From: Modestobacter altitudinis
Lineage (GTDB): Bacteria; Actinomycetota; Actinomycetes; Mycobacteriales; Geodermatophilaceae
DNA length: 64,000 nucleotides
Assembly (NCBI RefSeq): GCF_005930475.1
Contig: NZ_SJEW01000013.1
Span: 1-64,000, forward strand
Direction: 5' to 3'
In this document: positions 1 to 64,000 of the stretch, in pieces
How the letters are laid out: each line of letters starts with the position of its first letter
Position numbering within the stretch: position 1 is the first letter of the stretch
Program-made: the position numbers and the translations under genes
The notes under the pieces: generated by a model
The model's database searches: none
What the model was told of the DNA's origin: nothing
Seen by the model: only the letters and a program-made list of their open reading frames with translations

Positions 1-8
1 GCTCTCAC

Positions 9-32
9 GTGGTCGAACACCTGTTCGACCAC
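9..32. promoter_or_regulatory. LexA/SOS box
   Basis: Positions 13-28 read TCGAAC-ACCT-GTTCGA, an exact match to the LexA (SOS) box of mycobacteria and other actinobacteria (TCGAAC, four bases, GTTCGA). The inverted repeat extends to 11-bp arms (9-19 and 22-32). The only gene inside the window next to it is the 3' end of an AraC gene at 42, so the box most likely controls a leftward gene that starts just outside the window; a GTG on the minus strand at 8-6 could even be its start. The identity of that gene is unknown here. Confidence 0.8.
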
Positions 33-41
33 CTGTCGGGC

Positions 42-1070
42 TCAGCGCCCAGCGGGCGGGGCCGGTCGCGGGGCGGTGAGGTCCAGCTCGGGGCGCGGCC
101 GGGGGAGTGCGAGCGCGCCGGCCCCCGTCCGTCGCCAGTCGCGCGGGGTGAGCCCGAAGGTCGCCCGGAAGCGGCGGCTGAAGTAGGACGGGTCGGTGAA
201 CCCCCAGTGCCGGGCGATCACCGCGATCGACCGGTCCCGGCTGCGCGGGCTGGCCAGCTCGGCCCGTGCACCCTCGAGCCGCTGGTGGATGATCCACTGC
301 TCGAGGCTGACGTGCGCGGCAGCGCACACCCGGTAGAGCTGGCGCACCGAGATGGCGTGCGCGGCGGCGACCTGCTCGGCGTCCAGACCCGGGTCGATGA
401 GGTGCTGGCGCACGTAGCTGCGCACCCGGGTCAGCAACGTCTCGGCGGCCACGTCCTCCACCGACCGCGTCGGGCCGGCCGCCGAGGCGAGCAGCGCCCG
501 GGTGAGGTCGACCGTGGCGGAGGCCAGCGCGTGGACCAGGGGCTCCCCGGCCAGCCGCTCGGCGTCCCGGGTGACCTCGGTCAGATGGGCACGGACCAGT
601 CCGTACAGCGGGCTGCGGTGGGCGAGTGGCAGGGCCCGGCGGACGTCGTCGACCGGCAGCCCGAGCCGGCTCACCGGCACCTGCAGGGCACGGCACACCC
701 CCGGGCCGACCCACCGGTACTCGTAGGGGGAGGCGAGCTCGGTGAGCACCAGGCCGCCGCGCGGCACCGTGCGCTGGGCACCGAACTGCTCCTGCATGCC
801 CACGCCGACCTCCTGGACGGCGAAGGAGACGGTCGGCACGACGTCCTCCCGGGCCGCCCGCGCCGAACGGGCCAGCACGGGGTCGCCCGCCAGGGCGGCT
901 CGCAGCACCGGGACCCCGCCGAGGTCCCAGCCGTCCAACCGCGCGTGCGAGGCCGCTCCGGGTTCGGCGAACCGGACCCGGGACACCATCGTGGCCTCGA
1001 GCCGGGCGACGACCTGGGCGGGACGGCGCTCGGCCGGGGGGAGCTGGTCGGTGTCGAGGAGGGTGACCAC
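42..1070 (-). CDS. AraC-family transcriptional regulator
   Basis: A 342-residue regulator with an N-terminal ligand-binding-like region (roughly residues 30-200, resembling the AraC_binding_2 type) and a C-terminal double helix-turn-helix (roughly residues 215-320). The second HTH carries the family signature: GFTDPSYFSRRFRATFGLTP. The length is normal for this subfamily (about 320-340). It is transcribed divergently from the hydrolase gene at 1302, the usual geometry for an AraC regulator and its target. The inducer cannot be read from sequence. Start is the GTG/ATG giving MVTLLDTDQ; no strong ribosome binding site was used to decide it. Confidence 0.85.
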   Translation of the reverse strand: MVTLLDTDQLPPAERRPAQVVARLEATMVSRVRFAEPGAASHARLDGWDLGGVPVLRAALAGDPVLARSARAAREDVVPTVSFAVQEVGVGMQEQFGAQRTVPRGGLVLTELASPYEYRWVGPGVCRALQVPVSRLGLPVDDVRRALPLAHRSPLYGLVRAHLTEVTRDAERLAGEPLVHALASATVDLTRALLASAAGPTRSVEDVAAETLLTRVRSYVRQHLIDPGLDAEQVAAAHAISVRQLYRVCAAAHVSLEQWIIHQRLEGARAELASPRSRDRSIAVIARHWGFTDPSYFSRRFRATFGLTPRDWRRTGAGALALPRPRPELDLTAPRPAPPAGR

Positions 1071-1132
1071 GGGCGCTCCCAGGGGGTGGGACCACGGCGA
1101 CGCTGCCCTGACGACGTCGATCCTGGAGGGGC

Positions 1133-1165
1133 GCGACCGGCGGTGTAAAGGCTCCCACCGGTCGC
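1133..1165. promoter_or_regulatory. inverted repeat in AraC/hydrolase divergent promoter region
   Basis: The 231-bp gap between the divergent AraC gene and the hydrolase (1071-1301) contains GCGACCGG (1133-1140) and its reverse complement CCGGTCGC (1158-1165), 17 bp apart. A TANNNT-type -10 element (TAGCGT, 1245-1250) lies upstream of the hydrolase. An AraC operator here is plausible but is an inference from position and symmetry only; many AraC proteins bind direct rather than inverted repeats. Confidence 0.35.
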
Positions 1166-1301
1166 GGTCGCCGGTGCCGGGCGGTCGGCAGCCAGGGTCC
1201 TGAGCCCGTCACGGAGGGTCCACCCGGCGTTCCGTCGTCGCCCCTAGCGTCAGGGTGCAGCCCGTGGCCGGACCGGCCGCGGCTCTCACGTGGAGGACCC
1301 C

Positions 1302-2129
1302 GTGACCACTCCGACCCCGGTGCCCGTCGTGTTCGTGCACGGACTCTGGCTGCACGCCAGCAGCTGGACGCCGTGGGTCGAGCTGTTCGCCTCCCGCGGC
1401 TACCAGCCGGTCGCCCCCGGCTGGCCCGGTGACGCGGCCACCGCCGAGGAGACCCGTGCCCACCCGGAGGCGGTCGCCGGTGTGGGCATCGACGACGTCA
1501 CCGAGCACCACGCCGCCCTCATCGCCGCGTTGCCTGCGCCGCCGGTGGTGGTCGGCCACTCCTTCGGCGGCCTGATCGCCCAGAAGCTGCACGGCATGGG
1601 GCTGTCCCGGGCGTGCGTCGCGCTGTCCCCGGCCCAGTTCAAGGGCAACCTGGTGCTGCCGCCGGTCCAGCTCCGCAGCGCCTGGCCGGTGCTGTCCCAC
1701 CCGGGGCTGCGGAAGGGGACCTGGTCGCACTCGCCGGACAGCTTCTCCCGGTCCTTCGCCAACGCCGTCCCGCGGGCGGAGTCCGACCACCTGCTGGCCG
1801 CGCACGGCATCCCCTCGCCGGCCCGCCCGCTGTTCCAGGCCAGCGCCGCCACCTTCGCACCGCGCAGCGAGGCGCGGGTCGACACCAGGCGCGAGCGGAG
1901 TCCGCTGCTGCTGATCGCCGGAGGCCGGGACCGCACCGTGCCCGAGGCGACCGTCCGGGGCGCCTACCGGATCCAGCGGCGGAACCCCGGGGAGACCGAG
2001 CTGGTGACCTTCCCCGACCGCGGCCACTCGATGGGCGCGGACTCCGGCTGGGCCGAGGTCGCACACACCGCCCTGGACTTCCTGTCCCGCAACGACGTCG
2101 GTGCACCCGCGGCCACCGCCCAGAGTTGA
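1302..2129 (+). CDS. alpha/beta hydrolase
   Basis: A 275-residue alpha/beta-hydrolase-fold protein. Visible: oxyanion region [10 protein letters not shown] near the N-terminus, nucleophile elbow GHSFGG around residues 75-80, acid GGRDRTVP around residue 210 and the catalytic His in DRGHSMG. It therefore has a complete Ser-Asp-His triad; the substrate is unknown. The GTG at 1302 is preferred over the in-frame GTG at 1290 because GGAGG (1292-1296) sits five bases before it. It is followed 28 bp later by a second alpha/beta hydrolase, so the two probably form one transcript, possibly controlled by the divergent AraC protein. Confidence 0.85.
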
Positions 2130-2157
2130 ACACCCCACCCCGCAGAGGAGAACCACC

Positions 2158-2982
2158 GTGCCCTTCGTCACCACCCCCGACGGCGTCGAGATCTTCTACA
2201 AGGACTGGGGGACCGGCCAGCCGATCGTCTTCAGCCACGGCTGGCCGTTGTCGGCCGACGACTGGGACGCCCAGCTGCTGTTCTTCCTGCAGCACGGCTA
2301 CCGCGTGATCGCCCACGACCGGCGGGGGCACGGCCGCTCGACCCAGGTCGGCGACGGGCACGACATGGACCACTACGCCGACGACCTGGCCGCGCTGACC
2401 GCCCACCTCGACCTGCACGACGCCGTGCACGTCGGCCACTCCACCGGCGGCGGGGAGGTCGCCCGCTACCTCGGCCGGCACGGGGAGGACCGGGTCGCCA
2501 AGGCCGCGCTGATCAGCGCGGTGCCGCCGCTGATGGTGCAGACCGACGCCAACCCCGGTGGTCTGCCCAAGAGCGTCTTCGACGACCTGCAGGCGCAGCT
2601 GGCCGCCAACCGGTCGCAGTTCTACCGCGACCTGCCCAGCGGGCCCTTCTACGGGTTCAACCGGCCGGGGGTCGAGGCGTCGGAGGCTGTCATCCAGAAC
2701 TGGTGGCGGCAGGGGATGATGGGCGGCGCCAAGGCGCACTACGACGGCGTCGTCGCCTTCTCCCAGACCGACTTCACCGAGGACCTGGCGAAGATCACCG
2801 TGCCGGTGCTGGTCATGCACAGCGAGGACGACCAGATCGTCCCCTACGCGGACGCGGGGCCGCTGTCGGCGGAGCTGCTGAAGAACGGGACGCTGAAGAC
2901 CTACACCGACTTCCCGCACGGCATGCCGACCACGCAGGCCGACACGATCAACGCCGACCTGCTGGCCTTCCTCCAGGGCTGA
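2158..2982 (+). CDS. alpha/beta hydrolase, non-heme chloroperoxidase type
   Basis: A 274-residue protein of the cofactor-free haloperoxidase/esterase subfamily. It begins [20 protein letters not shown], has the oxyanion motif SHGWPLS, the nucleophile elbow GHSTGGGE, an acid in HSEDDQIVP and the terminal His in [11 protein letters not shown], all typical of this family, which usually measures about 275 residues. Such proteins are esterases or perhydrolases; the haloperoxidase name is historical. Start GTG at 2158 follows AGAGGAG at 2144-2150. Probably co-transcribed with the hydrolase upstream. Confidence 0.9.
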
Positions 2983-3000
2983 CCACCCGCCCGGGGCGGC

Positions 3001-4902
3001 TCACCCGCCCTGGGGCGCGTGCTTCGCCTTCGTCGTCCGCTTCTTCCGCGGCTGCAGCCCGTTCGCCAGCACGTCGGCGACGGACTGCACGCCCGGGTGC
3101 GCGGCCAGCTCCTCGGTCGGCACCGGCAGCGGGAGGCACCAGTTGGGCCGGTCGGTGGCACCGGGCATGTTCGGCCGGCGCTCCTCGGCCAGCGCGTCGT
3201 CCAGCGTGGCCGACAGCAGGGTGCACGGTGCGCCGGCCAGCCGCTTGTAGGCCGCCGTCACGGCCTTGGCCGGTGTCGCCTTCTTCGGCACCTTCCCCAG
3301 GTGCTCCAGCAGCGAGGCGCGGCCGCGCTCCAGCTCCTCGTCGGTGCCCAGCCCGTGCTCGCGCTGCTCGGCGAGGTCCGACCCGGTCCACAGCCCGGGG
3401 ATGGTCGGCAGGTCATGGGTGGTCACCGCGGCCATCGCCTCGGCGGGCCAGCGGGCGGGCTCGTCGTCTTCGAACCAGAGCAGCTTGTAGGACAGGATCC
3501 CGTGCTCGGCCATCGCCTCGCGGACGCCGGCCTCGACGGTGCCGAGGTCCTCGCCGACGACGATCGCCTCAGCCCGGTGGCTCTCCAGCGCGACGATGTC
3601 GAGCATGTCCTCGTAGGGGTAGCGGACGTAGGCGCCGTCGGCGGCGCTGCCGTCCGAGGGCACCCACCAGAGCCGGAACAGCCCCATCACGTGGTCCACC
3701 CGCAGCCCGCCGGCGCCGGCCATGGTCGCCCGGATCGACTGGACGAACGGCTCGTAGTCCGCCGCCTGCAGCTGCCAGGGGACCAGCGGCGGGGAGCCCC
3801 AGTCCTGGCCCTGGCTGTTGAAGGCGTCCGGCGGAGCGCCCACGCTCACGCCCTGGGCGAGCACGTCCTGCCACGCCCAGGCGTCGGCTCCGCCGCCGGC
3901 GACGCCGATGGGCAGGTCCTGGATGACCGTGATGCCCTCGGTGGCCGCCCGCAGCTGGACGTCCAGCAGCCACTGCAGCCAGGCGTGGAAGGCGACCTCC
4001 CGGTCCCGGGCGGCCGCGAAGTCCCGGACGGCCGCGCCGCGCGGGTCCTGCAGCTCCCGGGGCCAGCTGTGCCAGTCCGGGCCGTGCTGGTCGGCCAGCG
4101 CGCACCAGGTGGCCCAGTCCATCAGCGGCTGGCCCTGGTGCCACCACCAGTCGCGGAAGGCCTGCTCGTCCCCGCCGCTGTCGGGCCGGGCGTCGAAGAG
4201 GCGCTGCAGCACCCGGCGCTTGAGCGCCCAGACGGCGTCCCGGTCGATCAGCTCGCCGTCGTTGAGCGCGCGCCCGGCGTCGGCCTCGACGTCGACCGCG
4301 TCGGCGCCGGGGACGTCGGCGATCCGCAGGTACAGCGGGTTGCGGAAGCGGCGGGTGGCCGGCAGGTAGGGGCTGGCCTCCTGGCCGGCCGTCGGCGCCA
4401 CCGCGTGCAGCGGGTTCACCAGCACGAAGCCGGCGCCCTGGTCCTGCGCGAACCCGCGCACGGTGCGCAGGTCGCCCAGGTCACCGATGCCCCAGCTGTC
4501 CTGGCCGCGGGTGGCGTACAGCTGCACCGCCCAGCCCCAGCCGCGCCAGCCCTCGGGCAGCCAGCACCGGCCGGGGGAGACGATCAGCCGGCGCTCACGA
4601 CCGTCGGGCGTGCGCAGCCGGTGGTAGCCCAGCGGGAAGTCCTCGGGCAGCTCACCGTCGACGTGCCGGGTCTGCCCGTCCTCGCACTCGACGTCGGCGG
4701 CGTCGACCTCGAGGGCGTCGCCGGGGCGGGCGACGATCGGGACGCGGTCGAGCAGGTCCTCCGGCGGCGTGCCGATGACCTCCCGCAGTCGGGCGATCGT
4801 CGACTCGGCGACGGTGTGCTCCTCGTCGAGGGCGTCGAGCCAGCTGGCGTCGATGCCCCAGGCGTCGGTCGTGGGCTTCGGCTGCGGCGCGGTGCTCGTC
4901 AC
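3001..4902 (-). CDS. malQ: 4-alpha-glucanotransferase (amylomaltase, GH77)
   Basis: A cytoplasmic GH77 enzyme of 633 residues that disproportionates maltodextrins by transferring 4-alpha-glucan chains. The family motifs are present: GLRVDHVMGLFR with the catalytic Asp (about residue 401), VVGEDLGTVE with the acid/base Glu (about 447) and TTHDLPTIPG with the third carboxylate (about 497). The N-terminal region before about residue 120 is the extension seen in actinobacterial MalQ, and a Lys-rich tail ends the protein. It lies 57 bp downstream of, and on the same strand as, the MFS gene. Start GTG at 4902. Confidence 0.95.
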   Translation of the reverse strand: MTSTAPQPKPTTDAWGIDASWLDALDEEHTVAESTIARLREVIGTPPEDLLDRVPIVARPGDALEVDAADVECEDGQTRHVDGELPEDFPLGYHRLRTPDGRERRLIVSPGRCWLPEGWRGWGWAVQLYATRGQDSWGIGDLGDLRTVRGFAQDQGAGFVLVNPLHAVAPTAGQEASPYLPATRRFRNPLYLRIADVPGADAVDVEADAGRALNDGELIDRDAVWALKRRVLQRLFDARPDSGGDEQAFRDWWWHQGQPLMDWATWCALADQHGPDWHSWPRELQDPRGAAVRDFAAARDREVAFHAWLQWLLDVQLRAATEGITVIQDLPIGVAGGGADAWAWQDVLAQGVSVGAPPDAFNSQGQDWGSPPLVPWQLQAADYEPFVQSIRATMAGAGGLRVDHVMGLFRLWWVPSDGSAADGAYVRYPYEDMLDIVALESHRAEAIVVGEDLGTVEAGVREAMAEHGILSYKLLWFEDDEPARWPAEAMAAVTTHDLPTIPGLWTGSDLAEQREHGLGTDEELERGRASLLEHLGKVPKKATPAKAVTAAYKRLAGAPCTLLSATLDDALAEERRPNMPGATDRPNWCLPLPVPTEELAAHPGVQSVADVLANGLQPRKKRTTKAKHAPQGG

Positions 4903-4959
4903 GGGTCGATCCTCACCGGTCAGGGTCCGGTTCGCCGGGTGGGACGGCTGCCGACCGCC

Positions 4960-6177
4960 TCACACCCCGTTCTCGGGGAGGCCGGGCGGGGGTCGCAGCG
5001 CGCCGGCGATGGCGGTCGCGACGGCCAGCAGCACGGCGACCACGGTCAGCGCCTGCAGCACGCCGACGGACTGCCCCAGGATGCCGATCAGCGGCGGGCC
5101 GCCGAGGAAGGCGCAGTACCCGATCGAGGCGACGACGCTGACCCGGCCGGCCGAGCGGGCCGGGTCGTCGGCCGCGGCGCTCATCCCGACCGGGAAGCCC
5201 AGCGAGGTGCCGGCCCCCCACAGCAGGGCGCCGGCGAAGGCGACCGCCGGGTGCCCGCCGAAGACGAACAGCAGCAGCCCGGCGACGCTGAGCACCGCCA
5301 GCGCCCGCACCAGCGGCACCCGGCCCCAGCGCTCCAGCAGCGCGGGGCCGACCCAGCGGACCGCCGTCATGGCCACCAGGAAGACCGCGTAGCCGAGCGT
5401 GCCGACCACGGCCGAGGTGTCGTGCCCGTCGATGAGCGCGACGCTGATCCAGTCGTTGGCGGCGCCCTCGGCGAAGGCGAAGGCCAGCACGAAGACGCCG
5501 ATGAGCAGGGTCCGGGGCTCCCGCCAGGCCCGCAGGGCGCTGTCCCGGGGAGCCTGCGCGGCCTCGCCGGTGCCGTCGTCGTGCACGTCCGGGACGAAGC
5601 TGCGCACGGCCAGCGGCACCGCGACGCCGACCAGCACGGCGACGGCGAGCAGGTGGGCCAGCACGGACACGTCCAGGGCCACCATCGCCGCGCCCACCCC
5701 GGCGCCGACGACCGTGCCGAGGCTGAAGCCGGCGTGGAAGCGGGACATGACGGCCTTGCCCAGCAGCCGCTCGACCACCGCGGCCTGCACGTTCATCGCG
5801 ACGTCCCAGGCGCCGTTGGCCACGCCCATCAGGAACAGCCCGCCGACCAGCAGCAGGACGCCGACCTGCGAGCCGGCCGCGACCAGCGCCACCGCGACCG
5901 CCAGCAGCACGGCCATCGAGGTGACCGTGCGGCGCGAGCCGAACCGGGCGATCAGCGGTCCGGACGCCGGCAGCGCGACGACCGAGCCGGCGGCGATGGA
6001 CAGCAGCACCAGGCCGAGCTCGGAGGGGCCGAGGTCCAGGTGGCTGCGCACCTGCGGGATCCGCGAGGCCCAGCTGGCGAAGGCGAAGCCCGAGCCGATG
6101 AACGCCGCGTAGGTGGCCCGGGTCGCCGCCTGCACCTGGCTCCCACTCGGTGCCGGGCGTGCGTCGGTGGCCGTCAT
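4960..6177 (-). CDS. MFS transporter
   Basis: A 405-residue, 12-helix major facilitator protein. The N-terminal half shows GFAFASWASRIPQVRSHL, typical of the FucP/YbjJ-like inner-membrane MFS group, and the loop 2-3 region reads ARFGSRRT. The start codon overlaps the stop of the TetR gene upstream (ATGA, 6174-6177), so the two are one operon and TetR is the expected local repressor. Substrate cannot be told; the TetR partnership suggests export of a small toxic compound or a metabolite. This is inference. Confidence 0.85.
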   Translation of the reverse strand: MTATDARPAPSGSQVQAATRATYAAFIGSGFAFASWASRIPQVRSHLDLGPSELGLVLLSIAAGSVVALPASGPLIARFGSRRTVTSMAVLLAVAVALVAAGSQVGVLLLVGGLFLMGVANGAWDVAMNVQAAVVERLLGKAVMSRFHAGFSLGTVVGAGVGAAMVALDVSVLAHLLAVAVLVGVAVPLAVRSFVPDVHDDGTGEAAQAPRDSALRAWREPRTLLIGVFVLAFAFAEGAANDWISVALIDGHDTSAVVGTLGYAVFLVAMTAVRWVGPALLERWGRVPLVRALAVLSVAGLLLFVFGGHPAVAFAGALLWGAGTSLGFPVGMSAAADDPARSAGRVSVVASIGYCAFLGGPPLIGILGQSVGVLQALTVVAVLLAVATAIAGALRPPPGLPENGV

Positions 6178-6773
6178 GCGGTGTCCTCGGGGTCGGCGGT
6201 GCGGTCAGGGTGGGGAGGGTGGACCGCCCGGGCGACGATCTCCCGGGTCTGCGCCCGGGAGACCGGGGCGGTGGAGAGCACCTTGTGCATCACCAGGCCC
6301 TCGATCAGCGCGTCGACGCCGCGGGCGGTGACCGGGTCCACGAAGCGCTCCAGCACGCTGCGGCTGCGGCGCATCCAGGACTCGGTGACGGTGCGCAGCG
6401 ACGGGTCGCGCAGCGCCGCCAGGTACAGCTCGTAGGCGACCGCCCAGTCCCGGTCGTCGGCATCGGCGTCGGCGTGGACCAGGGCGGTGACCGCGTCGAC
6501 GACGTCCTCGGTGGTGCGCACGGCGGCGAAGTGCGCCTCGTACCGCACCGCCATCCGCTCGGCGTGCACCGCGAAGGCCTGCGTGCGCAGGTCGTCCAGG
6601 CCGGTGAAGTGGTAGGTCAGCGAGCCCAGCGGCACGTCCGCAGCGGCGGCGATCAGCCGGTGCGTCGTGCCGGCGACACCCCGCTCGGCGATGACGTCGA
6701 TCGCCGCCTCGACGATCCGGTCGTGCCGGTCGGGGTCGTGCCGGCGGACCGGGCGATCGGCCTCCGCGGTCAT
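6174..6773 (-). CDS. TetR-family repressor
   Basis: A 199-residue TetR regulator: the N-terminal HTH reads RIVEAAIDVIAERGVAGTT...LIAAAADVPLGSLTYHF (about residues 20-60), followed by an all-helical ligand domain. The ATG at 6773 is preferred: a longer reading frame exists but the HTH is correctly placed from this start. The start codon touches the first of two palindromic operators, so the gene is probably autoregulated and may be translated from a nearly leaderless mRNA. Its stop overlaps the MFS start by four bases. Confidence 0.9.
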   Translation of the reverse strand: MTAEADRPVRRHDPDRHDRIVEAAIDVIAERGVAGTTHRLIAAAADVPLGSLTYHFTGLDDLRTQAFAVHAERMAVRYEAHFAAVRTTEDVVDAVTALVHADADADDRDWAVAYELYLAALRDPSLRTVTESWMRRSRSVLERFVDPVTARGVDALIEGLVMHKVLSTAPVSRAQTREIVARAVHPPHPDRTADPEDTA

Positions 6774-6812
6774 GTGTACGAGCGTACACATCGATGTGTA
6801 CAGCCGTACACG
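6772..6812. promoter_or_regulatory. tandem TetR operators
   Basis: Two near-identical palindromes lie immediately upstream of the TetR start. Site 1 (6773-6790) is TGTGTACG-AG-CGTACACA, with 9-bp arms when flanking A/T at 6772 and 6791 are included. Site 2 (6795-6812) is TGTGTACAGCCGTACACG, sharing the GTGTAC...GTACAC core. Their centres are 22 bp apart, two helical turns, suiting side-by-side binding of dimers on one face. The spot between hrpB's stop (6814) and the TetR start makes autoregulation of TetR-MFS the obvious reading. Confidence 0.8.
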
Positions 6813-6813
6813 G

Positions 6814-9294
6814 TCATGCCCGGCGGGGCTTCGCCCGCCGGGTCGGCGCTGCCGTCGCCGGGTCCTCCGGCCAGGGGTGCCGCGGGTAGCGGCCCCGGAG
6901 CTCGCTGCGGACGGCGGGGTAGCCCGTCCCCCAGAAGCCGGCCAGGTCGGCGGTCGTGGCCACCACCCGGCCGGCGGGGGACAGCAGCTGCAGCCGCAGC
7001 GGCCGGCCGGCGACCACCGGCGCGGCGGCCCAGCCGAACACCTCCTGCACCCGGACCGACAGCGTGGGCACCCGCGGGTCGGCGTAGTCGACCCGGACCC
7101 GCGACCCGGTCGGCACCTCGACCCGCTCGGGCACCAGCTCGTCGAGCCGGCCGGCCAGCTGCCATGGCAGCAGCGCGCGCAGTGCACCGACGACGTCGAC
7201 CCGGGCGAGGTCCCGGCGGCTGCGGGCCGCGGTGACCGCCGGGCTCGCAGCGAACGCGGTCAGCAGGGCCTCGTCGTCCACCGCTGGCCACGGCGCACCG
7301 AGCCCGGCGTGCGCGGCGGCGAGCCGCTGCCGCAGCCCCGTCGCGGCCGGCGTCCAGCTGAGCAGGCCGAGCCCCTCGCCGCGCAGCCCCTCGGCGACCG
7401 CCGCGGCCACCGCGGCCGGGTCCGGGTCGGCCAGCGGTCGCTCGCGGAGCACGATCGCGCCCAGCCGCTCCACCCGCGCGGCGGCCACGTCCCCGTCCCG
7501 CCAGGCCACCTCGGCGGCGTCGGAGTGCGCGGCCGCGCCGGCCTCCAGCGCGGTCGCCTCGGCGACGGCCACCGCCGTGCGCACCCGGGCGTCCCGCCGC
7601 CCCGGGGAGCGGTCCGCGGCGGCGACGGCCAGCCACTCCGCACCGCCCAGCGCGGTGCCCGGCGCCAGCTCCGCGCCGGTGCCGGCGGCCAGCAGGTAGG
7701 TCCGCTCCGCGCCCGGACGACGGCGGGCCAGCCACTCGGGGTGGGCCAGGCCGACCACCAGCCCGGCGGCGACGTCGTCGGGCAGGTCGGTGCCCGGCGC
7801 CGGGGGCGTCGCGCGGGTGAGCCGGTCCACCTCGTCGCGCCAGCGGGCGTCCCGGGTGCGGCGCAGCTCCCGCCAGCCGGCCACCAGGTCGTCGGAGCGG
7901 GACGGGACGTCGGCGGACAGCAGCGCCACCACCTCCGCGGCCCGACGTCGGCCGACCAGCGGGGCGCCGTCGACCAGCGCGCGGGCCAGCCGCGGGTGCG
8001 CGCCCACCGCGGTGAGCGACCGGCCGCGCGCGGTGACCCGGCCGGCGGCGTCGACCGCGCCGAGCTGGTGCAGGGTCTCCCGGGCGACGGCGAACGCGGC
8101 GGCCGGCGGGTCGTCGGGCAGCGCCAGGCCGGCCCCGTCCGGGGCGCCCCAGCAGGCCAGCTCGAGGGCGAGGCCGGTGAGGTCAGCGGCGGCGATCTCG
8201 GGCTCCGCCGCGGCCGGCAGCCGGTCGTGCTCGGCGGCCGACCAGAGCCGGTACACCCGGCCCGGGGCCTCCCGTCCGGCCCGGCCGGCGCGCTGCACCG
8301 CCGCCGCCCGGGACACCCGCACGGTGGCCAGCGCCCCCATGCCGCGGGCGACGTCGAACCGGGGCACCCGGGCCAGGCCGGCGTCGACGACCGTGCGCAC
8401 GCCCGGGACGGTCAGGCTGGTCTCGGCGACGTCGGTCGACAGGACGACGCGGCGCCGAGGGCCCGCGGTCAGGGCCGCGTCCTGCTCCGCGGCGGGCAGC
8501 CGGCCGTGCAGCGGCCGGACGTCGGCGTCCACGCCGGCCAGCAGGCCGGCGACCCGGCCGATCTCGGCCGCCCCGGGCAGGAAGACCAGCACGTCGCCGG
8601 TCGTCTCGGCCAGCGCCCGGCGGACGGTGCCGGCGACCGCGGTGAGCAGTCGCGGGTCGACGCGGGTGCCCAGCGGCGGCTCGACCGGCGGGCTCGGTGG
8701 GCACCACACCGGCTCGACGTCGTGCAGCGCGCCGGTGGCCTCCACGACCGGGGCAGGGTGCTCGGGACGGCCCATGAGCACCGCCAGCCGGCCCGCCTGC
8801 GCCGTCGCCGACATGGCCAGCAGCTCCAGCTCGGGGCGCAGCGCCGCGCGGACGTCGAGGGCGAAGGCCAGCGCGAGGTCGGTGTCCAGCTGCCGCTCGT
8901 GGCACTCGTCGAGCACGACCGCGCCGACGCCGGGCAGCTCGGGGTCGGCCTGCAGCCGGCGGACCAGCAGCCCGGTGGTCACCACCTCCACCCGGGTCGC
9001 GGCGCTGCGCCGGCTGTCGCCGCGCACGCTGTAGCCCACCGACGCGCCGACCGGCTCACCGAGCAGTGCGGCCATCCGCCGGGCCGCCGCCCGGGCCGCC
9101 ACCCGGCGGGGCTCGGCGACGAGCACGGTGCCGGCGACCCGGCCGGCCAGGGCGAGCGGCACCAGGGTGGTCTTCCCCGTGCCCGGAGGCGCGACGAGCA
9201 CCGCGGCGCCCGCGGCCGCCAGCGCGGTGTCCAGCGCGGGCAGCACCGAGCGGACCGGGAGGTCGGTCCCCGGCGTCCCGGTCGGTGGCAGCAC
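6814..9294 (-). CDS. hrpB: ATP-dependent helicase HrpB
   Basis: DEAH/RHA-type helicase, about 826 residues from the GTG at 9294 (845 from an upstream start at 9351). Walker A APPGTGKTT lies at about residues 35-43; motif II is DECHERQLD instead of DEAH; motif III MSATAQAGRLA, motif V STDVAETSLTVPGV and motif VI QRAGRAGRE follow, then the HrpB-specific C-terminal domain. The cellular role of HrpB is poorly defined in bacteria. The start at 9294 gives a protein beginning just before the helicase fold, but no clear ribosome binding site decides it. It is divergent from the EF-G-like gene at 9382. Confidence 0.9.
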   Translation of the reverse strand: MLPPTGTPGTDLPVRSVLPALDTALAAAGAAVLVAPPGTGKTTLVPLALAGRVAGTVLVAEPRRVAARAAARRMAALLGEPVGASVGYSVRGDSRRSAATRVEVVTTGLLVRRLQADPELPGVGAVVLDECHERQLDTDLALAFALDVRAALRPELELLAMSATAQAGRLAVLMGRPEHPAPVVEATGALHDVEPVWCPPSPPVEPPLGTRVDPRLLTAVAGTVRRALAETTGDVLVFLPGAAEIGRVAGLLAGVDADVRPLHGRLPAAEQDAALTAGPRRRVVLSTDVAETSLTVPGVRTVVDAGLARVPRFDVARGMGALATVRVSRAAAVQRAGRAGREAPGRVYRLWSAAEHDRLPAAAEPEIAAADLTGLALELACWGAPDGAGLALPDDPPAAAFAVARETLHQLGAVDAAGRVTARGRSLTAVGAHPRLARALVDGAPLVGRRRAAEVVALLSADVPSRSDDLVAGWRELRRTRDARWRDEVDRLTRATPPAPGTDLPDDVAAGLVVGLAHPEWLARRRPGAERTYLLAAGTGAELAPGTALGGAEWLAVAAADRSPGRRDARVRTAVAVAEATALEAGAAAHSDAAEVAWRDGDVAAARVERLGAIVLRERPLADPDPAAVAAAVAEGLRGEGLGLLSWTPAATGLRQRLAAAHAGLGAPWPAVDDEALLTAFAASPAVTAARSRRDLARVDVVGALRALLPWQLAGRLDELVPERVEVPTGSRVRVDYADPRVPTLSVRVQEVFGWAAAPVVAGRPLRLQLLSPAGRVVATTADLAGFWGTGYPAVRSELRGRYPRHPWPEDPATAAPTRRAKPRRA

Positions 9295-9381
9295 GAGCTC
9301 AGTCTGGTGAGGCCTTGTCGCAGCGCCGGAGCCGGGCCAGGCTGGACCCACGGGGACAACGACGTCTCACCGGAGGTCCGC

Positions 9382-11478
9382 GTGGCGGCACACGGCAGCA
9401 AGGACAGCAGCAAGGAGGCCTCCGGGGCGCCCGCGCCCCGGGCGCCGGAACGGGTGCGCAACGTCGTGCTCGTCGGCCGGCCGGGGGCCGGCAAGACGAC
9501 CCTGGCAGAGGCCCTGGTGGTGGCGACGGGTGCGCTCACCCGGGCCGGCCGGGTGGAGGACGGCACCACCTGCCTGGACACCGACGAGGTCGAGGTCCGG
9601 CTGCAGCACTCGGTCGGCCTGCACGCCGCGACGGTCGAGCACGCCGGGCACCGCATCACGCTGCTCGACACCCCCGGTGCGCCGGACTTCGTCGGGGAGC
9701 TGCGGGCGGCCCTGCGCGCCGCCGACGCCGCCCTCTTCGTCGTCTCCGCGGTCAGCGGTGTCGAGGCCGCGACGGTGCAGCTGTGGGACGAGTGCGCCGC
9801 GGTGGGGCTGCCCCGGGCGGTCGTGGTCACCCAGCTCGACCGGGCCCGGGCCGACGTCCCGGCCGTCGTCCGGGCCTGCCAGGAGCAGCTCGGCCTCGGC
9901 GTTCACCCGCTGCAGGTCATCGACCCTGCGGGCGGCGGGCTGACGTCGCTGCTCGAACCGGACCAGGGCGACGCCGAGGCCGGCCGGCTGCGCGCCGAGC
10001 TCATCGAGGCGGTGATCGCCGAGAGCGAGGACGAGTCGCTGATGGACCGGTACCTGGCCGGCGACCCGGTCACCGCCGCCGACCTGGTGCCCGACCTGGA
10101 GACGGCGGTCGCCCGCGGCGCCTTCCACCCCGTGCTGTGCGCCGCCCCGCTCGCCGGTGTGGGGGTGGCCGAGCTGCTGGACCTGCTGGTGAGCGCCTTC
10201 CCGTCCCCGCTGGAGCGCCCCTGCCCCGCGGTCTCCCGCCCCGACGGCGCCCCGGCCGGCGCGGTGGGCTGCGACCCCGCCGGGCCGCTGGTGGCCGAGG
10301 TGGTGAAGACGACGACCGACCCCTACCTCGGCCGGATCTCGCTGGTCCGGGTCTTCTCCGGCACCCTGCGCCCGGATGCCGCGGTGCACGTCTGCGGCCA
10401 CGGCACGGTGCACGGCTGGGGGGAGAACCACCCCGACCACGACGCCGACGAACGGGTGGGCACGATCTCCTGCGTGCTGGGCAGCACGCTGCGGCCGGTG
10501 GCCGAGTGCCCGGCCGGGGACATCTGCGCGGTCGCCCGGCTGGGCAGCGCCGAGACCGGTGACACGCTGTCCGACCCGGCCCGGCCGCTGCTGGTGACGC
10601 CGTGGCCGCTGCCGGACCCGCAGCAGCCGGTCGCGGTGGCGGCGGCGTCCCGCAGCGACGAGGACCGGCTGGCCGGCGCGCTGACCCGGCTGGCCACCGA
10701 GGACCCGGCGGTGCGGGTCGAGCGCCGGGCCGACACCGGGCAGCTGCTGCTGTGGACCGTCGGCGACGCGCACGCCGAGGTGCTGCTGGACCGGCTGCGC
10801 ACCCGCTACGGGGTGAGCCTGCAGACCCCGCCGGTGCTCGTGCCGATGGTGGAGACGCTGACCGGCTCGGCCCGGGTGACCGCGCGGCACGTCAAGCAGT
10901 CCGGCGGGCACGGGCAGTACGCCGTCGTCGTCCTGGAGGCGCAGCCCGGGCCGCCCGGGTCGGGGATCACCTTCAGCCAGCGGGTGGTCGGGGGAGCGGT
11001 GCCGACGGCCTACCACGGCAGCGTGGAGAAGGGCGTGCGCGTGCAGGCGGCCCGCGGGGTGGGCGGCAACCGGCCGCTGGTCGACGTCGCCGTCACCCTG
11101 GTCGACGGCAAGGCGCACTCGGTCGACTCCTCCGATGCCGCGTTCCAGTCCGCCGGGGCGCTCGGGCTCCGGGAGCTGGCCGAGGCGGCCGGGACCACCG
11201 TGCTGGAGCCCTGGTGCGCGGTCGAGGTGACGGTCCCGGCCGAGCACGTCGGGCCGGTGCTCAGCGACCTCGCCGGCCGCCGCGCCCGGGTGACCGGCAG
11301 CGTCGCCGAGCCCGACCGGGACGCCACGACGGTGCTGGCGGAGGTGCCGGAGCGGGAGCTGCTGAACTACGCCGGCGCGCTGCGGTCGGTGTCCCACGGC
11401 ACCGGCCGGTTCACCCGCCGTCCGCTGGGCCACGAGCCCGCGCCGGCCGCCGTCGTCGCGGAGCTGCAACCCGCCTGA
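9382..11478 (+). CDS. elongation factor G-like protein (EF-G2 type)
   Basis: A 698-residue translational GTPase with EF-G domain order. P-loop GRPGAGKT is at residues 32-39 and the G3 motif is DTPGAPDF. The G4 motif, NKxD in true EF-G, reads TQLD here, and the N-terminus has a 25-residue Ser/Ala/Pro-rich lead. This matches the actinobacterial EF-G-like family that accompanies, but does not replace, FusA. It stands alone, not in a str operon. Function is not established; a role in translation or stress response is only inferred from homology. Start GTG at 9382 follows GGAGG (9372-9376) by five bases. Confidence 0.85.
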   Translation: MAAHGSKDSSKEASGAPAPRAPERVRNVVLVGRPGAGKTTLAEALVVATGALTRAGRVEDGTTCLDTDEVEVRLQHSVGLHAATVEHAGHRITLLDTPGAPDFVGELRAALRAADAALFVVSAVSGVEAATVQLWDECAAVGLPRAVVVTQLDRARADVPAVVRACQEQLGLGVHPLQVIDPAGGGLTSLLEPDQGDAEAGRLRAELIEAVIAESEDESLMDRYLAGDPVTAADLVPDLETAVARGAFHPVLCAAPLAGVGVAELLDLLVSAFPSPLERPCPAVSRPDGAPAGAVGCDPAGPLVAEVVKTTTDPYLGRISLVRVFSGTLRPDAAVHVCGHGTVHGWGENHPDHDADERVGTISCVLGSTLRPVAECPAGDICAVARLGSAETGDTLSDPARPLLVTPWPLPDPQQPVAVAAASRSDEDRLAGALTRLATEDPAVRVERRADTGQLLLWTVGDAHAEVLLDRLRTRYGVSLQTPPVLVPMVETLTGSARVTARHVKQSGGHGQYAVVVLEAQPGPPGSGITFSQRVVGGAVPTAYHGSVEKGVRVQAARGVGGNRPLVDVAVTLVDGKAHSVDSSDAAFQSAGALGLRELAEAAGTTVLEPWCAVEVTVPAEHVGPVLSDLAGRRARVTGSVAEPDRDATTVLAEVPERELLNYAGALRSVSHGTGRFTRRPLGHEPAPAAVVAELQPA

Positions 11479-11530
11479 CCCCGGCTGCACGGCCGGCATC
11501 GCGGGCTCGACCGGTCACCCGGGCGAGGTC

Positions 11531-12652
11531 ATGATGCTTGCCGTGGTCACCGGAACGCCCGCAGTCGTCCCGTCCGACGTCCTCGACGACCTGCAGGACC
11601 GGTTGCGCCGGTACCGCGCCGTCCCCACCGCCTCGACGCTGGTCCCCGACCACGGGGTCGACCAGGCGGCGCTGGCCGACCTGCTCGCGTACTGGGCCGA
11701 CGGCTACGACTGGCGGGTGCACGAGGACCGGGTCCGGGCACTCCCGTGGGAGGTCGTGGACACCTCGCTGGGACCGCTGCGGCTGGTGCACCAGCGGTCG
11801 GCGGACCCGCAGGCCACGACGGTCGTGCTGCTGCACGGCTGGCCCGACTCGGTGCTGCGGTTCGAGCGGCTGCTGCCGTTGCTGGGCGCGCACCACGTCG
11901 TCGTCCCGGCGCTGCCCGGTTTCCCGTTCGCCGCACCGGTGCCGACGGGTGGGCTGGCATCGGCACAGCTCGCCGAGGTGGTCGCCGACGCCCTGGCCGG
12001 GCTCGGCGTCGACCGGTACGTCATCTCTGCCGGGGACGTCGGGTGCGACGTCGCCGAGGCGCTGGCCGCAGCACACCCGGAGGCGGTGTCCGCCCTGCAC
12101 CTCACCGACGTCTCCCAGTACCACTTCCTCGACGCGCTCCCCGACGACCTGTCGGCGACCGAGACGGCGTACGTCGCGCACGGCCGGCACTGGCAGGCGA
12201 CCGAGGGCGGGTACATGCACGAGCAGTCGACGAAGCCGCGCACCCTCGCCGTCGGCCTCGGTGACTCCCCGGCCGGGCTCGCTGCCTGGCTCCTGGAGAA
12301 GTACACCTCCTGGACCGATCACGGCGGCGACGTCACGACGGTGTTCTCCCGCGACGAGCTGCTGACCTGGATCACCGCCTACTGGGTGACCGGCGCGATC
12401 GGCACGTCGTTCACCCCCTACGCGCAGAGCTCGGTCCCCGCCGGGCGGCCCGTCGCCCCGGCGGTGTTCACCGTGGGCCCTCGGGACCTGGTCAACGCCC
12501 CCCGCGAGTTCGCCGAGCGGGTCTTCGCCGTGCACTCGTGGCACGACCTCCCCTCGGGTGGCCACTTCGCCGCCTGGGAGCAACCGGCCGCGTACGCCGT
12601 CGGGGTCGCCGAGGCGGTCGCCCTCGCCCGGGCAGGGGAACCGCGGGCGTGA
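11531..12652 (+). CDS. epoxide hydrolase-like alpha/beta hydrolase
   Basis: A 373-residue protein with the epoxide hydrolase N-terminal domain (residues about 15-110, including YDWRVHEDRVRALPWEVVDT) followed by an alpha/beta-hydrolase fold. The oxyanion motif LLHGWPDS (HGxP type) is intact, the expected Asp nucleophile sits in SAGDVGCD (about residue 169), and the terminal His is in SGGHFAAWEQP. Canonical enzymes have GGDWG at the nucleophile, so GDVGC is a variation. Likely opens epoxides to diols, substrate unknown. Two adjacent ATGs (11531, 11534) are possible starts. Confidence 0.8.
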   Translation: MMLAVVTGTPAVVPSDVLDDLQDRLRRYRAVPTASTLVPDHGVDQAALADLLAYWADGYDWRVHEDRVRALPWEVVDTSLGPLRLVHQRSADPQATTVVLLHGWPDSVLRFERLLPLLGAHHVVVPALPGFPFAAPVPTGGLASAQLAEVVADALAGLGVDRYVISAGDVGCDVAEALAAAHPEAVSALHLTDVSQYHFLDALPDDLSATETAYVAHGRHWQATEGGYMHEQSTKPRTLAVGLGDSPAGLAAWLLEKYTSWTDHGGDVTTVFSRDELLTWITAYWVTGAIGTSFTPYAQSSVPAGRPVAPAVFTVGPRDLVNAPREFAERVFAVHSWHDLPSGGHFAAWEQPAAYAVGVAEAVALARAGEPRA

Positions 12653-12712
12653 TCACCTCGGGCTGGGGGGTGCTTCCGGCCCGAGGTGACGACGCTCAGC
12701 CGGAGGTGATCA
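12650..12712. terminator. nested hairpin terminator between convergent genes
   Basis: TCACCTCGGG (12653-12662) pairs perfectly with CCCGAGGTGA (12680-12689), and the overlapping TGATCACCTC (12650-12659) pairs with GAGGTGATCA (12703-12712). The two alternative stems share their left arm. There is no U-tract. Located between the convergent epoxide hydrolase and VOC genes, it probably works as a bidirectional terminator. Confidence 0.6.
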
Positions 12713-12721
12713 GCCGGCGGG

Positions 12722-13555
12722 TCACCGGTCGCCGCCCGGTGGGGTGAACTGGCTGACCGTGAACTCGGCCCCCTGCGGGTCGCGCAGCAGGGCGTTGCGG
12801 GTCCACAGCTCGTCGGCCGACCGGAGCACCGTCGCGCCCAGGCGTCCAGCGGTGGCGACGCTGTCGTCCCGGTCGGCGACGGTGAAGGTGACGTGCCAGT
12901 GCGCCGGCTCGTCGGCGGTCACCACCAGGCTGCCGATCACGTCGGCAAAGCCCGGTGGCGCCGCGGCCTGCCGCTCGTGTATCCCGGGGTCCACGGTCGC
13001 TGCGAGGTGGTCGCCGTACCCGGGCACCTGCAGCATCGTCCCGGCGCCCTGCGCCATGTCGACGGCGAGCCAGCCGAACAGTGACGTGTAGAACGCCATC
13101 GCCGCGTCCCGGTCCGGGGTGTGCAGGTCGCTGAAGTTCCAGGTGCCGGGGGCGTTGGTGAGCTGCGCGCCGAGCCGCCGGCGGGCCTGCCACAGCCCGA
13201 ACTCCGCTCCCTGCGGGTCGGCGCACGCGGCCGCCCGGCCGCCCGGGCCGGCGTCCGCGGGAGGGGCGAGGACCGTCCCGCCCGCAGCCGCGACGGCGGC
13301 AGCGGTGGCGTCGGCGTCGTCCACGGCGACGTAGGTGTTCCAGGTTGCGGTGCTGCCGGTGCCCGGCCCGAGCGCGGCGACGTCCTGGCCGTCGAGGGTC
13401 GCGATCAGGTAGGAGCCCGGCGCGTCCGGTGGCACGGCGTCGGTGAGCGTCCAGCCGAACAGCCCGCGGTAGAAGCGGCCCGCCGCCTCGAGGTCGGGCT
13501 GCTCGCTGTCGATCCAGCAGGTCACGCCGTGGGGGTAGCTGCGTTGCCCGGCCAT
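12722..13555 (-). CDS. two-domain VOC (glyoxalase/bleomycin resistance-like) protein
   Basis: A 277-residue protein made of two vicinal-oxygen-chelate modules (about 1-125 and 135-277). Each has the F[YF]xxLFGW strand signature: RFYRGLFGWTL and AFYTSLFGWLA, and both end with DPQGAEF. This tandem architecture is common in actinobacteria; none has a firm substrate. The ATG at 13555 is chosen because GGAGG lies just upstream on the minus strand; an in-frame earlier start exists at 13582. It follows a truncated DHFR-like gene by 28 bp on the same strand. Confidence 0.85.
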   Translation of the reverse strand: MAGQRSYPHGVTCWIDSEQPDLEAAGRFYRGLFGWTLTDAVPPDAPGSYLIATLDGQDVAALGPGTGSTATWNTYVAVDDADATAAAVAAAGGTVLAPPADAGPGGRAAACADPQGAEFGLWQARRRLGAQLTNAPGTWNFSDLHTPDRDAAMAFYTSLFGWLAVDMAQGAGTMLQVPGYGDHLAATVDPGIHERQAAAPPGFADVIGSLVVTADEPAHWHVTFTVADRDDSVATAGRLGATVLRSADELWTRNALLRDPQGAEFTVSQFTPPGGDR

Positions 13556-13583
13556 GTCGCCTCCGCTGACGGGGCGGCTCACG

Positions 13584-13868
13584 CTAGCCGACGGCGGTGC
13601 TCATCGCCCACGGTTGCGTCAACGGGGTCGAGGTCAGCACGTGCTCGGGCGTGCCGTTGATGAAGCTCGCGAACGGCTCGACGTCGGAGGTGGGCCAGTA
13701 CCCGGCCCAGCAGTCGAAGGTGCCGCGGCCGAGCAGGACGTCGTCCTGGCGGTCGATGACCCGGCTCAGGTTCGCGAACACCTCCTCGTCGACGTCGAAC
13801 ACCCAGTCGCCGGGTTCTTCCGCGACCCTGTCCACGGACAGCAGCTGGTACAGCACGACCTGGCGCAC
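13584..13868 (-). pseudogene. truncated dihydrofolate reductase-like (RibD C-terminal) protein
   Basis: Ninety-four codons from GTG 13868 (good site AGAGGA upstream) encode the N-terminal half of the DHFR/RibD-C-like family: RQVVLYQLLSVDRVAEEPGDW, then DDVLLGRGTFDCWAGYWP and EPFASFINGTPEHVLTSTP. Full proteins of this family are about 180-200 residues; here a TAG follows STAVG and the C-terminal half that completes the nucleotide site is absent. The next gene begins 28 bp later, so the missing part has been deleted, not merely frameshifted. Probably non-functional. Confidence 0.75.
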
Positions 13869-13977
13869 GGGGGTTCCTCTCGACGTGGAGCTGACGAGGA
13901 CACGACCTCTGGGCGGTGCCGGGTTCATCGGCTGGGACAGGCCCGGAACTGTCGTACCCCCCGCCTACGGTCGTGGC

Positions 13978-15477
13978 ATGCAGCGGCTCAGCGGTCAGTC
14001 CTCGATCGAGGGTGTGCTGGTGGACTGGGTGAGCGTGCAGGCCGAGCCCGATCCGCGGTTGCCCGCTGCGTGGGCCTCTGACGTGCAGGTCGCCGCGCGG
14101 CTGCAGCAGCTGGAGCGGAACCGGGCGCGGGACGTCGCGGAGGAGGCGGAGCTGATCCTGCGGTTGGCCGCGCTACGCCCCGATGACGACGACCCGGTCC
14201 CCGGCTCTCCGGGTGCGCCCAGGGCGTGGCGGCGGACCGATCCGGAGTTCCCGGGGGTGAGCGAGTTCTTTCCCCGCGAGGTCGGGCACGCACTGAACCT
14301 GGGCCGGGGGACGGCGGCGTTCCGGGCTCGGCGGGCGTTCATCTGGCGGGACAAGCTGCCCGCCACCTTCGCGTTGCTGCGGCGCGGGGAGATCGACGAG
14401 CGGCGGGCCGGGAAGCTGGCCGAGGTGCTGGCCCACGCCGCGCCGGAGCTGACCCGGCAGGTGGAGGCCCGGCTGCTGCCCGAGGCGTCCTCCCTGGCGC
14501 CGGGGAAGCTCGGGGGGCGGGCGTTGGAGCTGCTGGCCGAGCTCGACGCCGACGCGATCGAGGAGCGGCAGGCCGAGGCCGAGCAGGCCGCCGACGTGCG
14601 CGCCTGGCCGACGGCGAACGGGATGGGGGTGCTGGCCGGGGACATGACCGCGGAGCAGGCCGCGGCCTGTCACGCGATGATCGACCAGCTCGCCTGGATG
14701 GCCAAGGCCGACGGCGACGACCGGCCGATCGGGCAGATCCGTGCCGAGGTGCTGCGGCTGCTCATCCTGCGGCCCGCCGACTCCGGCCTGCCCCGGATCA
14801 CGATCGACCTGACCGTGACCGCCACCCTCGACCGGCAGGGTGCGCTCGCCGGCGGGGTGGTGAACGGGTTCGCGGTCACCGCCAGCCAGCTGCGGGAGCT
14901 GCTCACCCGCTTCGGCGCCCTGGGCCTGCAGGCGCCGGCCGGCGGGTCGTTGACCGTGGCGCTCACCGACGAGGACGGCCGGCTGCTGGCCACTGCGACC
15001 GCCGCCGACCTCGCCCGGCTGGCTGCCACGGGCTGCCCCGACCACCCCCAGGACGACGCCGACATCCTTCGGGACGGCGCCGGCACCGGGGTGGTCGGGT
15101 GCGGGTGTGCGGTGCTCGGACCCCCACCGGACACCGACCGCTACACCCCCACCGCCGGGCAGAAGACGTTCGTCACCACCCGGGACCGCACCTGCCGGAT
15201 GCCCAACTGCGGGCAACGGGTGGGCTGGGCCGACCACGACCACGTCGTCCCGCACTCCCGCGGCGGGGCCACCAGTTGCACCAACCTGTGCTGCCTGTGC
15301 CGCAGCGACCACCGGCTCAAGACCTTCGCCCCGCGCTGGCGGTTCCGGCTGGACCCCGACGGCACCCTGCACGTCACCAGCCCCTCCGGGGTCACCCGCA
15401 CCTCCCGACCACCGGGCCTGCGACCACCTGAACCCCCGCCCTCACCCGACGAGGCCGACGAACCGCCACCGTTCTGA
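13978..15477 (+). CDS. DUF222 / HNH endonuclease-domain protein (13E12-like)
   Basis: A 499-residue protein of the actinobacterial 13E12 repeat family. An Ala/Leu/Glu-rich helical DUF222 region covers about residues 20-390; the C-terminal HNH domain (about 400-445) has a zinc-type CRMPNC...CCLC frame with the HNH core DHDHVVPHSRGGAT and a downstream DHRLK. The tail is Pro-rich. These proteins exist in many copies in Geodermatophilaceae and mycobacteria; they may be nucleases linked to mobile DNA or DNA repair, but none is well characterised. It neighbours two gene remnants (13584-13868 and 15486-15836), which suggests this locus has been rearranged. ATG 13978 is the first Met that keeps the family N-terminus. 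Confidence 0.85.
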   Translation: MQRLSGQSSIEGVLVDWVSVQAEPDPRLPAAWASDVQVAARLQQLERNRARDVAEEAELILRLAALRPDDDDPVPGSPGAPRAWRRTDPEFPGVSEFFPREVGHALNLGRGTAAFRARRAFIWRDKLPATFALLRRGEIDERRAGKLAEVLAHAAPELTRQVEARLLPEASSLAPGKLGGRALELLAELDADAIEERQAEAEQAADVRAWPTANGMGVLAGDMTAEQAAACHAMIDQLAWMAKADGDDRPIGQIRAEVLRLLILRPADSGLPRITIDLTVTATLDRQGALAGGVVNGFAVTASQLRELLTRFGALGLQAPAGGSLTVALTDEDGRLLATATAADLARLAATGCPDHPQDDADILRDGAGTGVVGCGCAVLGPPPDTDRYTPTAGQKTFVTTRDRTCRMPNCGQRVGWADHDHVVPHSRGGATSCTNLCCLCRSDHRLKTFAPRWRFRLDPDGTLHVTSPSGVTRTSRPPGLRPPEPPPSPDEADEPPPF

Positions 15478-15485
15478 GGAGCGCC

Positions 15486-15836
15486 GTGACGACGTGGCTG
15501 CTGGTGCCCACCCCTGCTCGGGCCGGCGGTGCTCGCACCGCTGGCAGCGGAAGCTGCGTTCCCGCGGGAACGCGGTGCGGCTGCCCGACGCCGAGCTGCG
15601 GGCGCAGGTGGCCGCGGAGGCGCCCCGGGATGCCGGCGGACTCCTACGCCGTCGCCGTCCCGATGCCGGCGAGCTGGCCGCAGGAAGACGTCCGGTACGT
15701 GCAGCTGTCCGCGGCCTACGAGGCCGACGCCGCGGCGGCGCGGCAGCGGGGCTGGACCGTCACCGGCGACGGCAGCGGCCGGTACATGGACGTCGCGACC
15801 CGGCCGGCAGCCGTCGCGGACATGCGCACGGGCTGA
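15486..15836 (+). pseudogene. degraded alpha/beta hydrolase remnant
   Basis: A 116-codon open frame begins MTTWLLVPTP, which looks like the first strand of a small alpha/beta hydrolase, and ends with VRYVQLSAAYEADAAAARQRGW...DVATRPAAVAD, which looks like the last helix and C-terminus of such a protein. The middle is low-complexity Arg/Pro/Gly sequence unlike either end, while the other two frames show fragments that would fit between them (LAPLAAEAAFPRERG near 15535, LPDAELRAQVAAEAP near 15585). The simplest reading is a hydrolase gene that lost its central part and took frameshifts. Family assignment is by eye and moderate; it could instead be a short hypothetical gene. Confidence 0.5.
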
Positions 15837-15838
15837 GC

Positions 15839-15863
15839 GGTGCCTCCGGGGCGTGGAGGCACC
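15839..15863. terminator. hairpin terminator
   Basis: GGTGCCTCC (15839-15847) and GGAGGCACC (15855-15863) form a perfect 9-bp stem with a 7-base loop between two convergent genes. A second overlapping stem (CACCAC / GTGGTG) follows. No U-tract is present. Confidence 0.6.
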
Positions 15864-15879
15864 ACCCAGCCCGTGGTGG

Positions 15880-16245
15880 TCAGCTCGGTACCCGGTCGAG
15901 GAAGCCGAACACGTTGGCCAGCCGGCCGTCGTCGTCCCGCACCGCCACGTCGAAGCCGGCGATCGGCGCCTCGGGTGCGCCGGCCGGGCCGAGCTCCCAG
16001 GTGAACCGGGCCTGGTCGTGGTGGGCGTCGACCGGACCGGCCAGCCGGAAGACGAACCCGGGGAACTGCTGCTGGACCGCGCCGATGGTCGCCGCGATCG
16101 CCTCGCGGCCCTCCGCGTCGACCAGCGGGTCGGTGTACCGGGCGTCCTCGGCGTACAGCGCGGTCACCGCCGCGCTGCGGGCGTCGGCGTCGGTCTCGTT
16201 CCAGGCCGCGATGTAGCGCTGGGCCAGGGTGTCGAAGTCGGTCAT
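15880..16245 (-). CDS. SnoaL-like (NTF2-fold) protein
   Basis: A 121-residue NTF2-like cone-shaped protein: FDTLAQRYIAAWNETDAD at the N-terminus, LYAEDARYTDPL in the first sheet and DVAVRDDDGRLANVFGFLD at the C-terminus. Members bind small hydrophobic ligands or act as isomerases/cyclases; no substrate can be given. It is divergently transcribed from an XRE regulator whose MmyB-like type commonly controls an adjacent enzyme gene. Start ATG 16245 has GGAAGGA upstream. Confidence 0.8.
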   Translation of the reverse strand: MTDFDTLAQRYIAAWNETDADARSAAVTALYAEDARYTDPLVDAEGREAIAATIGAVQQQFPGFVFRLAGPVDAHHDQARFTWELGPAGAPEAPIAGFDVAVRDDDGRLANVFGFLDRVPS

Positions 16246-16327
16246 GGGGTGTCCTTCCCGCGGTGGTGCCGACCCGCCTCCCGGGCCGTCGGGGACCAGC
16301 CTGGACACGTCAGGTCACCGCGTCGAT

Positions 16328-16340
16328 TACCTGTCAGGTA
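16328..16340. promoter_or_regulatory. candidate operator of the XRE regulator
   Basis: TACCTG-T-CAGGTA is a 13-bp palindrome in the gap between the divergent SnoaL and XRE genes, 39 bp before the XRE start. A half-site GTCAGGT occurs at 16309-16315. Placement suggests the XRE protein binds here and controls both directions. Inference from symmetry and position. Confidence 0.55.
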
Positions 16341-16378
16341 GTCGTGCCGGGCACCCGGGCTGCCCTACGGTCGGCCCC

Positions 16379-17176
16379 GTGACCAGCAGCCGGACGACGT
16401 CCCGAGGCGCCGGTGACCTGCTGCGGCACTGGCGCCAGCAGCGCCGGCGCAGCCAGCTGGACCTGGCCCTGGACGCCGGCGTCTCGGCCCGGCACCTGAG
16501 CTTCGTGGAGACCGGCCGGGCCCGGCCCAGCAGCGGGCTGCTGCTCGCGCTCGCCGAGCAGCTGGACGTCCCGCTGCGCGAGCGCAACGCGCTGCTGCTG
16601 GCCGCCGGGTACGCCCCGGCCTACTCCGAGACCGCCCTGGACGGCGAGCAGGCCGCGGCCGTCCGGGAGTCGCTGGGCCACCTGCTGGCCGGGCACGAGC
16701 CCTACCCGGCCGTCGTCTTCGACCGGTACGGCGACGTCGTGCTCACCAACCGGGCCGTCGGACCGCTGCTCGAGGGCGCCGACCCGGCGCTGCTGGGCCC
16801 GCCGGTGAACGTCTACCGGCTCGGGCTGCACCCGCGCGGGCTGGCGCCCCGGATCCGGGACCGGGCCGGCTGGACCGCCCACCTGGTCCACCGGCTGACC
16901 CGGCTCGAGCGGCTGAGCGGCGACCGCCGGCTCACCCGGCTGCTGGCCGAGGTGCGCGGCTACCCCGGCGTCGTCGAGGCGCTGGCCTCGCGCCCGCCCG
17001 GTAGCGAGCTGCTGATGACCGTCCAGCTGACCTCCTCGCGGGGCGAGCTGGCGCTGCACACCACCGTGACCAGCTTCGGCGACCCGCAGGACGTCACGCT
17101 GTCCGAGCTGGCGATCGAGTCGTTCTTCCCCGCCGACGAGCACACCCGCGACCTGCTCCGCAGCCAGGCGCCATGA
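16379..17176 (+). CDS. XRE-family regulator with MmyB-like ligand domain
   Basis: A 265-residue protein. The N-terminal Cro/C1 HTH is clear (about residues 12-70: LRHWRQQRRRSQLDLALDAGVSARHLSFVETGRARPS), followed by a PAS-like MmyB ligand-binding domain (about 95-265: FDRYGDVVLTNRAV, and the terminal LSELAIESFFPADEHT). Such regulators sense fatty-acid-like ligands in characterised members and usually repress a divergent oxidoreductase or SnoaL gene, as here. Start GTG 16379 places the HTH at the correct distance; a longer frame upstream has no coding character. Confidence 0.9.
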   Translation: MTSSRTTSRGAGDLLRHWRQQRRRSQLDLALDAGVSARHLSFVETGRARPSSGLLLALAEQLDVPLRERNALLLAAGYAPAYSETALDGEQAAAVRESLGHLLAGHEPYPAVVFDRYGDVVLTNRAVGPLLEGADPALLGPPVNVYRLGLHPRGLAPRIRDRAGWTAHLVHRLTRLERLSGDRRLTRLLAEVRGYPGVVEALASRPPGSELLMTVQLTSSRGELALHTTVTSFGDPQDVTLSELAIESFFPADEHTRDLLRSQAP

Positions 17177-17233
17177 TCGTTGCGCGGGTCATCCGCCCTG
17201 CAGGCGACCGTGATCATCGGTAGGCATGCCCCC

Positions 17234-18283
17234 ATGACCGTGATCGGCTTCCACAACTCCCACGAGCAGGTGCACCCCGCTGACCTGCTCCGCGCCGTGC
17301 AGCACGCGGAGGAGGTCGGGTTCACCGCGGCGATGTGCTCCGACCACCTCGAGCCCTGGAACGAGCGGCAGGGCCACTCCGGCTTCGCCTGGTCCTGGCT
17401 CGGCGCCGCACTGGCCACCACCGGGCTGCCCTTCGGCGCGGTCAACGCCCCCGGCCAGCGGTACCACCCGGTGATCGTCGCCCAGGCGATCGCCACCCTC
17501 GGCGCGATGTTCCCCGGCCGGTTCTGGGTCGCGCTGGGCTCGGGTGAGGCGATGAACGAGCACGTCACCGGGCACGTGTGGCCGCGCAAGGAGCTGCGCG
17601 ACGCCCGGCTGCGCGAGTGCGTCGACGTCATCCGGGCGCTGCTGGCCGGCGAGGAGGTCAGCCACGAGGGGCTGGTCACCGTCGACCGGGCGCGGATCTG
17701 GACGCTGCCCGAGCAGCAGCCGGCCCTCATCGCCCCCGCGGTCAGCGCCCGGACCGCGGCCCGGCACGCCGAGTGGGCCGACGGGCTGGTGACGATCAAC
17801 CAGCCGCACGAGACGCTGCGGGAGGTCATCGCCGCCTATCGGGACGCCGGCGGGCAGGGCACGCTCACCATCCAGGTGCACGTGTCCTACGACCCCGACC
17901 CCGACCGCGCGCTCGCGCTGGCCCACGACCAGTGGCGCAGCAACGTGTTCCCGCCGCCGCTGTGCTGGGACCTGGACACCACCCGTGCCTTCGACCAGGC
18001 CAGCACGCACGTGCGGCCCGAGGACATGCACGACGCGGTCCGGGTCAGCAACGACCTGGGCCAGCACGCCGCCTGGATCGCCGAGTACGTCGAGCTCGGC
18101 TTCGACCAGGTCTACCTGCACCACGTGCCCCAGGAGCAGACCGCGTTCCTGGACGCCTTCGGCGAGCACGTGCTCCCGCAGCTCGACGTCACCGCACCTG
18201 CCCCCGCGGTCGCGATCGACCCGCCCGGCCCGGCGCAGCCCCGCCGTCCGGAGCAGACGCCGCAGCCGGCGGTGCTGCCGTGA
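17234..18283 (+). CDS. LLM-class flavin oxidoreductase (TIGR03885-like)
   Basis: A 349-residue luciferase-like TIM-barrel flavoprotein: TVIGFHNSHEQVHPADLLRAVQHAEEVGF, then CSDHLEPWNERQGHSGF and RFWVALGSGEAMNEHVTG. It resembles the family thought to use FMN rather than F420. In actinobacteria this family is often found beside a GH13 enzyme, and here it overlaps the GH13 gene by GTGA, pointing to one transcript and a shared though unknown job in sugar metabolism. ATG 17234 is preferred to upstream in-frame starts because the barrel begins there. A Pro-rich tail follows residue 315. Confidence 0.85.
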   Translation: MTVIGFHNSHEQVHPADLLRAVQHAEEVGFTAAMCSDHLEPWNERQGHSGFAWSWLGAALATTGLPFGAVNAPGQRYHPVIVAQAIATLGAMFPGRFWVALGSGEAMNEHVTGHVWPRKELRDARLRECVDVIRALLAGEEVSHEGLVTVDRARIWTLPEQQPALIAPAVSARTAARHAEWADGLVTINQPHETLREVIAAYRDAGGQGTLTIQVHVSYDPDPDRALALAHDQWRSNVFPPPLCWDLDTTRAFDQASTHVRPEDMHDAVRVSNDLGQHAAWIAEYVELGFDQVYLHHVPQEQTAFLDAFGEHVLPQLDVTAPAPAVAIDPPGPAQPRRPEQTPQPAVLP

Positions 18284-19959
18284 GGATCACCGACACCGCG
18301 GACCTGTGGTGGAAGAACGCCGTCGTCTACTGCTTGGACGTCGAGACGTACCTGGACTGGGACGGAGACGGGTGCGGCGACCTCGCCGGCCTCGCCCAGC
18401 GGCTGGACCACCTCGCCGACCTCGGCGTCACCTGCCTGTGGCTGATGCCCTTCTACCCGACCGCCGAGCGCGACGACGGCTACGACATCACCGACTTCTA
18501 CGGCGTGGACCCGCGGCTGGGCACCTTCGGTGACCTGGTCGAGGTGATCCGGACGGCGAAGGACCGCGGCATGCGGGTGATCGTCGACCTGGTCGTCAAC
18601 CACACCTCGGCCAAGCACCCGTGGTTCCGCTCGGCGCGGGCCTCGAAGGACTCGCCCTACCGCGACTTCTACGTCTGGCGCTCCGACCCGCCGCCGGACA
18701 CCACGGCACAGGTCGTCTTCCCCGACCAGGAGGACAGCATCTGGCAGCTGGAGGAGAAGACGGGGGAGTGGTACCTGCACAAGTTCTACAGGTCCCAGCC
18801 CGACCTCAACGTCGCCAACCCGCTGGTCCGCGACGAGATCGCCAAGGTGATGGGCTTCTGGCTGCAGCTGGGCCTGGACGGCTTCCGGGTGGACGCCGTC
18901 CCGTTCCTGCTGGAGACCGCCGGCATCGACGAGGCCGAGGCCGACCGGTTCCCCGACCCGCACCAGTACCTGCGGGCGCTGCGCGCGCTGGTCGACCGCC
19001 GCGCCGGCGACGGGGTGCTGCTCGGTGAGGTGAACCTGCCGCACGACCAGCAGGCGGAGTTCTTCGGCGGCACCGACGGCGACGAGCTCACCATGCAGTT
19101 CGACTTCATCGCGATGCAGGCGATGTACCTCTCCCTCGCCCGCGCCGACGTGACCCCGCTGGTCGACGCCCTGACCAGCCGGCCGCAGACCTCCCCGGAC
19201 AACCAGTGGGGCATGTTCGTCCGCAACCACGACGAGCTCACCCTGGACAAGCTGAGCGAGGACGAGCGGGCCGAGGTGTTCGCCGCCTTCGGTCCGGAGG
19301 CCAGCATGCAGGTCTACGGCCGGGGCCTCACCCGCCGGCTGCCCTCGATGCTGGCCGGCGACCCGCGGCGGATCCGGATGGTCTACAGCCTGATGTTCTC
19401 CCTGCCCGGCACGCCGGTGCTGTTCTACGGCGAGGAGATCGGGATGGGGGAGAGCCTGGCCGCCGAGGGCCGGCTCGCCGTCCGCACGCCGATGCAGTGG
19501 ACCTCCGGCCGCAACGGCGGCTTCTCCACGGCGGCGCCCAGCCGGTTGCCCGGGCCGGTGGTGGACGGCGGGTTCGCACCGGAGTTCGTCAACGTCGCCG
19601 ACCAGCGGCGCGACCCGGACTCGCTGCTGTCGTTCATGAAGCTGCTGATCAAGCGGTACCGGGAGAGCCCGGAGCTGGGCTGGGGCCGCTACGAGGTGCT
19701 CGGCCAGCCGCACCCGGAGGTGCTCGCCTCGCTGAGCTCCTGGGACGACGGGGCGCTGGTGGCCCTGCACAACCTCGGGCCTGAGCCGCGCACCGTGCCG
19801 CTCGTGCTGGCCGACTGCGGCAGCACCCACCGGCTGGAGGACCTGCTGACCGTGGGCAGCACCGCGCTGGCCGACGACGGCTCGGTCGAGCTGGCGTTGG
19901 AGGGCTACGGGTACCGCTGGCTGCGGGTGGTCGCCGAGGACAGCCGCCGGCTGCTCTGA
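18280..19959 (+). CDS. GH13 alpha-amylase/trehalose synthase-like enzyme
   Basis: A 559-residue GH13 barrel. The catalytic residues are intact: nucleophile D205 in GFRVDAVPF, acid/base E250 in LLGEVNLP and D318 in RNHDEL; the conserved VVNHTS lies at about residues 105-110. The N-terminus WWKNAVVYCLDVETYLDWDGDG and YGEEIGMGESL near residue 385 resemble trehalose synthase and alpha-glucosidase subfamilies. Length fits an isomerising or hydrolysing alpha-glucosidase; the exact reaction is unresolved. GTG start overlaps the stop of the LLM gene. Confidence 0.85.
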   Translation: MRITDTADLWWKNAVVYCLDVETYLDWDGDGCGDLAGLAQRLDHLADLGVTCLWLMPFYPTAERDDGYDITDFYGVDPRLGTFGDLVEVIRTAKDRGMRVIVDLVVNHTSAKHPWFRSARASKDSPYRDFYVWRSDPPPDTTAQVVFPDQEDSIWQLEEKTGEWYLHKFYRSQPDLNVANPLVRDEIAKVMGFWLQLGLDGFRVDAVPFLLETAGIDEAEADRFPDPHQYLRALRALVDRRAGDGVLLGEVNLPHDQQAEFFGGTDGDELTMQFDFIAMQAMYLSLARADVTPLVDALTSRPQTSPDNQWGMFVRNHDELTLDKLSEDERAEVFAAFGPEASMQVYGRGLTRRLPSMLAGDPRRIRMVYSLMFSLPGTPVLFYGEEIGMGESLAAEGRLAVRTPMQWTSGRNGGFSTAAPSRLPGPVVDGGFAPEFVNVADQRRDPDSLLSFMKLLIKRYRESPELGWGRYEVLGQPHPEVLASLSSWDDGALVALHNLGPEPRTVPLVLADCGSTHRLEDLLTVGSTALADDGSVELALEGYGYRWLRVVAEDSRRLL

Positions 19960-20090
19960 CGCTGCGGGCTCGGCAGGGCACGCACGGTGAGGCCCGCGCC
20001 GGTGTCCTACGAGCCCGCCCGCCACACCCGGCCGCCTCCCCGGGATCGTCGGAGCCCCCGCCTAGCTTTCCCGGCGAGGTGATCGGACAG

Positions 20091-20750
20091 ATGAGCGACG
20101 AGCAGGACGTGCTGACCCCCGGCTGGGTCGACCCGCGGGGCACCCGCCCGGCGGAGACCGGAGCGGCGCCCGCGGGCGCCACCGCGGTCGTGCCCGGTCA
20201 GCGGACCGAGGGCCAGCCGGCCCCCGAGGCAGCGCCGGTGACGGCCGGGGCACCGGCACCGGAAGGGCCTCCGGCGGTGGAACCGCCCGCAGCCGCGGGC
20301 CCCGACCCGGCAGCCGGGCCGGAGGTCGAGCCGGGTGCGCCGCCGCACGCGACGGCTCCGGTCGGCGCGCGTCCCCAGCCGCGGCTCCCGCGGCTGCCGA
20401 GGCGAGCCCCGATGATCCGGATGGGCCCGTGGGCACCGGTCGCGGGGGCGGCCGTCGGGCTGCTGCTCGGGATCGTGATCGTGCTGTTCCTCGCCCCGGC
20501 CGTGGAGAGCTTCGACCAGCGGCTGGCCCTGGTCTTCGTCGTCCTCGGGATGTCGCTGCTCGGGGCCGGGGGCACGCTGCTGGCCGACGAGGTGCGCATC
20601 ATGCGGCGCGGCGCCCAGGCGGCCGAGGCCCGCGCGTCGGGGGCCGGGGTGATCGCCGGACTGCTCAACGGCCTCACCCCGGCCCGCCTGCTGATCGCGG
20701 CCAGTGCGTTCGTGCTGCTGCTCAGCGCCTACGTGACCCAGGGGAGCTGA
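20091..20750 (+). CDS. membrane protein with Pro/Ala-rich cytoplasmic N-terminus
   Basis: A 219-residue protein of unknown function. Residues about 1-110 are a disordered Pro/Ala/Gly/Glu-rich region; three hydrophobic helices follow (about 112-135, 143-165 and 197-217), separated by a basic loop (DEVRIMRRGAQ). ATG 20091 is chosen because GAGGTGATC, an extended Shine-Dalgarno match, ends five bases upstream; GTG 20079 in the same frame would fall inside that site. The 3' end overlaps the convergent DoxX gene by 29 bp. Confidence 0.75.
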   Translation: MSDEQDVLTPGWVDPRGTRPAETGAAPAGATAVVPGQRTEGQPAPEAAPVTAGAPAPEGPPAVEPPAAAGPDPAAGPEVEPGAPPHATAPVGARPQPRLPRLPRRAPMIRMGPWAPVAGAAVGLLLGIVIVLFLAPAVESFDQRLALVFVVLGMSLLGAGGTLLADEVRIMRRGAQAAEARASGAGVIAGLLNGLTPARLLIAASAFVLLLSAYVTQGS

Positions 20751-21111
20751 CCCAGGCGACCGTCCCGGCGGCCAGCGCCAGCACGAGGGTGAGCACCAGG
20801 CTGGTGTCCAGCACCGCCACGTTGGTGACGGTCGCGCCGATCATCAGCCCGGTCAGCCCCAGCGCCGCCGGGGAGGTCAGCCGCGGGACCAGCAGGCCCA
20901 CCGCGCCGGCCACCTCGCACGCACCCACCAGGTGGCGCAGCCAGTCACCGGCGCCGATGTCGGCGAACATCTGCACCATCGCCGGCTCGCCGCCCAGCTT
21001 GACCAGGCCCGCCCCCGAGAAGAGGACGGCGAGCCCGATCCGCAGCGCCAGCAGGCCGATCCGCGCGACGGCGGGGGCGGACCGGGTGCGGCCGGTGTCC
21101 GTGGTGGTCAT
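20722..21111 (-). CDS. DoxX-family membrane protein
   Basis: A 129-residue four-helix membrane protein with the DoxX pattern: LRIGLAVLFSGAGLVKLGG in helix 1 and VGACEVAGAVGLLVPRL in helix 2. DoxX-like proteins are linked to redox control, though the family is diverse. It is the third gene of an operon after ArsR and SRPBCC (25-bp gap), a combination often seen in actinobacteria. Confidence 0.85.
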   Translation of the reverse strand: MTTTDTGRTRSAPAVARIGLLALRIGLAVLFSGAGLVKLGGEPAMVQMFADIGAGDWLRHLVGACEVAGAVGLLVPRLTSPAALGLTGLMIGATVTNVAVLDTSLVLTLVLALAAGTVAWVSSPGSRRR

Positions 21112-21135
21112 CCCGGCTCCTCGACCGGCCCGCGG

Positions 21136-21618
21136 TCAGCCGGCCAACAGGGCGTCGAGGCGCTCATAGCCCTCGCGGACGCCGGTGTCCATGCCGCTGG
21201 CCAGGAAGGCGTCCCGTCCCTCGAAGGAGTCCACCAGTGAGGTGGCGGTGAGCCGGCTGCGCCCGCCCGGCAGGTCCTCGAGCTCCAGCCGCTCGAGGGC
21301 GACGCCGTCGGGGAAGCCCTCGAAGGTGAACGTCTGGACGATCAGCTCGGCCGGGCGCACCTCGTGGAAGCAGCCGTGGAAGCCGTACTCCTCGCCGTCC
21401 TGGGTGTGCACGTAGCGGTAGGAGCCACCGGTGCGGCAGTCGTAGTGGTCGATCCGGGCCTCCATGCCCCGCGGGCCCTGCCACTGCACGACCAGCTCGG
21501 GGTCGGTGTGCGCGCGGAAGACCTTCTCCTTCGGGGCGTCGAACTCGCGGATGATCCGGACGAGCGGGACCCGCGGGTCGGCGATGATCTGGGTCTCGTG
21601 GGTGTCGGTGGTGCTCAT
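21136..21618 (-). CDS. SRPBCC / AHSA1-like protein
   Basis: A 160-residue START/Bet v1-fold protein of the AHSA1 group: LVRIIREFDAPKEKVFRAHTDPELVVQWQGPRG and FHEVRPAELIVQTFTFEGFPDG. These proteins bind hydrophobic ligands; a specific function is unknown. Its ATG overlaps the ArsR stop (21615-21618), the classic ArsR-SRPBCC pairing. Confidence 0.9.
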   Translation of the reverse strand: MSTTDTHETQIIADPRVPLVRIIREFDAPKEKVFRAHTDPELVVQWQGPRGMEARIDHYDCRTGGSYRYVHTQDGEEYGFHGCFHEVRPAELIVQTFTFEGFPDGVALERLELEDLPGGRSRLTATSLVDSFEGRDAFLASGMDTGVREGYERLDALLAG

Positions 21619-21980
21619 GTCGGGGTGTCTTCCTTCCGGGCAGGAGTCGGGGCGACGTCGTCCGGCATCGCGGCCAGCACGTCGTCCAGGCGGCGGTAGC
21701 GCTCCTCGGCCTCGCGCCGGTAGCGCTCGATCCACTTCGTCATCAGGTCGAAGACCTGCGCTTCCAGGTGCACCGGACGGCGCTGGGCCTCCCGGCTGCG
21801 GCTGACCAGGCCGGCGTCCTCGAGCACCTTCAGGTGCTTGGACACCGCCTGCAGGCTCACGTCATAGGGGGCGGCGAGCTCGTTCACGGTGGCGTCGCCG
21901 ACGGCGAGCCTGGCCACCATGTCGCGCCGGGTCGGGTCGGCCAGTGCCGAGAACACCCGGGACAGTGCGTCTGCCGCCAC
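21615..21980 (-). CDS. ArsR-family winged-helix repressor
   Basis: From GTG 21980 the protein is 121 residues: ALSRVFSALADPTRRDMVARLAVGDATVNELAAPYDVSLQAVSKHLKVLEDAGLV, a complete ArsR winged helix, with a charged C-terminal helix. No metal-binding Cys pair is present, so it belongs to the non-metal group paired with SRPBCC genes. GTG 21980 has AGGAGG a few bases upstream; an earlier ATG at 22004 lies inside an operator and adds only a basic octapeptide, so it is less likely. Confidence 0.9.
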   Translation of the reverse strand: MAADALSRVFSALADPTRRDMVARLAVGDATVNELAAPYDVSLQAVSKHLKVLEDAGLVSRSREAQRRPVHLEAQVFDLMTKWIERYRREAEERYRRLDDVLAAMPDDVAPTPARKEDTPT

Positions 21981-21994
21981 GGACCTCCTCCTCT

Positions 21995-22059
21995 CCTCAA
22001 CCATCAGGTTGAGGACGAGGTTAGGAGCGAGTCCGGAGGTTTGTCAACCCGTTGGTTGA
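21995..22059. promoter_or_regulatory. two ArsR operators
   Basis: CCTCAACC-ATCA-GGTTGAGG (21995-22014) and TCAACC-CGTT-GGTTGA (22044-22059) share the pattern TCAACC, four bases, GGTTGA. Their centres are 47 bp apart and they flank the likely promoter of the ArsR-SRPBCC-DoxX operon. Autorepression by the ArsR protein is the expected mechanism. Confidence 0.8.
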
Positions 22060-22066
22060 GTAGCGG

Positions 22067-22807
22067 TCAGCTCTCCGACGGGCTGAGCTCGGACAGCGAG
22101 ATGCGGCCGGCGAGCACGTCCTCGGCGACGTCGTCGACCACCCGGTCGCTGGCGAAGGCGAAGGCCTTGAGTGCGGCCAGGGCGTCCTCGGTGTCCAGCC
22201 CGAGGGCGACGTTCACCATCCCGGTGGCCTGCCAGACCCGGGCCCGCTGCAGCGCGTCCGGGCCGTCCCACCAGCCGGGACGCCCCTCCTCCTTGGGCGC
22301 GCTCAGCGCCGCGGCGACCATCGCCCGGGTCAGCGCGATGGTCACGTCCTCGATGTCGTCCCGGTCGGTGGCCGGCAGCCGCTCGGCGTCCCGGACGTAG
22401 AGGTCGAGCACGACCAGCGGGCCCAGCGGGGGGAGCAGGGGCACCGACAGCACCGCGTGGAACGACGTCTCGCCCACCAGAGCGGTGTGCAGGTCCGGCC
22501 AGTTGCGGGCGATCGCGGCCTCGTCGAAGGCGATCGCCACGCCGTCGTCGTGCGCCCGCAGGCACGGGCCCTCGCCGTGGGTGAACTGCAGCCGCTCGGC
22601 CTGCGCGGCGACCGGGTCGCTGGCACCGATGGGCGTCCGCAGGCCCTTCATGTCGTGGATGCTCAGCCCGGCACCGTCGACCGGCAGCGCCGCGACGGCT
22701 GCACGGGACAGCCGGACGGCGAGCATCTCGGGCCCGCGCAGCTCCGGCGGGGGCAGCTGGTCGAGCGCCTGTGCGAACCGCTGTGCCGCCTGTCCTGCCG
22801 CGGTCAT
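22067..22807 (-). CDS. GAF and ANTAR domain protein
   Basis: A 246-residue cytoplasmic regulator. A GAF domain covers about residues 30-165 (LPVDGAGLSIHDMKGLRTPIGASD, THGEGPCLRAHDDG) and a C-terminal ANTAR RNA-binding three-helix domain about 180-240 (RARVWQATGMVNVALGLDTEDALAALKAFAF). ANTAR proteins act as antiterminators on paired stem-loops; the signal and target are unknown. ATG 22807 follows GAGGAG. Confidence 0.9.
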   Translation of the reverse strand: MTAAGQAAQRFAQALDQLPPPELRGPEMLAVRLSRAAVAALPVDGAGLSIHDMKGLRTPIGASDPVAAQAERLQFTHGEGPCLRAHDDGVAIAFDEAAIARNWPDLHTALVGETSFHAVLSVPLLPPLGPLVVLDLYVRDAERLPATDRDDIEDVTIALTRAMVAAALSAPKEEGRPGWWDGPDALQRARVWQATGMVNVALGLDTEDALAALKAFAFASDRVVDDVAEDVLAGRISLSELSPSES

Positions 22808-22885
22808 GTCACTCCTCGTCGGTCGGACGCCCCGGGGCGCCGGACCAGACTGCCCGTCCGAGCGCGTCGGCACCACCGTAGATGA

Positions 22886-23647
22886 TCAGCCGAAGGCGTC
22901 CAGCCCGAGGTGGAGGGCCAGCCCGAGCCCGGCGACGGCGATCAGCCGGCGCAGCAGGGTCTGCGGCACCCGGCGCACCACGCGCGGGCCGAGTGAGCCG
23001 CCGACCAGGAAGCCGATCGCCAGCGGCAGGGCAGCCAGCCAGTCGACGTCGGCGAAGAACGCGTAGCCGAGCGCCGCGACCGAGTTGGCCACGCCGAGCA
23101 CCACGTTCTTCCCGGCGTTGCTGCGCGGCACGCCCTCGCCGGTCGCCAGCAGCAGCATCGCCAGCATCAGGACGCCGGCGGCCGCGCCGAAGTACCCGCC
23201 GTAGATCGAGACGACGAACGCCCCGACGACCAGCCACCGGGAGTCGCGCTGCGGGTGCCGGGCCCCGGCCGCCGCCAGCTCGCGGGGCGGGCGCTGCACC
23301 AGGATCGCCGCCGACGCCCCGGCGATCAGGAACGGGACGAGCTTCTCGAACGCCGTCGACGGGGTGAGCAGCAGCAGCACGGCGCCGGTCACGCCGCCCA
23401 GCAGCGCGGCGGCGCACAGCGGCACGAGCCGCCGGCGTTGCCCGGCCAGCTCCGGACGCGAGGCGCTGACCGACCCGATGCTGGAGAACGCCAGGGCGAC
23501 GGTGTTGGTGACGTTCGCCGTCAGCGGGGGGATGCCGGTGGCCAGCAGCGCGGGGTAGCTGAACAGCGAGGCCAGCCCGGCGACGCTGCCCACCAGCCCG
23601 GCGGCGACGCCGGCGAGCACCAGCAGCCCGAACTCCAGCGTGCTCAC
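22886..23647 (-). CDS. TauE/SafE-family anion permease
   Basis: A 253-residue, roughly eight-helix membrane protein of the TauE/SafE (sulfite exporter) family: GSVAGLASLFSYPALLATGIPPLTANVTNTVAL near the N-terminus and the second repeat YGGYFGAAAGVLMLAMLLLA. Overlaps the preceding homologous gene by ATGA; the two may form a heterodimer. Confidence 0.85.
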   Translation of the reverse strand: MSTLEFGLLVLAGVAAGLVGSVAGLASLFSYPALLATGIPPLTANVTNTVALAFSSIGSVSASRPELAGQRRRLVPLCAAALLGGVTGAVLLLLTPSTAFEKLVPFLIAGASAAILVQRPPRELAAAGARHPQRDSRWLVVGAFVVSIYGGYFGAAAGVLMLAMLLLATGEGVPRSNAGKNVVLGVANSVAALGYAFFADVDWLAALPLAIGFLVGGSLGPRVVRRVPQTLLRRLIAVAGLGLALHLGLDAFG

Positions 23648-24429
23648 CGGGAGAGCAGCACGGCGATGGCGACCAGCCCCAGCAGCACGATCGCCGTCCG
23701 CAGCACCGGTGCCGGCAGCCGCCGGCCGAAGGTGGACCCGACGTGCCCGCCGACCAGCGAACCGCCGGCCACCAGGCCGGCGGCGAGCCAGTCGACGCGG
23801 TCGGTGGCCACCACGACGTAGGTCAGCGCCGCCACGGCGTTGACGCCGAGGGTGAGCACGTTCTTGATCGCGTTGAGCCGCTGCAGCGGCTCGCGCAGCA
23901 GCAGGCCGAAGATGCCGATCTGCAGCACGCCCTGGCTGGCGGCGAAGTACCCGCCGTAGGTGCCGGTCGCGTAGGCGCCGGCGACCAGGGCGGCCAGCCG
24001 GCCGCCGCCGACGTGCGGGTCCTCCTGGGCGCCCGCGCGGGCGCGGCGAGCCGCCAGCCGGCGTTGCAGCAGCGGCTGGACGGCGACCAGGACCACGGCG
24101 AGGGCGACCAGTCCGGGGACGATCGCCTCGAACGCCGACGCGGGCAGGTGCAGCAGCAGGAACGCCCCGGTGAGCGCGCCGAGGACCGAGGCGGGGAGGA
24201 GCCGCAGCAGCAGCCGGCGCTGGCCGGCCAGTTCACGGCGGTAGCCGATCGCGCCGGTGAGGTTGCCCGGCACCAGGCCGAGGGAGTTGGAGACCGTGGC
24301 GGTGACCGGCGGCAGGCCCACCGCCAACAGCACCGGGAAGGTGACCAGGGTGCCCGAGCCGACGACGGCGTTGATCGAGCCCGCCGCCAGCCCGGCCAGG
24401 GCGACCGCGAGCATCTCCACCGCCGTCAT
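23644..24429 (-). CDS. TauE/SafE-family anion permease
   Basis: A 261-residue paralogue of the next gene: GSINAVVGSGTLVTFPVLLAVGLPPVTATVSNSLGLVPG and YGGYFAASQGVLQIGIFGLLL. First gene of a two-permease operon. Probable substrates are sulfite, sulfonates or related anions; not decidable from sequence. Confidence 0.85.
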   Translation of the reverse strand: MTAVEMLAVALAGLAAGSINAVVGSGTLVTFPVLLAVGLPPVTATVSNSLGLVPGNLTGAIGYRRELAGQRRLLLRLLPASVLGALTGAFLLLHLPASAFEAIVPGLVALAVVLVAVQPLLQRRLAARRARAGAQEDPHVGGGRLAALVAGAYATGTYGGYFAASQGVLQIGIFGLLLREPLQRLNAIKNVLTLGVNAVAALTYVVVATDRVDWLAAGLVAGGSLVGGHVGSTFGRRLPAPVLRTAIVLLGLVAIAVLLSR

Positions 24430-24450
24430 GCCCGCATCGACGCGAGCGTG

Positions 24451-24469
24451 TCACAGCGGGTCGCTGTGA
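24451..24469. promoter_or_regulatory. palindrome upstream of the TauE operon
   Basis: TCACAGCG-GGT-CGCTGTGA is a 19-bp palindrome with 8-bp perfect arms, 21 bp upstream of the first TauE start and 40 bp before the divergent small gene. No regulator gene lies beside it, so a distant regulator is implied. It could also be a hairpin in one of the leaders. Confidence 0.5.
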
Positions 24470-24508
24470 GCCCGCACACCGCGGGGTCCTTCGGGGTAGG
24501 GGGCACCC

Positions 24509-24805
24509 ATGTCAGCGCGCAGTGCGGCGGTCGCGGCCGCAGACCGGTGGGTCGACCCCGACGACGGCATCCGCTACCCCGCGGGCGAGGTCCACGCCTG
24601 GCTGCCCGGGCACAACGAGACGGTCTGCGGGCTGTCGCTGAGCCGGTCCGGGCTGTTCCGGTTCCCGCACGTGACGTGGGCGGACGTGCAGCCGGAGTCG
24701 GGGCGGCACGCGGAGGAGGTCCAGGTGGTGTGCCGGCGCTGCCGGGCGGCCCAGGGCGCCCGGCGGGACGAGCGCGGCTGGACCCGGACCAACCCCCGGC
24801 CCTAG
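24509..24805 (+). CDS. small conserved actinobacterial protein with Cys pair
   Basis: A 98-residue protein, unknown function. The core GIRYPAGEVHAWLPGHNETVCGLSLSRSGLFRFPHVTWADVQ followed by VVCRRCRAAQG gives C...CxxC, a possible zinc or metal site with the His residues before it. It resembles small hypothetical proteins of other actinobacteria. Its end overlaps the stop of the convergent helicase gene by four bases. Confidence 0.7.
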   Translation: MSARSAAVAAADRWVDPDDGIRYPAGEVHAWLPGHNETVCGLSLSRSGLFRFPHVTWADVQPESGRHAEEVQVVCRRCRAAQGARRDERGWTRTNPRP

Positions 24806-27408
24806 TCCTTGCGGCCGGCGTCGACCAGGCGCATCACCACGACGCCCTCGTCGTCGGAGGCCTCCAGGTCGACCTCGACGTCGAAACCCCAGTCGTGGTC
24901 GCCGGCCGGGTCGTCCAGGATCTGCCGCACCCGCCACAGCCCCGGCTCGCCCTTGTCGACGATGAGCAGCGCCGGGCCGCGGGCGTCGCCGCCGGTGTTG
25001 AGCTCACCGTGCTCGGCGAAGTAGGCCTGCACGACCTCGCCCCAGCGGTCGGCGTCCCACCCCGAGCCCTGGTCGAGCTGGCCGAGGTCGTACCAGCGGC
25101 GCAGCGCGATGAGCTCCACCCGGCGGAACAGCGCGTTGCGCACCATCGCGGTGAACGCCCGCTCGTTGCCGGTGAGCGGCCGCGGCCGGGCCGGGACGGC
25201 GACCGGGGCGTCCAGCGGCTGGTCGGGGCTGGTCAGCTGCTCCCACTCGTCCAGCAGCGAGGAGTCGACCTGGCGCACCAGCTCGCCGAGCCACTCGACG
25301 AGGTCGGTGACCTCCTCGGTGCGGGCGTCGGCCGGCACCCCGGAACGCAGCGCCTTGAACGCGTCGGACAGGTAGCGCAGCACTGCGCCCTCGGAGCGGG
25401 TCAGCTGGTAGGTGTTCACCAGCTCCCGGAAGGTCATCGCCTGCTCCCACATGTCCCGCACCACGGACTTCGGGGACAGCTGGGCGTCGGCGGCCCACGG
25501 GTTGCCCGAGACGTAGACCTCGAAAGCGTGCTGGAGCAGCTCGTCCAGCGGCTTCGGGTACGTGATCTCCTCGAGCAGCTCCATCCGCTCGTCGTACTCG
25601 ATGCCCTCGGCCTTCATCTGCGCCACGGCCGCGCCCTTGGCCTTGTTCAGCTGCGCGGCCAGGATCTGCCGCGGGTCGTCCAGGGTGGCCTCGATGACCG
25701 AGACGACGTCGAGTGCGTAGGTGTCGCTCTCGGCGTCGAGCAGGCCGATCGCAGCCAGCGCGAAGGTGGACAGCGGCTGGTTGAGCTGGAAGTCCGGCGG
25801 CAGGTCGACGGTCAGCCGGTAGCGCCGGCCGTCGGCCTCGGGCTGGTCGAGGCGGACGACGATCCCGGCGGTGATCAGCGACCGGGCGATGCCGATCGCC
25901 TCGCGGATGTGCCGCAGCTGGCGCTTGCGGGGCTCGTGGTTGTCGGTGAGCAGGTGCCGCAGCGCGGCCACCGGGTCACCGGGCCGGGCCAGCACGTTGA
26001 GGATCATCCCGGTGGAGACCCGGAAGTGGCTGCTCAGCGGCTCGGGCTCGGCGGCGATCAGCCGCTGCTGGGTGGCCTCGCTCCACGGCACCATGCCCTC
26101 GGGCGCCTTGCGGCGGACCAGCTTGCGGCGCTTCTTCGGGTCGTCGGCGACCTTCGCGAACTGCTTGAGGTTCTCCACCTCGTGCTCGGGTGCCTGCACG
26201 ACGACCGTGCCGGCGGTGTCGTAGCCCGCGCGCCCGGCCCGCCCGGCGATCTGGTGGAACTCGCGGGCGTTGAGCAGCCGGGTGCGGGTGCCGTCGTACT
26301 TGCTCAGCGCGGAGAACACGACGGTGCGGATCGGCACGTTGATGCCGACCCCGAGGGTGTCGGTGCCGCAGATGACCTTGAGCAGCCCGGCCTGGGCCAG
26401 CTGCTCGACCAGCCGCCGGTACTTGGGCAGCATCCCGGCGTGGTGCACGCCGATGCCGTGGCGGACCAGCCGGGACAGCGTCGTCCCGAAGGCGGAGGAG
26501 AACCGGAAGCCGCCGATCTGGTCGGCGATCGCCTGCTTCTCCTCCTTGGTGGAGACGTTCACGCTCATCAGCGCCTGCGCCCGCTCCAGCGCCGAGGCCT
26601 GGGTGAAGTGGACGACGTAGACCGGCGCCTGCCTGGTGGACAGCAGCTCGTCGATCGTCTCGTGCATCGGCGTGGTCGCGTAGTAGTGGTGCAGCGGCAC
26701 CGGGCGCTCGGCGTGCGCCACCAGCGCGGTGGGCCGCCCGGTGCGCCGGGTGAGGTCCTCGCGCAGCGTGGCGACGTCGCCGAGCGTCGCCGACATGAGC
26801 AGGAACTGGGCCTTGGGCAGCTCGATGAGCGGCACCTGCCACGCCCAGCCGCGGTCGGGGTCGCCGTAGAAGTGGAACTCGTCCATGACCACCAGGCCGA
26901 TGTCGGCGTCCGGCCCCTCGCGCAGCGCGATGTTGGCCAGCACCTCGGCGGTGCAGGCGATGATCGGCGCGTCGGCGTTGACGCTGGCGTCGCCGGTCAG
27001 CATCCCGACGTTCGCCGCGCCGAAGACCCCGCAGAGGGCGAAGAACTTCTCGCTGACCAGCGCCTTGATCGGCGCGGTGTAGAAGCTGACCCGGTCGGCG
27101 GCCAGAGCGGCGTACTGCGCGCCGGTGGCGACCAGCGACTTGCCCGAGCCGGTCGGGGTGGCGAGCACGACGTTGGCCCCGCTGACCAGCTCGATCAGCG
27201 CCTCCTCCTGCGCCGGGTACAGCGGGGTGCCGGCGTCGTCGGCCCACTCGGCGAACCGGGCGAAGACCGCGTCCGGGTCGTCGCCGAGGGCGAAGAGCTC
27301 CGACAGGTCGTCGGGGTCGGCGATCAGCGCCGAGGCGTCCGGCGAGGGCAGTGCGGTGGCGGGGGAGTCGGCCGGGGTCGTGTCGGTGCCGGCGGGGGAG
27401 AGCGTCAT
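24802..27408 (-). CDS. DEAD/DEAH-box RNA helicase with DUF3516 C-terminal domain
   Basis: An 868-residue Ski2/Mtr4-like superfamily 2 helicase. Walker A ATPTGSGKS is near residue 85, motif II is MDEFH, motif III LMSATLGD, then the helicase C-terminal domain with GTDTLGVGINVPIRTVVF and motif VI HQIAGRAGRAGYD. Residues beyond about 440 are the DUF3516 helical region typical of actinobacterial homologues. Likely acts in RNA turnover or surveillance. ATG 27408 is preferred, giving a 55-residue acidic leader before the helicase fold; the open frame continues far upstream without coding character. Confidence 0.9.
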   Translation of the reverse strand: MTLSPAGTDTTPADSPATALPSPDASALIADPDDLSELFALGDDPDAVFARFAEWADDAGTPLYPAQEEALIELVSGANVVLATPTGSGKSLVATGAQYAALAADRVSFYTAPIKALVSEKFFALCGVFGAANVGMLTGDASVNADAPIIACTAEVLANIALREGPDADIGLVVMDEFHFYGDPDRGWAWQVPLIELPKAQFLLMSATLGDVATLREDLTRRTGRPTALVAHAERPVPLHHYYATTPMHETIDELLSTRQAPVYVVHFTQASALERAQALMSVNVSTKEEKQAIADQIGGFRFSSAFGTTLSRLVRHGIGVHHAGMLPKYRRLVEQLAQAGLLKVICGTDTLGVGINVPIRTVVFSALSKYDGTRTRLLNAREFHQIAGRAGRAGYDTAGTVVVQAPEHEVENLKQFAKVADDPKKRRKLVRRKAPEGMVPWSEATQQRLIAAEPEPLSSHFRVSTGMILNVLARPGDPVAALRHLLTDNHEPRKRQLRHIREAIGIARSLITAGIVVRLDQPEADGRRYRLTVDLPPDFQLNQPLSTFALAAIGLLDAESDTYALDVVSVIEATLDDPRQILAAQLNKAKGAAVAQMKAEGIEYDERMELLEEITYPKPLDELLQHAFEVYVSGNPWAADAQLSPKSVVRDMWEQAMTFRELVNTYQLTRSEGAVLRYLSDAFKALRSGVPADARTEEVTDLVEWLGELVRQVDSSLLDEWEQLTSPDQPLDAPVAVPARPRPLTGNERAFTAMVRNALFRRVELIALRRWYDLGQLDQGSGWDADRWGEVVQAYFAEHGELNTGGDARGPALLIVDKGEPGLWRVRQILDDPAGDHDWGFDVEVDLEASDDEGVVVMRLVDAGRKD

Positions 27409-27507
27409 CGTGGGCACCAGGGTGCCCGATGAGCCGCCGCTCCCGGCGGAGACTCCTCCGAGGGACACGCGGTCTCGATGCGGTGACGATCCGTCCGAGG
27501 ATGCGTA

Positions 27508-27519
27508 AGGTGGCCACCT
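27508..27519. promoter_or_regulatory. palindrome in helicase/microprotein divergent region
   Basis: AGGTGGCCACCT, a perfect 12-bp palindrome, sits in the 156-bp gap between the divergent helicase and microprotein starts. It may be a regulator site; there is no other support. Confidence 0.3.
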
Positions 27520-27564
27520 CCTGGACACAAGGTAAACAGCAGGTGAACGAGAGGTGGAGGAGTG

Positions 27565-27714
27565 ATGAGCGTGCAGGACTGCCCGCAGTGCCGCTGGGTG
27601 CCCGTGGTCGACGAGGCGGGGCACCGCCGGCTCGAGATGCGCTGGGTCCGGCCCGGCACCGTGACGGCCCTCGCCGGCCGCAGCCGCACGACCGCCGGTA
27701 CCCGCGCGGCCTGA
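27565..27714 (+). CDS. 49-residue CxxC microprotein
   Basis: ATG 27565, right after the strong site GGAGGAG (27557-27563), opens a 49-codon gene encoding SVQDCPQCRWVPVVDEAGHRRLEMRWV followed by a basic tail. CPQC plus a nearby His suggests a small zinc-binding protein. It is divergent from the DUF3516 helicase and is followed by a 21-bp perfect terminator hairpin, both arguing that it is a real transcription unit. No function can be assigned. Confidence 0.6.
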   Translation: MSVQDCPQCRWVPVVDEAGHRRLEMRWVRPGTVTALAGRSRTTAGTRAA

Positions 27715-27730
27715 ACAGCTGACGACCCCG

Positions 27731-27789
27731 GCGACCCGGGAGGTGTCGAGGCGTGCAGCGTGGCGCTCCCTCGACACCTCCCGGGTCGC
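27731..27789. terminator. long perfect hairpin terminator
   Basis: Two 21-bp arms, 27731-27751 (beginning GCGACCCGGGAGGTGTCG) and 27769-27789, are perfect reverse complements with a 17-base loop. It lies 17 bp after the stop of the microprotein gene. There is no U-tract, normal for high-GC actinobacteria. A partial third copy of GGGAGGTGTC follows near 27820. Confidence 0.75.
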
Positions 27790-27943
27790 TGGCTGTCCGG
27801 GCCCGGACGGCACCGGAACGGGAGGTGTCCCGCCGGGCGGACCGGGTAGGCGGAGGAGGACGCGGCACCGGGCCGGTGCGTCCGACGCAGCGGCCGCGTG
27901 AGCAGAGCGCGGGAGTGCCGCGGCCCGACATGCAGGAGGAACC

Positions 27944-28801
27944 GTGTCTTCACCGCGCCCCGAGTCCCAGCCCGAGCAGCAGCAGACCCCGCCCGGCACG
28001 CTGGGTGAGCTGACCCCCAAGGCCGACCACGGCGAGGAGAGCTACCGCGGCTCCGGCAAGCTCACCGGCAAGCGGGCCGTGATCACCGGCGGCGACAGCG
28101 GCATCGGCCGCGCAGTGGCCATCGCCTTTGCCCGCGAGGGCGCCGACGTCCTGATCTCCTACCTGAACGAGCACGAGGACGCCGAGGACACCGCGAAGTA
28201 CGTGGAGGAGGCCGGGCGCAAGTGCGTGCTGGTCGCCGGCGATCTCTCCGACCGCGCACACGCGCACTCGATCATCCCCAAGGCGCTCGAGGAGCTCGGC
28301 GGGATCGACATCCTGGTCAACAACGCCGCGTTCCAGATGACCCACCAGACGCTGGACGAGATCAGCGACGACGAGTGGGACCACACCCTCGCCACGAACC
28401 TGACCGCGATGTTCATCCTCTGCAAGGACGCCGTCCCGCACATGCAGCCGGGCGCGTCGATCATCAACACCTCGTCGGTCAACTCCGACATGCCCAAGCC
28501 CACGCTCGCGCCCTACGCCACCACCAAGGCCGGGATCGCCAACTTCACCGCGAGCCTCGCGCAGATGTACGGCGACAAGGGCATCCGCGCCAACAGCGTG
28601 GCCCCGGGGCCGGTGTGGACGCCGCTGATCCCCTCGACCATGCCGCCCGAGGAGGTGGCGAGCTTCGGGAAGCAGGTGCCCCTGGGCCGCGCCGGGCAGC
28701 CGGCCGAGCTGGCCCCGCTGTACGTGCTGCTGGCCGGCGATGAGGGCAGCTACATGTCCGGGGCCCGCGTTGCGGTGACCGGCGGGAACCCGATCCTCTG
28801 A
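27944..28801 (+). CDS. SDR-family oxidoreductase (YghA-like)
   Basis: A 285-residue short-chain dehydrogenase with an N-terminal extension (about 40 residues, Pro/Gln-rich) like YghA/general stress glucose dehydrogenases. NAD(P) motif TGGDSGIGRA follows, then NNAA, the catalytic Ser in INTSSVNS and YATTK (Tyr-x3-Lys). Start GTG 27944 has AGGAGGA upstream. The stop overlaps the ATG of the next gene by one base. Reduced-aldehyde or stress-related function is a family inference. Confidence 0.9.
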   Translation: MSSPRPESQPEQQQTPPGTLGELTPKADHGEESYRGSGKLTGKRAVITGGDSGIGRAVAIAFAREGADVLISYLNEHEDAEDTAKYVEEAGRKCVLVAGDLSDRAHAHSIIPKALEELGGIDILVNNAAFQMTHQTLDEISDDEWDHTLATNLTAMFILCKDAVPHMQPGASIINTSSVNSDMPKPTLAPYATTKAGIANFTASLAQMYGDKGIRANSVAPGPVWTPLIPSTMPPEEVASFGKQVPLGRAGQPAELAPLYVLLAGDEGSYMSGARVAVTGGNPIL

Positions 28802-29286
28802 TGGTCTTCGTCTGGGGCTGGGGCGGCGGCGGACCACGACGGCGGCGCGGCTGGGGTCGCCCCCGCGGCTACGGGCCGGGGTACGGGCCGCCTGGCTACG
28901 GCGGCTACGGGCCCGGGTACGGCTACCGGCGCAACAACGACTCGTGCCTGCGGAACCTGTTCTTCCTCAACACCGGCTGCTGTCTGGCCCAAGCGCTCGG
29001 TTGCGGCATGGACCTGCTGCTGGTCGCGCCGTCGACGGTCCGCAAGGTCCGGGCGGAGAGCCCGGGCGGGCAGCTCGCTGACCGGCTGATCGCGGCCGTG
29101 CGGCTCTACCAGCGGGAGATCAGTCCCCGTCGTCGTCCGTGCTGCCACTACAGCCCCACCTGCTCGGCGTACGCGATCGAGGCGCTGGAGCGGCACGGAG
29201 CGCTGAGGGGCAGCTGGCTGACGGTGCGCCGGCTGGTGCGCTGCCGGCCCGGCGGGGCGCACGGACCGGACCCGGTCCCGGCCTGA
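28801..29286 (+). CDS. yidD: YidD membrane protein insertion factor with Gly/Tyr-rich N-terminus
   Basis: The last 75 residues are a clear YidD domain: LIAAVRLYQREISPRRRPCCHYSPTCSAYAIEALERHGALRGSW. Ordinary YidD is 70-90 residues, whereas this gene encodes 161: residues 1-45 form a Gly/Arg/Tyr-rich stretch (GYGPGYGPPGYGGYGPGYGY) followed by a Cys-containing segment (FFLNTGCCLAQALGCGMDLLL). YidD normally lies between rnpA and yidC; this copy stands apart and is coupled to an SDR by stop-start overlap. It may be a second YidD with a different role. Confidence 0.8.
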   Translation: MVFVWGWGGGGPRRRRGWGRPRGYGPGYGPPGYGGYGPGYGYRRNNDSCLRNLFFLNTGCCLAQALGCGMDLLLVAPSTVRKVRAESPGGQLADRLIAAVRLYQREISPRRRPCCHYSPTCSAYAIEALERHGALRGSWLTVRRLVRCRPGGAHGPDPVPA

Positions 29287-29293
29287 GGCCCGG

Positions 29294-30187
29294 CTACCGG
29301 ACGGCGTCCGCGATCGCGCGGACGTCGTCCGGTAGCACCCGGCAGCACCCGCCGACCAGCCGGGCGCCGGCGGCCAGCCACCCCGTGACGTCGCCCACCC
29401 CCGGCCGCCCGGTCCAGCGGCGCGCGGCGGCGTCCCATCGCTCGCCGCTGTTGGGGTAGGCCACCCCCGGCTTCCCGCTGGCGGACGCGGCGACCGCCAC
29501 GGCGGCGGGGACCCCCGCCGGGTCGGTGCAGTTCACCCCGACGGCGATCACCGCGTCGACGTCGCGGGCCAGCGCGGCGACGTCGGCCAGCCGCTCGCCC
29601 CGCCGGGTGCGCAGGACCCCGTCGTCGTCGACGACGACGGTCAGCGACAGCCACGTCGGGACGTCGAGGTCGATGAGCTCGGCGAGCAACGCCTCTACCT
29701 CGGCGGCGGCGGGCAGCGTCTCGCAGGCCAGCACGTCGACGCCGGCCTCGGCCAGCACGTGCAGCCGGGGGCGGTGGAAGGCCCTCAGCTCGGCGACGGT
29801 CAGGTCGGCGACGTACGCGCCGCTGTACTCCGACCCGTCGGCGAGGAACGCCCCGTACGGCCCGACCGAGCCGGCCACCCAGCCCTCCGGGGCGCCGTCC
29901 CGAGCCAGCTGCACCGAGCGGGTCAGCAGCCGGCGGGCCTCGCCGGCGTCGATGCCGGCAGCGGCGAACCCCGGGAAGGTGGCCTGGTAGCTCGCGGTCG
30001 TCGCGACCTGGGCGCCGGCCGCGGCGAAGGCGGCGTGCGCGGCGACGACGGCGGACGGGTCGTCGCGGAGCAGCCGCGCCGACCACAGCGCCGAGGTGAC
30101 GTCGTGCCCGCGGGACTCCAGCTCGGTGGACAACCCGCCGTCCAGGACGACGGGTCCGGCGGCGAGCGCTCCGGCGAGGGTGACCAT
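29294..30187 (-). CDS. mmuM: homocysteine S-methyltransferase
   Basis: A 297-residue TIM-barrel enzyme that methylates homocysteine to methionine, usually from S-methylmethionine. VVLDGGLSTELESRG starts the barrel; the zinc ligands are C220 (GVNC) and C281/C282 (GGCC). Start ATG 30187 fits the usual length (about 300). It is preceded by a small membrane protein gene on the same strand with a 14-bp gap. Confidence 0.9.
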   Translation of the reverse strand: MVTLAGALAAGPVVLDGGLSTELESRGHDVTSALWSARLLRDDPSAVVAAHAAFAAAGAQVATTASYQATFPGFAAAGIDAGEARRLLTRSVQLARDGAPEGWVAGSVGPYGAFLADGSEYSGAYVADLTVAELRAFHRPRLHVLAEAGVDVLACETLPAAAEVEALLAELIDLDVPTWLSLTVVVDDDGVLRTRRGERLADVAALARDVDAVIAVGVNCTDPAGVPAAVAVAASASGKPGVAYPNSGERWDAAARRWTGRPGVGDVTGWLAAGARLVGGCCRVLPDDVRAIADAVR

Positions 30188-30201
30188 CTCCCGATGGTCC
30201 C

Positions 30202-30963
30202 TCAGCGGCGCTGCGGGCCCCGCCGGTCGGCGGCGACGAAGGCCACGGCCAGCAGGAGCGGGGCGACCGCGGCCAGGGCGGTCATCCCGAGGACGTCGGC
30301 GAGCCCGGCGGTCGAGCGCGCGGACGAGGAGAGCAGCGCCCACCCCAGGCTGCCCAGCGGCACGGTGACCAGGCCGGTGCCCAGGGCTGCGCGCACCCGT
30401 GCCGCGCGGCCGGCGCCGGCAGCCAGGACGCCGGCGAGCACCGCGGGCACCAGCGGCACGGCGCAGCGCACCACGAGGTCGGCCGGTCGGTCGCCGGTAC
30501 CGGCGTAGGACGCCAGTGACAGCGCCGCGGCGACCGACACCAGCGCCGCGCCGGACACGAGCGCCCACCAGAGGTGGGCCGCGCCGCCGGAGGTGAGGGT
30601 CTCTGCCGGTCGCACCCACCGGCCGGCGGCCCAGACGCACGCGGCGGCGGCCAGCAGCAGGAAGGTCAGCAGCGACTGCGGGACGTCGGCCACGCCGCTC
30701 ACGCCCCGGGAGGGGAGCTGCCACGGCTGGCGGACGAGGAGCGCGAGGACCACGGTCAGCGCCGCGCCGACCAGCAGCGGACCGGCCACCCGGGGCGCGC
30801 GCTCGCGGGCGGCGCGGTCGTCCAGGGCCTCGGCGCGGCGGAGCAGGTCGGCCAGCACCGCACCGTCGTGCGGGGTCTCCTCCGGGAGGTGGTCGACGCG
30901 GTTGCCCGTCACCAGGTGGAGTTGGCCGGGAGCGTCCTGCGTCACCGGCTGAGCGTCACACAC
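30202..30963 (-). CDS. multi-pass membrane protein of unknown function
   Basis: Up to 253 residues: a hydrophilic N-terminus (about 60 residues, HLPEETPHDGAVLADLLRRAEALDDRAARERAP) followed by six probable transmembrane helices. No family recognised. Downstream in-frame GTGs (30945, 30906) are alternative starts and no ribosome binding site decides between them. Located directly upstream of mmuM on the same strand. Confidence 0.65.
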   Translation of the reverse strand: MCDAQPVTQDAPGQLHLVTGNRVDHLPEETPHDGAVLADLLRRAEALDDRAARERAPRVAGPLLVGAALTVVLALLVRQPWQLPSRGVSGVADVPQSLLTFLLLAAAACVWAAGRWVRPAETLTSGGAAHLWWALVSGAALVSVAAALSLASYAGTGDRPADLVVRCAVPLVPAVLAGVLAAGAGRAARVRAALGTGLVTVPLGSLGWALLSSSARSTAGLADVLGMTALAAVAPLLLAVAFVAADRRGPQRR

Positions 30964-31094
30964 GGTGATGCTGTCGGCGACGTGAGGACGCCCCGTTCAC
31001 CTGACCGGGCGACCGCACCTCCGCCGGTCGGGGCACCGCCCAGCGGCCGACGCCGGGCGGTGACGAGGAGGCCCCGTTCAGGATCGGTCCTCGC

Positions 31095-31100
31095 TAGGTT
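31095..31100 (+). promoter_or_regulatory. probable -10 element
   Basis: TAGGTT fits the actinobacterial TANNNT -10 pattern, 33 bp before the VOC start. The same gap carries two copies of GCCCCGTTCA (30990-30999 and 31071-31080), 81 bp apart, which may be a regulator's direct repeat. No -35 is convincing. Confidence 0.35.
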
Positions 31101-31133
31101 GGCCGTCCCGCACCCGACCTCCGGAGGACGGAC

Positions 31134-31547
31134 GTGACCTCTCGACTCAACCCCTACCTGAGCTTCTCCGACACCGCCCGGCAGGCGATGGAGTTCTACC
31201 GCGGCGTGTTCGGCGGTGAGCTCTCGCTGAGCACCTTCGGCGAGGCCGGCGGCGCCGACGGTCCGGACGCCGACAAGATCATGCACGCGCAGCTCGAGAC
31301 GCCGGCCGGATACACGCTGATGGCCTCCGACACCCCCGCGGGCATGGACCGCAGCGTGGGCACCAACGTGTCGATCAGCCTCAGCGGTGACGACGGTGAC
31401 GAGCTGCGCGGCTGCTTCGCGGGTCTGTCCGAGGGCGGCGCCATCACGATGCCGCTGGAGAAGCAGGTGTGGGGCGACGAGTTCGGCATGTGCGTCGACC
31501 CGTTCGGCATCGCCTGGATGGTCAACATCTCCCAGCCGGCTGGCTGA
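31134..31547 (+). CDS. VOC protein (PhnB-like)
   Basis: A 137-residue glyoxalase-fold protein: LNPYLSFSDTARQAMEFYRGVFGGELSLSTFGE, then VWGDEFGMCVDPFGIAWMVNI. This is the PhnB/DUF899-free subgroup with no known enzyme activity. GTG 31134 follows GGAGGA. Confidence 0.9.
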   Translation: MTSRLNPYLSFSDTARQAMEFYRGVFGGELSLSTFGEAGGADGPDADKIMHAQLETPAGYTLMASDTPAGMDRSVGTNVSISLSGDDGDELRGCFAGLSEGGAITMPLEKQVWGDEFGMCVDPFGIAWMVNISQPAG

Positions 31548-31564
31548 CCGCCGGTCCTGGACCG

Positions 31565-32059
31565 TCAGTCGCCCGGTACCGCGAAGGCGTCCAGCCGGGC
31601 GGTCCGGGGCGCCAGCGCGGCGAACGGCCGGTCGAGGTCCAGCACCGCGACCGCGCCGGTGGGGAACCCGGCGGCGACGTCCCGGCGCGCCGCCGGGTCG
31701 CCGGTGCCGTCGTCCAGGACGGCGGCGAGCTCCGGGATCGACGGGTTGTGGCCGACGACGGCGAGCACCGAGACGTCCGCCGGGACGTCTCGGATCGCCT
31801 CGAGCAGCGCCGCGACGGTGTTGTCGTGGACCCGCTCGTCGACGACGGGCGGCCGCCCGTCGCCGGCGCGCTCCCACGTCTCCAGCGTCCGTCGGGCGGG
31901 GGAGACCAGGACCCGGGCGGGGACGATGCCACCGTCGGCGAGCCAGGTGCCGATCGCCGTGGCCCGCTGCAGCCCGTGCGCGGTCAGCGGCCGGTCGGCG
32001 TCCACCGGCGCAGCGCCGGCCTGGGCGTGGCGGACGAGCACGAGTCGGTGCGGCTGCAC
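31565..32059 (-). CDS. SixA-like histidine phosphatase
   Basis: A 164-residue single-domain histidine phosphatase: LVLVRHAQAG (RHG-type motif as RHA), LVSPARRTLETW and VVGHNPSIPELA with the second catalytic His. It resembles SixA, which dephosphorylates phospho-histidine on phosphotransfer proteins. Start GTG 32059 is the first before the fold. Convergent with the VOC gene upstream and divergent from arfB. Confidence 0.85.
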   Translation of the reverse strand: MQPHRLVLVRHAQAGAAPVDADRPLTAHGLQRATAIGTWLADGGIVPARVLVSPARRTLETWERAGDGRPPVVDERVHDNTVAALLEAIRDVPADVSVLAVVGHNPSIPELAAVLDDGTGDPAARRDVAAGFPTGAVAVLDLDRPFAALAPRTARLDAFAVPGD

Positions 32060-32129
32060 CTGCCGAGTCTGGCACCGCCGGATCGGTGTCGTCCTCCGCT
32101 GCGCTCGCCGATCGGCGAGACTGGTCGGC

Positions 32130-32567
32130 ATGCCCGGGGACGACGCCTTCGCCGACCTGCCGGTGAGCGACCGCCTCGTCGTCCCGGCCGGCGCGCTGAC
32201 GTGGCGGTTCTCCCGTTCCTCGGGACCCGGCGGGCAGGGCGTCAACACCGCCGACTCGCGGGTGGAGCTGTCGGTGTCGCCGCTGGAGCTGGTCGGGCTC
32301 ACCGACGTGCAGCGCCGGCGGCTGGCGGAGCGGCTCGGTCCGCGGCTGGTCGACGGTGTGCTGACCATCGCCGCGAGCGAGCACCGTCAGCAGCTCCGCA
32401 ACCGGGAGGCGGCCCGCGCCCGGATGGCTGCCGTCCTGCGCGCGGCGGTCGCGGCCCCGCCGGCGGCCCGGCGGAAGACCAAGCCGTCCCGCGGGTCGCA
32501 GGAGCGGCGCATCAAGGCCAAGAAGGAGCGCGGCGAGACCAAGCGCCTGCGCCGCAGCTGGGACTGA
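32130..32567 (+). CDS. arfB: ArfB-type peptidyl-tRNA hydrolase (ribosome rescue)
   Basis: A 145-residue protein with the release factor catalytic loop GPGGQGVNTADSRVEL (GGQ at residues 34-36) and a Lys/Arg-rich C-terminal tail (KTKPSRGSQERRIKAKKERGETKRLRR) that in ArfB enters the empty mRNA channel of a stalled ribosome. It releases the nascent chain from ribosomes stalled on non-stop mRNA. Domain order and length are typical. Confidence 0.92.
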   Translation: MPGDDAFADLPVSDRLVVPAGALTWRFSRSSGPGGQGVNTADSRVELSVSPLELVGLTDVQRRRLAERLGPRLVDGVLTIAASEHRQQLRNREAARARMAAVLRAAVAAPPAARRKTKPSRGSQERRIKAKKERGETKRLRRSWD

Positions 32568-32575
32568 GGCCGGTC

Positions 32576-33049
32576 GTGCCGCTGGCCACTCCGGCCTGCT
32601 GGGCCGGTGCGCCGGCCGACGTCCGTGCCGTGGCGCGCGGCGCGGTGCTCGTGCTCGTGTACGGGACGGCGGTGCACCTCGTCCAGCTGGTCGGCTCCGG
32701 GTTCGACCCGTACCCGGACCTGCCCGGGTGGCTGCGCGCCTACTTCGTGAGCCTGACCGTGCTCGACCCGCTCGCCGCCGTCCTGCTGGCCCGCCGGCGG
32801 CGCTCCGGGGTCGCCCTGACCGTGGCGGTGCTGGCCACCGACGCCCTCGCGAACGGCTGGGCCAACTACGCCCTGGACCCGGCGGCCGGGGTCACCGCCG
32901 GTCGGGTCGGCCAGGCGGTGATCAGCGTGCTGGCCCTCGTCGCCGTGCTCACGAGCCGCCGGCTGTGGCGGTACGCCCGCGGCGGTCCGGAGTCGGGCCG
33001 GCGCGACGCCGGCGTTGCTGCCGTCTCACGACCGCGGCCCGAGGTGTAG
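32576..33049 (+). CDS. four-helix membrane protein
   Basis: 157 residues from GTG 32576, nine bases after the arfB stop. Four hydrophobic stretches are visible (VARGAVLVLVYGTAVHLVQLV, YFVSLTVLDPLAAVLLA, VALTVAVLATDALANGW, VGQAVISVLALVAVL), with a basic tail. Unknown function; probably co-transcribed with arfB. Confidence 0.65.
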   Translation: MPLATPACWAGAPADVRAVARGAVLVLVYGTAVHLVQLVGSGFDPYPDLPGWLRAYFVSLTVLDPLAAVLLARRRRSGVALTVAVLATDALANGWANYALDPAAGVTAGRVGQAVISVLALVAVLTSRRLWRYARGGPESGRRDAGVAAVSRPRPEV

Positions 33050-33058
33050 GACGAGCGG

Positions 33059-33436
33059 GTGCGCATCGACCGGATCGACCACCTGGTGCTGACCGTCGCC
33101 GACCTCGACGCGACCGTCGCCTTCTACACGCAGGTGCTGGGCCTGACCGCGGAGACCTTCGGCGAGGGCCGGACGGCGCTGCGCATCGGCCGCCAGAAGA
33201 TCAACCTGCACGTGCGCGGAGCCGAGTTCGAACCCAGGGCCGCCCACCCCGGCACCGGCAGCGGCGACTTCTGCCTGGTCACCGAGACCCCACTGGAGGA
33301 GGTGCAGCAGCACCTGGCCGCCGTCGGCGTGCCGGTCGAGGTCGGGCCGGTGACCAAGGAGGGCGCCCTCGGGCCGATGCGCAGCGTCTACGTCCGCGAC
33401 CCCGACCAGAACCTCGTGGAGATCTCGGTCTACTGA
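33059..33436 (+). CDS. VOC family protein (virulence/biphenyl-dioxygenase-like)
   Basis: A 125-residue single-domain VOC protein: RIDRIDHLVLTVADLDATVAFYTQVLGL, ending SVYVRDPDQNLVEISVY. H9, the central residue and the terminal Glu (VEIS) would form the metal triad typical of this subgroup. Substrate unknown. GTG 33059 begins ten bases after the membrane protein gene. Confidence 0.88.
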   Translation: MRIDRIDHLVLTVADLDATVAFYTQVLGLTAETFGEGRTALRIGRQKINLHVRGAEFEPRAAHPGTGSGDFCLVTETPLEEVQQHLAAVGVPVEVGPVTKEGALGPMRSVYVRDPDQNLVEISVY

Positions 33437-33437
33437 G

Positions 33438-33472
33438 CCGGCGCTGCGCCGCCCACGGTCGGTCAGCGCCGG
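33438..33472. terminator. hairpin terminator
   Basis: CCGGCGCTG (33438-33446) pairs with CAGCGCCGG (33464-33472) directly after the VOC stop codon; the 17-base loop is long and no U-tract follows. Confidence 0.5.
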
Positions 33473-33593
33473 TGCGCGACCCTCGTGCCTGGCCGAGCCG
33501 GACCGCCGGCAACAGCCTCGGCCGTCCTCGTGCCCTGGACCTGCAGCTCGGCCGGCCGTACGGTCCGCCGCATGACGGTGGGGCGATCCTGAC

Positions 33594-33920
33594 GTGGACA
33601 CCGCCCAGGCCGTCGCGGCGGCGCTCGCGCTGCCGGGTGTCACCGAGGCCGACCACCACGGCCGGCGGTCGTTCCGGGTCGGCGGCGGGAAGGTGCTGGC
33701 CACGGTCCCGGCCGACGGGGTCCTGAACGTGATGGTCGGCGAGGACCTGGCGCGTGCGGTCTCGGCCCAGCCCGGTGTCGAGCCGCTGTGGTGGGAGCAG
33801 CGGCTGTCCGGCGTCCGGGTCCAGCTGGCCGCCGTCGAGGACGCCCTGCTCGAGGAACTGCTGCTCGACGCCTGGTCGCACCGGGCCCCCGCGTCGCTGC
33901 GCCGTCAGCGGGGGGACTGA
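33594..33920 (+). CDS. MmcQ/YjbR-family DNA-binding-fold protein
   Basis: A 108-residue protein with the MmcQ/YjbR fold: AAALALPGVTEADHHGRRSFRVGGGKVLATV, ending LEELLLDAWSHRAPASLRRQ. The fold resembles a double-wing DNA-binding domain but function is unproven. It is followed by a strong terminator hairpin. Confidence 0.85.
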   Translation: MDTAQAVAAALALPGVTEADHHGRRSFRVGGGKVLATVPADGVLNVMVGEDLARAVSAQPGVEPLWWEQRLSGVRVQLAAVEDALLEELLLDAWSHRAPASLRRQRGD

Positions 33921-33938
33921 GGCAGCCATGTCGCCGAC

Positions 33939-33977
33939 GCTCGTGCTCTGCTGCCCACCAGGCAGCAGAGCACGAGC
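33939..33977. terminator. 17-bp perfect hairpin before the nitrate operon
   Basis: GCTCGTGCTCTGCTGCC (33939-33955) and GGCAGCAGAGCACGAGC (33961-33977) form a perfect 17-bp stem with the 5-base loop CACCA. It ends 18 bp after the MmcQ-like stop, so it is most simply that gene's terminator, but it also lies 117 bp upstream of the nitrate reductase start and could belong to its leader. Confidence 0.75.
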
Positions 33978-33993
33978 ACCGCCGCCCCCTGCG

Positions 33994-34033
33994 GTGCACC
34001 GCACGGTCGGGACGCCACGGGTGTGCGGTGCAC
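33994..34033 (+). promoter_or_regulatory. second hairpin in nitrate operon leader
   Basis: GTGCACCGCAC (33994-34004) pairs perfectly with GTGCGGTGCAC (34023-34033) across an 18-base loop, 61 bp before the nitrate reductase start. With the 17-bp hairpin before it, this gives two tandem structures upstream of the operon. Whether they are transcribed as a leader is unknown. Confidence 0.45.
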
Positions 34034-34093
34034 GGAACGCGAGCTTGACGTCAGCGCCGCCGCCGGGAAACCGGGCCACCGGAACCTCGCCTT

Positions 34094-36685
34094 GTGTCCG
34101 CCGCCGTGTCCCTGCCGCACCCGAGCACCGGCACGCGCACCACCGAGACCCACTGCCCCTACTGCTCGCTGCAGTGCGGCGTCACGATGACCGCCGGCGA
34201 CCGCCCGGCCACCCTCGTGCCGGCCGACTTCCCGACCAACCGCGGTGGGCTGTGCTCCAAGGGCTGGTCCGCCCCCGAGCTGCTCGACCACCCCGAGCGG
34301 CTGACCCGCCCGCTGGTCCGCGCCGACCCGGCCGACCGCACCAGCCCGCTGGTGGAGAGCAGCTGGGACGTCGCCCTCGACCGGGTCGCCGACGCGGTCC
34401 AGCGCACCCAGCGCGAGCACGGCCGCGACGCCGTCGGCTGCTTCGGCGGCGGCGGGCTGACCAACGAGCAGGCCTACCAGTTCGGCAAGTTCGCCCGGGT
34501 CGCGCTGCGCACCAGCGCGATCGACTACAACGGCCGGTTCTGCATGTCCTCCGCCGCCGGCGCGGCGATCCGGGCCTTCGGCATCGACCGCGGGATGCCG
34601 TTCCCGCTGGCCGACCTCGCGGCCGCCGACGTCGTCGTGCTGGTGGGCAGCAACCCGGCCGACACCATGCCGCCGGCCATGCAGTACTTCGACGCCGGCC
34701 GGGAGCGCGGTGCCGAGCACATCGTCATCGACCCGCGGCGCACCAACACCGCGCGGAACGCCAGCCTGCACGTGCAGCCGCTGCCGGGCACCGATCTGGC
34801 GCTGGCCAACGGGTTGCTGCACATCGCGCTCGCCGAGGGGCTGGTCGACGAGGCCTACGTCGCCGCGCGCACCACCGGCTTCGCCGACGTCCGGGCCGGG
34901 GTGGCCGGGTACTGGCCGGACCGGGTGGAGCGGCTCACCGGCGTCCCGGTGGCGCAGCAGCGGCGGATCGTCTCCGCGCTCGCGCGGGGGGAGCGGTCGA
35001 TCGTCCTCACCGCCCGGGGTGCCGAGCAGCACCGCAGCGGCACCGACACCGCCCAGGCCTGGATCAACCTGGCGCTCGCCCTCGGCCTGCCCGGTCGCGA
35101 GGGCAGCGGCTGGGCGACCGTCACCGGGCAGGGCAACGGGCAGGGCGGTCGCGAGCACGGGCAGAAGGCCGACCAGCTGCCCGGCTACCGGAAGATCACC
35201 GACCCGGCCGCCCGCGCGCACGTCGCCGCCGTCTGGGGCGTCGACCCCGACGAGCTCCCGGGACCCGGCAAGTCCGCCTTCGAGCTGCTCGACGCGCTGG
35301 GCACCGAGGGCGGCGTCCGCACCCTGCTGGTGATGGCCTCCAACGTCGCCGTCTCCGCCCCCGACGCCCGCCGCGTGGTCAGCCGGCTGCGCGACCTCGA
35401 CTTCCTCGCCGTCAGCGACTTCTTCCTCTCCGAGACCGCCGAGCTCGCCGACGTGGTCCTGCCCAGCGCCATGTGGGCGGAGGAGGAAGGCACGATGACC
35501 AACCTCGAGGGGCGGGTCATCCGCCGACGCAGGGCGATGAATCCACCCGAGGGCGTCCGGGACGACCTGCAGCTGCTCGCCGAGCTCGCCCGCCGGCTCG
35601 GGGTCGGGGACACGTTCAGCGGCGACGCCGAGACCGTCTTCACCGAGCTCGGCCGGGCCAGCGCGGGTGGCGAGGCCGACTACTCGGGCATCACCTACCG
35701 GCGGATCGACGAGGAGCAGGGCCTGTTCTGGCCCTGCCCCTCGACACCGGCCACGGCCCCCGACCACCCAGGCACGCCGCGGCTGTTCGCCCACCGCTTC
35801 CACACCCCGGACGGCCGGGCCAAGTTCTGGCGGGTCGAGCACGTGGCCGCCCACGAGCAGCCGGACGCCGAGTACCCCTACGTGCTCACCACCGGCCGGG
35901 TGCTCGCCCAGTACCAGTCGGGCACCCAGACCCGCCGGACCAGGAGCCTGCAGCTCATCGCTCCCACCCCGCGTGCGGAGCTGCATCCCGATCTGGCCCG
36001 CACGCTCGGGGTCGGTCAGAACGACGTCGTGGAGCTCGCCACCCGTCGCGGCCGGGCCCGGTTCCATGCGCTGGTCACCGAAGCCGTCCGCCCCGACGTC
36101 GTCTTCGCGCCCTTCCACTGGGGCGGCGGCTCCAGCGCCAACGCCCTGACCGACCCCGCGCTGGACCCGACCAGCCGAATGCCCGCCTTCAAGGTCTGCG
36201 CGGTCGCCGTCTCCCGGGTCGGCGGACCCGAGGAACGCATCCCACCGCCGGAACCGGCCACCCAGCCACAGCCGCGAGCCCACGAACGACCGTCCGCCCC
36301 TGCACCGCACCCCCCGACACGGAGGAGGACCACCCGCGTGAAGAGCACCCCGCGCTTCCTGCACGGCGTCTACCCGATCACCGGCGAGGGGCTGGGCAAG
36401 CCCGGCCCGCTCGACCCGGCGTTGCGCTACCAGGTCCCGGAGGGGAAGACCGCGCAGGCGGTGTACTTCCGCGGCGGCAACTCCACCGACGAGCTGGTCT
36501 ACCTGCTGCTCGTCCGGGACGGCGAGCCGATGCGCTGGTTCCCGATCGGCGCCAAAGGCGACTGCCACGTGCCCCTGCGGGTGGTGGAGGACCTCGACGG
36601 CGGCACCGTCGTCGAGCTGCACGCCGCGGCGCCACTCGGCGTCACCGGCGAGCTCGTCGTCGACCTCGGGCTGGTGGAGGTGTGA
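34094..36685 (+). CDS. nasC: assimilatory nitrate reductase (Mo-bisMGD) fused to an extra C-terminal domain
   Basis: An 863-residue protein. Residues 1 to about 715 are a nitrate reductase of the NasC/NarB type: the [4Fe-4S] ligands C21, C24, C28 and C54 (HCPYCSLQC...GGLCSKG), the Mo-ligating C150 (NGRFCMSSA), then the bis-MGD-binding domains, ending RMPAFKVCAVAVSRV as NasC normally does. It would reduce nitrate to nitrite in the cytoplasm. A Pro-rich linker (about 718-748) then leads, without a stop, into a 115-residue domain (749-863) starting KSTPRFLHGVYPITGEGLGKP; this kind of small protein is more usually a separate gene near nitrite reductase. nirB follows by GTGA overlap. Start GTG 34094; GTG 34106 is an alternative. 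Confidence 0.9.
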   Translation: MSAAVSLPHPSTGTRTTETHCPYCSLQCGVTMTAGDRPATLVPADFPTNRGGLCSKGWSAPELLDHPERLTRPLVRADPADRTSPLVESSWDVALDRVADAVQRTQREHGRDAVGCFGGGGLTNEQAYQFGKFARVALRTSAIDYNGRFCMSSAAGAAIRAFGIDRGMPFPLADLAAADVVVLVGSNPADTMPPAMQYFDAGRERGAEHIVIDPRRTNTARNASLHVQPLPGTDLALANGLLHIALAEGLVDEAYVAARTTGFADVRAGVAGYWPDRVERLTGVPVAQQRRIVSALARGERSIVLTARGAEQHRSGTDTAQAWINLALALGLPGREGSGWATVTGQGNGQGGREHGQKADQLPGYRKITDPAARAHVAAVWGVDPDELPGPGKSAFELLDALGTEGGVRTLLVMASNVAVSAPDARRVVSRLRDLDFLAVSDFFLSETAELADVVLPSAMWAEEEGTMTNLEGRVIRRRRAMNPPEGVRDDLQLLAELARRLGVGDTFSGDAETVFTELGRASAGGEADYSGITYRRIDEEQGLFWPCPSTPATAPDHPGTPRLFAHRFHTPDGRAKFWRVEHVAAHEQPDAEYPYVLTTGRVLAQYQSGTQTRRTRSLQLIAPTPRAELHPDLARTLGVGQNDVVELATRRGRARFHALVTEAVRPDVVFAPFHWGGGSSANALTDPALDPTSRMPAFKVCAVAVSRVGGPEERIPPPEPATQPQPRAHERPSAPAPHPPTRRRTTRVKSTPRFLHGVYPITGEGLGKPGPLDPALRYQVPEGKTAQAVYFRGGNSTDELVYLLLVRDGEPMRWFPIGAKGDCHVPLRVVEDLDGGTVVELHAAAPLGVTGELVVDLGLVEV
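36338..36685 (+). CDS. possible separately initiated C-terminal domain of the nitrate reductase
   Basis: In the same frame as the nitrate reductase, GTG 36338 is preceded by GGAGGAGG (36321-36328), one of the best ribosome binding sites in the window, nine bases away. It would give a free 115-residue protein (FLHGVYPITGEGL..., AVYFRGGNSTDELVYLLLVRDGEPMRWFPIGAKGDCHVPLRVVEDLDGG) with a beta-rich look. No stop codon separates it from the upstream enzyme, so both the fusion and the free form could be made. Function unknown; the context suggests nitrate or nitrite reduction. Confidence 0.4.
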   Translation: MKSTPRFLHGVYPITGEGLGKPGPLDPALRYQVPEGKTAQAVYFRGGNSTDELVYLLLVRDGEPMRWFPIGAKGDCHVPLRVVEDLDGGTVVELHAAAPLGVTGELVVDLGLVEV

Positions 36686-39222
36686 CCGCGGTCCTGGGTG
36701 GGCGCCCCGAAGGCGTGAGCACCCTGCACTTCGCGATGGACGAGGCCGACGGGATCGACACCCGGCAACGGCTGGTCGTGATCGGCAACGGGATGGCCGG
36801 CGCCCGGGTGGTCGAGGAGGTGCTCGAGCGCGGCGGTGGCGAGCAGTTCGCGATCACCGTCTTCGGCGAGGAGCCGCACGGCAACTACAACCGCATCATG
36901 CTCAGCCACGTGCTGGCCGGCGAGGAGCACGAGGACGACATCGTCCTCAACAGCCACGACTGGTACGCCGACAACGGCGTGCAGCTGCGCGCCGGCGTCC
37001 GGGTGGACCGCGTCGACACCCACGCCAAGGTCGTGCACACCACGGACGGGACGACGACGCCCTACGACCAGCTCGTCATCGCCACCGGCAGCCGTTCGTT
37101 CATCCCGCCGATGACCGGCCTGTACTCGGACGACGAGCAGCTGCTGCCGGGGGTCTTCGGGTTCCGCACCATCGACGACACCCGGGCCATGCTCGCGGCC
37201 GCCGCCGAGCACGAGAAGGCGGTCGTCGTCGGCGGCGGGCTGCTCGGGCTGGAGGCCGCCCGCGCGCTGCAGGGCCACGGGCTGCAGGTCGAGGTCGTCC
37301 ATGCCGGCACCCACCTGATGAACCAGCAGCTGGACCCCGACGGCGGCGCCATCCTCAAGCAGTCGGTGGAGTCCCTCGGCATCGTCGTCCACCTGGCCAC
37401 CCGCACCACCGAGGTGATCGGGCCCGACCGCGTGCGCGGCGTCGTCCTCTCCGGCGGCCGGGCGATCGACGCCGACATGCTGGTCATCGCCGCCGGGATC
37501 CGGCCGGTCACCGAGGTCGCACTGCTCAGCGGCATCGAGGTCGAGCGCGGCGTCGTCGTCGACGACCAGCTGCGCACCGACGACCCCGACGTCTACGCGG
37601 TGGGGGAGTGCGCGCAGCACCGCGGCGAGGTCTACGGCCTGGTCGCGCCGGTCTGGGAGCAGGCCCGGGTGCTCGCCGACCTGCTCACCGGCACCGACCC
37701 GGACGCGGAGTACCACGGCTCCCGGACGGCGACCAAGCTCAAGGTCGCCGGGGTCGACGTCGCCACCATGGGCGTCAACCGGCCCGAGCGGGACAGCGAC
37801 GAGTTCCTGGTCATCTCCGAGCCGAGGCGCGGGGTGCACCTGAGCGTCGTGGTCCGCGACGACAAGCTGATCGGCGCGACCCTGCTCGGCGACACCCGCA
37901 AGGTCGCCTTCCTGACCCAGGCCTTCGACCGCGGCACCCCGCTGCCGCAGGAGCGGATCAAGCTGCTGGTCGACCTCTCCGACGGCGCCGAGGAGGTCGG
38001 TGTCGCCGAGCTCCCCGGCGACTCCCAGGTGTGCAACTGCAACGGTGTGTCCAAGCAGGCCATCTGCGACGCGGTCGCCGGCGGGTGCGGCAACGTCGGC
38101 GCGGTCATGGACAAGACCCGGGCCGGCAAGGGCTGCGGGTCGTGCAAGAGCCTGGTCAAGCAGATCGTCGAGTGGGCCGCCGACGGCGACGTGACCGAGG
38201 ACGAGTCGGCCAACTGGTACGTGCCGGGCATCCCGCTGGCCAAGCCCGAGCTGATGGCCGCCATCCGCGAGCAGGGGCTGCTCAGCGTCTCTGCCGTGTT
38301 CGCCGCGCTCGCCCCCGGCGGCGCGGAAGAGGCCAAGTCGAAGATGGGCCTGACCTCGCTGCTGCGGATGATCTGGGGCAGCGACTTCGTGCAGGAGAAC
38401 GACGCGAAGTTCATCAACGACCGCGTGCACGGCAACATCCAGCGTGACGGCACTTTCTCCGTCGTCCCGCAGATCAAGGGTGGGGTGACGACGCCCGCGC
38501 AGCTGCGGAAGATCGCCGACGTCGCGGAGAAGTACGAGGTGCCGATGGTCAAGATCACCGGTGGCCAGCGGATCGACCTGCTGGGGGTCCGCAAGGAGGA
38601 CCTGCCGGCGATGTGGGACGACCTGGGCATGCCCTCGGGCTACGCCTACGGCAAGAGCTTCCGCACCGTGAAGACCTGCGTCGGCTCGGACTTCTGCCGG
38701 TTCGGTCTCGGCGACTCCACTCAGCTGGGCATCGACCTGGAGACCCGCTTCCAGGGCATCGAGAGCCCGGCGAAGATGAAGCTCGCCGTGGTCGGCTGCC
38801 CGCGCAACTGCGCCGAGGCCTACGTCAAGGACGTCGGCGTCGTCGCGGTCGGCAACGGGAAGTGGGAGGTCTACGTCGGCGGCGCCGCCGGGGCCACCAT
38901 CCGCAAGGGCGACCTGCTGGCCACCGTGGACTCCCCGGAGGCGGTGATGCAGCTGACCGGCCGGTTCATGCAGTACTACCGGGAGAACGCCAACTGGCTC
39001 GAGCGCACGTACGACTTCGTGCCGCGGGTCGGGCTGGAGAAGATCAAGCAGGTACTGCTCGAGGACAGCGAGGGGATCGTCGCCGAGCTGGACGAGAACA
39101 TGCAGCAGTCGATCGACGCCTACACCGACCCCTGGGGCCAGGACGCCGCGCGGCCGGCCACCCCCGGCCAGTTCCGCACCGCGCTGCCGCTGGTCGACCT
39201 GCCGAAGGTGCCGGTCCGATGA
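36682..39222 (+). CDS. nirB: nitrite reductase [NAD(P)H] large subunit
   Basis: An 846-residue cytoplasmic siroheme nitrite reductase that makes ammonium from nitrite. Order: FAD site (RLVVIGNGMAGARVVEE), NAD site (AVVVGGGLLGLEAAR), BFD-like [2Fe-2S] with C451, C453, C485 and C488, then the siroheme/[4Fe-4S] half with C666-x5-C672 (CVGSDFC) and C706-x3-C710 (CPRNC). All cofactor ligands are intact. GTG 36682 overlaps the nitrate reductase stop; GTG 36715 is a second candidate start. Confidence 0.95.
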   Translation: MTAVLGGRPEGVSTLHFAMDEADGIDTRQRLVVIGNGMAGARVVEEVLERGGGEQFAITVFGEEPHGNYNRIMLSHVLAGEEHEDDIVLNSHDWYADNGVQLRAGVRVDRVDTHAKVVHTTDGTTTPYDQLVIATGSRSFIPPMTGLYSDDEQLLPGVFGFRTIDDTRAMLAAAAEHEKAVVVGGGLLGLEAARALQGHGLQVEVVHAGTHLMNQQLDPDGGAILKQSVESLGIVVHLATRTTEVIGPDRVRGVVLSGGRAIDADMLVIAAGIRPVTEVALLSGIEVERGVVVDDQLRTDDPDVYAVGECAQHRGEVYGLVAPVWEQARVLADLLTGTDPDAEYHGSRTATKLKVAGVDVATMGVNRPERDSDEFLVISEPRRGVHLSVVVRDDKLIGATLLGDTRKVAFLTQAFDRGTPLPQERIKLLVDLSDGAEEVGVAELPGDSQVCNCNGVSKQAICDAVAGGCGNVGAVMDKTRAGKGCGSCKSLVKQIVEWAADGDVTEDESANWYVPGIPLAKPELMAAIREQGLLSVSAVFAALAPGGAEEAKSKMGLTSLLRMIWGSDFVQENDAKFINDRVHGNIQRDGTFSVVPQIKGGVTTPAQLRKIADVAEKYEVPMVKITGGQRIDLLGVRKEDLPAMWDDLGMPSGYAYGKSFRTVKTCVGSDFCRFGLGDSTQLGIDLETRFQGIESPAKMKLAVVGCPRNCAEAYVKDVGVVAVGNGKWEVYVGGAAGATIRKGDLLATVDSPEAVMQLTGRFMQYYRENANWLERTYDFVPRVGLEKIKQVLLEDSEGIVAELDENMQQSIDAYTDPWGQDAARPATPGQFRTALPLVDLPKVPVR

Positions 39223-39623
39223 GCCTGACGCACGACGACGTCGAGACGCCGACCACCGGTCCGGCGAAGACAGGAACGCCGGCCACCGAGGTCAGCGACG
39301 GCCCAGCCGCGGCGGGCCCGGGCGTCCCGCACGTGGTCGGCCGGGTGGAGGACGTGCCGCCGGGGGAGGGCCGGGCGTTCATCGCCGGCGATGCCCAGGT
39401 CGCGGTGTTCCGGCTGCGCGACGGCTCGCTGCACGCCACCCAGGCCGCCTGCCCGCACTCCGGCGGCCCGCTCGCCGACGGGCAGACCGACCTGAACGTG
39501 CTGGTCTGCCCGCTGCACCTCTACGCGTTCCGCTGGAGCGACGGCACGTCACCCGGTGGCGCCTCACCGGTGCGCCTCTACCCGGTCCGCGAGCAGGACG
39601 GCGACCTCGTCGTCGAGGTCTAG
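39219..39623 (+). CDS. nirD: nitrite reductase small subunit, Rieske type
   Basis: A 134-residue NirD-like protein whose ATG overlaps the nirB stop. The Rieske fold carries intact cluster ligands C78-x-H80 (CPHSGG) and C97-x2-H100 (CPLH). Enterobacterial NirD keeps the fold but lacks these ligands, so this subunit should hold a [2Fe-2S] cluster and pass electrons to NirB. A 40-residue Thr/Ala/Pro-rich lead precedes the fold. Ends four bases inside the convergent methyltransferase. Confidence 0.9.
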   Translation: MSLTHDDVETPTTGPAKTGTPATEVSDGPAAAGPGVPHVVGRVEDVPPGEGRAFIAGDAQVAVFRLRDGSLHATQAACPHSGGPLADGQTDLNVLVCPLHLYAFRWSDGTSPGGASPVRLYPVREQDGDLVVEV

Positions 39624-40594
39624 CCCGGGCGGGCCTCGAGGACGTGCACCCCGGCAGAGGTCGGGACGTCGGCGGTGAGCCGCAGCCCGGCCGCGGCGAG
39701 CAGGTCGGCGTACTCGGCGGCGGTGCGTTCCCGGCCGTGCAGCAGCAGGAGCATGTGCAGGTCCATGCGCACCGCGGCGGGGTCGTCGACGGCGCGCTCG
39801 GGCAGCACGGCCTCCACGACCAGCAGCACCGAGTCCGGGCGCATGGCCTGCCGGCAGGTCCGCAGCACGCGCACCGCGTCGCCGTCGTCCCAGTCGTGCA
39901 GGACGCGGGAGAGCAGGTAGGCGTCCGCGCCGCCGGGCACGGCCGTGAAGAAGTCCCCTGCCACCGCGGGGAGGTCCGAGCCGGCGACCACCTCGGGCTG
40001 GTCGACGAGGACGACGTCCGCGTCGGGTGCCCGCCCGAGGACGGCGCGCAGCAGCGTCCCGGTCCCGCCGCCCACGTCGACGACCGAGCGGAACGCCGAC
40101 ACGTCGTAGCCGGCGACCACCGCCCCGGCCTCGCGGGCCGACCGGTCGGCCATCGACGCCTGGAACGCCGCGAGCCGCTCGGGTGCGGCGGCGAGGTCGT
40201 CGAAGAACGGCCGGCCGTGCACGAGCTCGAACGGCGTGCCACCGGAGCGGACGGCGTCCGCGAGGCCGGCCACGGCCGGGGCGTACAGCTGCGCGCGGGC
40301 GGTCACCGCGCCGCGCAGCGAGCCGGGCACGTCGGGCCGGAGCAGCTGCCCGGTGTCGGTGAGGACGAAGCGCCCGTCCGGGAGCTCGTCGAGCACCTCC
40401 TCCGAGGCGAGCCCGCGCAGCACCCGGTGCAGCGCCTCCGGGTCGGCGCCCAGCGCGGTGGCCAGCTCCGCGGCGTCCTGCGGGCGCTCAGCCAGCGCCT
40501 CCGGCACCCCCAGGGCGACCGCGACGTGCAGCAGCTGGGTGACGAGGTAGCCGTCGGCGAGCCTGGCCAGCCGCGCAGCTGCGGATGCGGGCAC
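39620..40594 (-). CDS. O-methyltransferase (acetylserotonin OMT-like)
   Basis: A 324-residue plant-type class I-like methyltransferase: an N-terminal dimerisation winged helix (about 1-85, LLHVAVALGVPEALAERPQDAAELATALGADPEALHRVLRGLAS) and a SAM-binding domain with VVDVGGGTGTLL and LSRVLHDWDDGDAVRVL. Family members methylate phenolic or polyketide hydroxyls. No biosynthetic partner genes are nearby, so substrate is open. Confidence 0.88.
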   Translation of the reverse strand: MPASAAARLARLADGYLVTQLLHVAVALGVPEALAERPQDAAELATALGADPEALHRVLRGLASEEVLDELPDGRFVLTDTGQLLRPDVPGSLRGAVTARAQLYAPAVAGLADAVRSGGTPFELVHGRPFFDDLAAAPERLAAFQASMADRSAREAGAVVAGYDVSAFRSVVDVGGGTGTLLRAVLGRAPDADVVLVDQPEVVAGSDLPAVAGDFFTAVPGGADAYLLSRVLHDWDDGDAVRVLRTCRQAMRPDSVLLVVEAVLPERAVDDPAAVRMDLHMLLLLHGRERTAAEYADLLAAAGLRLTADVPTSAGVHVLEARPG

Positions 40595-40672
40595 CCCCCG
40601 ATCGTGGCACGTGGCCCCCTCGCAGGGGCCCGCCGCGAGCTCGCGAGCGGTGGGGGGCGAGGGGGTCCTTCT

Positions 40673-41104
40673 TCAGGGGTGCATGCGGGCGCCCTTCACC
40701 ACCTTGTCGACGGCGTTCTTCGGGCCGTGGACGGCGAGCCCGACCAGGTCCAGGTCGGCGCCGGCGACCGCCCGCACCGCGGCCCGGTTCTGCACGTCGC
40801 CGGGGGTGCTGAACAGCTCCGCGGTGAACACGGCGGGGGTCAGGCCACGGTCCAGGGCTCGGGTGCGGGCGGTGGCCAGCAGGTCCGCCGACCCGGCCAT
40901 CACCAGCACCGGCTGGCGGAGCATCGGCAGGTACCCGGTGCCGTCGGCGTCCTCGTACGGCTCACCGACCAGCTCGGGACCGGTCGCGGTGATCCCGCTG
41001 ACCAGGAACGAGGTGACGTTCAGGGCCTGCCATGGCGCGAGGTCCTCCCGCAGCAGCACGGCGATCTTGGTGGCCCAGCGGGGCGGCTCGGCGGGGGTGT
41101 CCAT
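40673..41104 (-). CDS. DUF2000-family protein
   Basis: 143 residues with the DUF2000 pattern: KIAVLLREDLAPWQALNVTSFLVSGITA, PVLVMAGSADLLATARTRALDRGL, VFTAELFSTPGDVQNRAAVRAV. The fold is related to peptidyl-tRNA hydrolase-like/LuxS-free alpha-beta domains and its function is unknown. Divergent from an AraC regulator 48 bp away, a conserved-looking pairing. Confidence 0.85.
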   Translation of the reverse strand: MDTPAEPPRWATKIAVLLREDLAPWQALNVTSFLVSGITATGPELVGEPYEDADGTGYLPMLRQPVLVMAGSADLLATARTRALDRGLTPAVFTAELFSTPGDVQNRAAVRAVAGADLDLVGLAVHGPKNAVDKVVKGARMHP

Positions 41105-41152
41105 GCTCCCAGCCTCGGGTCCCCGGCGCCGCGGGTCTTGTACGTTCCTGAC

Positions 41153-41947
41153 GTGAGCGAGGTGGTCGCCTGGCGGCCCGACGTGCCCGGGCTGACCGAG
41201 GTCTTCCACGCGCACTTCACCGACCACGTCTACCCCGCGCACACCCACGAGGCCTGGACGCTGCTGCTCGTCGACGACGGCGCGGTCCGCTACGACCTGG
41301 ACCGGCACGCGCACGGCGCCACCCGCACCGTGGTCACCCTGCTGCCGCCCGGGGTGCCGCACGACGGCCGGTCCTCCTCACCCGCCGGCTTCCGCAAGCG
41401 GGTCCTCTACCTGGAACCGGCCACGCTGGGCACCGACCGGGTCGACCGGTCCGTCGACCAGCCGGCCTTCGACGACGGCGCGCTGCGCGACCGGCTGTCC
41501 GCGCTGCACCGCACCCTGGCCCGCGGCGGGGACCTGCTCGAGGCGGAGAGCCGGCTGTCCTTCGTGCTGGAGCGGCTGCGGCAGCACCTGGACCGGACCG
41601 CCGTCGCGGCGCCGGACGTGCGGGACGACGTGCTGGCCGACCGGGTGCGCGAGCTGCTGGACGCCCGGGTCGCCGAGGGGCTGCCGCTGGAGGAGGCCGC
41701 CGCGCTCTTCGAGGTGCACCCCACCTCGGTGGTGCGCGCATTCACCCGCCGGTACGGGCTGCCGCCGCACCGCTACCTGACCGGCCGTCGGGTCGACCTG
41801 GCCCGGCGGCTGCTGCTGGCCGGGATGCCCGCCGCCGAGGTGGCTCCCGCGGCGGGCTTCGTCGACCAGTCGCACCTGACCCGGCACTTCCGCCGGATGC
41901 TGGCGACCACACCGGTCGCCTACTCCCGCTCGGCCACGCTGGGCTGA
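41153..41947 (+). CDS. AraC-family regulator with cupin sensor
   Basis: A 264-residue AraC regulator: an N-terminal cupin (HAHFTDHVYPAHTHEAWTLLLVDDGAVRYDLD) and a C-terminal double HTH ending VAPAAGFVDQSHLTRHFRRMLATTPVAY. It probably controls the divergent DUF2000 gene. Start GTG 41153 has little leader and TTGTAC/TACGTT promoter-like bases just upstream, so the mRNA may be nearly leaderless. Confidence 0.88.
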   Translation: MSEVVAWRPDVPGLTEVFHAHFTDHVYPAHTHEAWTLLLVDDGAVRYDLDRHAHGATRTVVTLLPPGVPHDGRSSSPAGFRKRVLYLEPATLGTDRVDRSVDQPAFDDGALRDRLSALHRTLARGGDLLEAESRLSFVLERLRQHLDRTAVAAPDVRDDVLADRVRELLDARVAEGLPLEEAAALFEVHPTSVVRAFTRRYGLPPHRYLTGRRVDLARRLLLAGMPAAEVAPAAGFVDQSHLTRHFRRMLATTPVAYSRSATLG

Positions 41948-41966
41948 CGCCGGGCGGCGGTCCGGC

Positions 41967-43790
41967 TCAGCCGGACAGGTCGGCGTCGGTCAGCACGGCC
42001 GCCCCGGACACCTCGCCCCCGGCGCCGCGCACCAGGACTCGTGCGACGTCGCCGGGGGAGCCGACGACGGCGACGCCGTCGGTCAGCGGCTGCTCGCCCA
42101 GCACCGTCCCGGCGACGTCGAACAGCTGCACCGAGACCGCGTCCCGCGCGGCGAGGACGACCAGCGACCGGGCGCTCGCAGGGTCGGCGAAGCCGGCTGT
42201 GACGTCGCACCGCAGGGCGACGACCCGCTGGTCCAGCGGCTCGCCGGCCGGCAGCACCCCGGTGACGCACACCGAAGTACCCGCCGCGCCCGTCGGGCCG
42301 CCGGCGAGGCCGTAGGGAGCGGTGACGACAGCGGCTCCGGACGGTTGCCCGACGGCGAGGACGGTCACCCGAGCAGGCTGCTCGTGCGGGCCGGGCAGGT
42401 CACCGGCCCAGAGGACGGTGACCGCGGCGTCCCCGGCGGACTGGCCCAGCCGGCCCAGCACCGACGCCAGCTGGGGGCCGACCGCCGCGTCGCCGCGCGC
42501 CGGCTCGGGAGCCGGACGCAGCCGGCCGAGCGGGGGCGTGCCGGTGGCGGCCTCCGTCGGGACGACGGCGGGTGCCAGCGGCTCCGGTGGGCGGCCGGCT
42601 CGCCGCCACAGGAGCTGGACGGCGCTGCCCACGGCACCCGGCAGCGGTTCGAGGTGCACCTCGGCCAGGCCGGCCGTGGTCGAGGCCAGACCGTAGGCGC
42701 GCAGCACGGTCCCGTCCCCGGTGACCTCCGGCCGCCCGGAGACCGCGATCTGGTCGTCCGGGGCGGCCAGCACCACCAGGGTCCCGGTGGCGGGGTCGAC
42801 GAGCGCGGCCGGCTGGGTCGGGTCGGGCGTGCTCCAGCCCGACGTCAGCCGCAGACCGCCCGGCGCGGCGCCCTCGGGTCCGGTGAACCACGCAGCGGCG
42901 GCCGGTCGGGCCGCGGTGCCACCGGAGGTGAGCAGCGCCCACCGTCCGCCGGGCACGTCTCCGGCGTAGACCACCCGCCGGGGGTCCGCGGCGCGGGCCG
43001 GGGGCCAGTCGAGCTCGCGCAGTCCTGCCGAGAACGCCTCGTCCCCGGCCAGCGACCCGCGGGGCGCCCCGGCGTAGACCGAGGGCCCCTCAGGGACCGG
43101 GACGGCGGCCGGTGACGTCGGGGTGGACGTCGGCGTCGGGGCCGGCGCGCCCCGCGGCAGCAGCGGGACGACGACCGCCAGCGCGAGGACGACGAGCGCG
43201 CCGGCGACGAGCTGCACCCGCCGGCGACGTCGGGCCGCCCGGGCGGTGCTCACCATGCCGGCGACCGTGTCCGCCGCCGTCGACGGGAGGCGCCGGCCGG
43301 CGGCCAGCCGGGCGAGCCGCTCGGGCAGCGGGGCGGCCGGGAGGGCGGGCTCCGCTGTCGCGCCGGGCACCGCGAACAACGACCGCTCGAGGTCGCGCGC
43401 AGCCCGGGCCTGCTCGTCCCGTCCGGCCAGCGCCACCCGCAGCGCAGCGACCGCGGCGTCGGCGTCCTGCTGCGGCCCGGCGCCGAGCAGCTGCAGGACC
43501 GCCGCGGCCCGGTCCGGGGCGGGCAGTGCGCGCAGCGCGCCGGCCAGCGCGTCGTCCTCGTCGGCCGGTGCCGGGTCCAGCGACCCGATCACCTGCTCCC
43601 CGCTGGACCGGTGCACCGCGGCGGCCAGCGCGCTGAGAGCGGCCTGCCCGGAGTCCAGCGCGCCGGGTCGACCCAGCGCGACGCCCAGCAGCCGGACGGC
43701 CTCCTCCGGGGTGTCGGTGAGGAGGACGGCTGCCGGCGTCAGCTCCGGGAACACGCGGGAGACGGCCACGTCGACGTCCTCGTCGCTCAT
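41967..43790 (-). CDS. single-pass membrane protein with large extracytoplasmic domain
   Basis: A 607-residue protein of unknown function. Residues about 1-185 are a cytoplasmic helical Ala/Leu-rich domain; one stretch (ALAGALRALPAPDRAAAVLQLLGAG) resembles region 4 of ECF sigma factors. A basic stop (RAARRRRR) precedes one transmembrane helix (VQLVAGALVVLALAVVVPLL, about 190-212), then a Pro/Thr-rich linker and a beta-rich domain of about 370 residues. The layout is like a membrane-anchored anti-sigma or sensor protein; that is inference. It lies 28 bp downstream of the next unknown gene, same strand. Confidence 0.6.
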   Translation of the reverse strand: MSDEDVDVAVSRVFPELTPAAVLLTDTPEEAVRLLGVALGRPGALDSGQAALSALAAAVHRSSGEQVIGSLDPAPADEDDALAGALRALPAPDRAAAVLQLLGAGPQQDADAAVAALRVALAGRDEQARAARDLERSLFAVPGATAEPALPAAPLPERLARLAAGRRLPSTAADTVAGMVSTARAARRRRRVQLVAGALVVLALAVVVPLLPRGAPAPTPTSTPTSPAAVPVPEGPSVYAGAPRGSLAGDEAFSAGLRELDWPPARAADPRRVVYAGDVPGGRWALLTSGGTAARPAAAAWFTGPEGAAPGGLRLTSGWSTPDPTQPAALVDPATGTLVVLAAPDDQIAVSGRPEVTGDGTVLRAYGLASTTAGLAEVHLEPLPGAVGSAVQLLWRRAGRPPEPLAPAVVPTEAATGTPPLGRLRPAPEPARGDAAVGPQLASVLGRLGQSAGDAAVTVLWAGDLPGPHEQPARVTVLAVGQPSGAAVVTAPYGLAGGPTGAAGTSVCVTGVLPAGEPLDQRVVALRCDVTAGFADPASARSLVVLAARDAVSVQLFDVAGTVLGEQPLTDGVAVVGSPGDVARVLVRGAGGEVSGAAVLTDADLSG

Positions 43791-43818
43791 CCGGCGCTCC
43801 TCCCCGGCCGACCGGTGA

Positions 43819-44604
43819 TCAGGCGGGCGGCAGGTCCAGGTCGGCGAGCGCGGCGTGGACGTCGTCCTCGCGGACGAAGTCCAGCGCCAGCAGCCGGTGC
43901 AGGAGCACCCCGCGGCGAGTCAGCCGCAGGTCGGCCGGGCGCAGCCGCGGCCGGGTGCCCGGCCGGACGGCGGCGGGCGGGGGGTCCAGCAGGCCCGCGC
44001 GCTGCAGGTCGGCGACGTCCTCCCGGGCACCCCAGGCCCGCCAGGCCCGCGGGTCGTCCTCCAGCGGCGTCATCGGCAGCGGCGAGCGGTCGCGGCGGCC
44101 CACCGCGGCCAGCAGCACCAGCTGACGCCAGCTGCACGACTCGGCCAGCTGCAGCGCCCGGGCGGCCAGCGCCACGTCGATGTCGGGGGAGACGACGACC
44201 TCGGCCACCAGGTAGCCCAGGTGCCGCACCCGCCGCTCCTCGGTGGTCTGCCGGGCCGCCTGGACGACGTCCTCGACCAGCCGCTCGGCGGCCGAGCGCG
44301 CAGCGGCGGTGACGCTGAAGAAGCCGTCGGTGCGCACCGCGCGGCCCTGGTGGGCGCGGGTGACCGACAGCTCGGCGACGAAGGCGAGGGCAGCGCCGGC
44401 GCGGGCGCGCTCCCAGGTCAGCGGCAGCGCGGCGGCGGAGGTGGCGGCGTCGCGCAGGCAGCCGGCCAGCCGGTCGTCCAGCCGCAGCGGGCTCGACGCG
44501 GGGTCGAACAGCAGCCCGGCGACGGCGCGGCTCATCGACCCGGCGACCAGCTCCCCGGTCTCGACCAGGTCCCGACCGGGCGCGCGCTCCTCGGAGTCCC
44601 TCAC
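43819..44604 (-). CDS. hypothetical protein upstream of the membrane sensor-like gene
   Basis: About 261 residues from GTG 44604 (a longer frame reaches 44688). Ala/Leu/Arg-rich helical sequence, no recognised domain. The C-terminus (LRLTRRGVLLHRLLALDFVREDDVHAALADL) could be a small helical bundle. It shares a strand and a 28-bp gap with the 607-residue membrane protein, so they are probably one unit, and it is divergent from narK. Confidence 0.55.
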   Translation of the reverse strand: MRDSEERAPGRDLVETGELVAGSMSRAVAGLLFDPASSPLRLDDRLAGCLRDAATSAAALPLTWERARAGAALAFVAELSVTRAHQGRAVRTDGFFSVTAAARSAAERLVEDVVQAARQTTEERRVRHLGYLVAEVVVSPDIDVALAARALQLAESCSWRQLVLLAAVGRRDRSPLPMTPLEDDPRAWRAWGAREDVADLQRAGLLDPPPAAVRPGTRPRLRPADLRLTRRGVLLHRLLALDFVREDDVHAALADLDLPPA

Positions 44605-44749
44605 GGGGCGATCATGGCGCGCACCGCAGCGGGCCGCACCCGGCGGCGGCGGCTCCTCACCACAGCGGGGCAGGCGCGGTGCGGACAACGGAACACGAGT
44701 TCACCGTGGCGGCAACGGCGGGGGAACGCCGGGCCGCCACCGTCGGTGC

Positions 44750-46132
44750 ATGGCCACCGCCACCGAGCCCACCACCACGTCCACCCAGCGCGCCCCCGGC
44801 CGCCTCGGCGGTCGGTGGATCGACGACTGGCGCCCCGAGGACGTGGACTTCTGGGAGTCCACGGGCAAGCCCGTCGCCCGGCGGAACCTGTTCTTCTCCG
44901 TCTTCTCCGAGCACGTCGGCTTCTCCATCTGGAGCCTGTGGTCGGTGATGGTGCTGTTCCTGCCCGAGCCGGTGTTCGGCATCGACCCGGCCGGCAAGTT
45001 CCTGCTCACCACGCTGCCCACGGCGCTCGGGGCCTTCGTCCGGCTGCCCTACACCTTCGCCGTCGCGAAGTTCGGCGGCCGGAACTGGACGATCATCAGC
45101 GCCTCGCTGCTGCTGGTGCCCACCATCGCGACGGCGGTCGTGCTCGAGCCCGGGGTCTCGTACAGCACGCTGCTGGTCGTCTCCTGCCTGGCCGGCGTGG
45201 GCGGCGGCAACTTCGCCAGCTCGATGACCAACATCAACGCCTTCTACCCGACCCGGCTCAAGGGCTGGGCGCTCGGCCTGAACGCCGGCGGCGGCAACCT
45301 CGGCGTGCCGGTCATCCAGCTCGTCGGCCTGCTCGTGCTCGCCACCGCCGGCGCCGAGCACCCGCGGGTCGTGCTCTACGTGTACCTGCCGCTGATCGTG
45401 GTCGCCGCGGTGGGCGCCGCCCTGCTGATGGACAACCTGACCACGGCCCGCAACCAGCCCCGGGCCATGCGCGAGGCCGCCCGCGAGGGGCACACCTGGA
45501 TCCTGTCGTTCCTCTACATCGGCACCTTCGGCTCGTTCATCGGCTTCGGGTTCGCCTTCGGCCAGGTGCTGCAGAACCAGTTCGCCGATGACTTCGCCAC
45601 GCCGCTGGCCGCCGCGCAGCTCACCTGGCTCGGGCCGTTGCTGGGGTCGCTGATCCGACCGCTGGGCGGGTCGCTGGCCGACCGGTTCGGCGGCGCGCGG
45701 ATCACCTTCTGGAACTTCCTCGCGATGGCGCTGGGCGCGGCCGTCGTGCTCGTCGCCAGCCAGGTCGAGTCGCTGCCGCTGTTCCTGCTCGGCTTCGTGC
45801 TGCTGTTCGTGCTCAGCGGCATCGGCAACGGCTCGACCTACAAGATGATCCCGGCGGTGTTCCGGACCCGGGCGATGGACGCCGTCGCGACCGGCACGGA
45901 CTCGGCGGTCGCCGACAAGCACGCGCTGCGGATGTCCGGAGCGGTCATCGGCATCGCCGGGGCGGTCGGGGCCTTCGGCGGGGTGCTGGTGAACCTGGCC
46001 TTCCGCCAGTCGTTCCTCTCCACCGGCAGCGGCGACGGCGCCTACATCGCCTTCATCGCGTTCTACGCCGTCTGCGTCGTCGTCACCTGGGTCGTCTACC
46101 TGCGCCCGGGCAACAAGCTGGCCGGCGTCTAG
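44750..46132 (+). CDS. narK: nitrate/nitrite transporter NarK
   Basis: A 460-residue, 12-helix MFS transporter of the nitrate-nitrite porter family. Both nitrate signature regions are visible: GVGGGNFASSMTNINAFYP in helix 5 and NAGGGNLGVPVIQ just after. The long hydrophilic N-terminus (about 45 residues) is typical of actinobacterial NarK. It would bring nitrate in for the reductase encoded 10 kb upstream. ATG 44750 gives the normal length. The end overlaps the convergent DUF6221 gene by four bases. Confidence 0.92.
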   Translation: MATATEPTTTSTQRAPGRLGGRWIDDWRPEDVDFWESTGKPVARRNLFFSVFSEHVGFSIWSLWSVMVLFLPEPVFGIDPAGKFLLTTLPTALGAFVRLPYTFAVAKFGGRNWTIISASLLLVPTIATAVVLEPGVSYSTLLVVSCLAGVGGGNFASSMTNINAFYPTRLKGWALGLNAGGGNLGVPVIQLVGLLVLATAGAEHPRVVLYVYLPLIVVAAVGAALLMDNLTTARNQPRAMREAAREGHTWILSFLYIGTFGSFIGFGFAFGQVLQNQFADDFATPLAAAQLTWLGPLLGSLIRPLGGSLADRFGGARITFWNFLAMALGAAVVLVASQVESLPLFLLGFVLLFVLSGIGNGSTYKMIPAVFRTRAMDAVATGTDSAVADKHALRMSGAVIGIAGAVGAFGGVLVNLAFRQSFLSTGSGDGAYIAFIAFYAVCVVVTWVVYLRPGNKLAGV

Positions 46133-46452
46133 GGGCGCCAGGCCGGCTGGAAGTCCGGGTGCTCGGCGTAGGGGGTGCCGAGCAGGGCGAGGGTGAGCGC
46201 GGCCAGCTGGTGCAGGTCCTTGGGCGGCAGCGGGAAGTCGGGCAGCCCGGGCGGCCGGGCACCGAGGAAGCGCAAGTCCGGTGCGGCCGCCTGGCAGGCG
46301 AGCACCACCTTCCGCTTGGCCGCGCAGTCCGCGCGCACCCGCGCGGCGGTGCCCTGCGCGCCGGCGTCCTCGGCCACGCCGGCGACGGCGTTCGTGTCCT
46401 CGGCGATGCGGGCGAGCAGGAAGCCCACCAGGTCCATGACGGGCGGTTCCAT
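46129..46452 (-). CDS. DUF6221-family small protein
   Basis: 107 residues from ATG 46452: MDLVGFLLARIAEDTNAV, AAKRKVVLAC, and the C-terminal LGTPYAEHPDFQPAWRP are the marks of DUF6221, a small actinobacterial family of unknown function often linked to phage or accessory regions. A second Met at codon 6 is also a possible start. Confidence 0.75.
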   Translation of the reverse strand: MEPPVMDLVGFLLARIAEDTNAVAGVAEDAGAQGTAARVRADCAAKRKVVLACQAAAPDLRFLGARPPGLPDFPLPPKDLHQLAALTLALLGTPYAEHPDFQPAWRP

Positions 46453-46571
46453 CGTCGGATCATCCCCCCTCGGACCGTGCGGCGGGCCCGTCGACCCGGC
46501 CTCGCGATCAGCGGGCGGTCTCCGAGCATGATCAGCCGTCCCCGTCCGCCCGAGGAGAGCGAGCCCGGTCC

Positions 46572-47051
46572 ATGCCACCCCAGCCCACCACCGACCTCTG
46601 CGACGAGCGCCCCGACGCCCAGGTGTGCGACCCGGTGCTGTCGGCCTTCGGCGGCGTCGCCGCCTTCAGCGGCCGCATCGTGATCGTCACGGTCACCGAG
46701 GACAACGCCCTGGTCCGGGCCGTGCTCGAGCGGCCGGGGGAGGGGCGCGTGCTCGTCGTCGACGGCGGAGGCAACCAGCGCTGCGCGTTCTTCGGCGGCA
46801 CCCTGGCGGCGGTCGCCGCGGCCTCGGGCTGGGCCGGGGTGGTGGTCAACGGCGCAGTCCGGGACGTCGCGGAGATGGCGGAGCAGCCGATCGGGGTCCG
46901 CGCGCTGGCGGTGTTCCCGCGTCGAGGCGCGCGGGACGGCGACCGCGGTCGGGAGGGCGGCACCTGCCGGTTCGCCGGGGTGGGCTTCCGCGAGGGGGAG
47001 TGGCTCGTCGCCGACGCGGACGGCGTCGTGCTGCTGCCCGCTGCCCCCTAG
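46572..47051 (+). CDS. rraA: RraA-family protein
   Basis: A 159-residue RraA/aldolase-fold protein: TTDLCDERPDAQVCDPV, LVVDGGGNQRCAFFGGTLAAVA, VVVNGAVRDVAEMAEQPIGVRAL and the terminal DADGVVLLP. RraA binds and inhibits RNase E in E. coli; in actinobacteria many relatives are 4-hydroxy-4-methyl-2-oxoglutarate aldolase-like. Which activity applies here is not decidable. Confidence 0.85.
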   Translation: MPPQPTTDLCDERPDAQVCDPVLSAFGGVAAFSGRIVIVTVTEDNALVRAVLERPGEGRVLVVDGGGNQRCAFFGGTLAAVAAASGWAGVVVNGAVRDVAEMAEQPIGVRALAVFPRRGARDGDRGREGGTCRFAGVGFREGEWLVADADGVVLLPAAP

Positions 47052-48229
47052 ACCCCGGCCGCGAGCCGGTAACCCCGCTTGACCACGGTCTCCACGACCG
47101 GCGCGCCGAGGGCCGCCCGGAGCCGGGTCACCGCCATCTCCACCGCGTGTGCGTCGCCGCCACCGGAGAGCTCGGCGAGCAGGTCAGGCCGGGAGACGAC
47201 GACGCCGGGCCGGCGGGCCAGTGCCCGCAGCACCGCCATCGGGCCCGGCGGCAGCTCCACCAGGCGACCGTCGAGGACGGCGGCGTGCCCGCGGACCTGC
47301 AGGGTGTGCCGACCGGCGGCCAGCACCGGGTGCCGGGCGGGCAGCTCGGTGACGACCGAGCGGGCCAGCGCGCCCAGCCGGGCCCGCTCGGGCTGGACCG
47401 TGCGGATCCCGGCCGCCTCGAGCGGGGCGGCGGTCACCGGGCCGACCGCCACCGGCAGGACGGCCTCGGCGAAGGCGGTGAGCACGCCGGCCCGCACGCC
47501 CTCCTCGCTGGCCACCTGGAGCAGGCTCGCCGCCGCCGGCGCGCTGGTGAAGGTCACCGCGTCCACCCCGCGTCCGGCGATCGTGGCCACCAGCCGGCGC
47601 AGCGGGGCGGTGTCCTCGGGCAGCACCCAGCGGTAGACGGGGACCTTCACCACCTCCGCGCCGGCCCGGACCAGCCCGGAGACGAGCTCGGGCAGGGGGT
47701 CGCCGTGCAGCTGGACGGCGATCCGGCGACCCGGCAGCGGCCCCTCGGCACCGGAGAGGAGGTGCTCGAGCACCTCCGCAGAGCTCTCCGACGCCGGGGA
47801 CCAGGCATCGACCAGCCCCGCGCCGCGGATCGCCCCGCGGGCCTTCGGACCGCGGGCCAGCACCCGGGCGTGCTGCAGGTGCTCACGCAGCGGCAGGTCC
47901 CACGCCTCGGCCGCCTCCAGCCAGCCGCGGAACCCGACCCCCGTGGTGGCCACCACCAGGTCCACGGGGGCGGCCAGGACCTCGCGGGTGGCGGCGACCA
48001 GGTCGGCGTCGTCGGCCAGCGGCACGATCCGGATCGCCGGGGCGTGGACCACCCGGGCACCGCGCCGGTCCAGCAGCGCGCCGAGTTCCTCGCTGCGCCG
48101 GGCGGCGGTCACCGCCACGGTGTAGCCGCGCAGCGGCAGCAGTTCCTCGGCCGGGGGAGCGGCGACGCCGGCAGCGGGGGCTGCACCGGCCGGGCCGTCC
48201 GTCGGACGGTCGAGCGCGGGGTCGGTCAC
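47048..48229 (-). CDS. HemD-like domain fused to OmpR-type DNA-binding domain (NnaR-type nitrate regulator)
   Basis: 393 residues. The N-terminal about 270 residues are a uroporphyrinogen-III synthase fold (GYTVAVTAARRSEELGALLDRRGARVVHAPAIRIVPL, TGVGFRGWLEAAE, FTSAPAAASLLQVA); the C-terminus is an OmpR/PhoB winged helix (RLVELPPGPMAVLRALARRPGVVVSRPDLL ... VVETVVKRGYRL). In Streptomyces this architecture is NnaR, a co-activator with GlnR of nitrate and nitrite genes. Lying beside narK and near nirBD strengthens that reading over a heme-making role. GTG 48229. Confidence 0.85.
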   Translation of the reverse strand: MTDPALDRPTDGPAGAAPAAGVAAPPAEELLPLRGYTVAVTAARRSEELGALLDRRGARVVHAPAIRIVPLADDADLVAATREVLAAPVDLVVATTGVGFRGWLEAAEAWDLPLREHLQHARVLARGPKARGAIRGAGLVDAWSPASESSAEVLEHLLSGAEGPLPGRRIAVQLHGDPLPELVSGLVRAGAEVVKVPVYRWVLPEDTAPLRRLVATIAGRGVDAVTFTSAPAAASLLQVASEEGVRAGVLTAFAEAVLPVAVGPVTAAPLEAAGIRTVQPERARLGALARSVVTELPARHPVLAAGRHTLQVRGHAAVLDGRLVELPPGPMAVLRALARRPGVVVSRPDLLAELSGGGDAHAVEMAVTRLRAALGAPVVETVVKRGYRLAAGV

Positions 48230-48296
48230 GCCTCCATGGTGCGGCCTCGGTGTTCCAACCGTGTGACGCGGGAGGTCGGGCGGTCGCGGTGCCCGG

Positions 48297-49571
48297 TCAG
48301 CAGGAGCTGTCCCGGGGAGCCGGCACGCTGAGCCCGAACAGCCGGCGGGCGCGCAGCCCGATCCAGGTGCCGCCGAGCGCGGCCAGACCCCACACCCAGC
48401 CCGAGGCGCTCCCGGAGGCGATGCCGGCCAGGTAGGCGCCGATGTTGCAGCCGCTGGCCAGCCGGGCACCGATGCCCATCAGCAGGCCACCGACCACGGC
48501 AGCGGACGCGGTGTTGAGCGGGATCCGCCGGTGCAGCGCCCAGGCGCCGCCGGCGGCCGACGCCAGCGCCGCGCCCAGCACGATGCCCAGGTCGGTCAGC
48601 GAGGTGCGGTCCGCCAGCACGGGGCCGGAGAGCTGGGCGGCCAGCGCCGGCTGCTGCCAGTACCCCCACGTCTCGGGGTGCAGGCCCACCGCCTGCAGCA
48701 CCTTCGAGCCCCACAGGGTGAAGGCGCTGGTGATGCCCCAGGCGCTGCCCGAGGTGAGGAGCACGGCGGCGCCGAGGACCGCGAGGACCAGGGCGCCCAC
48801 CCACTTCGGCCACGAGCCACGGACGACCCGGGCGATGCCGCGGGCGGTCTCCGGCTCCTCCGCCGGGGGTGGCACCCGGCGAGGCTGCACCACCGAGGTG
48901 GTCCCGACGACGACGCCGAGCAGGGCGAGGGTGACCAGCCAGGAGCCGGCCCACCCGACGTGGTCGGCGAGGGTGAATGCGGGGAAGGCGGGCAGGTCGT
49001 CGACCAGCGGGTAGGCCCAGGCGTAGAGCACCGTGCCGGTGATGAAGCCGCCGAGGGTGAGCAGGATCGAGGTCTGCCCGGAGCCGACCACGTAGAGGGT
49101 CCCCGAGGCGCACGCGCCACCGAGCTGCATGCCGATGCCGAAGAGCACCGCCCCGGCGACCAGCGCGACGCCCAGGCCGGTCGACGTCGGGGTGGGGGTG
49201 GTGCCGAAGAGCCCGGTGCCCGTCCCGAGGAGCAGGGCGAACAGCGTCGCGGTCGTGCCGAGCAGCAGCGCGTGCGCGCGCAGGCCGGCGCCGTTGCCGA
49301 CGGCGACGAGCTGCCGCCAGGCCGAGGTGAACCCGAAGCGGGAGTGGAACAGGGCGGCGCCCAGTCCGAGGCCGAGGAGGGTGAAGACGCCCTGCTGGGT
49401 CCCGTACCGGGACCAGGTCCACGTGGTCAGCGCCGCGGCGAGGGCGGTGGCGACGCCGAGGGGCACCCAGCGCACCGGCCCGGCTGCGACGGGCTCCGGG
49501 GCAGCGCCCGCGGTCGGGAACGCGCGGCCGGTGCGGGGGAGCAGCGGACGGGGGAGGGAGATCGTTGCCAC
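48297..49571 (-). CDS. YeeE/YedE-family (TsuA-like) sulfur transporter
   Basis: A 424-residue, two-repeat membrane protein. Each half has the conserved motif with a Cys: GMQLGGACASGTLYVVGSGQ and GARLASGCNIGAYLAGIASG. In TsuA these cysteines guide thiosulfate through the membrane. Sulfur uptake would suit the siroheme-dependent nitrite reductase nearby only indirectly. Starts four bases after the kinase-like gene ends. Confidence 0.85.
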   Translation of the reverse strand: MATISLPRPLLPRTGRAFPTAGAAPEPVAAGPVRWVPLGVATALAAALTTWTWSRYGTQQGVFTLLGLGLGAALFHSRFGFTSAWRQLVAVGNGAGLRAHALLLGTTATLFALLLGTGTGLFGTTPTPTSTGLGVALVAGAVLFGIGMQLGGACASGTLYVVGSGQTSILLTLGGFITGTVLYAWAYPLVDDLPAFPAFTLADHVGWAGSWLVTLALLGVVVGTTSVVQPRRVPPPAEEPETARGIARVVRGSWPKWVGALVLAVLGAAVLLTSGSAWGITSAFTLWGSKVLQAVGLHPETWGYWQQPALAAQLSGPVLADRTSLTDLGIVLGAALASAAGGAWALHRRIPLNTASAAVVGGLLMGIGARLASGCNIGAYLAGIASGSASGWVWGLAALGGTWIGLRARRLFGLSVPAPRDSSC

Positions 49572-49574
49572 GCG

Positions 49575-50210
49575 TCAACGAAGCGGCGGCGGCAGGGCGG
49601 CTCTTCCCGGCAGCAGGGTGTACTCCTCGTCACCCGGCCCGGCGGTCCCGTCGACCAGCAGGTCGGCCCGCGCGCGGGTGTCCTGGGCGGCGAACTGCGC
49701 GGCCTCCTGCTGCTGCCAGCGCAGCCACTCCGGGCGCATCGCCTCGCCGTCCCGGGCGATCCCGCGCGCCATCCGCACCGCGCGGGGCGCCTCCACCCAG
49801 ACCCGCAGCACCGCGTACGGGTCCACGTCCCGCGGCGCGCTGCCGCACCCCTCGACGACCAGCGCCGGCCCGACCGGCACCTGCACGAGCTCGGCGAACC
49901 GCGCGGCGTCCCAGTCGTACCGGTGGACGGCGCCGGCCCGGCCCTCGCGCAGCGGCCGCAGCACCCCGGCGGCCAGCCGCGCGAACCCGCCGGTGAGGGT
50001 CCAGCCGGCGTAGACGTCGTCCATGTGCAGGACCGGTGCGCCGAGCTCGGCGGCCAACCTGCCCGCGAACGTGGTCTTGCCCGACCCGGCCGGCCCGTCG
50101 ACGCACACCAGCCTGGTGCAGCCCAGCCGTGGTGCCGCGGCCCGCACCTGGTCGGCCAGCGCCGCGAAGGTGCCGCGCCCCGGTGTCGCCGTCCCGCTCA
50201 CCGCCCGCAC
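49575..50210 (-). CDS. uridine kinase-like P-loop protein
   Basis: About 211 residues: Walker A VDGPAGSGKTTFAGRL (around 40-55), LHMDDVYAGW (the Asp-Asp pair of the uridine kinase/phosphoribulokinase family), YDWDAARFAE and VVEGCGSAPRDVDPYAVLRVWVEAP. A nucleoside or other small-molecule kinase is probable. Two GTGs (50210, 50201) are possible starts. Directly upstream of the YeeE gene. Confidence 0.8.
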   Translation of the reverse strand: MRAVSGTATPGRGTFAALADQVRAAAPRLGCTRLVCVDGPAGSGKTTFAGRLAAELGAPVLHMDDVYAGWTLTGGFARLAAGVLRPLREGRAGAVHRYDWDAARFAELVQVPVGPALVVEGCGSAPRDVDPYAVLRVWVEAPRAVRMARGIARDGEAMRPEWLRWQQQEAAQFAAQDTRARADLLVDGTAGPGDEEYTLLPGRAALPPPLR

Positions 50211-50249
50211 GCCCGCACTCTGCCAGCGCGGGCGGTGCAGGATGGGAGC

Positions 50250-50744
50250 GTGCCCGCCGACAACACCCCCCGCCCGGTCTCCGCCGTCCCGCGGCGGCTG
50301 CGGCTGATCACCGCGCTGGCCGCCGCCGGGCTGGTCGTGGCGATGACCGTGGTCGCCGTCCTGCTGAAGTCCTCGACCACCGGCGTCGTCTCGTTCCACA
50401 CCGCCGACCAGGTGGCGATGGTCGGTCTGGGCCTGGCCATGGGCGCCGGCGTGCTGCTCATCGGCAGGTCCCGGGTGGACGCCGACACCGACGGGCTGCG
50501 GGTCCGCAACGTCGTGATCAACCACGAGGTGCCCTGGTCGGCGGTGCGGGCGGTGCGGTTCAACGAGCACTCGCCGTGGGCGACCCTGCTGCTCACCAAC
50601 GACGACGAGCTCGCCGTCTCCGCGGTCCAGGCGGCCGACGGGGAGCGCGCCCTGGCCGCCGTCCGCGGCCTGCGGGCGTTGCTCGCCGACCACCAGGCGC
50701 GGCACGTCGTCCCCCGCGAGGACCTGCTGTACCCCCGGGAATGA
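50250..50744 (+). CDS. PH domain-containing membrane protein
   Basis: 164 residues: two N-terminal transmembrane helices (ALAAAGLVVAMTVVAVLL and VAMVGLGLAMGAGVLLIG) and a bacterial PH domain (DTDGLRVRNVVINHEVPWSAVRAVRF). Typical of an actinobacterial family often found upstream of infC; function unknown. GTG 50250. Confidence 0.75.
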   Translation: MPADNTPRPVSAVPRRLRLITALAAAGLVVAMTVVAVLLKSSTTGVVSFHTADQVAMVGLGLAMGAGVLLIGRSRVDADTDGLRVRNVVINHEVPWSAVRAVRFNEHSPWATLLLTNDDELAVSAVQAADGERALAAVRGLRALLADHQARHVVPREDLLYPRE

Positions 50745-50770
50745 CGGGAGCCGGTGCGGCGCTGTAAGGT
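50741..50770 (+). promoter_or_regulatory. infC operon promoter
   Basis: ATGACG (50741-50746) and TAAGGT (50765-50770), 18 bp apart, fit an actinobacterial sigma-A promoter with a TANNNT -10. It would start a leader of about 280 bases before infC. Overlap with the PH gene's 3' end is small. Confidence 0.5.
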
Positions 50771-51055
50771 GGGCTGCGCCTCCCCCCGCTACATCGAGGC
50801 GCGAGAACCACGGTGGCCGAGATCCTTCCAGTCCCGGTCACCCACCAAGAGGAGCCCGCTCCCACCTGGCGCCGCACAGGCACCCAGGTCCCGGTTCGCG
50901 ACGACCGGCACGTCCGGTCGTCGCGTCCGCGGAGACCCGTTCGCGGGCCGCTGCGGCACCCGGCGAGTGGGCCCTGTGAGCACCAGCTCACAGGGCCTTT
51001 GTCGTCGGTGGTCCGGGTGGGTGCGGATCCTCATCCACGCAGCAGAGGAGAGGCC
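50745..51055 (+). promoter_or_regulatory. structured infC leader (311 bp)
   Basis: No gene is apparent here. The leader contains a perfect 12-bp stem (50897-50908 with 50914-50925, loop CACGT) and a perfect 11-bp stem (GGCCCTGTGAG at 50970-50980 with 50987-50997, loop CACCAG) that is followed by TTTGTCG, an attenuator-like arrangement 58 bp before the start codon. IF3 operons in other bacteria are autoregulated at the leader; this structure is a candidate for that control. Confidence 0.6.
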
Positions 51056-51658
51056 ATCACCGAGCCCCGTATCAACGACCGTATCCGCGTCCCCGAGGTC
51101 CGCCTGGTCGGACCGGAGGGCGAGCAGGTCGGCGTCGTCTCGATCGGCGAGGCGCTGCGCCTGGCCCAGGACTCCGAACTCGACCTGGTCGAGGTCGCGC
51201 CCATGGCCCGGCCGCCCGTCGTCAAGCTTATGGACTACGGGAAGTTCAAGTACGAAGCCGCGCAGAAGGCCCGTGAGGCGCGGCGGAACCAGGCGCTCAC
51301 CGTCATCAAGGAGATGCGGCTGCGCCTGAAGATCGACCCGCACGACTACGAGACCAAGAAGGGCCACGTCGAGCGCTTCCTCAAGGGCGGCGACAAGGTC
51401 AAGATCACCGTGATGTTCCGCGGTCGCGAGCAGTCCCGGCCCGAGATGGGCTACAAGCTGCTGCAGCGGCTGGCCGGCGACGTCGCCGACCTCGGGGTGG
51501 TGGAGTCCAACCCCAAGCAGGACGGCCGGAACATGGTCATGGTGATCGCTCCGCACCGGAACCAGGCAGCGACCGATGCTGCCCGGCGCACCGCCAAGGC
51601 GGAGAAGCACGCGGCCAACGACGAGCCGGCGCAGGCCGAGCAGGCGCCCCCGGCCTAG
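51056..51658 (+). CDS. infC: translation initiation factor IF-3
   Basis: A 200-residue IF3: [28 protein letters not shown] (N-domain), linker around residues 70-80, then the C-domain (KMRLRLKID...[21 protein letters not shown]; the first residues read [21 protein letters not shown]). The start is ATC at 51056, placed five bases after AGAGGAG (51044-51050); there is no ATG, GTG or TTG in a suitable place. Non-AUG starts on infC are known and let IF3 limit its own synthesis. The tail after residue 175 is Ala/Glu/Pro-rich. Confidence 0.93.
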
Positions 51659-51682
51659 CCGGCGGCCCACCCCGACGCACCC

Positions 51683-51709
51683 GCGTCGCGCAGCACTGCT
51701 GCGCGACGC
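51683..51709 (+). terminator. hairpin between infC and rpmI
   Basis: GCGTCGCGCAGC (51683-51694) and GCTGCGCGACGC (51698-51709) form a perfect 12-bp stem with a 3-base loop, 27 bp before the rpmI start. Either a partial terminator that sets infC:rpmI ratio or the site of L20 feedback known in other phyla. Confidence 0.6.
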
Positions 51710-51735
51710 CGGGCAGACACGAACAGGACCGAGAG

Positions 51736-51930
51736 ATGCCGAAGAACAAGACCCACAAGGGCGCCGCGAAGCGGATCAAGGTCACGGGCACCGGCAAGCT
51801 GGTGGCCGAGCACCAGAACAACCAGCACAAGTTCGAGTACAAGTCCGGCTCGCGGAAGCGTCGGATCAGCGGCACCGGCGAGCTCTCCAAGGCCGACACC
51901 GGCCGGATGAAGAAGCTCCTCGGTCTCTGA
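51736..51930 (+). CDS. rpmI: 50S ribosomal protein L35
   Basis: Sixty-four residues, full length: PKNKTHKGAAKRIKVTGTGK, ending KADTGRMKKLLGL. A small basic protein of the large subunit. Conserved infC-rpmI-rplT order. Confidence 0.98.
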   Translation: MPKNKTHKGAAKRIKVTGTGKLVAEHQNNQHKFEYKSGSRKRRISGTGELSKADTGRMKKLLGL

Positions 51931-51966
51931 CCGCCCCCACCTCTACGAGCAGAACGGAGCTCTCAC

Positions 51967-52356
51967 GTGGCACGCGTGAAGCGGGCGGTCAACGCCCAGA
52001 AGAAGCGTCGCACCACCCTCGAGGCGGCCAGCGGCTACCGCGGCCAGCGCTCGCGGCTGTACCGCAAGGCCAAGGAGCAGATCCTCCACTCCGCGACCTA
52101 CAACTACCGCGACCGCAAGGTCCGCAAGGGTGACTTCCGCAAGCTGTGGATCACCCGGATCAACGCCGCGGCGCGGCAGAACGACATGACCTACAACCGG
52201 TTCATGCAGGGCCTCAAGCTCGCCGGCATCGAGCTGGACCGCAAGGTCCTGGCCGAGCTCGCCGTCAACGAGCCCGCCGCCTTCGCCACGCTGGTGGGGT
52301 CCGCCCGGGCCGCGCTCGCCGCGAACCCCGAGGCGACCGGCGCCGCAGCAGCGTAA
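51967..52356 (+). CDS. rplT: 50S ribosomal protein L20
   Basis: 129 residues: [55 protein letters not shown]. Binds 23S rRNA early in assembly and in other bacteria represses its own operon. GTG start at 51967. Confidence 0.98.
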
Positions 52357-52369
52357 GCAGCACCGTCCC

Positions 52370-52414
52370 GACGACGCCGTCGCGGGGAGCCTGGCTCCCC
52401 GCGACGGCGTCGTC
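52370..52414. terminator. 45-bp near-perfect palindrome terminator
   Basis: Arms 52370-52391 (beginning GACGACGCCGTCGCGGGGAG) and 52393-52414 are perfect 22-bp reverse complements around a single central base. In practice the loop must be larger (about CCTGG). Fourteen bases after the rplT stop, this is a strong terminator, with no U-tract. Confidence 0.85.
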
Positions 52415-52444
52415 GTCTGTCCGTCCACCTCCGAGGGGAACCCC

Positions 52445-53251
52445 GTGCCCGACGTCATGACCGAGCGCTCGGCGCGGGTCGCCGTGGCCCGCAAGCTCAC
52501 CCGCCGCAGCGGCCGGGACGACGCCGGGGCCTTCCTCGCCGAGGGGCGGCAGGCGGTCAGCGAGGCGCTCGCGGAGGCGGAGACCGACCCGGACGCCGTC
52601 CTCGAGCTGTTCGTCACCGAGGCCGCAGCGGTCGCCCACACCGAGCTGCTGGCCGGCACCCGGGTGCCGGTGCACCTGGTCACCGAGCGCGCCGCGGCGT
52701 CGCTGTCGGAGACGGTCACCCCGCAGGGCCTGGTCGCCGTCTGCGCGCTGCGCGACGTCGATCCCGGCACGCTGGTCACCGACCCGCCCCGGCTCGCGGT
52801 CGCGCTCGCCGAGCTCGCCGACCCGGGCAACGCGGGCACCGTGCTGCGCAGCGCCGACGCCTGCGGTGCGGGTGCGGTCGTGTTCGGCACCGGCTCCGCC
52901 GACCCGTACAACGGCAAGGTCGTGCGCAGCAGCGCCGGCAGCCTCTTCCACGTCGACGTCGTCCGCGGTGCGTCGCTGGCCGAGCTCGTGCCGCAGGTCC
53001 AGGCCGCCGGCACGATGGTGCTGGCCGCCGACGGCGGGGGTGAGGTCGGGCTCGACGAGGCCGCCGACGACGGCCTGCTCGCCGCCCCGGTGCTCTGGCT
53101 GTTCGGCAACGAGGCCCGGGGTCTGGACGCCGGGCTGGCGGCCGCCGCCCACGCCCGGGTGCGCATCCCGATGCGGGGCCGGGCGGAGAGCCTCAACCTC
53201 TCCGTCGCCGCGTCCATCTGCCTCTACGTCACCCAGCTCGCCCAGCGCTGA
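52445..53251 (+). CDS. SpoU/TrmH-family RNA 2'-O-methyltransferase
   Basis: A 268-residue SPOUT methyltransferase. The N-terminus (about 20-100) is the SpoU substrate-binding region; the catalytic knot has LAELADPGNAGTVLRSADACGAGAVVF, LFGNEARGLDAGL and IPMRGRAESLNLSVAASICLY (motifs 1-3). Position after rplT is conserved and the enzyme is likely a 23S rRNA methyltransferase related to RlmB/TsnR. Target nucleotide unknown. Confidence 0.9.
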   Translation: MPDVMTERSARVAVARKLTRRSGRDDAGAFLAEGRQAVSEALAEAETDPDAVLELFVTEAAAVAHTELLAGTRVPVHLVTERAAASLSETVTPQGLVAVCALRDVDPGTLVTDPPRLAVALAELADPGNAGTVLRSADACGAGAVVFGTGSADPYNGKVVRSSAGSLFHVDVVRGASLAELVPQVQAAGTMVLAADGGGEVGLDEAADDGLLAAPVLWLFGNEARGLDAGLAAAAHARVRIPMRGRAESLNLSVAASICLYVTQLAQR

Positions 53252-53263
53252 GCGCCGGACCGC

Positions 53264-54106
53264 TCAGCCCGGGAGCGTGATGAGGACGACGGCCGCCACG
53301 GCCGTCACGAGCCCGGCCACCTGCGCGCCGCCCAGCCGCTCCCGCAGCACCAGCTGGGCCAGGACGACGGTGCTGACCGGGTAGAGCGAGGCCAGCACCC
53401 CGGTGATCGCCAGGGCCCCGCCCTGCTGGGTGGCGAGCAGGAACAGCGCGTTCGCGGTCATGTCCCCGACCCCCGACAGCGCCACCAGCGGCACGGCCGG
53501 CCTCGCGACCCGCAGCGACCGCCTGCCGACGAGGGCCAGCACGGCAACCAGGGCCGCCGACGCCACCCGCGCCGCCACCAGGGGGGTCAGTCCCGCGTCG
53601 GCGGAGATGCGGTCCAGGAGGACGAAGAAGACCCCGAAGGCGGTGCCCGCGACGAGGGCGGGGACGAGGCTGGCCGGCCGGGCCGTCCGCAGCGCCGACA
53701 GGCCCCCCTCGGCCGAGACCAGCACCACGGCGACCAGTGCGAGGGCGATGCCAAGGGCGGCCCAGGCGGTGACGCTGTCACCGCTCAGCAGCCCGGCGAG
53801 GACCGGGACGGCGGCGGCGGTCACCGCGGTCACCGGTGCGACGACGCTCATCACGCCGGAGGCCAGGGCGCGGAAGAAGACGACCAGCCCGGCCGCGCCG
53901 GCCAGGCCCGCGGTCGCGCCCCAGGCCAGGTCGGCCGGCTGCACCGGACCACCCAGCCAGGGGAGCAGGACCAGCAGCGCGAGCAGGCCGACGGCCTGGG
54001 ACAGCACGACGACGCCGAACACCGACGCCCGCCGGCTGGACAGCCCGCCGAGGAAGTCCGAGGCGCCGTAGACCACGGCCGACGCCAGCGCCAGGAACAC
54101 CGCCAC
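53264..54106 (-). CDS. EamA/DMT-family transporter
   Basis: 280 residues, ten probable helices in two EamA repeats: LASAVVYGASDFLGGLSSRR and the second repeat ending LYPVSTVVLAQLVLRERLGGAQVAGLVTAVAAVVL. Exporter of small metabolites; substrate unknown. Confidence 0.85.
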   Translation of the reverse strand: MAVFLALASAVVYGASDFLGGLSSRRASVFGVVVLSQAVGLLALLVLLPWLGGPVQPADLAWGATAGLAGAAGLVVFFRALASGVMSVVAPVTAVTAAAVPVLAGLLSGDSVTAWAALGIALALVAVVLVSAEGGLSALRTARPASLVPALVAGTAFGVFFVLLDRISADAGLTPLVAARVASAALVAVLALVGRRSLRVARPAVPLVALSGVGDMTANALFLLATQQGGALAITGVLASLYPVSTVVLAQLVLRERLGGAQVAGLVTAVAAVVLITLPG

Positions 54107-54154
54107 GCGCCCTCCCGGGTCCAGCCCCGCTGCAGGGGGCAGCAGAGTCCTCCC

Positions 54155-56407
54155 TCAGCTCACCACCGGGTGCTTGCTGGCGTACATCCGGGCGTCGGCG
54201 CGGTGCAGCAGCCGGCCGAACTCGGCGCCGTCGTCGGGGTGCACGCTGACCCCGACGCTCGCCTGGACCTGCACGGTCTCCGCCCCGAGCCGCACCGGCT
54301 CGGTCAGCACGGACTGGAGCTGCTCGGCGACCCGCGCGGCCTCCCCGGGTGCGGTCGCCGGGTCCAGCCCGACCAGACCGACCAGGAACTCGTCCCCGCC
54401 GAGCCGGGCCAGCAGGTCGCCGCGGCGCAGCCGGCCGCGCAGCCGGTCGGCGACCACCTGCAGCAGCTCGTCGCCGGCGGCGTGGCCCAGGGCGTCGTTG
54501 ACCGCCTTGAACCCGTCCAGGTCCAGGAACAGCAGGGCGACTGCCGTGCCGTCGAGCCGGGCCTGCCAGAGCGCGGACTCCATCCGCTCCTCGAACCGGC
54601 GGCGGTTGGGCAGTGCGGTCAGCGGGTCGGTGTAGGCCAGCTCCTCGATCTGGGCCAGGTGCCGGCGGGTGCGGTCGCGCTCCTGCAGCAGCTCGCGCTC
54701 GGCGGTCACCCGCGCGGTCACGTCGGTCTGCACGCCGATGTACTGGACCACCAGGCCGGAGCTGTCGTGCACCGGCGCCAGGTGGATCTCGTTCCACCAC
54801 GGCTCGCGGTCCAGGCCGCGGTGGTTGAGCAGGGTCGCGCGGAACTCGGTGCCCTCGCGGATGGCCTGGCGCATCCGGGCGACCACCCCGGGGTCGGTGT
54901 CCGGGCCCTGCAGGAAACGGCAGTTGCGGCCCAGCGCCCTGCCGGTGGGGAGTCCGGCGAGCTGCTCGAACGCGGCGTTGACGTAGACCAGCGGCTGGTC
55001 CGGCGCGGTCATGTCGGCGATCGCGACCCCGCTGGTCGTGGCGGCCAGCGCACGCTGCAGCACCAGCTCCTGCAGCGTCGCGCCGTCGGCGACCCCGCTG
55101 CGGCGGACGACCGCGACGGGGTCCTCGGCGAGCTCCTCGACCGGCTCCGGCGGCACCGGCTGGGCGGCCACCCGGGCGACCAGCGAGACGCCGGCCCGCT
55201 CGACGGTGCGCCGCTCGTAGGTCAGCGCGTACTCGTACCGGCGCTGCAGGTCCGGGCCGCCGTCGCCGAGGTCCCGGGCGAGCAGTGCGGCGCTGAAGTG
55301 CGGGCTGAGCACGACGACGTCCCACTCACCGCGCACCGGGTCGTCCGGGGCGAGTGCGGCGCCACGCACGCCGGGCAGCGGCTCGACCGGCAGGTCCTCG
55401 CCGAGGGCGCAGACGAAGCCGGTGCGCGCCACCAGGTCGCGGTAGCGCAGCGCGGTCGCCGGGGTGAAGTGCCGGGCCTCCTGGAAGGTCGCGGCGACGA
55501 CGCAGGTCTCACCCAGCCGCATCGCCTGGCGCTCCAGGTGCTTGCTGAGCTCGATGAGCAGCGCTTTGGGAGCGGTCCGCAGCTGGGTGCCCGCCGGCAG
55601 GCAGCTGAACGGCGAGTCCGCCGGGTCGACGGCGGGGGTGCCCGCCGACGGCAGCAGGAGCCGGCCGACGGGCCGGCCGGGGACGGCGGTGGCGGCCGGC
55701 CGGCCGAAGTGCCAGCCCTGCCCCAGGCTGGCGCCCAGCGCCGAGGCCATGGCCAGGTGGGCCTCGTCCTCGATCCCCTCGGCCAGGATGACAGCGCCGG
55801 TGCGCTCGGCGTAGCCGTTGACCGCGTTCATGATCTCGGCGACGGCCGGGCCGGGCCGCTCCTGGACCAGCCGCAGGTCGAGCTTGATGACGTCGGGGCG
55901 GAGCAACGGCATGAAGGCCAGTGACATCGAGTCGGCACCGACGTCGTCCAGGGCGATGCCCCAGCCGACCTCGCGGACCCGCTCGACGGCACGCAGCAGG
56001 TCCGCCGGCCGGGTGGCCAGCGCCCGCTCGGTGATCTCCACGACGACCCGCAGCCCGGCCGGGGCGGTGGTCGCGATCGCGAGCAGCTCCTCCAGCGGCG
56101 CGGACTCGAGCACCTCGGGCTCGACGTTGACGAACACGGTCAGCGGCGGGCCGAGCTCCGCGGCCACCGCCCCGCGCAGCGCCGCCGCGCGGCACAGCGC
56201 GTCCAGGTGGCTGAGCCGGCCGGCGGTGCGGGCGGCGGCGAAGAGCGCGTCGGGGGTGTGCAGCGGGCCCTGCGGCCCACGGGCGAGTGCCTCGTAGGCG
56301 ACGATGCGGCCGCTGTCCAGCTCCACGATGGGCTGGTAGACGCTGTGCACGCCGCCGGTGCGGAGCACCTCGTCGATGGTCGAGGCCGGTGCCTCAGTCG
56401 TGGTCAC
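54155..56407 (-). CDS. EAL-DICT-LOV-GGDEF protein (probable light-controlled c-di-GMP enzyme)
   Basis: A 750-residue cytoplasmic signalling protein. EAL phosphodiesterase domain about 10-240: E39-A40-L41, N94, E124, the DD pair at 154-155 (DDVG replacing DDFG), K175, E210 and Q230 are in place. DICT-like sensory domain about 285-415 (RLGETCVVAATFQEARHFTP, EWDVVVLSPHF). LOV domain about 445-565: GRNCRFLQG with the flavin-adduct C496, and FMN contacts N528, N539 and Q560. A short coiled helix leads to GGDEF about 585-745 with intact GGDEF (670-674) and inhibitory site R661-x2-D664. Both catalytic domains and the photosensor look active. Which activity light controls is open. Confidence 0.9.
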   Translation of the reverse strand: MTTTEAPASTIDEVLRTGGVHSVYQPIVELDSGRIVAYEALARGPQGPLHTPDALFAAARTAGRLSHLDALCRAAALRGAVAAELGPPLTVFVNVEPEVLESAPLEELLAIATTAPAGLRVVVEITERALATRPADLLRAVERVREVGWGIALDDVGADSMSLAFMPLLRPDVIKLDLRLVQERPGPAVAEIMNAVNGYAERTGAVILAEGIEDEAHLAMASALGASLGQGWHFGRPAATAVPGRPVGRLLLPSAGTPAVDPADSPFSCLPAGTQLRTAPKALLIELSKHLERQAMRLGETCVVAATFQEARHFTPATALRYRDLVARTGFVCALGEDLPVEPLPGVRGAALAPDDPVRGEWDVVVLSPHFSAALLARDLGDGGPDLQRRYEYALTYERRTVERAGVSLVARVAAQPVPPEPVEELAEDPVAVVRRSGVADGATLQELVLQRALAATTSGVAIADMTAPDQPLVYVNAAFEQLAGLPTGRALGRNCRFLQGPDTDPGVVARMRQAIREGTEFRATLLNHRGLDREPWWNEIHLAPVHDSSGLVVQYIGVQTDVTARVTAERELLQERDRTRRHLAQIEELAYTDPLTALPNRRRFEERMESALWQARLDGTAVALLFLDLDGFKAVNDALGHAAGDELLQVVADRLRGRLRRGDLLARLGGDEFLVGLVGLDPATAPGEAARVAEQLQSVLTEPVRLGAETVQVQASVGVSVHPDDGAEFGRLLHRADARMYASKHPVVS

Positions 56408-60067
<3,660 letters not shown>

Positions 60068-60071
<4 letters not shown>

Positions 60072-60874
60072 GCGACCTCTCGGGAACCGTCGCGCTGGTC
60101 ACCGGGGCGTCGGCGGGGATCGGCCGGTACCTGGCGGCGGGCCTCGCCGAGCGTGGTGCGGCCGTCGCCGGCCTGGCCAGGTCGGCCGAGCGGCTCACCG
60201 CCGCGATGGACGAGGTCGCCGCGGCCACCGGCGCGCGCACGCTCGCCGTGACGGCCGACGTCACCGACCCCGCCGCCGTGCAGTCGGCGGTCGACCGGGT
60301 GATCGCCGAGCTCGGCCCGGTGACGCTGCTGGTGAACAACGCCGGGTCCATCGACGCGGCCGAGGTGCCGCTCTGGGAGGCCGACCCCACCCAGTGGTGG
60401 CAGGTCGTGGAGAGCCAGGTGCACGGGCCGTTCCTGGTCTCCCGGGCCGTCGTCCCCGGGATGATCGCCGCCGGTGGCGGCCGGGTGATCGGGCTGGGCA
60501 GTGGCCTGGGCACCCGGGGCAGCGCCGAGTACAGCGCGTACTCGGCGGGCAAGAGCGCGCAGATGCGGATCACCGAGGGGATCCACCTGGCCGGGGCGCA
60601 GCACGGGGTGCGGGCCTTCGACCTGGCGCCCGGCGTGATCGACACGCAGATGACCCGGGCGATGCCGATGCACCTCGGACGCACCGAGTGGACCCGGCCG
60701 GAGGACGTCGTCGCGCTCGCGGTGGCGATCGCGGCCGGCGAGCTCGACCAGTGGTCCGGCCGGTTCTTCCGGGCCGGCGCCGACGACCTGGACATCCTGC
60801 GCGCGACGACGCCCGAGGGCGCTGCGCGGCAGCTGCGGCTGCTGCCTTACGGACCCGAGGACCCGGTCGGCTGA
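60068..60874 (+). CDS. SDR-family oxidoreductase
   Basis: 268 residues: TGASAGIGRYLAAGL cofactor motif, NNAG at about residue 92, catalytic YSAYSAGKSAQ with Y-x3-K, and a Rossmann fold throughout. GTG start overlaps the pheT stop, so it is co-transcribed with pheST though its role has no evident tie to tRNA charging. Substrate unknown. Confidence 0.88.
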
Positions 60875-60890
60875 GCCGCGGGCCGGCAGG

Positions 60891-61225
60891 TCAGCCCACG
60901 GTCGCGAACAGCGGGGCCGCACCGGACAGCTCCACCATCCGCCGCACCGCGCGGGTCGGGTGCCGCAGCTCGGGCACCCGACCCGACCGCCGGGTGGGCT
61001 CGGTCTCCCGCACCAGCAGCCGCAGCCCCCGGCAGTCGAGGAAGGTCGCCGCCGAGAGGTCCACGGCCACCGCGGCGCGGGGGCCGGTCGGCCGGTGGCG
61101 TGCCAGTCGTCGACCACGAGCGAGTCGACCTCGCCGGTCAACCGGAGCACCGGCCCGCCCGCCTCCTCGACCAGCGCGATCGCGCCGGGCAGCTCGAGCG
61201 AGTGCGTTCCGCGGCTGGTCTCCAT
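60891..61225 (-). pseudogene. STAS-domain (anti-sigma antagonist) gene with a one-base frameshift
   Basis: ATG 61225 after GGGAGGAG opens a STAS protein: HSLELPGAIALVEEAGGPVLRLTGEVDSLVVDDWHATG. At a run of five G on the plus strand (61079-61083) the frame is lost; adding one base restores AAVAVDLSAATFLDCRGLRLL and continues to PRTAVRRMVELS-like sequence (RAVRRMVELSGAAPLFATVG) and a stop at 60891. Restored length would be 111 residues, normal for STAS. The phosphorylated Ser of classic antagonists is Cys here (DCRG). True mutation or a homopolymer sequencing error cannot be told from this sequence alone. Confidence 0.8.
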
Positions 61226-61363
61226 GGCAGTGCTCCTCCCGACCGGACCCGTCGTCCCGGTCAGCGGGGACTGTGCCGGGGGGTGCTGACAGAACTGCTG
61301 GGAGCGACCTCCCAGCAGGCTGTGGAGTCCCGTGCGCCCCAGGGGCACCACGGAGGCGACCGG

Positions 61364-64000
<2,637 letters not shown>

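Follow-up and report, generated by a model that had tools for sequence, protein, structure and literature searches.

An EAL-DICT-LOV-GGDEF protein of Modestobacter altitudinis as a candidate blue-light regulator of c-di-GMP

Here, we describe a gene of Modestobacter altitudinis whose product is built, from N- to C-terminus, of an EAL, a DICT, a LOV and a GGDEF domain. The protein is very probably a sensor of blue light that controls the synthesis, and perhaps the degradation as well, of c-di-GMP, the signal molecule that governs settling and moving. The gene lies in a window of 64,000 nucleotides (the whole stretch of DNA that was analysed; contig NZ_SJEW01000013.1, positions 1 to 64,000), and its features are collected in Table 1. 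The reading that we hold, with moderate confidence, is that of a blue-light photoreceptor setting c-di-GMP, in which the LOV domain drives the GGDEF domain and the EAL-DICT half forms a separate module. We set out below the evidence for the gene and its domains, the routes by which light could act, and the distribution of the layout among relatives, before placing the protein beside known systems.

Table 1. Features of the gene and its surroundings, in window coordinates
Feature	Position	Strand	Remark
SpoU-type RNA methyltransferase (called trmH)	52445..53251	+	conserved flank of slot
EamA-family transporter	53264..54106	-	48 bases downstream of gene, same strand
EAL-DICT-LOV-GGDEF protein, 750 aa	54155..56407	-	open reading frame; Pfam; closer relatives at 59-95% identity across nearly full length
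GGDEF domain, residues 591-746	54170..54637	-	Pfam 4e-42
GGDEF motif, residues 670-674	54386..54400	-	
Inhibitory site RRGD, residues 661-664	54416..54427	-	
LOV-GGDEF signalling helix, 35 residues, D562 of DVT to L596 of DPLT	54620..54724	-	
LOV domain, residues 450-565 by fold	54713..55060	-	Pfam PAS_9, residues 466-565, 7e-14
Codon of adduct cysteine C496	54920..54922	-	
DICT-LOV tether, residues 416-440	55088..55162	-	disordered, length-variable
DICT domain, residues 277-379	55271..55579	-	Pfam PF10069, 4e-13
EAL domain, residues 12-237	55697..56374	-	Pfam 7e-39; ten metal, catalytic and anchoring residues present
EAL loop 6 DDVGADSMSL, residues 154-163	55919..55948	-	divergent from DDFGTGYSSL
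pheS	56548..57615	+	divergent flank, then pheT

The frame opens with a GTG start codon and has GC contents of 0.80/0.50/0.97 at its three codon positions; because of this pattern and of relatives that align over nearly the full length, the minus-strand frame is taken as real despite long antisense frames, one of which (584 residues, window positions 54170-55924, plus strand) lies opposite the gene and is of the kind that high GC content would give. A chance open reading frame is ruled out by the open frame, its conservation in other genomes and the codon-position GC. A promoter scan returned 0 sites against 0.0 expected. All four Pfam calls (EAL, DICT, PAS_9 and GGDEF) exceed their cut-offs and bear out the domain order proposed by an earlier, sequence-only reading of this DNA, which had also pointed to the GGDEF motif and an RxxD inhibitory site, both of which are in place. 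An AlphaFold2 model of the full protein, built with 81 family sequences (the window's own and 80 of 87 other stretches), reached a mean pLDDT of 88.9 but a pTM of 0.58, and for this reason the individual domains are reliable whereas their mutual arrangement is not. In a Foldseek comparison its GGDEF and EAL domains resemble known enzymes.

The segment that would carry a light signal to the cyclase is the linker between the LOV and GGDEF domains. In PMC10396304, the linker of LOV-activated diguanylate cyclases (LadC) is defined as starting at the Asp of D(I/V)(T/S) and ending at the Leu of DxLT; its lengths fall into two clusters of 35 and 21 residues, 14 apart. By the same definition, it is 35 residues long in this protein and 21 in a paralog of the same genome (L141, contig C85:32456-34645), which is 47% identical and has the same four domains. 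Among 63 aligned proteins (rows) with both LOV and GGDEF domains, the window's own included, 52 have a linker of 35 and 11 a linker of 21, with no other length; a pattern match confirms the length in 52 of the 63, the other 11 being read from the aligned letters. As the rows share ancestry, some of them being 95% identical, these counts are not independent. Loci repeating one gene under a second locus id had been dropped beforehand, and the residue and linker counts leave out six loci (L127, L017, L217, L221, L223 and L030) because of a break, a truncation, a misread N-terminus or duplication; in these the linker is 35 wherever measured. The same two lengths recurred in a later set: 19 loci were scanned, 17 had a LOV-type domain with a GGDEF domain, and one of them, L244, duplicates L033, which left 16 further genes with linkers of 35 (10 genes) or 21 (6 genes), five of the 17 having been counted by eye where the script pattern had missed them.

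The GGDEF domain at the far end of this linker also carries LDLDGFKAVND, which, with the GGDEF motif itself and RRGD, we take to supply the motif, the substrate and metal residues and the RxxD site. Of the 63 rows that combine LOV and GGDEF domains, 58 keep an intact motif, and the degenerate ones (L124, L209, L212, L228 and L229) all come from one genus. By contrast, the motif is kept in none of the six distinct genes for EAL-DICT-GGDEF relatives that lack LOV, as expected if LOV drives GGDEF. The degenerate, LOV-less group probably represents two independent events on the tree. The association is not a general law, because L169, a LOV-less DICT-GGDEF protein of another layout, keeps its GGDEF motif. 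Two proteins of the later set (L250 and L251) read SGDEF.

The model joins the J-alpha helix and the linker in a single helix (residues 564-592), and R566 and E540 correspond to an Arg-Glu pair that is reported in many LadC homologs. The helical form of the linker in the model, its fixed length, its LadC type and the R566-E540 pair suggest that light would most directly drive the GGDEF domain through a rigid helix. Briefly, the protein would be cytoplasmic and probably dimeric; blue light would form an adduct between the flavin and C496, and the signal would leave the LOV domain via J-alpha, continuous with a coiled-coil linker that would set the two GGDEF domains of the dimer in a productive arrangement and raise c-di-GMP synthesis in the light, with the RxxD site damping synthesis again. 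The EAL-DICT half, held on a flexible tether, would act as a phosphodiesterase with its own regulatory input from DICT, removing c-di-GMP and keeping its level low in the dark. The sequence-only reading supposed that the protein would carry out synthesis as well as degradation of c-di-GMP under the control of light, which is a fair prediction.

The DICT-LOV tether contrasts with the LOV-GGDEF linker and its two fixed lengths. Over a fixed span it takes 13 different lengths, from 68 to 87 residues, among the 52 rows with 35-residue linkers; its middle part is about 24% identical among 22 hand-chosen orthologs, and residues 416-440 have a pLDDT below 50. As the tether is disordered and freely variable, we regard EAL-DICT as the more independent module, and the claim that light must control the EAL domain was set aside on the same grounds. 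A weaker form of that claim is that light acts mainly on the EAL domain of an SL2-like phosphodiesterase, the GGDEF domain being an accessory that senses GTP or is weakly active. In its favour, EAL and DICT are the best conserved domains among the 22 chosen orthologs (identity 0.81 each, against 0.74 for LOV and 0.71 for GGDEF), and several LOV-bearing relatives have a degenerate or lost GGDEF domain yet keep their EAL residues. Nine rows form an EAL-DICT-LOV clade (branch SH-aLRT 99%) in which GGDEF is absent and the LOV pocket intact, and the LOV domain there therefore serves something else, most simply EAL. SL2 itself is a precedent (PMC8846402), and the authors of the LadC work (PMC10396304) deem light regulation of EAL plausible in LOV-GGDEF-EAL proteins. 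The disordered, variable tether and the GGDEF motif retained in most rows with both domains nevertheless speak against such a route, and as an account of the present protein we think it rather unlikely.

For the EAL domain itself, comparison with MorA and RocR places E39, N94, E124, E127, D154, D155, K175, E210, E213 and Q230 at positions that we take to be metal and catalytic ligands. The claim that the EAL residues are all present thus stands for the ligands checked but not for loop 6, whose sequence DDVGADSMSL departs from the consensus (DDFGTGYSSL in MorA and DDFGAGYSSL in RocR); the long-linker relatives of this protein mostly have DDVGA(D/E)xxSLA. Since loop 6 is divergent, the domain might be a c-di-GMP receptor and not an enzyme. 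A domain that only binds c-di-GMP should have lost some of the ten residues, whereas these are intact in 70 of the 72 LOV-bearing rows of the alignment (six loci left out) and also in 23 of the 28 rows that lack LOV, one of them truncated, and we consider a pure receptor improbable. The two exceptions with LOV are L227, with R at E39, possibly through an alignment fault, and L134, with E210A. The domain is probably an active phosphodiesterase, though with an unusual loop 6. In two EAL-DICT proteins (L147 and L148) EAL residues are altered, and the domain there is possibly non-enzymatic.

The assignment of the PAS region as a true LOV domain, made first from sequence, is well supported by the model as well. 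The motif GRNCRFLQ with C496, together with N528, N539 and Q560, is present, and all 72 LOV-bearing rows, the window's own included, keep the cysteine, both asparagines and the glutamine. Ten-residue blocks of the core mostly reach a pLDDT of 91-97, and comparison of the predicted structure with known LOV domains by Foldseek gave the LOV chains of 9vf7, at 1.1-1.7 A, a TM-score of 0.90-0.95 over the target and 43-44% identity. The domain would accordingly be expected to bind flavin. It might do so and yet be no working photoreceptor, acting in redox sensing or passively in dimerisation: no spectroscopy of any family member was found in the literature searched, and a redox role of a LOV-like domain is discussed for RmcA (PMC8846402). 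We consider this very unlikely given a pocket kept throughout divergent paralogs and relaxed in a single case among the 17 later LOV genes. That case, L257 (a 3500-base locus, minus strand), has lost the adduct cysteine, with an intact GGDEF motif and a 21-residue linker, and is a natural 'blind' variant. The M. altitudinis genome also holds a further LOV-like PAS domain (contig C106:65608-65985), 45% identical to the LOV region, in a 779-residue open frame.

The DICT domain matches PF10069 with 49.9 bits, against a curated cut-off of 23.8. Modelled alone, with 71 of 94 stretches in the alignment, it reached a pLDDT of 94.5, and its best Foldseek matches were Zucchini, NucT, TrmB (one entry of which is titled sugar-binding domain) and polyphosphate kinase, which we take to share a phospholipase-D-like fold. 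These top four matches have E-values of 7e-4 to 2e-3 (one at or below 0.001) and probabilities of 0.99-1.0, and are weak in superposition, with TM-scores of 0.43-0.51 over the query and rmsd of 5-7. A profile search against solved structures gave no convincing relative, and of the catalytic HxKxxxxD no HxK occurs within residues 258-418. The predicted fold thus weakly resembles phospholipase D and TrmB but lacks their catalytic motif, which leads us to propose the binding of a ligand, with no catalysis, as its probable role. It is possible, and we offer this tentatively, that such a ligand-binding DICT domain sets EAL while LOV sets GGDEF, giving two separately controlled enzymes on one chain; the cell would then weigh a metabolite against light, and the 35- and 21-residue paralogs would form a steep switch and a graded dimmer.

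The genome (5.18 Mb, 161 contigs) has 30 GGDEF matches, 29 of which exceed the cut-off, together with 23 EAL, one PilZ and two DICT matches, the second DICT match being the paralog described above. When the DICT-LOV piece was used as a 306-residue query, at least 80 of 112 genomes of the bacterial family (Geodermatophilaceae), its own included, matched from residue 1-14 through 304-306. Matches at E up to 1e-36 were given by 62 of 298 genomes in an order sample and by 13 of 394 in a class sample, some of them by DICT alone. These matches across family, order and class rule out the contact of DICT with LOV as a single-genome oddity. In a phylum sample, DICT occurs in 31 of 396 genomes; 29 loci besides the window's were taken from 40 matches listed, and 26 of the 29 hit the DICT profile. 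EAL is present in 11 of these 26, one of which has LOV and GGDEF as well, and this difference (11 of 26 with EAL against one with LOV) identifies EAL-DICT as the wider-spread core. The suggestion that DICT beside LOV is unusual therefore holds for the phylum sample but not within the family, where the pairing is common.

Full or near-full matches include Motilibacter deserti, Cellulomonas aerilata and Geodermatophilus saharensis, and relatives vary between EAL-DICT, EAL-DICT-LOV, EAL-DICT-GGDEF and the full layout with a 35- or 21-residue linker. In three relatives (L127, L221 and L222), which stand outside the residue and linker counts, the gene is broken or split. A tree built by quick search from the EAL-DICT columns of 91 rows, with 13 loci excluded and a midpoint root only for drawing, needs 8 changes in LOV presence and 12 in GGDEF state, and places 10 of the 11 rows with 21-residue linkers together, L218 standing elsewhere. 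Because many deep branches are long, no order of gains is claimed.

The gene sits, divergent from pheS, in a conserved genomic slot. Of 84 regions surveyed, many of them picked for paralogs elsewhere, 34 have both trmH and pheS, or 33 distinct regions after removal of one repeat, and in all 33 the interval between the two holds a gene of the family or a piece of one. This is the full layout in 28 (L227 and L232 by match position, since their open frames run on), a form without LOV in three (L126, L219 and L220) and a split or broken gene in two (L221 and L222). The EamA-family transporter varies in position among relatives and is missing from some regions. Not every relative shares the slot: the seven full-layout genes examined from genus g4, which belongs to the same family (L121, L206, L207, L208, L211, L225 and L226), have none of these neighbours. 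We read the slot as a conserved position and not as a functional link, the neighbours being housekeeping genes. In one related genus, LOV-less EAL-DICT-GGDEF proteins with a degenerate GGDEF motif occupy the same slot near a LOV-bearing copy (L202, L204 and L224).

The closest known counterpart of the LOV-GGDEF half is MsLadC, a long-linker LadC (PMC10396304, PMC12805367; PDB 8c05), which likewise has a canonical LOV domain followed by GGDEF over a 35-residue linker; the helical linker modelled here and the R566-E540 pair add to the likeness. Entry 8c05 is the best solved match to this half by sequence (1e-44) and ranks first by Foldseek for the full model, but the whole chains fail to superpose on the dark-state structure (rmsd 22.8, TM-score 0.45 over the target). 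MsLadC belongs to the long-linker cluster and shows light stimulation on the order of 10,000-fold (PMC10396304). Two LOV-GGDEF pieces cut from LOV-GGDEF-EAL proteins, both with 21-residue linkers, gave no light-regulated synthesis (PMC10396304). In our protein EAL-DICT precedes LOV through the flexible tether, and two residues of the MsLadC caging interface are replaced, D44 and E46 aligning with P487 and G489; R174 aligns with L618, next to R617, at a position that is not clearly conserved, and the a* positions N126, N133 and K140 correspond to E570, R577 and L584. With these interface residues changed, this protein need not be tightly caged in the dark.

A second counterpart is SL2 of Synechococcus elongatus, which combines a canonical LOV domain with both c-di-GMP domains in one chain and hydrolyses c-di-GMP in blue light; its order is given as LOV-GGDEF-EAL, with no DICT named (PMC8846402), whereas in our protein EAL comes first and GGDEF last. 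DosP and PA0861 (PAS-GGDEF-EAL) also pair a PAS sensor with both c-di-GMP domains and rank high by Foldseek, but differ in domain order, lack DICT and, in DosP, sense oxygen. Actinobacterial EAL-DICT proteins (PF00563 with PF10069) share the other half, and differ in that one of the 11 EAL-bearing DICT loci of the phylum sample has LOV and GGDEF. More widely, LOV with GGDEF or with GGDEF and EAL accounts for about 18% of 1390 bacterial LOV proteins, according to PMC4844311. No published account of the EAL-DICT-LOV-GGDEF layout was found in the literature searched, subscription papers and domain databases lying outside its scope, so that the layout may be listed elsewhere; a review that takes up both DICT and LOV discusses the two separately; Modestobacter goes unmentioned in the literature on LOV, blue light or c-di-GMP among the matches listed.

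If our reading holds, blue light would become an input to c-di-GMP in these actinobacteria, whose habitat is sun-exposed soil and rock. The natural domain-deletion variants of the protein family, and linkers of 35 and 21 residues within one genome, offer a direct test of how linker length bears on the light response of the cyclase, and the family also lets the role of the unexplained DICT domain be probed. Set against the known systems, the combination of LOV with GGDEF and EAL is familiar; this protein varies it by placing EAL first and adding DICT, with both linker classes in one genome and relatives that have lost domains.
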